IMG/VR virus record: IMGVR_UViG_3300036466_000272
Coordinates: 1 to 29,618 of that record
Reading direction: 5' to 3' (one strand)
Source: a virus
Length of the DNA stretch: 29,618 bases
Shown: one piece after another, positions 1 to 29,618 of the stretch
How the letters are laid out: every line of letters starts with the position of its first letter
Numbering within the stretch: the stretch's first letter is position 1
The notes under the pieces: model-generated
The model's database searches: none
The model's input: only the letters and a program-made list of their open reading frames with translations
Told to the model about the DNA's origin: nothing
Position numbers and translations under genes: made by a program

Positions 1-1600
1 CAATCAGCCGGTTACCTACCGCCGCGGATGAGGTTTTATCCAGAGTGACTACGCTTGCAGTAGCAGAGCGGATCCTGCCGCCGTTAATTGCGCCCTGCAG
101 CATTTCGTCGGCGACATTGATAATGTTACCCGGGCGCGGAATTTGACCATCAAGGCCAACTCTGAACGTTACCGTTCTGGTTTCAAGTTGCTCTGATTTA
201 AGGGCCCAAAGTCCGGCGCGCTGGGCCTGCCCTTCACTGGTGCAGCCTACTGCCTCAACATCAAGCTGTGAAATACCAAGAGTCACAGCCGAGTTGTCGA
301 ATACAACGGCAGTATCGTCTTCATAGTTTAAATCTGGGTTACTCCACTTGGTAGTTGCGACACTGTGCCTATCTCGTAAAGCTGTCCCTTTATACTCAAA
401 AATACCATCAATGACGTTAGCGTTGGTGTAGGTGTAAATGGGGTCTTCAGGCATGTCAGCATTGACAACCATCTGGCTGCCGTCCCAGTAGCTTTTACCA
501 TGGAAAATGCTCGTTAACTCATTTAGTAACTGGTATGCCTGGCTTTGTGTTTGGATATAGACGTTGCAGGTGTAGCGTGGCTCTGTACTCCCTTTACCAT
601 CATCTACCATCACATCGCAATACTGAGCGATCTGGTAAAGTTTCCACTTGTTTACCATGTTGGCATTGATGCGATTGCCAAGGCCGTAGCGCTTACTGAG
701 GATTAGATCGTACCAAACCCATGCCGGGTTATTGGTGTATGCCAGCTTAAATGTGCCATCCCATATACCGTTAGTCGTTCCGGTACCGGATGTGGCGTAA
801 GTGCGTGTTTCAGGATCGTAGTTGGTCGGTACCTGAATAATGCGGCCACGGCATAGTGCCGCGAATTTCGGAACGCTAGAAAACTGTTCAGAGTTGTATT
901 GAACGGCCAGTAATGCAGTTTGCGGATAACGTAACTTGGCATCGACAACTTCCGTGTACGACACCACATTCATAGTGTCGCCAGTCGTTACAGAATCGGC
1001 ATTTTCAGTCAATCGTCTAACGCGGATCTGCCAGCTTGAACCTTGCTGCGGTAAATCAATGCGGTGGCTGCGCTCGTACTCAGATTCCGTCTTTCCGTCT
1101 ACTGCTGTGGTAAGTACCGTGGTGTAACTGCCGCCATCGGTGGAAACATCTATGGCATAGGTAATACGATATCCAACACGATCACCATTGTCCTTCTGAG
1201 TCAGCAAAGATGTCCACGCAAAACGTAACCGCACAGCTGATAACTGTGGATTAGTGAACTGGCGTACCCATGGTGTGCCGTAGCGTAGTTCTACGCCGAC
1301 AGACACTTCATTGTTGGTTTCAGGGAAGCCTTGTATATAACTTTGATCAACAGTTCCAGCGCGGAAATCAACGGTAACGCCTTCTATATTGGCGCTGCCA
1401 TCGGTGTTATTTACAGGTGTTCCATCAAGGTAAACAGAGTTGTAGCCATTAACCAGCCCTTCTATCTCGCCTTCACTAATGGCATAAAGCAGTTTCGCGG
1501 TAGCGACAGAACGCAGCGTGTCAGGTGCTGTGTATGGCGTCTGTGAACCAGATCCGCCAGATTTAGCGCCTTTTATTGGCTGCGCAGATTGCTGCATCAT
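1..1600 (-). CDS. J: Tail tip / host-specificity protein J-like (C-terminal part outside window)
   Basis: Lambda gpJ-type central tail fibre protein, which forms the tail tip and carries receptor binding at its distal end. The visible 533 codons open with a glycine/serine-rich start followed by the typical J N-terminal pattern (SVATAKLLYAISEGEIEGLV, then a YLDGTPV motif), and continue as phage-tail protein and fibronectin-like tail-tip segments (for example GLGNRINANMV and a later LGISQLDVEAVG stretch). I chose the ATG at 1600 because a GGGAG ribosome site lies about 10 bases upstream; a second ATG follows directly at 1597. The gene is open to the left edge, so the receptor-binding C-terminus is not seen. 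It is separated from the rest of the tail operon by the immI-like accessory block and a terminator. Identification is firm; host range cannot be judged from this half. Confidence 0.93.
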   Translation of the reverse strand, partial: MMQQSAQPIKGAKSGGSGSQTPYTAPDTLRSVATAKLLYAISEGEIEGLVNGYNSVYLDGTPVNNTDGSANIEGVTVDFRAGTVDQSYIQGFPETNNEVSVGVELRYGTPWVRQFTNPQLSAVRLRFAWTSLLTQKDNGDRVGYRITYAIDVSTDGGSYTTVLTTAVDGKTESEYERSHRIDLPQQGSSWQIRVRRLTENADSVTTGDTMNVVSYTEVVDAKLRYPQTALLAVQYNSEQFSSVPKFAALCRGRIIQVPTNYDPETRTYATSGTGTTNGIWDGTFKLAYTNNPAWVWYDLILSKRYGLGNRINANMVNKWKLYQIAQYCDVMVDDGKGSTEPRYTCNVYIQTQSQAYQLLNELTSIFHGKSYWDGSQMVVNADMPEDPIYTYTNANVIDGIFEYKGTALRDRHSVATTKWSNPDLNYEDDTAVVFDNSAVTLGISQLDVEAVGCTSEGQAQRAGLWALKSEQLETRTVTFRVGLDGQIPRPGNIINVADEMLQGAINGGRIRSATASVVTLDKTSSAAVGNRLI

Positions 1601-1628
1601 TGGTTAATGTCTCCCGACATTTAGTTAC

Positions 1629-1648
1629 AAAAAAACCGCTTTCGCGGC
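1629..1648 (-). terminator. Rho-independent terminator between rha-like gene and J
   Basis: On the minus strand a CCGC-GAAA-GCGG hairpin with a GNRA tetraloop is followed by seven T residues. It lies just after the rha-like stop and only about 30 bases before the J start codon, so J expression needs read-through, for example by Q-modified polymerase. Confidence 0.75.
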
Positions 1649-1657
1649 ATCTATTGG

Positions 1658-2194
1658 CTAACTTGCTATTTTGAAAAACGGCAGTGTGAACTGCCCTTCT
1701 TGCTCTAACTTTTCTATTCGCGCTAAGAGCGATGGTTTCTTGACTCTTCCCCAACGGTTAAGCAAGCGGCCAGACATACTCGCCACATCGCTTTCTTTCA
1801 TGTACTCGAGCATCACCGCGTTGCGTTCTGATTCGTAGTTGCGGCTGAGTTTGTCGAGTTCGACGGTCATCCAGTTGAAGGCATTGATATAGGCCTCTTT
1901 GATTGCGGCGGCTTTCTTGCCAGTAAATCCCATAACCAAAAACATAAATCCGTCCTTGGTCATTTGATAGAAAGGTTGAGGCTTATTATTCTGTAACTCA
2001 TTATTTTTAAAGCAAAGCGTAAAATTACGCTCAGTAAAATCAGCAGAGCAACCGATATTTTTAAGCTTATACAGCACATCTTTATGCCGCTTACCAAATG
2101 CTTTGGCAACCAGTAGTGAATCAGTAACCGGCACACCATTAGGTGCGGCAATCAATTGGTGAAAGTCCAACACAGCTTCTACTTGATAAGTCAT
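1658..2194 (-). CDS. rha: Rha-family phage regulatory protein
   Basis: A 178-residue protein with the Rha (pRha) regulatory domain in its N-terminal half: VTDSLLVAKAFGKRHKDVL followed by an aromatic-rich FYQMTKDGFMFLVMGFTGKKA stretch typical of Rha and antirepressor-like proteins. Phage Rha proteins are known to interfere with growth in some hosts lacking IHF and are thought to be regulators. The C-terminal third is predicted helical and charged. I chose the ATG at 2194 because a TAGGAG ribosome site lies 8 bases upstream; the longer frame needs a TTG with no such site. That ribosome site is inside one arm of a 16-bp inverted repeat, suggesting translational control. The gene lies downstream of ant and a promoter/terminator cassette, and is followed by its own terminator. 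Confidence 0.8.
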   Translation of the reverse strand: MTYQVEAVLDFHQLIAAPNGVPVTDSLLVAKAFGKRHKDVLYKLKNIGCSADFTERNFTLCFKNNELQNNKPQPFYQMTKDGFMFLVMGFTGKKAAAIKEAYINAFNWMTVELDKLSRNYESERNAVMLEYMKESDVASMSGRLLNRWGRVKKPSLLARIEKLEQEGQFTLPFFKIAS

Positions 2195-2203
2195 GGTGTA
2201 ACT

Positions 2204-2281
2204 CCTATAGAGAATGAGCCTGCTAGCACAGAGATACCGCCCCAAGAGATAACGATATCTCTCAAGCTCATTCTCTATAGG
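2204..2281 (-). promoter_or_regulatory. Leader inverted repeat overlapping the rha ribosome site
   Basis: A perfect 16-bp inverted repeat (2204-2219 and 2266-2281, CCTATAGAGAATGAGC) flanks 46 bases that contain a further 7-bp hairpin (2245-2251 with 2256-2262, AGAGATA/TATCTCT). In the leftward transcript the 3' arm includes TAGG of the TAGGAG Shine-Dalgarno for the rha-like gene, so the folded leader would partly hide it. It could also be a DNA operator; the sequence does not decide between these. Confidence 0.5.
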
Positions 2282-2327
2282 CTCTTGGTTTATGTGCGCC
2301 TGCTAGTGCGCGGTGAATTTCAGAAAC

Positions 2328-2388
2328 AAAAAAGCCCCGGAGATTGCCGAGGCCTATAAACGCAAAAACCGCCACAAAGGACGGTTTT
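2328..2388 (-). terminator. Tandem terminators downstream of ant and the predicted 2423-2451 promoter
   Basis: Two consecutive leftward hairpins. The first (about 2365-2388) has an AACCG/CGGTT stem ending in five T. The second pairs 2334-2340 with 2347-2353 (seven pairs, one G-U) followed by six T residues. The pair closely resembles the tandem terminators before the endolysin gene at 23574-23631, both in sequence and in spacing. Confidence 0.75.
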
Positions 2389-2422
2389 CAGGGTACTACT
2401 ACTTTTCTTCCACTCTGGGAAA

Positions 2423-2451
2423 ATTTAATCACTGTTGGGTCAAGATTGCAA
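2423..2451 (-). promoter_or_regulatory. Predicted leftward (late-type) promoter, diverged copy
   Basis: TTGCAA (2446-2451) and TTAAAT (2423-2428) are separated by 17 bases. The spacer ends in ACAGTGA directly before the -10, exactly as in the stronger candidate at 23668-23696. The two promoters and the tandem terminators behind them align over about 106 bases. The -35 overlaps the end of ant. Taken alone this would be weak; the shared architecture raises it. Confidence 0.4.
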
Positions 2452-3366
2452 CAGTGGCTTATCCAGATCATCGAGGCTGTACTCACCAGACAGTGCCATC
2501 ATGCGGTGCTTCATTTCATCGAGCGCTTGCGACAACAGCATGGCATCACGCTGAATGGCTCTTATGGCCTTGATGTCTGCTAGGCCTTTGTCTTTGATAT
2601 CAATTGGTGACAGGTGCGTGCCTGTTTCGTCAACTTGCAGCAAGCAACGGGTGCCAACGGGGAAGCCTGCTATGGTGGCGTCGATGGTCGGCATAGACAC
2701 TGGATGGTTAAACTGCTCTCCATCAATAGTGAAGCTACCAGTAGATCCTTCTCTTGGTATGAATTGCCCTTCCAGCGAAACTCTGGCAGCAAGCGACAAA
2801 GCCTCTGTAAATTGGTCTTCAGCAATTTCTTTGTAGGACACACCAAAGTGGGATTTTAGCGCAGACCACATGGTGATCATCGCTTTTGCTTGTTTCTCCT
2901 TCGGCAATGCCTTGCCTCGAGTCATCACTAACTGCTTGATCGCTTCCTGTTGGTCTGACGTGATTTTGCCAGTGATGCACTTCTTAGCCTTGCGCGGATT
3001 GGTCACCTCGCCTTTCGTCCAGTATTCATAAAGCACATCATCACACTCTTCCTGATACTGGATTACGCGATCGCGGATTTCAGCACGAACCTTGTTAGGA
3101 CTAATACTATTCAACCAAGCGGCAAGTTTTCGCAGTGCTAAACAAATCATGTTCTGTGATCCACCAGATGAAGGTATGGTGATTTCCACCATACCTTTTG
3201 TAAAGCGTTGAGAAAGCTTCTTATGTTGAGATTTCCAATCAAGCCCCATACCTTCAACGATAGGCTTCATCGGAGTGTATGCTTCACCTTGATGTTCAAC
3301 GACTAAAAGCGAGTTCCCATGAAAAGGAACATTGATTGTACGATCTGCAATTGCTAGACTTGTCAT
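2440..3366 (-). CDS. ant: P22 Ant-like antirepressor
   Basis: A 308-residue antirepressor of the P22_AR_N family; P22 Ant is about 300 residues. The N-terminal domain (about residues 1-110) has the characteristic GEAYTPMKPIVEGMGLDW, then FTKGMVEITIPSSGG and LRKLAAWLNSISPNKV. A C-terminal helical domain with KITSDQQEAIKQLV follows. Such proteins bind and inactivate phage repressors, allowing induction. The frame stays open to 3477 and an ATG at 3456 overlaps the arc-like gene. I prefer the ATG at 3366, which starts at the conserved domain, leaves about 70 bases after arc as in P22, and has its ribosome site covered by the predicted sar-like RNA. Co-transcribed with arc from the shared leftward promoter. 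Confidence 0.88.
   Translation of the reverse strand: MTSLAIADRTINVPFHGNSLLVVEHQGEAYTPMKPIVEGMGLDWKSQHKKLSQRFTKGMVEITIPSSGGSQNMICLALRKLAAWLNSISPNKVRAEIRDRVIQYQEECDDVLYEYWTKGEVTNPRKAKKCITGKITSDQQEAIKQLVMTRGKALPKEKQAKAMITMWSALKSHFGVSYKEIAEDQFTEALSLAARVSLEGQFIPREGSTGSFTIDGEQFNHPVSMPTIDATIAGFPVGTRCLLQVDETGTHLSPIDIKDKGLADIKAIRAIQRDAMLLSQALDEMKHRMMALSGEYSLDDLDKPLLQS
3332..3360 (+). promoter_or_regulatory. Predicted promoter of the sar-like antisense RNA
   Basis: TTGATT (3332-3337), a 17-base spacer and TAGACT (3355-3360), four of six matches in each box. It lies inside the 5' part of ant and points against it. Transcription would begin near 3367, directly opposite the base before the ant ATG. Confidence 0.5.
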
Positions 3367-3438
3367 GTCGATATTCTCTAGTAAAGTTTTTCGATAAGAA
3401 ACCTCGTTGGTTGCCGCCTTCGGGGTTTCGCTTTTTTT
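3367..3438 (+). ncRNA. sar: Predicted sar-like antisense RNA over the ant start
   Basis: A rightward RNA of about 72 nt is predicted from the promoter at 3332-3360 to a strong Rho-independent terminator: stem 3398-3406 (GAAACCTCG) with 3421-3429 (CGGGGTTTC), nine pairs including one G-U, then GC and seven T (3432-3438). It would be complementary to the arc-ant intercistronic region and the ant ribosome site. P22 immI encodes the Sar RNA, about 70 nt, at the same place with the role of blocking ant translation. Function here is inferred from position, size and terminator. Confidence 0.6.
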
Positions 3439-3598
3439 ATGCCTTAATATGTCCATCTTCTTTAAGACTCCGTTCAATACGTTTAATCACTTCATTGTTT
3501 AGTGATCGCCCCTCTTCTTTGGCAACGTTTTTCAACAACTCCTTAAGTTGTTCAGGAAATCTGATTCCTGTCGGCGCAATATCCTTTACCATTCCCAT
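3437..3598 (-). CDS. arc: Arc-like ribbon-helix-helix repressor
   Basis: A 53-residue ribbon-helix-helix protein, exactly the length of P22 Arc. It shows the family pattern: a beta-strand segment TGIRFPEQLKELLKNVA followed by GRSLNNEVIKRIERS, and a C-terminus (EDGHIKA) resembling the KEGRIGA end of Arc. In P22, Arc shuts down the ant promoter soon after infection. The ATG at 3598 has an AAGAGG ribosome site 6 bases upstream; a second ATG follows at 3592. It is transcribed leftward ahead of ant and divergently from the mnt-like gene, the same layout as P22 immI. Confidence 0.85.
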   Translation of the reverse strand: MGMVKDIAPTGIRFPEQLKELLKNVAKEEGRSLNNEVIKRIERSLKEDGHIKA

Positions 3599-3637
3599 TT
3601 TTAGCCTCTTTTGTTTATGGTCAACTTTACATCACTC

Positions 3638-3691
3638 CACAATGATTACATCGTGAGTATAGATAGTCAACGTGTTTTTAATTACATTGTG
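3638..3691. promoter_or_regulatory. arc-ant promoter and operator region between arc and mnt
   Basis: A leftward promoter is suggested by TTGACT (minus strand, 3665-3670), a 16-base spacer and TAATCA (3643-3648), giving a leader of about 40 bases before arc. The imperfect 18-bp palindrome CACAATG-ATTA-CATCGTG (3638-3655) overlaps this -10, and another half-site CATTGTG is at 3685-3691. TTACAT occurs three times (3627, 3646, 3682). These are plausible Arc/Mnt binding sites; I could not pick a convincing mnt promoter. Confidence 0.5.
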
Positions 3692-3720
3692 TAGAAATAT
3701 TGGCACACTGGTAGTAAGAG

Positions 3721-4017
3721 ATGCATGTACGCGATATAGCACCATATGGCGTGAGAATGCCTGCTGAGTTAAAAGAAAAGTTGCAGGAGATAGCAAAATC
3801 CAATGGTAGGTCATTGAATTCTGAGATAGTAATGATCCTAGAGGATCACGTAAAACGTAACACAATGGATTTAGACAGCCTCAGAGAACTTGATAATGAC
3901 GAGCTACATGAGATCATCAAAACGCAGGCTGACCTACTTATAAAATATAAAGAAGCCATTGATAATGGATTTTCTGTTCTCAACGATGTCAAGAGGCTTC
4001 TTGATAGCAAGAAATAG
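3721..4017 (+). CDS. mnt: Mnt-like ribbon-helix-helix repressor
   Basis: A 98-residue protein with an N-terminal Arc/Mnt ribbon-helix-helix domain: YGVRMPAELKEKLQEIAKSN, then GRSLNSEIVMILEDHV. It is clearly related to the neighbouring Arc-like protein. The C-terminal half (about residues 50-98) is acidic then helical, as expected for the tetramerising coiled coil of Mnt-type repressors; P22 Mnt is 82 residues. In P22, Mnt keeps ant off in the lysogen. It is transcribed rightward, divergently from arc-ant, completing an immI-like switch. The start has no strong ribosome site (GTAAGAG just upstream), consistent with low expression. Confidence 0.82.
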   Translation: MHVRDIAPYGVRMPAELKEKLQEIAKSNGRSLNSEIVMILEDHVKRNTMDLDSLRELDNDELHEIIKTQADLLIKYKEAIDNGFSVLNDVKRLLDSKK

Positions 4018-4042
4018 TGTAATTCAACTTCCCCCAATGGTG

Positions 4043-4148
4043 GATATCACAATTCCGATCTCCTCAAATTGAGGTTTACGAATAAATCAATAACTTACAA
4101 AGGTGTTGTGATATCGAAACACCTTTCAACCGTTTCGATATCACAACA
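4043..4148 (+). promoter_or_regulatory. Iterated operator-like sequences before the lipoprotein gene
   Basis: GATATCACAA occurs at 4043-4052 and 4137-4146, and inverted at 4106-4115. The last two sit in a perfect 17-bp inverted repeat (4104-4120 with 4132-4148) separated by 11 bases. A second, mutually exclusive pairing exists: AAAGGTGTT (4099-4107) with AACACCTTT (4118-4126). The palindrome CCTCAA-A-TTGAGG lies at 4062-4074. No T-tract follows, so these read as protein-binding sites or a switching RNA leader rather than a terminator. Confidence 0.5.
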
Positions 4149-4178
4149 GTTGACTTTATCAACAAACAAGGACGCACA

Positions 4179-4520
4179 ATGAAAAAACTTGCTCTCGTTA
4201 TGGTGTTGGCTCTGGCTGGGTGTGGTGAAAGCAAGCCAGCGGAGCCTACAAAAACAATGGCCTATGTCCAGTGTACTAATGCAGTTTCTTCAAGACTAAA
4301 GGCTCCTTCTACAGCTAAATTCGGTAACTATTCAGATTCACTATCAAAACCAATTAAGTCAGTATTGAATAGCTATGGCGAAGAAAATATAACTTTTCTT
4401 GTTGTAGGTTACGTAGATGCCCAAAATGGATTCGGAGCGATGCTAAGAAATAGTTATTCTTGCACTATAACTGGAATGCCAGGAAATAGATGGCACCTTG
4501 AGTCGCTGGATATTGACTAA
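4179..4520 (+). CDS. Small prophage lipoprotein (accessory)
   Basis: A 113-residue secreted lipoprotein. It begins with a lysine-containing signal peptide and a lipobox LAGC with the lipidated cysteine at residue 15, so it should be anchored in a membrane. The mature part has VQCTNAVSSRLKAPSTAKFG and YVDAQNGFGAMLRNSYSC, a pattern I associate with small uncharacterised prophage and periplasmic proteins; two cysteines could form a disulphide. The ATG has an AAGGAC ribosome site. It is encoded against the tail genes and its stop codon overlaps that of the tape measure gene (shared CTAA), so it looks like a lysogenic-conversion gene with its own operator-rich leader. Exclusion of related phages is a guess from position; function unknown. 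Confidence 0.78.
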   Translation: MKKLALVMVLALAGCGESKPAEPTKTMAYVQCTNAVSSRLKAPSTAKFGNYSDSLSKPIKSVLNSYGEENITFLVVGYVDAQNGFGAMLRNSYSCTITGMPGNRWHLESLDID

Positions 4521-7500
4521 CGACTTCTTGAGTCCAACAACCCCATTGGCCGCTGTTCCTCGATGATAATTTTGCGGACAGCGTTTCCAATCATCACACC
4601 TAGCTGTTTGTATTGCGATGTTTGATCGCCGGTAACTTCTGTCTGCCCTGTTTCTGCATTAATAATCACATTGAATGATACATTACTGCTATTAGATGCA
4701 GAAGAACCAGCCTGCTTCAAAATATCAGCAGTTGTCTGCCTACTGGTAACATTGGCACCTGACACAATTTCAGGACCGTACTCGCCAACTATCCCCCATT
4801 TGCTTGATGGAATCTTACCGCCTTTGTCGAACAACCCAGCAAAAGCAGAGGATGCAATAGTAGTAACAAATGGCGTAGTTTCTGCAATTGCTAAACCTGC
4901 TGCGGCTGGTGCTGCGGCAGGGCCAATTAACGGAATAGCGGCTGTTGAAGCGTAGGCGTTCAAAGCTGCCATGTTTTGTGCAGCAATCGCATTGGAAAAC
5001 ATTTGTGAACCTGCAAGCGCCTGAGTTGTACTACCTACCAACATCTGAACAGTTTGATACACCAGCCACTGCGCTGCCAAATCAGTCAAGGCTTGCAGCA
5101 TGGAAGAAGCAAAGCCTTTCACCATATTTTGTAGGGATCCACCTAGTGTTTCTGCCCCTGTCGCCAAATCATAAAGGCTGCTGCTGAGTGTCGATGTGGT
5201 TTCACTCAGTACATTAGCAGTGGCATCTTGAACATTCTGGTAAGTGTTTTTGGCAGCGTCAGCATAGTTCCTCCATGCTTCCATTGAACCAGTCATCCAG
5301 TTTTGTTCTGCTGCTGCTTTTTGCAGTGCAGATTCCCTCAAGACAGATATTTTTTTATCTTCAGCCATCTGTAGGTTTTTGATTGATTGTTCGTATGCCT
5401 CCTGGTCAATACGCGATAATTCGCTTTTCTGCTTGTCTGCAAGAGCAGCTCTGGCGTTAGCATAATATTGGTGAACAGCCAACTCTTCCTCTTGCTGCTT
5501 ACGCCATTTCTCGCCACGGCCCATACCGGTAATTGAGAGATTTTGCTGTTGTTGGTATACGGCAAGATCTCGTTGAATCGCCGCGTACTCTTGGGCCGCC
5601 TGTCGCTGTTCCTCAAGTGCCTTTTTGGCATCCTTGCGTTTCTGAATTTCCTCAACCAGCAATAATGCTTCTGACTTCAGCCCGCCTTCAAGTTTTGATG
5701 ATTCTATCTGGGCTATAACTTTTTCAGCGTTGTACTGTTTAAGTGCCTCTTTCCCTAGCGTTACCTCAGCATATTCATCGCGTAGAGACTGGAGCAACTT
5801 TTCTGATGATTTGTCTAATTTTTCTGTGGACTTGGCGGCTTCATCGGTTGCTTCCGTTGTGTTTTTTATATCTGGTAAACCAGATTTAAACACAGCCTGT
5901 TGTTTAAGTGATATTTCGTTTAGCTGCTTTTCAAGTTCATCATTTTTTTTCTTTAGCTGATCAATCTGGTTAATAAGACCAAATCTTGTCGATTCATTAA
6001 ATGTTGACTTTACCAACTCATTAAGTTGGATCATTGCGTCATTATTATTGTTAATCTGCTCGCGAATGGTCGCCATCTGTGAATTAAACTTGGCAACCTG
6101 CACCTGTCTCTGAACTTCATTTAGTCCAGAGAAAGATTCCGTAAGAGAATCAACTTTTTCTGAAAGTTCTTTAGCTGCTTCCTTAGCTGTTTTTGATTTA
6201 TCAGAGAAATCAATAAATGATGCAGCAACCAGTCCTACAGATATTGCCAATCCTACTGGGCCAGTTAAGAATCCAGTCAATGCTGTTGTTGCGCGAGAAA
6301 GTAGGCTGGCAGCAGCAACAGCCTTTTCAGTCTGGACAACGGCACGGTTAACTGTAGCTGTCGCTATACCATAAGCCTCAACTGCTGCTGTTCTTTGGGC
6401 ATAAGCAGCCTGTACTGCTGTACTTGTTGCTGTAGTTGTAGCGGCAAGTTGGCGTTCTGCTGCTTCAATCTGTTTTGCAATAGTTACTTCGCCAAGGCGT
6501 ATTTCAGCCATGCGCGTAGCAGCTTGTTGGCGACCAATATCACTAATCTGTGCCTTGATGCGCTGTACTTCTAGCGCGTTCTCTGCCGCCATTAACTGCT
6601 GCGTGGTACGCATTCTGGCAATTTCAGAAGCCTGAGCCTCTTTATCTGCCATCACCTTAGCTTCGGCACTAGCTACGGCAGCGTTGGCCCTTGCCAATTC
6701 TTGCTTTGCTGACATCTGAATAGCTTCTGCTGAACGTTGCTCTGCCTGAGCCTCTAACAGTAGCGTTTTATTGGTGTTTGCTATTGCTATTTGGTTAGCG
6801 ATTGCCGCCTGTGTGGCATAAGCCAACTTTGTACCGTAGAAGGCAACTCCAGCGGCAGCTGCGCCACCCGCTATCTTGCCAATGGTTTGCAGCCCATCTG
6901 AAAGCGTTGAAGCCTCACCAGAGAAGTAGTTAGTAGCCTCTGTTATAGAGTTAAGAATAGGCGTTAATGTGCTGGCAATTGGCTTTTCAAAAGCCACAAC
7001 TAATAACTGGTAGGAGTTTGAAAGGTCTCGATACTTGGCGGACAAGTTGTCAGCAGTGGCTGCAGCAGCGCCGTTATAGTCCTGCAGTGCTTTGATCAAG
7101 GTATTCTTCAGGAAGTCACTTGTTACTTTCCCATCCTTAACCATGTTACGGAACTGGACGCCGACACCTTTGCCAGTAAATCCAGCAGCACGGCCTAGTG
7201 CATCCAGTAAGCCAGGCATCGGCTCAATGACTTGGTTAAGCTCCTGAGCCTGCACTGTCCCTTGGGATAGCGCCTGTGATAGGCCGTATAGGATGAAACC
7301 TTGCTGCTCTGTAGTGATCCCTAGCGCGCTCTGTGCGTTGCTGAAACCCTCTGTTATCTTGCGAGCTTCCTCAGTCGTGAGAATTCCTTGCTTTTGCAGT
7401 GCGATAAGGCGTACGTAACTATCCGCAAGCGGGATCAGCTCTTTGTGGTGATCCTTGGAAAGCTGAATCAGGTATTCTTCTTCTTTTCGGTACTGATGGC

Positions 7501-7891
7501 TAGTTCCTACAAGCTCAGTAAGCCTGGTGCGCATGTCCTGATACGCTTTTAAATTGTCAGTAACAGACTTATAAACATTGATAGTGCTTATGCCAGCAAA
7601 GGCACCAATGAGGCTGCGGCGAATGGTAGCTGCTAGTTGTGCGGCACCAGTATCGGTATCTCGCAGTGACTTGTTTAAGCGATTTACGCCTGATGTGCCT
7701 TTATTTGCCTGATTACCAGCCTCACTCATGGATGAACCAGCAGCTTTACTGGTACTTGATACCCTTTGATTGGTATTTGTTAGGCGTATGCCAGCATTTT
7801 CAAGCAACTGTAATGCAGATTGCAGATCTTGCGCTTTCTGCTCAGCAGTGCGGCTATCGATAGTGATCGACAGTCTTGATTCATAGGCCAT
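4517..7891 (-). CDS. Tail tape measure protein
   Basis: A 1124-residue tail length-determining protein. The N-terminal tape-measure domain (about residues 95-290) shows DMRTRLTELVGTSHQYRKEE, GILTTEEARKITEGFSNAQS and LSQALSQGTVQAQELNQV. A very long alanine/glutamine-rich helical region (about 380-520 and 580-900) follows, with hydrophobic segments near 540 and in the alanine-rich region around 960-1040. At roughly 0.15 nm per residue the predicted tail is near 165 nm. The ATG has a TGAGGA ribosome site. It follows the I-like gene and a terminator, whereas in lambda the tape measure gene (H) precedes M-L-K-I. The 3' end abuts the lipoprotein gene tail to tail. Confidence 0.93.
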   Translation of the reverse strand: MAYESRLSITIDSRTAEQKAQDLQSALQLLENAGIRLTNTNQRVSSTSKAAGSSMSEAGNQANKGTSGVNRLNKSLRDTDTGAAQLAATIRRSLIGAFAGISTINVYKSVTDNLKAYQDMRTRLTELVGTSHQYRKEEEYLIQLSKDHHKELIPLADSYVRLIALQKQGILTTEEARKITEGFSNAQSALGITTEQQGFILYGLSQALSQGTVQAQELNQVIEPMPGLLDALGRAAGFTGKGVGVQFRNMVKDGKVTSDFLKNTLIKALQDYNGAAAATADNLSAKYRDLSNSYQLLVVAFEKPIASTLTPILNSITEATNYFSGEASTLSDGLQTIGKIAGGAAAAGVAFYGTKLAYATQAAIANQIAIANTNKTLLLEAQAEQRSAEAIQMSAKQELARANAAVASAEAKVMADKEAQASEIARMRTTQQLMAAENALEVQRIKAQISDIGRQQAATRMAEIRLGEVTIAKQIEAAERQLAATTTATSTAVQAAYAQRTAAVEAYGIATATVNRAVVQTEKAVAAASLLSRATTALTGFLTGPVGLAISVGLVAASFIDFSDKSKTAKEAAKELSEKVDSLTESFSGLNEVQRQVQVAKFNSQMATIREQINNNNDAMIQLNELVKSTFNESTRFGLINQIDQLKKKNDELEKQLNEISLKQQAVFKSGLPDIKNTTEATDEAAKSTEKLDKSSEKLLQSLRDEYAEVTLGKEALKQYNAEKVIAQIESSKLEGGLKSEALLLVEEIQKRKDAKKALEEQRQAAQEYAAIQRDLAVYQQQQNLSITGMGRGEKWRKQQEEELAVHQYYANARAALADKQKSELSRIDQEAYEQSIKNLQMAEDKKISVLRESALQKAAAEQNWMTGSMEAWRNYADAAKNTYQNVQDATANVLSETTSTLSSSLYDLATGAETLGGSLQNMVKGFASSMLQALTDLAAQWLVYQTVQMLVGSTTQALAGSQMFSNAIAAQNMAALNAYASTAAIPLIGPAAAPAAAGLAIAETTPFVTTIASSAFAGLFDKGGKIPSSKWGIVGEYGPEIVSGANVTSRQTTADILKQAGSSASNSSNVSFNVIINAETGQTEVTGDQTSQYKQLGVMIGNAVRKIIIEEQRPMGLLDSRSR

Positions 7892-7931
7892 TAATGTGGT
7901 TCCTCACGGAATGTGGCAGATTTCAGGCAAT

Positions 7932-7953
7932 AAAAAACCGCCTTATGGCGGTT
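7932..7953 (-). terminator. Intra-operon terminator between I-like and tape measure genes
   Basis: Leftward AACCGCC-ATAA-GGCGGTT hairpin (7936-7942 with 7947-7953) followed by six T residues and ATTGCC. It stands between two genes of the same tail operon, so it should be partial or be read through by Q-modified polymerase. Confidence 0.75.
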
Positions 7954-7969
7954 ACGATATTGATGATAA

Positions 7970-8554
7970 TTAGGCTTTATCTTCGGTATAGTTTCCGGCA
8001 GAAAGAACAGCACCACCTACCATAAATTCACCGTATAGCAATGGCACAGGGTGTCCCATAGATGTGGTCGTTACCGGACCGCCGAAACCGGTGCTAGGGT
8101 TATTTCCATCCTGTTCCCCAACTCCTGCTGATTCTGGCATTGGCGAGAGCATTTGAACTATTCCACCAAGCCCAATTCCGGCACCAGCAGCAATTAGTCC
8201 AAGCCCAAGGGCCGATGTTGTACCAAACGCAAAAAAACCAATGCCAACTAATGCGACACCTAGTATCGTCTGAAACAATCCGCCTTGCTTGCTACCTTTG
8301 ATGATGGGAGCAATGCGGATCGCCTCATGCTCAGTGCCACGGAATATCAGTTCTTCCTCTGACAGATTTCGCTTTCCGCTGAACACTGAAAATACAAGTC
8401 CTCGCTGTTCTGCTTCACGCATGAACTTTTCAAAACCTGGCACCATGTGACAAAGCGCCTGCACTGCATCCGCCGGTGATTTGCAGTCTAGTTTCCATTC
8501 TCGGCCAAACTTTGAACCCAACACGCCGTACAGGCGCACGGTACGTAATCCCAT
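7970..8554 (-). CDS. I: Tail assembly protein I-like
   Basis: A 194-residue lambda gpI-type tail assembly protein. The N-terminus is a beta-grasp (ubiquitin-like) domain: TVRLYGVLGSKFGREWKLDC, then SPADAVQALCHMVPGFEKFM. A glycine/alanine-rich hydrophobic middle follows (about residues 95-140, GIGFFAFGTTSALGLGLIAAGAGIG), then a C-terminal tail with GHPVPLLYGEFMVGG. gpI acts with gpK in tail-tip assembly and the mature virion may lack it. It follows the K gene after a tiny paralogue of its own N-terminal domain (8570-8713) and precedes a terminator. The start has an AGGTG site. Confidence 0.88.
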   Translation of the reverse strand: MGLRTVRLYGVLGSKFGREWKLDCKSPADAVQALCHMVPGFEKFMREAEQRGLVFSVFSGKRNLSEEELIFRGTEHEAIRIAPIIKGSKQGGLFQTILGVALVGIGFFAFGTTSALGLGLIAAGAGIGLGGIVQMLSPMPESAGVGEQDGNNPSTGFGGPVTTTSMGHPVPLLYGEFMVGGAVLSAGNYTEDKA

Positions 8555-8569
8555 AAGAGCACCTATAGA

Positions 8570-8713
8570 TTAATAACCAAGTAGAAATCGTTTAAATTTA
8601 CTGTTCTTTTCACACATCTTCTCTAGAATTTCTGATGGTGTTCCGCTAGCTGTAAATTTGAGCTTACCAAAATGCTTCCGTACCTCTCCGTACAGCAATA
8701 TGTTGCGTTTCAT
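8570..8713 (-). CDS. Micro-protein paralogous to the N-terminal domain of I
   Basis: A 47-residue ORF between K and I. Its sequence (NILLYGEVRKHFGKLKF, then TPSEILEKMCEKNSKFKRFL) aligns along its length with the beta-grasp domain of the next gene product (TVRLYGVLGSKFGREWKL, SPADAVQALCHMVPGFEKFM) and then stops. The ATG at 8713 has a GTGAGG ribosome site and lies 8 bases after the K stop, so it is well placed for translation. It lacks the glycine-rich membrane-like part of I. It could be a duplicated and truncated I or a dedicated ubiquitin-like partner of the K peptidase. That the frame is conserved and coding is likely; the role is unknown. Confidence 0.7.
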   Translation of the reverse strand: MKRNILLYGEVRKHFGKLKFTASGTPSEILEKMCEKNSKFKRFLLGY

Positions 8714-8720
8714 AGTGACC

Positions 8721-9500
8721 TCACATCATCGATTCGTGGCGAAGGATTAACTCGGTGCGGGTGGCCCAGCTATTGCCGTAAATCTCACGGTTGGCTAGGC
8801 GTCCATACAGGTGGTGATAGAAGAATGGACCAGTGCCATATAACGCTGCTCCTGACTCGCTTTTCAGTAACGGATTATCTCCAAGGAACACCCCGGCATG
8901 ATTTGGGTGGTAACACGGCATACCGGGTGTTTTGATGCGCATAATGAGAATGTCACCTCGGCGCGGTGTATCTACGCGGGTAAATCCCTCTTTCTCAAAA
9001 TTGTCGAGATATAGGCTTGGCCCGTCTTTATTTTCCCACCAGCGATCATTCCTGTCGTAGTGCCCGAGTAAAATGCCAAACTCACGCGCATAAAAATCAG
9101 AAATGGCTTGATAGCAATCAAGTACACCGTGGACGAACTGGCGGCCAAGTAGCGGCGCAGTGTACCCAGTTGGCTCGAGCCATTCAAATTCATTATCACG
9201 GCCAACGATTAGCCATGGAATCTCGTGCTTTTCGCACTCGATACGGTCAACAATGGATGGCTTTGGCAGCGCGTCAGGATGGCTATGGACGATTGCCAGT
9301 AGTTTTCCTGCGTCCTCGGCGGCGCATTGGTCATCGGTATCTAGTTGGAAGTGGTTTAGCGGATCGTCAGCGACATTGCGGCAGCGGTGATACTGCACTT
9401 TTCTCCCTACCTTTACTAGCAGTCCGCAGCATTCTTGTGGAGCAACTTCGGCGGCGTATGCGAATATTTCCGCCATTACGGCATCAGGTACTTTTATCAT
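8721..9500 (-). CDS. K: Tail assembly protein K-like (JAMM + NlpC/P60)
   Basis: A 259-residue two-domain tail peptidase. Residues about 1-110 form a JAB1/MPN (JAMM) metallopeptidase with E23 and the zinc motif HSHP-x6-SIVD (H72, H74, S82, D85). Residues about 120-245 form an NlpC/P60 cysteine peptidase with C129 in HGVLDCYQ and H201 in NHAGVFLG. Both active sites look intact. Lambda gpK has the same architecture and is needed for tail-tip assembly; the NlpC domain may cut peptidoglycan during entry. The ATG at 9500 has a GAGGTAA site overlapping the end of the L gene. Coupled tightly with L upstream and the micro-I ORF downstream. Confidence 0.93.
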   Translation of the reverse strand: MIKVPDAVMAEIFAYAAEVAPQECCGLLVKVGRKVQYHRCRNVADDPLNHFQLDTDDQCAAEDAGKLLAIVHSHPDALPKPSIVDRIECEKHEIPWLIVGRDNEFEWLEPTGYTAPLLGRQFVHGVLDCYQAISDFYAREFGILLGHYDRNDRWWENKDGPSLYLDNFEKEGFTRVDTPRRGDILIMRIKTPGMPCYHPNHAGVFLGDNPLLKSESGAALYGTGPFFYHHLYGRLANREIYGNSWATRTELILRHESMM

Positions 9501-9505
9501 GGTTG

Positions 9506-10204
9506 TTACCTCAATAGACCTGCGCTTGGGAATCCGCCGAACGGTAATTCTGCATCATCACCGAATCGAGGCTTGCATCCGGAGTCGATAAGTCCTGAGC
9601 ATTTATCTAACGCTGGGTCAGTCGTTGGATTCCCATCCTTATCCACATAGCCGCCCGTGTAACCGCAAGAATCGCCACGGTACTCACCACGGACACACCA
9701 GGTACAGCGGTTAGTGATTTGCCGAGTTGGGATCAACATGTCTGCATAGCTGGCTGGTGATGCAAGTTCGAACTGCACTTGCTGCACATTTTCGCTGGTT
9801 TTCTGCTCGATGTACCAAGTGCTAGTGACTTCGCTATCAGATGCTGTTGGGTTTCCATCTGGAAAGTTGACGGCATCCAGATAATGCGCGAATGTTTCGT
9901 GTACGGTTAGTTTTGAGCCGACAAAGTCGTTGAAGTACAGGCAAAGTGCTGAAACTGCTCCTCGAGTACCATCAATCATATTGCCGATGGTTAGCATCGG
10001 CGCTACTGTCTTGCTACCGTTCATTTCCATACCAGTGACGTCAATGCTTACTGGCGAATAGGTTTCACCCTGCCAGATGATTTCACCTTGCTGCATATGG
10101 CCGTGGAATCGCTGAATTCCTCCGCTGTAGTTGCTCAAATCCAACTCAAACAGCCTGATAAGGTTGCCGGGTTCCAGTTTTTGAACATCTGATTCCATAC
10201 TCAT
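9506..10204 (-). CDS. L: Minor tail protein L-like
   Basis: A 232-residue lambda gpL family minor tail protein of the distal tail. It begins with the family pattern GNLIRLFELDLSNYSGGIQRF. The C-terminal quarter holds cysteines C167, C170, C180, C202 and C210 (RCTWCVRGEYRGDSCGYTG). Lambda gpL binds an iron-sulphur cluster through C-terminal cysteines, so the same is expected here. The start overlaps the M stop codon as ATGA, indicating translational coupling. Confidence 0.92.
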   Translation of the reverse strand: MSMESDVQKLEPGNLIRLFELDLSNYSGGIQRFHGHMQQGEIIWQGETYSPVSIDVTGMEMNGSKTVAPMLTIGNMIDGTRGAVSALCLYFNDFVGSKLTVHETFAHYLDAVNFPDGNPTASDSEVTSTWYIEQKTSENVQQVQFELASPASYADMLIPTRQITNRCTWCVRGEYRGDSCGYTGGYVDKDGNPTTDPALDKCSGLIDSGCKPRFGDDAELPFGGFPSAGLLR

Positions 10205-10554
10205 GGTTGAAACGTCTCCTGCATGGTCCAGGTGATTGTTGTTTTACCGTTCTGGGAGTCGTTGGCCGTTGAGTAGTTCTCAGCTCTGAACAGACCAGTA
10301 TCACCGTCAGGCGTTGTCCAATAGAATGACTGATAGCCCTGGCGGGCTTTGAGGAAGTCGAGCACCGGCTTGATGTTTGGCGTGCGGATCCCGTCAACAA
10401 ACCCTGAAACAGAAACGCTCCAACTGGTTGAGCGGTTGTTGATGCCTACACCAAACGCCTGGGTGTAGCCGTCACCAAACTCATTTTTGAGAACCTTGTG
10501 CGTAGTTTCGCCACTGGCGCCGACGTTTACCGGCCAGGTGAATGTTTCAGTCAT
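10201..10554 (-). CDS. M: Minor tail protein M-like
   Basis: A 117-residue lambda gpM / Phage_min_tail family protein, a small component of the tail tip. Typical features are FTWPVNVGASGETTHKVLKN, the F/YQSFYWTTPDGDTGLFRAE segment and a C-terminal TTITWTMQETF. The ATG overlaps the stop of the frameshifted T part (ATGA), and its own stop overlaps the L start, so GT-M-L are translationally coupled. Confidence 0.92.
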   Translation of the reverse strand: MTETFTWPVNVGASGETTHKVLKNEFGDGYTQAFGVGINNRSTSWSVSVSGFVDGIRTPNIKPVLDFLKARQGYQSFYWTTPDGDTGLFRAENYSTANDSQNGKTTITWTMQETFQP

Positions 10555-11278
10555 TTGTTAATGCTCTCCATGTACTCGCAATCCATAGCAAAGATGATGC
10601 TGTCAAGCGCCGGCCGCGCCATTACTTCACCGATAACCTCCACAACGCCGGATATTTCAGGCATGGATATTCGGCAAGGCACAACTGCTGTAGCTGAAAC
10701 CACAATCCGCCTACCAGCTTCTAACTGCCAGAACAGACCAATGATGTAATCGGTAAGCGGATCGCTTTCTGGCTCGTCAGGGATTACGCTTCCAAGTTTT
10801 TGGTAGATGAGCGACTTCTTTTGCGACTTACCGCGCCACTCACGCTCCCAATTGAAGCGGTCAATGGCTTTTTTTTCGCATCAGCAATCTCTTTTGCTTT
10901 GTCGATGGCGACTTTTGTTGCCTGTTCAAGCACCCACGCGAAGAAAGCAGCATTGCCTTTAAGCAGCTTTTCTGCCTTTTGCGAGCTAAATTCGGTTTCG
11001 TTTCCGTCTTCATCTGTCACCCCATCCCAATCCAGCACAATGTAACGACTCATTAGCTGGCACTGGATATCAAACTCAGTGGCATCAGCATCGGAAACGG
11101 AAATGTTGTGCAGCGATTGTCTGGCGTCAGACTGGGAAATAAGGCGGCGGGCGCGATCGGCAGCAATCTGGTATTTCTGATCATCAATACCCGCAATTTT
11201 AATGCGTGTGGTTTTGTCGTAATTAACCCAGCGGATGCCGGAGGCGATCAGGTCATGGTTAGCAAGTGATAAGCCCAT
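10551..11278 (-). CDS. GT: Tail assembly chaperone GT-like, made by -1 frameshift
   Basis: Fusion product of about 242 residues: the first 137 codons of the G-like gene (11278-10868) then, after a -1 slip, 105 codons in the overlapping T frame (10868-10551). The slip site is A AAA AAG (10874-10868) within a run of eight A, the same heptamer as dnaX. The T frame is open from before the site (reading AIDRFNWEREWRGKSQ after it), ends at a TGA overlapping the M start, and has no ribosome site of its own. Lambda G/GT uses the same logic to make the chaperone that loads tail tube protein on the tape measure. Frameshifting is inferred, not shown. Confidence 0.78.
10784..11278 (-). CDS. G: Tail assembly chaperone G-like
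   Basis: A 164-residue product of zero-frame reading, in the position of lambda gpG between major tail protein and M. Acidic N-terminal and middle region with helices (EIADAKKKP at the slip site), then a 27-residue basic, serine-rich tail after the slippery run. The ATG at 11278 has GGAGA 10 bases upstream. It is needed in excess over the frameshifted GT during tail assembly. The sequence itself gives little homology; the call rests on position, size and the slippery overlap with T. Confidence 0.78.
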   Translation of the reverse strand: MGLSLANHDLIASGIRWVNYDKTTRIKIAGIDDQKYQIAADRARRLISQSDARQSLHNISVSDADATEFDIQCQLMSRYIVLDWDGVTDEDGNETEFSSQKAEKLLKGNAAFFAWVLEQATKVAIDKAKEIADAKKKPLTASIGSVSGAVSRKRSRSSTKNLEA

Positions 11279-11295
11279 GGTCGGTTATCTCCAAT

Positions 11296-11319
11296 AAAAA
11301 GCCCGGCTATTAACCGGGC
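11296..11319 (-). terminator. Intra-operon terminator after major tail protein gene
   Basis: Leftward GCCCGG-TTAATAG-CCGGGC hairpin (11301-11306 with 11314-11319) followed by five T and ATTGG. It lies between the V-like gene and the G-like gene, likely reducing expression of the chaperones relative to the abundant tail tube protein. Confidence 0.75.
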
Positions 11320-11336
11320 AAGGCTTGGGGGAGTTA

Positions 11337-12488
11337 TTAAGATACGGTGATTTCTACGCTGTCAGTGATAGTGCTTAACACTGAGCTGGTAGCTGTGATA
11401 TTGGCAGTGCCAGCAGAAACGCCAGTCACAAGACCTGTAGCATCAACAGTTGCCACTGCTTCATTGTCAGAAGACCAAGTCACCGCAGTATTGCCGTTAG
11501 ATGGAGTGGCCGCTACAGACAACTGCAGCGTTGCTCCTGTACCAACAGCAGAACCGCCGCTAATGGTTAACGCGGTAGGCGCAGGAATACGGGTGATCAC
11601 CGGGCTTTGTTTGGCGATGGTAAGATTTAAGTCAATTTGCAGAATGTCTGTACGTCCACCGCTTGGCAGATCCCCATCGACTTCGCACTTCGGCAGCAGG
11701 ATGTCGTATGAGTTACCCAAGCTATCAACGATTGGAAACTCAATGGCAATAGTTGCTCGGGTAAACTGGTTTTTCCAGATCTCCCACGCTTTGGCAGAGA
11801 ACGCGAGAGTAGCAGAACCGGTGAAGTTAGCCGCAGTTTCAATCAGTGCGCCTGGACCCAACTTACCAGAACCTAGACAGCGCTGAGTTTGCAAATTGTT
11901 ATCAAGAGACAGACTCATTGCTGAAACGCAGGCAACTCCTTCCAGACTTTGCCCATCAACCTTTACAGTTCCAAGGCTTAAAGAACTCATGAAAGGTGTA
12001 TCTGTGGCAGCATCAGCAGAAACCACGATCACGGTGTTGGCATCCTCATAATCGAGGCATGACATGGTGAATGTTGTAGTCACCTTGCCTTCTTCCGGGA
12101 TATCCAGCGCCCAAGTTGATACATGAGCACCCTTGAACATGGCGTAAACGCCAACGTCTTTGTACCCTTTGGCAATCGCGTGAGTAATCCGTGTTTCACC
12201 GATGGTTAACTGGTCGTTGTTCCACTCGTTGTAGAACGCAGCAGCCAACAAGCTGTCAAATGTTGAGAATGAAAACTCGCCAGCCAGATCCCCGCCAATA
12301 TCAACGCTATCAGCAGAACTACCCTGACCTAAGCGAGTATCAGTTATTTCCTCTGATTCGCTGGTGTTAACGGTTGGGGTTAGCGCGTTACTTGTTAAGC
12401 GCATGACTTGCCATACCGGGACGGTAGGCAAAACACCTGGTGACTGCTCACGCGCAATGTGAGAAATGACTTTAGCTCCACTAGACAT
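11337..12488 (-). CDS. V: Major tail (tube) protein V-like with Ig-like domain
   Basis: A 383-residue major tail protein. The first about 295 residues are the tube domain (LPTVPVWQVMRLTSNALTPT, then STFDSLLAAAFYNEW). The last about 80 residues form a bacterial Ig-like BIG2 domain (ALTISGGSAVGTGATLQLSV, TWSSDNEAVATVDATGLVTG, SAGTANITATS), like the surface decoration on lambda gpV. I start at the ATG at 12488, which has an AAGGAGA ribosome site; the longer open frame to 12548 runs back into a terminator hairpin. It is flanked by two leftward terminators. Confidence 0.93.
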   Translation of the reverse strand: MSSGAKVISHIAREQSPGVLPTVPVWQVMRLTSNALTPTVNTSESEEITDTRLGQGSSADSVDIGGDLAGEFSFSTFDSLLAAAFYNEWNNDQLTIGETRITHAIAKGYKDVGVYAMFKGAHVSTWALDIPEEGKVTTTFTMSCLDYEDANTVIVVSADAATDTPFMSSLSLGTVKVDGQSLEGVACVSAMSLSLDNNLQTQRCLGSGKLGPGALIETAANFTGSATLAFSAKAWEIWKNQFTRATIAIEFPIVDSLGNSYDILLPKCEVDGDLPSGGRTDILQIDLNLTIAKQSPVITRIPAPTALTISGGSAVGTGATLQLSVAATPSNGNTAVTWSSDNEAVATVDATGLVTGVSAGTANITATSSVLSTITDSVEITVS

Positions 12489-12531
12489 GGATTTATCTCC
12501 TTTGAGAGTAAACGCCTCTCGGCGTGGCAAT

Positions 12532-12556
12532 AAAAAAGGCCAGCACATGGCTGACC
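12532..12556 (-). terminator. Intra-operon terminator before major tail protein gene
   Basis: Leftward GGTCAGC-CATGT-GCTGGCC hairpin (12538-12544 with 12550-12556, one G-U) followed by six T and ATTGCC. It separates the tail terminator gene from the major tail protein gene with only about 40 bases to the next start. Confidence 0.72.
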
Positions 12557-12578
12557 TTGTTGTGAATTAATTTGATTG

Positions 12579-12998
12579 CTAGTCGGCTACAAACCGGATT
12601 GATACGTTGATTTGATAGAAGCCAGAACCAGCGGTATCACCGGCGGAGGCATCACTACCAATGTTTGTTTGACTGGCTTCCCAGCACTCCAATTTTCCGA
12701 ATGACCAGTATTGAAAATGACTTACTAATTTATCAGTTAACTGATTAAGATCTTTGATACCTGTCTGAAATGGTGAAAAACATTGGATAACAATTAAGCC
12801 AGGTCGGCGCGTACATGGTTTGTCACCTACCCCAGTAAAAAATGATGTTCCATGCTGAATGCTAATTCGGCACCAAAGGCCAGTTTCAGGCGGCGTAAAT
12901 CGTTGTGGCTGGTTTGGATAGTCAATGCGCGATTGATCAATGCCAGTAAACGACACCATGCGACCAACAACGGCTTGGCGGATTTCTTCAAATGTCAT
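12579..12998 (-). CDS. Tail terminator protein (U-like)
   Basis: A 139-residue protein in the position of the tail terminator, just before the major tail protein. It begins MTFEEIRQAVVGRMVSFTG, contains a PETGLWCRISIQHGTS segment and ends with QINVSIRFVAD, matching the DUF4128/gpU-type tail terminators that cap the tube and join it to the head. The start overlaps the stop of the preceding gene (ATGA). Family assignment is by recalled pattern and gene order. Confidence 0.78.
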   Translation of the reverse strand: MTFEEIRQAVVGRMVSFTGIDQSRIDYPNQPQRFTPPETGLWCRISIQHGTSFFTGVGDKPCTRRPGLIVIQCFSPFQTGIKDLNQLTDKLVSHFQYWSFGKLECWEASQTNIGSDASAGDTAGSGFYQINVSIRFVAD

Positions 12999-13393
12999 TG
13001 CTTGCCACCATATTTTGCTGCGAGAGTTGCCATTGCTGGGCCGTAAATGCCTTGCGGTGCTTGCTGTGAGTGCCCCACTTCCAAAGACTCGCCGTATGGC
13101 AGGTTGTTCTGAATAACGATCTCTTTGTAAACCAGATTGGCACCATCAATCACGCTAGTTCCTCGGCTAATGGTTTCCTGCCCGGCCTTATCAACATCAT
13201 CCAGCGAGTAACTGATATCAATGCCGTTAATCGTTACCCGATGGTTGCCACGGTAAGCGCCTTTATCAACTGGAGAACCCATTACCACCATCGATAGCGC
13301 ATCCGTGGCTATGCGGCGCTGGAATCCATTAATATACCCTTCCACCTCTGACATAAATCCAGAAGGAGGATTAGACCAACCGCCTTTAGGCAT
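12995..13393 (-). CDS. Neck / tail completion protein (HK97 gp10-like position)
   Basis: A 132-residue head-tail joining protein by position, between connector genes and the tail terminator. It has a helical N-terminus (FMSEVEGYINGFQRRIATDA), a VVMGSPVDKGAYRGNHRVTI segment typical of gp10-like minor tail/neck proteins, and NLPYGESLEVGHSQQAPQGI near the end, a pattern found in that group. The start lies within the last codons of the preceding gene (8-base overlap) and the stop overlaps the next start, so it belongs to a coupled chain. Confidence 0.75.
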   Translation of the reverse strand: MPKGGWSNPPSGFMSEVEGYINGFQRRIATDALSMVVMGSPVDKGAYRGNHRVTINGIDISYSLDDVDKAGQETISRGTSVIDGANLVYKEIVIQNNLPYGESLEVGHSQQAPQGIYGPAMATLAAKYGGKQ

Positions 13394-13775
13394 CTACACC
13401 ACCCGCGCGATCGCTATCGTGAAACGCTTCAAACAAATCAAGCGCAATACGCTGTATCGAATATGCTTCAAACTCAATGCTTGGGCAATCTTCACACATG
13501 ACGTTACGCAGCTTCTGCCACACATGCACCGACTCATGCAGTAAAAGCCCGTGCACTTGTACTAGTGAAAACTCGGATGTGTCACCAATCTGAACGACAC
13601 ATAGATATTTGCCTTTGTCATTTTCATAATGAGTGACTAAAGCATCAGCGCTTGTATCTAAAAATTTATCACCGTTTTTACCTATGATCTTATCAAACTG
13701 GCCTTGATTCCTTGCCAACGCATAAAGCACATGACCAAATGGTGTTTGGTAAATATAAGGGCGATATTTAGCCAT
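13386..13775 (-). CDS. HExxH zincin-like protein in the neck cluster
   Basis: A 129-residue protein with a clear zinc metallopeptidase helix: GLLLHESVHVWQKLR gives H80-E81-x-x-H84, and the glutamates at E101/E103 (IEFEAYSIQ) could supply the third ligand. No signal peptide or other domain is seen. The ATG at 13775 overlaps the preceding stop as TAATG and has AGGAAGG upstream, so I prefer it to the earlier ATG at 13802. It sits between connector genes; a role in head maturation or host interaction is only a guess. Whether it is active cannot be told from sequence. Confidence 0.75.
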   Translation of the reverse strand: MAKYRPYIYQTPFGHVLYALARNQGQFDKIIGKNGDKFLDTSADALVTHYENDKGKYLCVVQIGDTSEFSLVQVHGLLLHESVHVWQKLRNVMCEDCPSIEFEAYSIQRIALDLFEAFHDSDRAGGVDA

Positions 13776-14146
13776 TACGCCTTCCTCAACTGAATCGACC
13801 AAGAAGCGCCGGCAGGATCCTTACCAATGCTGATAACTTTCAAGCCGTTGATTTTGTCATCTACAGCAGGCGTGAAAGCTGCGCCATAAGCATCAATCAA
13901 TTCGTTCTGCAATGCCGTTAATTTAGTGTCAGTCAGCAAGATATTGATACCATCTGCAATATCTGTTGAGTAGCTTCCAAACACGCCACGGCCGGAATAG
14001 TTCTCTACGGTTTTAATTGGTTCTTCTGTAACGGGGTTGTAGCCAGTAACCACTGTTCTTGCGCCAGTAAACGCCGTTACAGCATCGGCCAAATCGTCAT
14101 CAAAGGCTTCTGCAATGTCGGCTTGCAGATCTTCGCGTAAGCCCAT
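13775..14146 (-). CDS. Head-tail connector / stopper-type protein
   Basis: A 123-residue protein in the usual place of the head-closure or stopper protein, after the adaptor gene. It shows REDLQADIAEAFDDDLADAV at the start, a beta-rich middle (GRGVFGSYSTDIADGINILL) and ends KDPAGASWSIQLRKA, a pattern common in phage head-closure proteins. A GAGGG site precedes the ATG at 14146. The stop shares bases with the next start. Specific family not certain. Confidence 0.65.
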   Translation of the reverse strand: MGLREDLQADIAEAFDDDLADAVTAFTGARTVVTGYNPVTEEPIKTVENYSGRGVFGSYSTDIADGINILLTDTKLTALQNELIDAYGAAFTPAVDDKINGLKVISIGKDPAGASWSIQLRKA

Positions 14147-14147
14147 A

Positions 14148-14552
14148 TCACACCCTCTTCAGAAGCATTACGTTGGCAAGTCCACTAATCCACGGTTTCA
14201 GCAATGCCAGCGCCAGCGACTCAGCGGCAGTGTATTTTTTCGCGGTAGCAGTAAATGTTTTGCTACTGGACACCGTGTCTGCCTTAACTGACTTGCTCAG
14301 AACGCCAGTTTCCTTGGCACCGTAGATAGTGCCATTCGCTGCCTCTTTAGCGATTTCTGCACCCGCCTGAATCCATTCATCCGGGTATGCAGCATCATCA
14401 GGATATGCATTCCCATCTTCGTCATAGGCAGGTAATGAACGTTCAGTTAACCAGACGTTGGCGATCATCACTGCGCGTGACTTCTTGCTGGTATCAGTCC
14501 AGCTATCACCCAGCTTTTCGTCAACATCCGCGACAGTGATGTATTCGATCAT
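14148..14552 (-). CDS. Head completion adaptor (DnaT-like annotated family)
   Basis: A 134-residue protein beginning MIEYITVADVDEKLGDSW with VMIANVWLTERSLPAY, a pattern I recall from phage neck proteins often labelled putative DnaT-like ssDNA-binding and thought to be head-tail adaptors. The C-terminal part is helical (AAESLALALLKPWISG). It lies between the HeH/LEM-domain protein and the stopper gene. The adaptor role is from gene order, not from a recognised motif. Confidence 0.65.
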   Translation of the reverse strand: MIEYITVADVDEKLGDSWTDTSKKSRAVMIANVWLTERSLPAYDEDGNAYPDDAAYPDEWIQAGAEIAKEAANGTIYGAKETGVLSKSVKADTVSSSKTFTATAKKYTAAESLALALLKPWISGLANVMLLKRV

Positions 14553-14557
14553 GGTTA

Positions 14558-14878
14558 TTACGCCTTAGGTAGTGCATCAACCAATGCTTGCAGGTCTTCT
14601 TTCGAAGCGTCGGCAGGAAACTCAACATTGGCAGATGTCAGCAACTTGCGTAACGCAGTCAGACTCAATGATTTTTCCTTTTTGGTATCGGTTTCCACAT
14701 CTTCTACCGTCACCTTTACTTTGGCTTTGGTGTAGGCATCTTTGATGTCAGGGTAGTCACCAACGATAACCACTTCATCTACACCATTTTCAACACCAGC
14801 GAAGTAGGCAGCACTACGAGAGGTAAAACCGTCAGGTGCCTTAGCGCCTCGTTTTGAGTAGCATAGTTTTTTCATCAT
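14558..14878 (-). CDS. Small HeH/LEM-domain phage protein
   Basis: A 106-residue protein directly after the capsid gene. Its N-terminus is basic (MMKKLCYSKRGAKAPDGFT); the C-terminal 35 residues (LTALRKLLTSANVEFPADAS, then EDLQALVDAL) form a HeH/LEM-like helix-extension-helix motif that in other proteins binds nucleic acid. Two adjacent ATGs (14878, 14875) follow a GGAGTTC site. That ribosome-site and start block is duplicated 40 bases upstream. Role in the head is unknown. Confidence 0.7.
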   Translation of the reverse strand: MMKKLCYSKRGAKAPDGFTSRSAAYFAGVENGVDEVVIVGDYPDIKDAYTKAKVKVTVEDVETDTKKEKSLSLTALRKLLTSANVEFPADASKEDLQALVDALPKA

Positions 14879-14927
14879 GAACTCCAATTTTTCAATTTAG
14901 GCTCAAATTTTTCATCATGAACTCCAA
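14868..14927. repeat. 20-bp direct repeat duplicating a ribosome site and start
   Basis: TTTTTCATCATGAACTCCAA occurs at 14868-14887 and 14908-14927 (40-base period). On the minus strand each copy is a GGAGTTC ribosome site plus ATGATG. The upstream copy would start an 8-residue ORF that ends before the second ribosome site. Confidence 0.8.
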
Positions 14928-14951
14928 AGAAAAGGCGGGGAGAACCCCGCC
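14926..14951 (-). terminator. Terminator after the major capsid gene
   Basis: Leftward GGCGGGG-TTCT-CCCCGCC hairpin (14934-14940 with 14945-14951) followed by TTTTCTTT. Strong stem; it stands 25 bases after the capsid stop and before the next head gene. Confidence 0.8.
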
Positions 14952-14975
14952 AGTCAATGGTTTTAGAATTGTCGT

Positions 14976-15929
14976 TTATGGGGTTACCGGAGACAGGTCA
15001 ATCAACACACCTGCGGTTGCTTTGTCACTGGTAGCGTACTTGCCCCAGTTAGCAACTGCTGCCAGCGCTGCCAGATTAGGATTAACACCGCCAGCAGTTT
15101 CATCCCAGCTGTATCCGAGAATATCGACGTTAAACACGCCCTCAGCGCGGTAACCCAACGCCAAGTTTTCCTGTGTATCGATATTGTACGAACGGATGCC
15201 GGGAGCCTGCGATTCGGTGATGCTGACAGCACCAGCTTGCAAGCCGTAGATGCTTTCTTCTGGAATGGTGTCAGATACCAGTACAGGTTTACCCATAGTG
15301 CCAGGTACACCGCCATAAATGACCACGCCGGCTTCTTCGTAAATCTTCTGGTCGATAGCATCATCAACCAAGTCGAAATACACAGCAGAACTCATGCCAA
15401 ACATAGCAATACGGTTAAACCGATCACCAAATTTGCGCATGCCCTTGGTCAGCACCTTTTTGTGGTCTGTAGCGAAAGCAGCGGTGGTCACCATGTTGGC
15501 ATTGGAGCCGATGGCACCATTCAGTGCGGCAAAAGCTGCCTGAATGTAGTAATCCATTGCCGCGTCAGCCATATCCTGACCTACCAGCATGGAAAACTCT
15601 TCTGGTGAACGGGCCCGGCGCTTAAAGGCTTCCTCTGTGGTCTCGTAAGGACCATACTTCCAAGGCGATTTAATGCCGATCATCTCGCCAGCACCAATTT
15701 TAGAACCAACCACAGCAGCAGTAGAGTTCACGTCACGGTGCCCCAGCGAACCACCGATTTTGTAGAATGAACGCTTACGCAGATCACCCTCAATCAGTTC
15801 GTTACGCAGCACGATTGCGCCGTTAGAGGCGGTGTTGAAAACATCCAGAACATCTTGCAGACGCTCCAGGTATGCGGTTTGCGCCAGATCGTTATAAATG
15901 ATCAAGTCGCTATTTACGGTAGTAGCCAT
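14976..15929 (-). CDS. Major capsid protein
   Basis: A 317-residue major head protein, probably of HK97 fold, directly after the scaffold gene. Recognisable pieces are LERLQDVLDVFNTASNGAIV near the start, FYKIGGSLGHRDVNSTAAVV, YYIQAAFAALNGAIG and a C-terminal LALGYRAEGVFNVDILGYSW. The ATG has an excellent TAGGAGAG site. A strong terminator follows. Assignment rests on pattern and gene order (scaffold, capsid, neck genes); no separate decoration gene is evident. Confidence 0.88.
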   Translation of the reverse strand: MATTVNSDLIIYNDLAQTAYLERLQDVLDVFNTASNGAIVLRNELIEGDLRKRSFYKIGGSLGHRDVNSTAAVVGSKIGAGEMIGIKSPWKYGPYETTEEAFKRRARSPEEFSMLVGQDMADAAMDYYIQAAFAALNGAIGSNANMVTTAAFATDHKKVLTKGMRKFGDRFNRIAMFGMSSAVYFDLVDDAIDQKIYEEAGVVIYGGVPGTMGKPVLVSDTIPEESIYGLQAGAVSITESQAPGIRSYNIDTQENLALGYRAEGVFNVDILGYSWDETAGGVNPNLAALAAVANWGKYATSDKATAGVLIDLSPVTP

Positions 15930-15939
15930 TCAGACTCTC

Positions 15940-16704
15940 CTATTCTTTTGGTAACTTGAGAAAAGCTTCCTGACCGTGCTTTTGAATAAAAGCGCGTTTT
16001 TCTTCAGGAGTCATTTGAGAACGTGGCTTCACGGCCTTACCATTACCGCCACCAGTCGCCCCTGCGCCCTGCTGGTGAGGGAACAAGTGCGGAGCGCTTT
16101 CGCGCAGAGATTCCGCCCACTCCTTTGGAGTCAGCGGGGTTTTGGCGTCTTTGCCGTAGACGATTTCGCCATCTTTCATTGCGACAAGATTGCCGTCATC
16201 ATCCAATTGCCAGAAACCGTTTCCGCGATACACGAAGTCATCAAGAGCAGATTTCTCAGCCCCGGCTTCAATGGCACCGCTTTTTATTGCATCAGAAATT
16301 GCCCTACCTTCTAGCGACTTGGCCTTCTTCTCAGCCTTGGTACGACTTTCGACCTCGGCATTGAATTTCTTGTCTAGCTCGGCACGTAAACGCTCAGTAC
16401 GGCGCTGAATGACTTCATCAAGCTTGCCCTCGGCAATAAGCTTGGTTTCTTCATCCTGCGATGCTCTGGCCAGCAGTCCTTTGACTGAATCAATATCAAG
16501 CCCTTCAAACTGGGCCTTGAGCGCATCAAGTTCCTGCTTAGTCGCCTTGCTGTTTTGGATGAGTTCACCATTTTTGGTTTTTAGGCCTGTGACCTCTTTA
16601 TCCAATGCTGTCTGAAACAGTCCGGTAAGTTTCTCCTTGAGAGCAGTACCTTTTGTTTCGTCCAGTTCAAGGCCAAGTTCGGCCAAATCGATTTCTAATG
16701 GCAT
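15940..16704 (-). CDS. Head scaffolding protein
   Basis: A 254-residue highly charged, mostly coiled-coil protein just upstream of the capsid gene, as expected for a scaffold. Helical heptad-like segments cover about residues 30-140 (KTKNGELIQNSKATKQELDA and RLRAELDKKFNAEVESRTK). A conserved segment around 150-185 (FVYRGNGFWQLDDDGNLVAM) and a basic C-terminal MTPEEKRAFIQKHGQEAFLK follow, typical capsid-binding end. AAGGGGA precedes the ATG. No protease domain is present, so it is a scaffold rather than a fused protease. Confidence 0.83.
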   Translation of the reverse strand: MPLEIDLAELGLELDETKGTALKEKLTGLFQTALDKEVTGLKTKNGELIQNSKATKQELDALKAQFEGLDIDSVKGLLARASQDEETKLIAEGKLDEVIQRRTERLRAELDKKFNAEVESRTKAEKKAKSLEGRAISDAIKSGAIEAGAEKSALDDFVYRGNGFWQLDDDGNLVAMKDGEIVYGKDAKTPLTPKEWAESLRESAPHLFPHQQGAGATGGGNGKAVKPRSQMTPEEKRAFIQKHGQEAFLKLPKE

Positions 16705-16749
16705 ATCTGTATCCCCTTGGGATTGGTTTGCGCCCGCCTAGCAGGCAAT

Positions 16750-16771
16750 AAAAAACCCGCCGAAGCGGGTT
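16750..16771 (-). terminator. Intra-operon terminator before the scaffold gene
   Basis: Leftward AACCCGC-TTCG-GCGGGTT hairpin with a stable UUCG loop (16754-16760 with 16765-16771) followed by six T and ATTGCC, the same trailing motif as at 7932 and 12532. Confidence 0.78.
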
Positions 16772-16789
16772 GGTTTGAATTGGATGCTG

Positions 16790-17083
16790 TTACTTTGATA
16801 ACTGCACTATTTGTAGATCGCACAGTTTCTTAAGATGCTCTTGCAGTATCAAAAGTGTTATTCCATCAGCACCTTTTGCCGCTTCTGCTGTATTGCTGAT
16901 TGCGCTTTCAATGGCATAAGTATCTGGAATTTCTGAAACCATCAATTCACTGGCTATTTCCTTTAGTTCAGCGGCTTCTTGTTTTAGCTTGGCAGTATTA
17001 ATTCCAATGCCTTTCTGCATATTGTTTTCAATTGGCATTCTGTGAGGAATATCTCTGCAGTCTGCATCCATAGGATTGTTCAT
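16790..17083 (-). CDS. Small head-region protein, function unknown
   Basis: A 97-residue protein between the MuF and scaffold genes. It is largely helical (NTAKLKQEAAELKEIASEL, then AISNTAEAAKGADGI and LQEHLKKLCDLQIVQL) with no recognised domain. I chose the ATG at 17083, which has GGAGAG upstream and immediately follows the MuF stop; the longer frame has no such site. It may assist head assembly by position only. Confidence 0.6.
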   Translation of the reverse strand: MNNPMDADCRDIPHRMPIENNMQKGIGINTAKLKQEAAELKEIASELMVSEIPDTYAIESAISNTAEAAKGADGITLLILQEHLKKLCDLQIVQLSK

Positions 17084-17084
17084 A

Positions 17085-18278
17085 TCACTCTCCAAATATC
17101 TGCCTGAACGTATCAGCGTCCCGCATGCGTAATTCATCAATCGTGTATTGGTGCCCAGTTATTGGATCAACAAAGCGGCTCAGCGTGTATTTGCCTTCCA
17201 AGTAGAGCTTATAGCGCGTTGGCCCTAGCCACTCACGCTGGAACGTAGCGTCTTGGCTGCCAAACCACTTAGAATAGTTTGTTGATGCTGATACCTGTCC
17301 TATTTCTAGCCCAGCTTTCTCTCGCTGGTTCTTAGTCATGTTGCCAACGCTACGGAACGTGCGCTTACCATCACGGCCTTTGACTTTAAGAGCGCGAACA
17401 TATGGGCGGTTGCCAACGAAATTAACGTCTAGCGCTGGAATTTGTACTGTCCTGCAATGAGGATGGTATGGCGGCACAGGGTGAGGCTTATCAGCTTCAT
17501 GCTTTCTGCCATCGATACTTGCGCAGTATTTTGAGGTCCTTCCATCCAGCGTAGCCACATCAATGACGTATTCAACGCCAAGTTCATCATAGATGTAGCT
17601 ATACGACTGGTTACTGATATGGCTGCGCGCCGTTCTCACCAGCCTTTCCGCATCTATCTTTGCCTGATATACCAGCCCATCCTGATAATTCAGCGCTTTG
17701 GTGCCGCGAATGGTTTTGACGATATCGCTGTTAGTGTCACCAGCAACCACACCGGCGCGGATTGCTGCGTAAATAGCCTGCCGTTTTGGCTCTGAAAAAT
17801 CCTGTAGCAACGTATCGACTAACCTGCCGCCGTAAGGAGCGCCGCCAGATAACGGCGTGTCCATCGCAGCGCGATACACTTTTTTATCTGTGAATTTTAT
17901 TGATGGTAAGTCGCTAATGACTTTACCCAGCAGTTCAGCAATATAGGTAGCTTCGTACCCTGCAAGCACAATCGCTGTATCGGTCCAGTTGGATGACAGC
18001 GCAGTAGCTAACCCGGTCGCATAGTCATCAATCTGGTCTCGTAGACCTTGCAGCCGCGTAGTGTTGTAACGACCAACAAGGAAATTCTGCATTTCTGTCT
18101 GGCTGATATTATCCAGCCGGTGCAGCAAGTCCTTTGCTAGCTTTTCCGCCAGTTCATCAATTTCATCGCTTAGGCTATTAACAACGGCTGTAGATGCCCG
18201 GTACTGATAACTGACGTGCTGAGATACGGCCGCTGCAATCGCATTCTGTGCGGCGATAACATCACTATTGGCTGACAT
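17085..18278 (-). CDS. Minor head protein, Mu gpF / SPP1 gp7 family
   Basis: A 397-residue minor head protein with a C-terminal Phage_Mu_F domain at about residues 165-280: LVRTARSHISNQSYSYIYDE, then TLDGRTSKYCASIDG (D245, R247, T248, C252) and PVPPYHPHCRTVQIP (H272, H274, C275). MuF proteins sit at the portal and may be ejected with DNA. The N-terminal 160 residues are helical. The ATG overlaps the portal stop (TAATG), so the two are translationally coupled. Confidence 0.92.
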   Translation of the reverse strand: MSANSDVIAAQNAIAAAVSQHVSYQYRASTAVVNSLSDEIDELAEKLAKDLLHRLDNISQTEMQNFLVGRYNTTRLQGLRDQIDDYATGLATALSSNWTDTAIVLAGYEATYIAELLGKVISDLPSIKFTDKKVYRAAMDTPLSGGAPYGGRLVDTLLQDFSEPKRQAIYAAIRAGVVAGDTNSDIVKTIRGTKALNYQDGLVYQAKIDAERLVRTARSHISNQSYSYIYDELGVEYVIDVATLDGRTSKYCASIDGRKHEADKPHPVPPYHPHCRTVQIPALDVNFVGNRPYVRALKVKGRDGKRTFRSVGNMTKNQREKAGLEIGQVSASTNYSKWFGSQDATFQREWLGPTRYKLYLEGKYTLSRFVDPITGHQYTIDELRMRDADTFRQIFGE

Positions 18279-19633
18279 TAAACACCGCTTGGGTTTTCAA
18301 TCATCAGGAATTCATCATCCCAACCGCGCTCTGGCAACTTCCCAGTTGAAATGTATGTCCAGTAGGATTCGTTGCTGACCTTGCCAGCCATCACTGCTTG
18401 CAATAACTGGGATGCCATCTGCGGATCTACGTTGGCGACAACAAAGTCAGGTTTAACAGTGAACTTAACCTCTTTTTCATCAATGCCAATGAAGTTTGCC
18501 GCGAATCTAAGCGCCTGCTCTACTGCCTCGGCTGAGTTCATTACTACCGTATGAAGGGTTGCCTGTTGATCGTCCTGACGGGCTCTCCGAGCATCTCCAG
18601 ATTCCACGCCTTGAACATCAATTACACGGGCTCCAGACTCCAGAGCAGATGTTTTCTGTGCATCCATTGCCGACTTGATTTTATCGATACCAGCACCGGT
18701 GATTTCCAGATAACCACATTGTGCATCAGCCGGAAGCGCCCACGCTGCAGATGGGCCAGTAACGCGCAGGTTCTGGTCTTCACTTAATCCAGATACCCAC
18801 GGCTGCGGGTGAGCTGTTCGGTGCAATGACTGATAGTAATCTGCTGACAGCTCGTAATATTTCAGAGCTGCCTTTGCCATCGACAGCAGCGGGATTTCAT
18901 CAGGATCTGGCGCGTTATCAGTTGATCCAGCAAACACAATCGGGATGTATTCAATTCCCTTCGCTAAGGAACCATCAGCATTGTAGCTACCCGGCATCTT
19001 CGGCTCTTCAATATCGGCACCAGCGGCGTTTACCACCCGTACCCGGTACAGCCCTTCTTCTAAATCGAGGATACGATAAACAATTTCGGAATCGTGACTG
19101 AATTCGTCAATGTCTTTGCTCTTTAGCTCCTGCAGAACGGTAAGCGTCAAATCTTTACGGCCATCCACGGATGACTCTTTCCAGTTAATGGCATCTAGCG
19201 CACCGTATACGGCAATAAATGGTAACCCTTTGGCATCAACATCAGCCAGCAGCTCACTGCGGCCACATACTAAACCGGCTGCAACTGTGCGCTGGAATAA
19301 CTGTGTCAATCCAAAACCGTCAGCCGTGGCATTATTGCGCATATGCTCAAGACGCGCTGGCAACTCAATCTCCGGCACTAGCCGAGTGACGAGACCCATC
19401 ATCGTTCTGAGCCCATCTTTCACCCAGTGCGGGTATTCTGCGCGCTGGACGTAGCTTCTGTAGATGTATGAGTTGTCTTGGCTCAGCTTTTCTGCTTCTT
19501 TCATGCCCTCAGTTTTTGGGAGCCGCAACTCGTTAGCTTTAACAATATGCTCACCGCCAATTGCCTCCAGCATGATTTCCCAATCAGCTTGCATTTCGAC
19601 ATATCGCGGATGGAGCGTGTTAACTGGCATCAT
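18278..19633 (-). CDS. Portal protein (DUF4055 type)
   Basis: A 451-residue portal. It shows the DUF4055 pattern: YVEMQADWEIMLEAIGGEHI at the start, YIYRSYVQRAEYPHWVKDGL, AAGLVCGRSELLADVDAKGL, and YYELSADYYQSLHRTAHPQ in the middle, with an acidic C-terminus. The portal ring is the DNA gate bound by terminase. It follows TerL (its first codons overlap the TerL stop by 4 bases) and precedes MuF, the standard packaging order. Confidence 0.9.
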   Translation of the reverse strand: MMPVNTLHPRYVEMQADWEIMLEAIGGEHIVKANELRLPKTEGMKEAEKLSQDNSYIYRSYVQRAEYPHWVKDGLRTMMGLVTRLVPEIELPARLEHMRNNATADGFGLTQLFQRTVAAGLVCGRSELLADVDAKGLPFIAVYGALDAINWKESSVDGRKDLTLTVLQELKSKDIDEFSHDSEIVYRILDLEEGLYRVRVVNAAGADIEEPKMPGSYNADGSLAKGIEYIPIVFAGSTDNAPDPDEIPLLSMAKAALKYYELSADYYQSLHRTAHPQPWVSGLSEDQNLRVTGPSAAWALPADAQCGYLEITGAGIDKIKSAMDAQKTSALESGARVIDVQGVESGDARRARQDDQQATLHTVVMNSAEAVEQALRFAANFIGIDEKEVKFTVKPDFVVANVDPQMASQLLQAVMAGKVSNESYWTYISTGKLPERGWDDEFLMIENPSGV

Positions 19634-20970
19634 AAACCCCGTATTTGCAGAGTGCCGACAGTTTTTCTGTCAATAGGCCACTCGACAGCAACGCAGTAGC
19701 CAATCGCTGTCGTAATGTGCTGGTAATCGTTATCTTTCTGCTCTTCTTGAAAAGTAGAGCCTTTTTTAAGTTGAACCGTTGCTAACCCTTTGTCACACCA
19801 CGGAGCGGTTACAGGGTTTACATAAAGGCTGGAAGTTCCAGCAGCGGTTTTAATCTTTGCCCTAACAGCGTTTTGACGGTCTTTGATTGCGGGGTGACTG
19901 CGTTGAACCCTATCAACAACATTCCATCCAGCAGCGGTCAAGATGCGCTTAATGTCGGTGTAATCAGATGCGTGACCGTGCTTTTCACCTGCGCGGCCTG
20001 CAGGGTCGCCGTAAAGCAGGACAGTTTTGTTCTGATGGTTTTTGAACTTCTCGACAAATTCCATCGCTGACTGAGCAGAAACTGCGCTTATCAGCACAAT
20101 TTCATCAAGTAAATACAGGTCTTTGCCATCGTTGCGTCTAACGCCAATAGCTGACGATAGCGGCGTGAAGTTCTGGTCGTGCATCCACAGCAATTGCTCA
20201 TGCGGCTGAATGCGCTCAGTCGTGTGATTGGCTTTGCTGTAGTCTTCATAAATCCTGCCGCTGGCAGTTTCAAAACTGGCCTCGAACTCTTGCCTAAATT
20301 GCTTCTCAGACATCGCCATTTTCATGGCTTTGATTACGTCCGGCGGCAAAATCTCAGATGACATCCAGTGAAAGACTTTGAAATTGCTGTCTTCGCCAGC
20401 TTCGGCTTTATGGCACAAATCGTAATAGTGATTTAATCCGTCTGGAACACCGAGAAGCCAGCACCATGCGCGATAATCAGGGTCTAACGGGTTTACCGTG
20501 TTCAGCGCTGGTAGAATGTTAGCTTCCCACGCATCAGCTTTGATGTCGGCAAATTCATCAATGCCGCCACCCTTCCATGGTATACCCTCAATACGCTGCG
20601 GCTTATCAAGCCCGAAAACGTGTATTTCGCTGCCGTTTGGCAGATAAATAATCCGGTCAGACTCTGATGGCCGTTTAGGATGAATGCTTGAGAGCGTGAA
20701 GGCTTTCAGGTCATTCCAATAAATCTTTTTTGCTTGGTCGTGCGTTGGAGCTGCCGCGAAATACTGCCCAACTACAGCGTTGGCCTGTTTAACCAGAAAG
20801 CGCTTGAATCTCTCAGTTTTTCCACTGCGTCGACCAGCTGGCACAAGCGGGAACCTAACACCATCATTAACAGCCTGTATAAGCGCTAATTGAACAGGAT
20901 GGTCTTTTAGCGGATACCATCGCGCTAGTTGTCTATCGAGCAGCAGATTGCCAGTCGTTAATGCCGCCAT
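19630..20970 (-). CDS. terL: Terminase large subunit
   Basis: A 446-residue DNA-packaging motor. The ATPase domain has Walker A GRRSGKT (residues 46-52) and Walker B-like GGGIDEFADI (D138, E139). The nuclease domain begins near MHDQNFTPLSSAIG, which probably carries the first metal-binding aspartate, followed by VLLYGDPAGRAG and a C-terminal QHITTAIGYCVA. Length is typical. It overlaps the portal gene by 4 bases and follows the small subunit by 2. Confidence 0.95.
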   Translation of the reverse strand: MAALTTGNLLLDRQLARWYPLKDHPVQLALIQAVNDGVRFPLVPAGRRSGKTERFKRFLVKQANAVVGQYFAAAPTHDQAKKIYWNDLKAFTLSSIHPKRPSESDRIIYLPNGSEIHVFGLDKPQRIEGIPWKGGGIDEFADIKADAWEANILPALNTVNPLDPDYRAWCWLLGVPDGLNHYYDLCHKAEAGEDSNFKVFHWMSSEILPPDVIKAMKMAMSEKQFRQEFEASFETASGRIYEDYSKANHTTERIQPHEQLLWMHDQNFTPLSSAIGVRRNDGKDLYLLDEIVLISAVSAQSAMEFVEKFKNHQNKTVLLYGDPAGRAGEKHGHASDYTDIKRILTAAGWNVVDRVQRSHPAIKDRQNAVRAKIKTAAGTSSLYVNPVTAPWCDKGLATVQLKKGSTFQEEQKDNDYQHITTAIGYCVAVEWPIDRKTVGTLQIRGL

Positions 20971-20972
20971 AG

Positions 20973-21413
20973 CTACCCCGGCAGTTTATCAATGAGTGCA
21001 GATAGAGCCTCAGCAACATCATTTCCGCCTGTCTGCGGTTTTTCGCGAGAGTAAGCGTCACCAACTTCTTTAGCCGCCTGCTCTAAAAATGCCGCGGTCA
21101 TTTTGTAGTTCTTGCGGCCCTCGGTGTCAGCCGCCATGCGGTCAAGAACCCGCAGCCGATAGGCTTTATTAGCAATCGCTATGTCGGTGATATCGTCGTT
21201 AAAGCGCTTGCGAGTCGCGTAGAATAAGTCGCAAAGCCGTTTAGATAGGTTTTTACCCATCTTTTTAGTGGGATCGTACTGCTCTACATGCTGACGTATC
21301 ATGTCGAGTCCGAACTCTTCTTTTACCTTTCTGGCAACAATGGCTGGCGTGTCATAACATGCCACGCACTGGACGATGAACACTTTAACTTCTGGCGGTA
21401 GCGCTCTTTTCAT
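20973..21413 (-). CDS. terS: Terminase small subunit (DUF2280 type)
   Basis: A 146-residue protein with an N-terminal helix-turn-helix (LPPEVKVFIVQCVACYDTPA, then ARKVKEEFGLDMIRQHVEQY) of the DUF2280 family, the DNA-recognition subunit that starts packaging. The C-terminus (EKPQTGGNDVAEALSALIDK) likely contacts the large subunit. Its gene lies just ahead of terL, and GGCAGGA precedes the ATG. Confidence 0.85.
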   Translation of the reverse strand: MKRALPPEVKVFIVQCVACYDTPAIVARKVKEEFGLDMIRQHVEQYDPTKKMGKNLSKRLCDLFYATRKRFNDDITDIAIANKAYRLRVLDRMAADTEGRKNYKMTAAFLEQAAKEVGDAYSREKPQTGGNDVAEALSALIDKLPG

Positions 21414-21426
21414 CGTCCTGCCTTTC

Positions 21427-22047
21427 CTACGCTACAGCGCGGATGCAGGTTCCACACGCTCGCGCGATATTTGATTTAGCCACTGTTGGTTTTTTGTTTG
21501 CCGCGTCAACCATTTCGGCAACGTCAGCGCTGGCTCCATATCTGCGCACAATGTCGGTAAATTCCTCAACATCGTGTCCACGCATCGTCAGCACTGGCAG
21601 TCCTGTTTCATCGCTAAATTTCAGTTCTCCATCTGCATCAACAGCCTGGGTAATGTGATACAACTCATGTTCAACCAGTGCGCAAAAGTCAGTGTCTGAG
21701 CACTCGGCACTGTAATCTGCTGCAATCGTGATTAAAAATTTAGGAACGCGACCGAACCAGTCGCGATATTGCTGCTCTAGTCTGACTTTTTGCCAGCCTC
21801 CAGCGCGTAACATCACCTGTTCGCATTGGCCTAGGACTGTGCGGCCTTTCTTTTCGAATGCGGTTGATGCCCACATAAATTCGACATCAGAATCAATAAG
21901 GTGTGCATGCTGTGGATTGTGCAGCTCGCCAGTTTCGGCAAGAAACGTTTCGTGTACCCATGCTTTCAGTTCTGGTGCTGGTGCAACAACAGGAAACAGA
22001 ATGGACTCGGTATCCAGCAGTGATTGCGGTGGCATTGGTCGATTCAT
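21427..22047 (-). CDS. Putative phage metallopeptidase near terminase
   Basis: A 206-residue protein with a zincin motif: ALVEHELYHITQAVD gives H127-E128-x-x-H131, followed by TMRGHDVEEFTDIVRRYG whose H158 or E161 could be the third ligand. I recall this family (putative phage metallopeptidase) as common beside terminase genes. The N-terminal 100 residues contain DVEFMWASTAFEKKGRTVLG and RAGGWQKVRLEQQYRDWFG, also typical. Substrate unknown; a role in late gene product processing is speculation. AGGTAA precedes the start. Confidence 0.82.
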   Translation of the reverse strand: MNRPMPPQSLLDTESILFPVVAPAPELKAWVHETFLAETGELHNPQHAHLIDSDVEFMWASTAFEKKGRTVLGQCEQVMLRAGGWQKVRLEQQYRDWFGRVPKFLITIAADYSAECSDTDFCALVEHELYHITQAVDADGELKFSDETGLPVLTMRGHDVEEFTDIVRRYGASADVAEMVDAANKKPTVAKSNIARACGTCIRAVA

Positions 22048-22128
22048 CTGATTACCTGCTGATAAAAAATAGGTGCCGGGTGCATCCAGCAGCGGCGCTT
22101 CGCAGCGCGGCCCCGGCTAAATCCGTTG

Positions 22129-22362
22129 TTATTTGGTGTCGTCCTGAATTTGCGCCATCTGCGCTTTATGTAACTCGATATCCCGCGAGTCTTTGCGTTT
22201 TTGATACCAGGCATTGAGCAGCAGCGTTGCCACGGCGCACACGATGCCGATTATTAGCGCCCAATCATTCAGTGACAACAAACCGCCAGCCGCAGTTGCA
22301 CCGGATGCCGTATAACTCATTGTTGTCGTAGTTTTGTCCATAATTTTCTCGACTATTCTCAT
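22129..22362 (-). CDS. Holin (HP1-type)
   Basis: A 77-residue membrane protein. After a polar N-terminus with SYTASGATAAGGLLSLNDW, a single strong transmembrane segment (ALIIGIVCAVATLLLNAWY, about residues 35-53) precedes a charged tail (QKRKDSRDIELHKAQM). The pattern fits HP1-type holins, which release the endolysin or collapse the membrane potential. A GGAGG site 8 bases upstream supports the ATG at 22362. It lies after Rz1, an unusual order since holins usually precede the endolysin; no other holin candidate is seen ahead of the endolysin. Confidence 0.75.
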   Translation of the reverse strand: MRIVEKIMDKTTTTMSYTASGATAAGGLLSLNDWALIIGIVCAVATLLLNAWYQKRKDSRDIELHKAQMAQIQDDTK

Positions 22363-22390
22363 AGTTGCGGCCTCCGGTGGTGGCCAGTGT

Positions 22391-22717
22391 TCAGTGTTGC
22401 TCTAATTCAGATTTCTTTTCCGACTGCCACTGCTCTAGTGCCTGCCAGTCCACATTACATCTGCCAAGGTCGAGGTACAGGCTCGTTATCAGCGACAGCA
22501 TTGCCGGGTTTGAAAGACAGCGGCCAGAGCTTTGCTGTAGGCACTGAATAATTTTCTGGTCCAGCCGCGTTACGTGGCACCGTGTTATCAGCGCTTCCGG
22601 AGTCAGTACGTAAACAACCTGCTGAGTTGGGATGTTCCGCACAATCGGCGGCGTTGATGAGCAGCCGCACAGCATCATCAGGCACGTAATCAGCAGCCCA
22701 GATTTTTGTGTGTTCAT
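22391..22717 (-). CDS. Rz1: Rz1-like outer membrane spanin lipoprotein
   Basis: A 108-residue lipoprotein with signal peptide and lipobox LCGC (lipidated C19 in CLMMLCGCSS), followed by TPPIVRNIPTQQVVYV. It starts inside the Rz gene in another frame and continues 64 bases beyond the Rz stop. With Rz it should form the spanin complex that fuses inner and outer membranes in the last lysis step. It is longer than lambda Rz1 (60 residues before processing), with a C-terminal cysteine-containing domain (CHVTRLDQKIIQCLQ), resembling the longer o-spanins. Confidence 0.82.
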   Translation of the reverse strand: MNTQKSGLLITCLMMLCGCSSTPPIVRNIPTQQVVYVLTPEALITRCHVTRLDQKIIQCLQQSSGRCLSNPAMLSLITSLYLDLGRCNVDWQALEQWQSEKKSELEQH

Positions 22718-23048
22718 CGGTAGAATCCCGCAATAGTTTGTCGATGCGCTGCTGCAACTGCATGTTTGCAGCAGTGAGTTGTGATTTCGTTTGCTCGTTG
22801 TTTTTGATGGCATCGGCCAATGCGTCACGTTCTGCAATAGCTGCCAGCGTTGCGTCACCAGCGGCAGCCAGTTGTTTAGCCAATCTGTCGGAGTCAGTTT
22901 GTAAAACCTGCTGCGCTGCCTGTGCCGCTTTCAAATCGGATTTTGCCGCTTTCAGGCTGGCGCTCAGTGAGTAACTAACGGCGATAACTACGACCAGCGC
23001 GATAGCCAGCGCAGCGGATAGATATTGCATCAGTTTGTCAGTCAGCAT
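22455..23048 (-). CDS. Rz: Rz-like inner membrane spanin
   Basis: A 197-residue i-spanin. Residues about 9-28 form the N-terminal transmembrane anchor (YLSAALAIALVVVIAVSYSL), followed by a long alanine/glutamine-rich coiled coil (about 30-115) and a periplasmic C-terminus ending near PRPWQM. The start at 23048 overlaps the endolysin stop; the longer upstream frame is out of context. Rz1 is encoded in an alternative frame in its 3' half. Longer than lambda Rz (153 residues). Confidence 0.82.
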   Translation of the reverse strand: MLTDKLMQYLSAALAIALVVVIAVSYSLSASLKAAKSDLKAAQAAQQVLQTDSDRLAKQLAAAGDATLAAIAERDALADAIKNNEQTKSQLTAANMQLQQRIDKLLRDSTDEHTKIWAADYVPDDAVRLLINAADCAEHPNSAGCLRTDSGSADNTVPRNAAGPENYSVPTAKLWPLSFKPGNAVADNEPVPRPWQM

Positions 23049-23556
23049 TTGCCACGGCCTCAGTGCATTTTCTGTTACGTTCCTGCGCCCGAGTCCAAAC
23101 ACCGTAGCAGCGTTTGTTGCCAGGCGTTGAGCAGTCGAAACCCGCGACAGTCCGATACTGCGGTAACAGTAGCGCGTCACATGCGGCGGCGTGGTCGCCA
23201 TTCATCAAACTGAATCTCATAGGTGAGTTAAGCCACCTGCCGATACCGTACTGGTAAATCCAGTCTATATATACGTCATATTCCGCCTGCGTCATTTCGA
23301 CGCCTGGTAGCGAATCGCGGAACCGCTGTTCGTCTGCATAGATATGGGCCTGAGCTGTCTTTAGTGCCTGGACTGGCGTCATCGTATCGCCAAGCTTTAC
23401 CGGCGTTCCGTCAATGTGATAGGTGGAACCGAATCCAGCGGTTGGCCTATCGCCCTGAACTGGGGGCCGAGCAACATCAATCCAGCCCTCTGAGACAACC
23501 AGCGCAATGAATCCAGCGGCTGACAGACTCAGGCTACCAACTGCAAGCTTGCGCAT
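23038..23556 (-). CDS. SAR endolysin (lysozyme-like glycosidase)
   Basis: A 172-residue muramidase with an N-terminal signal-anchor-release segment (LAVGSLSLSAAGFIALVVS, weakly hydrophobic and rich in A/G/S) instead of a cleaved signal peptide. Catalytic E23 is in VVSEGW; D36 and T39 (GDRPTAGFGST) are the likely partners, although the spacing differs from the classical E-x8-D-x5-T. The rest shows TPVQALKTAQAHIYADEQRF and a C-terminal CSTPGNKRCYGVWTRAQERN typical of this subgroup. A CGGAGG site precedes the ATG. First gene after the predicted late promoter and tandem terminators. Confidence 0.9.
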   Translation of the reverse strand: MRKLAVGSLSLSAAGFIALVVSEGWIDVARPPVQGDRPTAGFGSTYHIDGTPVKLGDTMTPVQALKTAQAHIYADEQRFRDSLPGVEMTQAEYDVYIDWIYQYGIGRWLNSPMRFSLMNGDHAAACDALLLPQYRTVAGFDCSTPGNKRCYGVWTRAQERNRKCTEAVANAD

Positions 23557-23573
23557 TGCTGCCTCCGAAAATG

Positions 23574-23631
23574 AAAAGCCCCAGCAAATGCTGAGGCCTG
23601 AAAACGAAAAAACCGCTCAATTAAGGCGGTT
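23574..23631 (-). terminator. Tandem terminators (tR'-like) ahead of the endolysin
   Basis: Leftward hairpins: AACCGC/GCGGTT (23611-23616 with 23626-23631) followed by six T, then GCCTCAGC-ATTT-GCTGGGGC (23578-23585 with 23590-23597, one G-U) followed by four T. They lie directly downstream of the promoter at 23668-23696 and before the first lysis gene, the layout of a Q-dependent late control site. Confidence 0.78.
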
Positions 23632-23667
23632 TAAATGGATTTGGTGGTACTTTCCCACCCTAGAAAT

Positions 23668-23696
23668 ATTCAATCACTGTAGAGAAAACATGTCAA
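23668..23696 (-). promoter_or_regulatory. Predicted late promoter (pR'-like)
   Basis: A perfect TTGACA -35 (minus strand, 23691-23696), a 17-base spacer ending ACAGTGA, and TTGAAT (23668-23673). Terminators follow within about 40 bases and lysis genes follow those. Q antiterminators bind between -35 and -10 of such promoters, so ACAGTGA, shared with the 2423-2451 candidate, may be part of the Q site; this last point is inference. Confidence 0.6.
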
Positions 23697-23782
23697 CAAC
23701 TGATTTTAATAAGTCAATGGCAGTCTAGCCGTCTGTTATGTGACACACATCAAAAATATTTGTGTTTTTATTAAAAAACAGC

Positions 23783-23811
23783 TTGCACATAATTATAGGA
23801 TATCCTATATT
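23783..23811 (+). promoter_or_regulatory. Rightward promoter with palindromic operator
   Basis: TTGCAC (23783-23788), a 17-base spacer and TATATT (23806-23811). A perfect 16-bp palindrome, TATAGGATATCCTATA (23794-23809), covers the spacer and most of the -10, so a bound repressor would block polymerase. Transcription would begin near 23818. The possible CRP site is centred about 71 bases upstream of that point, a known activating distance. It drives the accessory operon containing the Cas8e-like gene. Confidence 0.65.
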
Positions 23812-23841
23812 AAACACATGGAAGCGATACAGCGACCACAA

Positions 23842-23876
23842 CCGACCCGGCGGGCTCCGGGAATCTGATGAGGATA
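23842..23876 (+). promoter_or_regulatory. Structured leader element, copy 1
   Basis: Hairpin CCCGG-CGGGCT-CCGGG (23846-23861) followed by AATCTGATGAGGATA, which holds the GAGG ribosome site of the gene starting at 23883. It matches copy 2 (24161-24195) at 30 of 35 positions, and four of the five differences keep the stem paired. Confidence 0.7.
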
Positions 23877-23882
23877 CATATC

Positions 23883-24128
23883 ATGAAAATCGAACTGACT
23901 ATCAGCACTCATACTCTAGGCGACTGCAATACTGCTGACGATAACCAACGCTACGCCGCAGCAGTTCAGAAAGAACTCCAATCCGAATACCCTGAAGCAG
24001 ATGTTTCTGTTGAGTTGGTAACGAATGTTACTGCCGGGGATTGCAGAGTCAGTGATGACCCTACTGGTGAGATTGAGGAAGAAGTCGGTATTATCGCCAA
24101 CCGTGTATGGGACAGAGCAGACTACTGA
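23883..24128 (+). CDS. Small acidic accessory protein
   Basis: An 81-residue protein with about 18 acidic and 6 basic residues. It begins MKIELTISTHTLGDCNT, has NQRYAAAVQKELQSEYPEAD in the middle (helix) and VSVELVTNVTAGDCRVSDD (strand), then an acidic helix (GEIEEEVGIIANRVWDR). I do not recognise a family beyond a general likeness to small phage early proteins. The start at 23883 has GAGGAT upstream; an ATG at 23868 lies in the ribosome site itself. First gene of the operator-controlled rightward operon, sharing its leader element with the Cas8e-like gene. DNA mimicry or an anti-defence role is possible but not shown. Confidence 0.72.
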   Translation: MKIELTISTHTLGDCNTADDNQRYAAAVQKELQSEYPEADVSVELVTNVTAGDCRVSDDPTGEIEEEVGIIANRVWDRADY

Positions 24129-24135
24129 TCACGTC

Positions 24136-24157
24136 GAAAGCCCCTTTCTGGGCTTTC
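24136..24157 (+). terminator. Hairpin between the acidic-protein gene and the Cas8e-like gene
   Basis: GAAAGCCC-CTTTCT-GGGCTTTC, eight pairs, followed by ATTCC rather than a T-run beyond the stem's own TTTC. A weak terminator or processing site that could lower expression of the downstream genes. Confidence 0.5.
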
Positions 24158-24160
24158 ATT

Positions 24161-24195
24161 CCGACTAGGCGGGTTCCTAGAATCTGATGAGGATA
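24161..24195 (+). promoter_or_regulatory. Structured leader element, copy 2
   Basis: Hairpin CTAGG-CGGGTT-CCTAG (24165-24180) then AATCTGATGAGGATA and the ATG of the Cas8e-like gene at 24200. Relative to copy 1 two stem pairs changed on both sides (C-G to T-A and C-G to A-T), a compensatory change that argues for a conserved RNA structure. Confidence 0.7.
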
Positions 24196-24199
24196 AACC

Positions 24200-25345
24200 A
24201 TGAATCTACTCACCGATAGATGGGTGCCATCGCGCACTATTTCAGGGTTTGAACATATTTCGCTGAATGAGGCAATGAGTCGCCCTGTACGTGAAATCCA
24301 AAGTGGCCGTCCTGATTTTGATTTTGCACTGCTGCTATTTGCCATTGGCATCAAACAAACAGGATATAAGCCAGAACCAGTTTTTGGCTCTGGTCCGCGA
24401 TTCTTGCAATCAGATGTAGCTAATGGAAAAGGTCGCTTGATACCCATTGGACAGTTGCTGATTGATGAGCCAGGTGAAAACGCAATTAAACAAAATAGAG
24501 ACTGGTTGTTCAGAGGTAACCAGCGTAACGCAATGTGCACATCCTGTGCAGCGCTGACACTCTATACCCACACAATTTTCGCTGGTCCAGGCGGCCCCGG
24601 TCTGTACCCATCAAATTTGTTTCACTCAGCGCTATATCTCCGCAAATGCAACACTCTCGGTGAAACAGTAGAGGCAAACGTGGTTAATAAAAATATTTCG
24701 CATGAGGCATATTTTTCAGCATTCAATGGATATTGGCTAGAGGAACCACATGGGAATGAACATTGCAAACTCTGTGGGAATATAGGGCCTGTTGTCACGG
24801 GGTTTTATCGCACAAAACTAGGTGCGCAACCTACACCTGCGATCAACCCTCACATGGCTAAAACACGATCAGGAAAGCGATTTTCCGTTAAACCAACAGA
24901 CGGTATTTTGAAAATCGTAGATGGCGCGGCACTAGATAGCACAATCAGTATATCTCCACTAGCTATCGCTGAACGCGCAAAAGTGGGCGATAAAATAATA
25001 GGATTTGGCACATGCTACGACAAAGCAACGCTGACAAGATCTTTTGAACTAGAGTTCATACTAAGATCTGCAATAGATTGGCGCCCGTTACAAAATTGTG
25101 TGCGTAGCATAATGAGCCTACGCATACCTAGAAAATTAGAAATCTCTGATTATGAGTCAACATTAGCTGGGGAAATAAGATCGAACGTTGAGGATATGGT
25201 TTTTAGAGGATCAGAAGAAGTCACTGCCGCGCTAGCTGTATTCGAGATGTACTGCCAAAACCCTGGATATCGAGATCAGCGCAGATATCCAAAATGGAAA
25301 TATTTTCGCAACCAGATAGAGCATGAGGAGGAGCTAGATGTATAA
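24200..25345 (+). CDS. cas8e: Solitary Cas8e/CasA (Cse1)-like protein
   Basis: A 381-residue homologue of the type I-E Cascade large subunit, which reads the PAM and recruits Cas3. It starts MNLLTDRWVPSRTISG, the Cse1 hallmark, followed by ISLNEAM and RPDFDFALLLFAIG. CTSC (C113, C116) in NAMCTSCAALTLYT and CKLC (C189, C192) before VVTGFYRTKLGAQ match the two cysteine pairs of the Cas8e zinc site. The glycine-rich FAGPGGPGLYP is where the PAM-reading glycine loop lies in E. coli CasA. E. coli CasA has 502 residues; this is about 120 shorter, so the C-terminal helical bundle is reduced. No cas3, other Cascade genes or array are nearby. Interfering with host Cascade, or another use, is inference. 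Confidence 0.85.
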   Translation: MNLLTDRWVPSRTISGFEHISLNEAMSRPVREIQSGRPDFDFALLLFAIGIKQTGYKPEPVFGSGPRFLQSDVANGKGRLIPIGQLLIDEPGENAIKQNRDWLFRGNQRNAMCTSCAALTLYTHTIFAGPGGPGLYPSNLFHSALYLRKCNTLGETVEANVVNKNISHEAYFSAFNGYWLEEPHGNEHCKLCGNIGPVVTGFYRTKLGAQPTPAINPHMAKTRSGKRFSVKPTDGILKIVDGAALDSTISISPLAIAERAKVGDKIIGFGTCYDKATLTRSFELEFILRSAIDWRPLQNCVRSIMSLRIPRKLEISDYESTLAGEIRSNVEDMVFRGSEEVTAALAVFEMYCQNPGYRDQRRYPKWKYFRNQIEHEEELDV

Positions 25346-25595
25346 AGTTTATCTAAAAATTTTTAATGAGCATGGCTACTCTCAGGTTGTTAAAAAAAGC
25401 CGTACAACCACACCATCACCGATGGCTGCCGAGGCTGCATTTAGAGAACTGATCTGCAGAGAGGATCTAATAGGGAAAAAAGCCCACGCAGTTTTGTCGC
25501 TGGATAATCGGCAGTTGATGTATCACAGATTTGATCGTTATCCAGGCCAGAAAGATTATGTGGCGCAAGATGCAGAAATAAATCTCTTTTACTGA
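25338..25595 (+). CDS. Small accessory protein downstream of the Cas8e-like gene
   Basis: An 85-residue protein beginning MYKVYLKIFNEHGYSQVVKK with TTTPSPMAAEAAFRELICRE and ending DNRQLMYHRFDRYPG. I recall similar short proteins in enterobacterial prophages but no function. Its ATG lies inside the last codons of the Cas8e-like gene (8-base overlap) with a GAGGAGGAG ribosome site, so it is translationally coupled to it. No cas motif is visible. Confidence 0.72.
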   Translation: MYKVYLKIFNEHGYSQVVKKSRTTTPSPMAAEAAFRELICREDLIGKKAHAVLSLDNRQLMYHRFDRYPGQKDYVAQDAEINLFY

Positions 25596-25611
25596 GAATC
25601 AAAATATAGTT

Positions 25612-25806
25612 ATGAAAAAAATAAACCCACAGCGTGAGGCAAACCGCCGCCAGGACGAAAAACGACGAAATCAACCCGCATTCCCGCGCACTTTTTTAGA
25701 CGCTGATTCAGCAAAACTGCGTGATCATCTGCTGGAAATTTACGGAACTAATGCTGAGATTTTACGCGCAGGCATGAAACTGCTGGCAGATAAACACGGG
25801 CTATGA
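25612..25806 (+). CDS. Small basic-to-acidic accessory protein
   Basis: A 64-residue protein. The first 25 residues are basic (KINPQREANRRQDEKRRNQP), the rest helical (DADSAKLRDHLLEIYGTNAE, then ILRAGMKLLADKHGL). No recognised domain. The ribosome site is weak, but the stop overlaps the next start (ATGA), and it lies in the same operon as the Cas8e-like gene. Probably real. Confidence 0.6.
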   Translation: MKKINPQREANRRQDEKRRNQPAFPRTFLDADSAKLRDHLLEIYGTNAEILRAGMKLLADKHGL

Positions 25807-26273
25807 GCAATAAAGATGATCTCATTGGCTACCGCCGCGGCAGTTTAGTTGCCACGGCGTTTTCTCGTGGCGGGTTATATGCTGGTCAGCCTGCGAGTTT
25901 TTGGCAATGCCTGTGCGAACGCTGCGGCAGAACGGTTGAGTTCCCACGTGTGCGCATCACTAGCGCTAAAAAATCCCATGGCTGCTGTGATATCTGCTAT
26001 CGCGGCGGATGTTGGGTATGCGGCAGTCCCGTCATCGGCGGTAAAACGATTAGACGTTTATGTTCAGACGAGTGCAAAACGCAGTGGATAGCTAAACGGA
26101 AACGTGAGGCGATATTAGCGCAGAAGCAATCCTCCCCTGATTTCTACGCTGAGCGTTATCAGCGAATGAAAAGCAATCACGCGACAAACGAAACCGCGCG
26201 TGAAAGCTACAACGAATCACAGCGCCGGTCCGCGCTCAAGTATTACTATGCTGTTAGGCGTCATAAAAAGTAA
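25803..26273 (+). CDS. Cysteine-rich zinc-finger-like accessory protein
   Basis: A 156-residue protein with many cysteines in its first half: CLCERC (C36, C38, C41), CCDIC (C61, C62, C65), CWVC (C70, C73) and CSDEC (C87, C91), suggesting two or more zinc-binding knuckles. The C-terminal half is basic and tyrosine-rich (FYAERYQRMKSNH, then KYYYAVRRHKK), fitting nucleic acid binding. It is the last gene of the rightward operon and its start overlaps the preceding stop. It faces the Q gene tail to tail. Function unknown. Confidence 0.7.
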   Translation: MSNKDDLIGYRRGSLVATAFSRGGLYAGQPASFWQCLCERCGRTVEFPRVRITSAKKSHGCCDICYRGGCWVCGSPVIGGKTIRRLCSDECKTQWIAKRKREAILAQKQSSPDFYAERYQRMKSNHATNETARESYNESQRRSALKYYYAVRRHKK

Positions 26274-26277
26274 AAGT

Positions 26278-26361
26278 TGCTCAGGCCGAAAAACCAGACA
26301 GGCCCAATTTTCAAAACATGCTCAGGCCGAAATTTTGAAAAAGTGCTCAGGCCTAAAAGTT
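26278..26361. repeat. Three TGCTCAGGCC repeats between convergent genes
   Basis: TGCTCAGGCC occurs at 26278-26287, 26319-26328 and 26344-26353, the first two followed by GAAA and the third by TAAAA. TAAAAGTT flanks the set (26271-26278 and 26354-26361), and TTTTCAAAA (26308-26316) pairs with TTTTGAAAA (26333-26341). They fill the gap between the rightward operon and Q. Confidence 0.7.
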
Positions 26362-26374
26362 ACCACTTAACTGA

Positions 26375-26950
26375 TTAAGCCACTTCCCGCCATAGTCGCA
26401 TCAACCGCTTGCACTCGCGTTCTGCTTCTCCTGACTCCTGCCATAGCTGGTTCACACAGTCCCTATACTGGTCATAGTACATCTGCGTGAATACATCATC
26501 TGTGACCTCTCTTTGTAGCAGTACTGATATTGTCTGAGCAAGCTCAAGTGACGTTTTTAGTATGTGACCCACTCCATAGCACCGCTTACACAACACTTGC
26601 TTTGCCGAGCCGTTCCAGTTGCTGATATTGTATCCGCGGCCCTTGCACTTCTGACAGATGCGTGTTCCGCAAACTTCATCTACGGCCATCCTTGCAAGCG
26701 CTCTTGCCTCAGGCATTTCTAAGTCATCTTGAAGCAATGCTCTGGTTAGTGTGTCACGCAGCACAAAGGAAGATTGTTCAATACCACCAATGCGAGCTTC
26801 TAGAACTTTAACACCGACCGGAAACTTCCCTTGGGCTTGAGCGATGAGATTCAATGCATCCTCTCTGGTGAATACTCCGCGCCCACTGATAACTTGCAGC
26901 GGCATTCCTCGCGGAGCTGTTAGTAAAAACAAGTTGGCTATTGAAATCAT
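26375..26950 (-). CDS. Q: Antitermination protein Q
   Basis: A 191-residue late-gene antiterminator of the Phage_antitermQ type. The diagnostic part is a DnaJ-like zinc finger, CQKCKGRGYNI then CKRCYGVGH (C99, C102, C121, C124), in the middle of a helical protein with REDALNLIAQAQ and a C-terminal QSGEAERECKRLMRLWREV. Q binds at the late promoter and lets polymerase ignore terminators. I chose the ATG at 26950 with a GGGGGT site; the longer frame overlaps the upstream gene. Its target is probably the promoter at 23668-23696, 2.7 kb downstream beyond the rightward block. Confidence 0.87.
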   Translation of the reverse strand: MISIANLFLLTAPRGMPLQVISGRGVFTREDALNLIAQAQGKFPVGVKVLEARIGGIEQSSFVLRDTLTRALLQDDLEMPEARALARMAVDEVCGTRICQKCKGRGYNISNWNGSAKQVLCKRCYGVGHILKTSLELAQTISVLLQREVTDDVFTQMYYDQYRDCVNQLWQESGEAERECKRLMRLWREVA

Positions 26951-26966
26951 CGTTACCCCCACAAAG

Positions 26967-27653
26967 TTAAAACTTTCGCTCTTTTTCCATTCGGCGCAGA
27001 CATTGTTCAACAGTTTCATTTGGTAGCATGTCGTAACCACAACCTATACACCCCCCTTTCCAGCTACCAGATTCCTCGCCAACCTCATCAGAAAACTCTA
27101 CATCAATACTTCGGCGGCGCTTTTTTAAAAGTGGAAACCACTTGCGATGCCATTGCCAAACCTCTTCAGTGCAAGTGGCTTTGACGTGCTGCTTATCACC
27201 AGAGCGTAGTGTGTATGAGTAATCAAAATCTTCTTTTTTTGTTGTATGGCTATCGAATTTGTAAGGCTCAAAATTGCCATCTACAGTTTTTATGCAGTGG
27301 AACTCAAATACATAGTTTATGAACGGTAAATCCCATCGTTTATAAAGGTGCCCCCATCGCCAGATAAATCCATTTTCAAAATACGACACCCCATAACTAA
27401 GCCATTCACATGACTCAGGTCTGTTGGTTTTAAATGGAATTATTATGTGAAATGCGCCCCATAAAAAGCAGATGTTTATTGAATAGTTCTGGCTAAAGTA
27501 CCCACCTTGGTTCAGCTGAAGTTCTAGTCCAAGCCTAGGCGCGAAATAGCCCCACTTGAAGTCGATTGAATCTTTATTGATGCGCCACATGGTAGTTAGT
27601 TTTGCGAATAAACGCTGTGCCGAGTTAAATTCGTGTTTATAGGTTTCTTTCAT
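26967..27653 (-). CDS. Nin-region protein of unknown function
   Basis: A 228-residue protein rich in aromatic residues (FKWGYFAPRLGLELQLNQGG, FIWRWGHLYKRWDLPFIN) with a basic region (WFPLLKKRRRSID) and a C-terminal CIGCGYDMLPNETVEQCLRR motif with MEKERKF at the end. I recall this ending in several enterobacterial phage proteins of unknown function; the two close cysteines may bind metal. It lies between ssb and Q, is AT-rich, and has a GGGGATG site before the ATG. No enzyme motif found. Confidence 0.75.
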   Translation of the reverse strand: MKETYKHEFNSAQRLFAKLTTMWRINKDSIDFKWGYFAPRLGLELQLNQGGYFSQNYSINICFLWGAFHIIIPFKTNRPESCEWLSYGVSYFENGFIWRWGHLYKRWDLPFINYVFEFHCIKTVDGNFEPYKFDSHTTKKEDFDYSYTLRSGDKQHVKATCTEEVWQWHRKWFPLLKKRRRSIDVEFSDEVGEESGSWKGGCIGCGYDMLPNETVEQCLRRMEKERKF

Positions 27654-27670
27654 GGTTCATCCCCTGTTAT

Positions 27671-28243
27671 TTAGCAGCAAAGTAATAGCGCTGGGTATTG
27701 CTTCCCAATCGGAGCGAACGGGATATCCGAGTCCCAACCATCATCCAGATCTGGCGTGTAATTCTGCTGTGGTTGCGGCTGATTGAACTTTTCGGAATTT
27801 CCGGATTGTTGTGGTCGTTGCTGTTGGTTCGGCGCTCTGTGCTGTGGTGCACTATATTGATTTTGATGTGTTGCTTGATAGCCGTTATTTGCTTGACCAT
27901 TGCTTGACTGACAACCACCAAGCATCTGCATATTGTCGATAACAAACTCTGTGGTGTATCTATCTATGCCTTGCTGGTCTTTCCATTTGCGAGTGCGACA
28001 CTTTGCGGTGACGAAGATTTGCGAACCTTTTCGCAAGTATTCCCCGATAATTTCAGCAAGCTTGCCAAATGCCACCAGCCGCACCCATTCAGTGTTCTCT
28101 TGCTGCTGGCCTTGCTTGTCCTTCCACTTGCTGCCAACTGCCAGAGACAGATTTGCCACAGCATCACCAGATGGCTGATACCGCACTTCAGGGTCATTAC
28201 CGAGTCGCCCGATAAAATTGCACTGATTTAAATCGTTAGCCAT
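27671..28243 (-). CDS. ssb: Single-stranded DNA-binding protein
   Basis: A 190-residue SSB. The N-terminal OB-fold spans about residues 1-110: NQCNFIGRLGNDPEVRYQPS, NTEWVRLVAFGKLAEIIGEY and GSQIFVTAKCRTRKW. A glutamine/asparagine/proline-rich linker follows. The acidic tip is DSDIPF, but 14 further residues (APIGKQYPALLLCC) follow it, whereas bacterial SSB ends at DDDIPF; phage SSBs often have such an extension. It supports phage replication and recombination. AAGGA precedes the ATG. Confidence 0.93.
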   Translation of the reverse strand: MANDLNQCNFIGRLGNDPEVRYQPSGDAVANLSLAVGSKWKDKQGQQQENTEWVRLVAFGKLAEIIGEYLRKGSQIFVTAKCRTRKWKDQQGIDRYTTEFVIDNMQMLGGCQSSNGQANNGYQATHQNQYSAPQHRAPNQQQRPQQSGNSEKFNQPQPQQNYTPDLDDGWDSDIPFAPIGKQYPALLLCC

Positions 28244-28246
28244 GAC

Positions 28247-28867
28247 TTATTTCCTTTTATGAAGTTTTGCGTGTTCTGAGGCGCTTAGAATGCAGATGTT
28301 TTCTGGATTATTATTTAGTTTGTTTCCATCAATATGGTGGACATGTTCTCCATTTTTTACTTTGCGCCCATATATCCACTCAGCAATTATTGTGTGAATG
28401 GCTTTACCCGCATTATCTCCATTTGCTTTTGATCCAGTGAATTGCAGATACCCAGATGATATTGTGATCCCACCTTTCCAAAGGGGTGACTTTTCACCAA
28501 TTCGCTCAGCAAGTTTTTCTTTTGCTGTTTCGCTTAGTGATTTCCCAAGTCTTGAATTCCTCATTTTTTCTTTAAATTCAGGTTTGTTGCATGACAATTT
28601 TTTATTTTCACTAGCGCACCTGATTTCAGCATCAACAGATGATAGAACCCTAAGAACTTGAGTTGATGTTATTCCACATTTTTTTGATATTTCTGTGCTG
28701 CTTAATTTTTCGTCAGCGTACATTTTTAATATTTCACCATCAGATACTATCCTTCTTATAGCTGAACATCTCTTTGAGCAAAACCTTCTATTTAGCCACT
28801 GATTTTCTGAAAGTTTGACTGCCCTATGAAAATGATTTCCGCATCTCTCACAAACTTTTGTTTCCAT
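28247..28867 (-). CDS. HNH endonuclease, homing type
   Basis: A 206-residue nuclease. The N-terminus has a zinc-ribbon-like CERC plus FCSKRC (C6, C9, C30, C34), then a helix-turn-helix (SSTEISKKCGITSTQVLRVL), a NUMOD-like segment (FKEKMRNSRLGKSLSETA) and a C-terminal HNH domain: EHVHHIDGNKLNNNPENICI with H177, H178 and the asparagines, then SASEHAKLH. It is AT-rich compared with its neighbours, inserted between the YbcO-like and ssb genes 8 bases after the former, consistent with a free-standing homing endonuclease. Confidence 0.87.
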   Translation of the reverse strand: METKVCERCGNHFHRAVKLSENQWLNRRFCSKRCSAIRRIVSDGEILKMYADEKLSSTEISKKCGITSTQVLRVLSSVDAEIRCASENKKLSCNKPEFKEKMRNSRLGKSLSETAKEKLAERIGEKSPLWKGGITISSGYLQFTGSKANGDNAGKAIHTIIAEWIYGRKVKNGEHVHHIDGNKLNNNPENICILSASEHAKLHKRK

Positions 28868-28874
28868 ACCAACC

Positions 28875-29174
28875 TCACTTAACCATCATTAGCCCGGCAT
28901 CAAACAGACGTTCCTGTGTTTCTTCCAATGCCGATAGCAAATCAGCCTTTAAATCCTGCGGGTCCATATACCGAGTGCGGCGGTCAATTTCGTCATGGCA
29001 TGCGCTGCAGGCATATACGCCAAAGTAATCAGCGCACTTAATGCCCATACCGCGGCGTTTACCGATGTGTGCAAATACCACCGTTTCAGGATTGCCATTA
29101 CAGATCCCAGGCAACCGCACTGAGCAATCTTGACCTTTGGCGCTATTAGTTATTGCTTTGCTGCGTGCGTTCAT
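28875..29174 (-). CDS. YbcO-like (DUF1364) nuclease
   Basis: A 99-residue nin-region protein of the DUF1364/YbcO family: KAITNSAKGQDCSVRLPGIC, then NGNPETVVFAHIGKRRGMG and ADYFGVYACSACHDEID. The cysteines (C17, C25, C56, C59) and histidine H60 make an HNH-like zinc-bound nuclease core, as in E. coli YbcO. The ATG at 29174 gives the family's usual beginning; the longer frame to 29240 is not supported. Confidence 0.87.
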   Translation of the reverse strand: MNARSKAITNSAKGQDCSVRLPGICNGNPETVVFAHIGKRRGMGIKCADYFGVYACSACHDEIDRRTRYMDPQDLKADLLSALEETQERLFDAGLMMVK

Positions 29175-29289
29175 CTGCCCATACCTGACAAGGAATAAAG
29201 ACCCCCTCTTGAGATAAAAATCCACAGATAACAAACCCAAGCATTAATCCGAAGATAAATCCAAGCATGAAACCACTAGATTCTTTCAC
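29146..29289 (-). CDS. Tiny membrane protein overlapping the YbcO-like gene
   Basis: A 47-residue ORF starting at a GTG that overlaps the preceding stop (GTGA). It is almost entirely one hydrophobic helix with glycine repeats (GFMLGFIFGLMLGFVICGFL) followed by a polar tail, and overlaps the first 29 bases of the YbcO-like gene in another frame. The coupling and the clear transmembrane segment argue for a real gene; no family recognised. Confidence 0.5.
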   Translation of the reverse strand: MKESSGFMLGFIFGLMLGFVICGFLSQEGVFIPCQVWADERTQQSNN

Positions 29290-29423
29290 TCAAAGCCCTC
29301 CACACTGAAGCCTTCGACTTTGTACGCACCACTCTGAAAGCGACTTACCAGAAGCAGTGCTTCATCACCATCACAGGAAGCCAGTTTTTCTAAAAATTCT
29401 TCGATTGAATAATCAGGTGTCAT
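29286..29423 (-). CDS. Tiny acidic nin-region protein
   Basis: A 45-residue ORF, MTPDYSIEEFLEKLASCDGD with ALLLVSRFQSGAYKVEGFSV, starting at an ATG that overlaps the stop of the DUF1367 gene and ending in an overlap with the next GTG. The tight chain of overlaps on both sides suggests translation by coupling. No family recognised. Confidence 0.55.
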   Translation of the reverse strand: MTPDYSIEEFLEKLASCDGDEALLLVSRFQSGAYKVEGFSVEGFE

Positions 29424-29618
29424 CACAAATACCCCAGTAATTGATTGACTGCGTTATCGACTTCCAGCGCAGATTTGAATTTCCCGAACAGAACGTGAGC
29501 CAGCAGTACATCAATCGTCGCGCTGTACAGCCCTGAAAACTCGTCTTCACCCATGCTTGCGAAGCTGATGGACTTAGCCCTTACCCTCACGCTGCCGTCC
29601 GGGTACCCAACAACGTCA
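29423..29618 (-). CDS. DUF1367-family protein, 3' end only
   Basis: The last 64 codons of a gene entering from the right edge. VGYPDGSVRVRAKSISFASM followed by DEFSGLYSATIDVLLAHVLF and a NAVNQLL ending match the C-terminal part of DUF1367, a protein common in lambdoid nin regions. Function unknown. The start lies outside the window. Confidence 0.75.
   Translation of the reverse strand, partial: DVVGYPDGSVRVRAKSISFASMGEDEFSGLYSATIDVLLAHVLFGKFKSALEVDNAVNQLLGYL

Follow-up and report, generated by a model that had tools for sequence, protein, structure and literature searches.

A solitary, shortened Cas8e homologue in an exchangeable phage cargo slot as a candidate inhibitor of type I-E CRISPR

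Among CRISPR subtypes, type I-E is widespread and has been studied intensively, and the presence of a single gene for a homologue of its large subunit in a phage raises the question of what a virus may gain from one part of this system. The window analysed here, i.e. the whole stretch of 29,618 bp, is a linear fragment of a tailed phage (IMG/VR virus record IMGVR_UViG_3300036466_000272), the nearest terminases to that of the window (66–80 % identity) belonging to phages of Stenotrophomonas, Acinetobacter, Klebsiella and Pseudomonas, among others. On its plus strand, an unbroken 381-codon ORF with ATG start and GATGAGGATAAACC just upstream (24200–25345) encodes a solo, shortened homologue of Cas8e (Cse1/CasA) of 381 aa, identified from the ORF, profiles, alignment and predicted fold.

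Profile searches assign the protein to Cas8e. Family membership is indicated by Pfam PF09481 (CRISPR_Cse1; 62 bits, E 7.8e-17, cut-off 24.7), next to a match to PADLOC Cas8e (66 bits, E 1.2e-18), and by sequence the homology is far beyond chance. The NCBIfam equivalog TIGR02547 (CasA) reached 32.1 bits (E 5.9e-8); this is below the cut-off of 70 bits and thus marks a Cas8e homologue that the annotation standard would not call a working CasA. With no neighbouring cse2-cas7-cas5-cas6 either, the gene lacks both marks of a functional type I-E Cascade subunit. The first-pass annotation had described a Cse1-type beginning, a shortening by about 120 residues and both cysteine pairs of the zinc site; all three were recovered. 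The N-terminus reads MNLLTDRWVP, the protein is 121 aa shorter than E. coli CasA (502 aa), and C113/C116 and C189/C192 stand at the alignment positions of E. coli C140/C143/C250/C253, which are published as zinc ligands (PMC5965380). Cysteine occupies three of these positions in 69 and the fourth in all of 78 aligned operon relatives, and zinc binding by the window protein is predicted from the aligned cysteines. Likewise in agreement with that annotation, cas3, cse2, cas7, cas5, cas6, cas1, cas2 and regularly spaced repeats were not found in the window. No close relative of the protein was found in 50,697 phage records, and among viral contigs the only relative was on L007, which was rejected as a solo since this 191-kb contig bears a complete I-E operon. 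Those plasmid matches that were opened were ordinary I-E operon Cas8e, and a 387-aa frame (L095) considered as a third solo is an ordinary Cas8e, apparently shortened by an insertion. Comparison of the window with the DNA of fetched I-E loci yielded chance-length matches only.

An AlphaFold2 model, built with an alignment of 45 relatives, has a mean pLDDT of 67, with values near 90 in the N-terminal domain and mostly of 40–60 in the last third. Its base is predicted to adopt the Cse1 fold rather than an unlike one: superposition on E. coli Cas8e (4u7u_M) gave Z 22.0 and rmsd 3.3 over 287 residues, and the top 18 structure matches were all Cse1, followed by an unrelated entry with Z 4.7. Among viral protein structures, no match to the model was found. 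As Cas8e relatives were part of the model alignment, fold and sequence matches do not count as independent evidence.

To which extent the protein departs from Cas8e in operons was assessed with 80 relatives from bacterial and archaeal genomes, 78 operon proteins of which were aligned. All 80 are flanked by other type I-E cas genes, several of the contigs being too short for a whole operon, and complete operon relatives comprise roughly 500–590 aa. When four segments are delimited by the zinc-cysteine and glutamine-wedge anchors, the window protein measures 112/73/83/107 aa and the minima among about 78 operon Cas8e are 139/107/90/148 aa. By this measure simple truncation does not describe it, each of the four segments being shorter than in every operon Cas8e compared. 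The alignment locates the absent parts to about 29 aa near E. coli 63–91 and 33 aa near 199–225; also missing are the strand MPRRIR and, in the C-terminal bundle, about 50 aa. The glycine-rich loop noted in the first-pass annotation is kept in part (GPGGPG), but the positions of G157 and G160 are occupied by P and the RGG continuation is replaced. Comparison of the PAM-reading positions revealed K to be retained at the lysine finger and K (K275) to stand at the glutamine wedge, and the L1 residues F129-Q132 align with W-L-F-R. Overall identity to operon Cas8e is only about 27 %. The C-terminal bundle, 107 aa after the wedge versus a minimum of 148, lies outside the hhalign alignment and is modelled, at low confidence, with one long helix and two short ones. 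In E. coli Cas8e, the L1 segment (129–143) inserts into a Cas5 pore and reads the handle of the crRNA, the Cas7 backbone and Cse2 are contacted by the bundle, and the binding site of Cas3 is located between the bundle and the base (PMC5965380). Projected onto these contacts, the loss pattern indicates that the Cas5/crRNA-facing part is best kept and the Cse2- and Cas3-facing parts least. Pfam family, predicted fold, zinc site, start motif and L1 region are common to the solo and operon Cas8e, which differ in that the solo is phage cargo, has 381 instead of 502 aa (E. coli) and misses RGG, FPW and MPRRIR.

The genomic setting is that of cargo. As stated in the first-pass annotation, the gene is located between Q and lysis genes and on the opposite strand to them: the slot is bordered by lysozyme/spanin genes on the left (lysozyme, 23038–23556, minus strand) and a Q-like gene on the right (26375–27040, minus strand), and holds a plus-strand operon of five genes for proteins of 86 aa, Cas8e, 85 aa, 64 aa and 156 aa. 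Its promoter TTGCAC-17-TATATT (23783–23811, plus strand) has a perfect palindrome, ATAGGATATCCTAT (23795–23808), over the −10 element as a putative operator. A sister contig (L098/L100, 9.5 kb) shares 88 % identity over 5.4 kb of structural genes and both slot edges at about 82 %; at the same place it has the corresponding promoter TTGCTT-17-TATATT with the palindrome ATAGTATATACTAT. The change between the two palindromes is symmetric, as expected if a dimer binds. Shuffled sequence is expected to contain about 1.8 perfect 14-bp palindromes, against the two of the window, so that the palindrome alone is not significant and the argument for a putative operator rests on position and symmetric change. 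On this basis the earlier suggestion of an own operator is supported, its function being presumed. The sister slot carries genes for proteins of 150 aa, a homologue of the 64-aa protein (72 %), a 189-aa helix-turn-helix protein (L098 4546–5115, plus strand) as alternative cargo, 102 aa, 115 aa and a homologue of the 156-aa protein (75 %), and cas8e is absent. The same slot without cas8e marks the gene as exchangeable cargo. A cas operon within the same phage family was also looked for; in the only related phage that was found, the slot is free of cas genes.

The companions of cas8e in the operon are small. The first gene encodes an acidic 86-aa protein (23868–24128, plus strand) without reliable family match (a weak one to BrxC reached 16 bits), and an 85-aa ORF (25338–25595, plus strand), absent from the sister phage, overlaps the cas8e stop. 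The basic 64-aa protein (25612–25806, plus strand) is a putative autoregulator, Aca-like by position; its model has two confident C-terminal helices, and neither a Foldseek match nor a Pfam, NCBIfam, PADLOC or PHROG family was found. At the right slot border, a Cys-rich 156-aa protein (25803–26273, plus strand) is treble-clef-like and matched DUF2116 at 0.001, below cut-off. Two 35-bp leader repeats precede the 86-aa ORF (copy 1, 23842–23876, plus strand; inverted repeat CCCGG-CGGGCT-CCGGG) and cas8e (copy 2, 24161–24195, plus strand; CTAGG-CGGGTT-CCTAG), in each case with the inverted repeat followed by AATCTGATGAGGATA and the start codon. Their arms differ by two compensating pair changes (CCCGG/CCGGG vs CTAGG/CCTAG). 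In RNA folding the copy 1 hairpin forms, and that of copy 2 is not the minimum-energy fold; the repeats are a possible RNA or operator element. A degenerate I-E repeat at 24172–24199 (GGTTCCTAGAATCTGATGAGGATAAACC) was rejected, as it overlaps the ribosome site and the sister leader copy lacks the ATAAACC end; it is further weakened by the existence of several equally loose matches. Three GCTCAGGCC(G/T)A motifs lie between the convergent operon end and Q (26265–26355) and also occur in the sister phage.

Beyond the first-pass annotation, a second solo was detected in a self-targeted prophage, and an acr-aca-like anatomy around both. One best match (E 2.8e-17), a 367-codon frame on contig 33 of genome G601, emerged from a search of 395 genomes belonging to a single GTDB order. 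The protein of 363 aa starts with MLNLLTDDW and has the zinc motifs CLCEACA and ECSLCG. Its segment lengths of 107/72/79/98 aa are all below the operon minima and near those of the window protein; in both solos the RGG and FPW segments are absent and the wedge residue is K. PF09481 scored 17.3 bits with the second solo, below cut-off. The two solos align locally over 285 columns (25 % identity, E 9e-22), whereas either one and G601's own Cas8e share shorter alignable stretches only; taken together, they match operon Cas8e in hhalign (99.8 %, E 1.7e-30) over residues 1–288 only. A tree groups the two solos with 87 % SH-aLRT under a long-branch warning, the end branch of the window protein being 3.5 and the Cas8e of E. 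coli and Variovorax being as divergent from the others. The placement of the window protein in the tree is therefore unsure, and the shared shortening appears to be the better evidence of kinship. No further short Cas8e was found in 382 and 389 genomes sampled from the orders of G003 and G002; with two cases, the solo short Cas8e is rare.

The second solo is located at the right end of an intact prophage (about contig positions 1–44,700), which is followed by host genes and shows, by names read from the ORFs, the order integrase, repressor, DnaB, terminase, portal, tail and fibre genes, and solo operon. From integrase to far end, the prophage contains no other cas gene. The operon promoter, TTGACT-17-TATAAT, is present in two identical copies and carries the palindrome TGTAGAGCGCTCTACA. 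Next to the solo, a 69-aa protein resembles the 64-aa protein of the window (27 % over 62 aa, pairwise E 2e-8), and an acidic 65-aa ORF is immediately upstream of cas8e, in a layout like that of the window 86-aa ORF, with which its similarity is not significant. The first operon gene, under the same promoter, codes for a 188-aa protein (L116 12069–12635, minus strand; phrog_18108), an alternative anti-CRISPR candidate. About 90 nt past the stop of the second solo lies an I-E-repeat-like solitary unit, CCGTTCCCTATATTAATAGGGATAAACCG (L116 10210–10238, plus strand; 23/29), a candidate Racr whose stem is kept through compensating changes. The prophage also has a mini-array of three host-type I-E repeats (L116 5172–5316, corresponding to G601 contig 33, 37171–37315) with spacers of 32 and about 26 nt and a terminator-like hairpin at the end; the first spacer is identical to a host-array spacer at 27 of 32 positions.

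The host of this prophage possesses the system that the solo would be directed against. G601 has a complete I-E operon with an intact cas3 (902 aa) and arrays of 29-nt repeats at 61-nt spacing. One I-E repeat occurs in 46 copies over contigs 3, 4, 9, 13, 30, 33, 39, 59, 65 and 70, a dispersal that suggests many separate arrays. Among 37 sampled array spacers, seven match the prophage at E<1e-4, while at the same threshold none matched the 15.3 kb flank, 13.6 kb of other host DNA or the shuffled prophage. A 5'-AAG PAM is present at six of the seven. Two spacers have perfect seeds, one being mismatched at position 25 alone and the other at 29 and 32; a further spacer is mismatched only at position 1, and the others have 2–3 mismatches. 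Mobile element, intact cognate system and self-targeting spacers, i.e. the context that supports an anti-CRISPR, thus coincide for the second solo. Surviving self-targeted genomes repeatedly yielded anti-CRISPRs, silencing of cas being another escape (PMC10810201), and prophage survival could here instead come from silent cas expression. Moreover, G601 may be a metagenome assembly, with strain mixing as a possible source of apparent self-targeting.

Taking these features together, the window solo is, with belief somewhat outweighing doubt, phage counter-defence cargo that acts as a dominant-negative large subunit of the host type I-E Cascade. With the Cse1 base kept (N-terminal domain, L1-aligned region and zinc site), it should compete with host Cas8e for the Cascade tail and would displace it at the Cas5 end. 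With the RGG, the glutamine-wedge position, loops of the Cas3-facing half and a large part of the bundle, which touches Cse2 and guides the displaced strand, apparently lost or replaced, a Cascade with the solo should fail at PAM-dependent R-loop formation or at Cas3 recruitment. Expression would proceed from the strong sigma-70-type promoter, which the small co-encoded regulator would shut down. Cascade binding, inhibition and regulator function are what we infer here. The first-pass annotation had already favoured a decoy, either taking the place of host Cas8e within Cascade or preventing the recruitment of Cas3, and this remains the best supported interpretation, none of the three contrary observations it had named (profile outside Cas8e, fold unlike Cse1, cas operon in the same phage family) having been made. 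Subunit substitution is consistent with the losses, with the occurrence as solos in two unrelated phages, with the I-E system of one host and with the mechanism of AcrIB3. A type I-E target in the host of the window phage is assumed, and about 27 % identity and W-L-F-R at L1 make it uncertain whether the solo would bind Cas5 of a particular host. The anti-CRISPR activity could, in the second prophage, come from the 188-aa protein, the mini-array or the repeat unit instead.

Solitary phage cas genes that antagonise CRISPR, to which the first-pass annotation had alluded, are a known principle (Katz et al. 2024, via the review PMC13131331). According to that review, AcrIB3 is a Cas5 homologue from which one functional part is missing and which takes the place of Cas5 in Cascade, and AcrIB4 resembles the C-terminal domain of Cas8b (PMC13131331). 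Like the solos, both are solitary phage-borne homologues of a Cascade subunit without a functional part; they target type I-B, whereas the solos are homologues of type I-E Cas8e. The review, through which Katz et al. 2024 was considered, names no Cas8e case (PMC13131331), a literature search found no description of a solo Cas8e inhibitor, and a 2024 review considers the recruitment of Cas proteins as inhibitors to be seemingly rare. With AcrIF3 the solos have in common the phage mimicry of a large subunit and a dominant-negative interpretation, but AcrIF3 mimics the Cas3-recruiting Cas8f domain and the solos best keep the opposite, Cas5/crRNA-facing base (PMC11656645). A palindrome inside a strong promoter, variable cargo and a small regulator-like gene connect the solo loci to acr-aca operons; these have a co-encoded DNA-binding repressor, whereas the regulator-like protein of the window is a putative one and matches no Pfam, NCBIfam, PADLOC or PHROG family (PMC9410906). 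Both loci have an inverted repeat in the core promoter, and their regulator-like proteins were recognized by inter-locus similarity and helix pattern. Solitary repeat units can be RNA anti-CRISPRs, including for type I-E, and are often near acr genes (PMC10651486). The I-E-like repeat unit downstream of the second solo resembles such Racr units, a likeness confined to that locus, as the window is without a convincing unit (PMC10651486).

The context evidence would equally suit an anti-CRISPR that works by another route, the solo sequestering Cas3, Cas5e, crRNA 5' handles or Cas1-Cas2, or blocking priming; that homology does not fix the mechanism is illustrated by AcrVIA2, a Cas3-helicase homologue inhibiting an unrelated type (PMC13131331). 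Such a route is nevertheless unlikely, with the Cas5/crRNA-facing N-terminal region and the zinc core kept best and the Cas3-facing loops and the bundle conserved least. It is improbable that the phage Cas8e, in the second prophage together with the mini-array, redirects host Cascade to attack competitors or to use another PAM. The three host-type repeats and the host-like spacer of the mini-array would suit this idea, but the window has no array or repeat-like unit of comparable quality, the losses in PAM reading and bundle count against a working large subunit, and survival of the self-targeting would be left unexplained.

Strong divergence and the poorly modelled C-terminal third (pLDDT mostly 40–60) could also be taken as signs of a captured cas8e in decay, or of a gene with an unrelated, non-CRISPR role. 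This is very improbable: the 381 codons are open and preceded by a good ribosome site, the same reductions recur in a second, very diverged and intact member, and the zinc cysteines are kept in both. The record being a linear fragment, and related terminases belonging to phages of 39–58 kb, the protein might also be the large subunit of a divergent I-E-like system with its remaining genes outside the 29.6-kb fragment, and the equal divergence of E. coli and Variovorax Cas8e in the tree is compatible with this. Still, such a system is extremely improbable, given that 80/80 relatives adjoin cas genes while the window neighbours are unrelated small ORFs, that no cas gene adjoins the second solo, whose prophage is covered from integrase to far end, and that the sister phage is without cas8e altogether.

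Returning to subunit substitution, it is quite possible, albeit with doubt slightly prevailing, that the two solos constitute an undescribed Cas8e-derived anti-CRISPR family of this kind, located in acr-aca-like operons with a new regulator family and once paired with an RNA anti-CRISPR. Should this be true, protein and RNA decoys in the second prophage would attack one complex. Judged by sequence, the new aspect is a distinct, strongly remodelled candidate family that would extend the principle of cas homologues as anti-CRISPRs to type I-E, and the solos are strong candidates for viruses turning a captured CRISPR part against CRISPR. A solo Cas8e makes subunit substitution testable with one plasmid in the best-characterised Cascade, and the self-targeting lysogen represents a natural experiment. 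An active solo would, in addition, amount to a natural separation-of-function Cas8e from which the parts sufficient for docking could be read.

On the other side of the window slot, adjoining Q, a gene for an Acb3-family CBASS inhibitor is located (26967–27653, minus strand; PF25187, E 7e-57), so that the neighbourhood of the solo Cas8e already holds one counter-defence gene. Acb3 homologues with about 52–56 % identity occur in many Vibrio phages and in Thalassomonas phage BA3.
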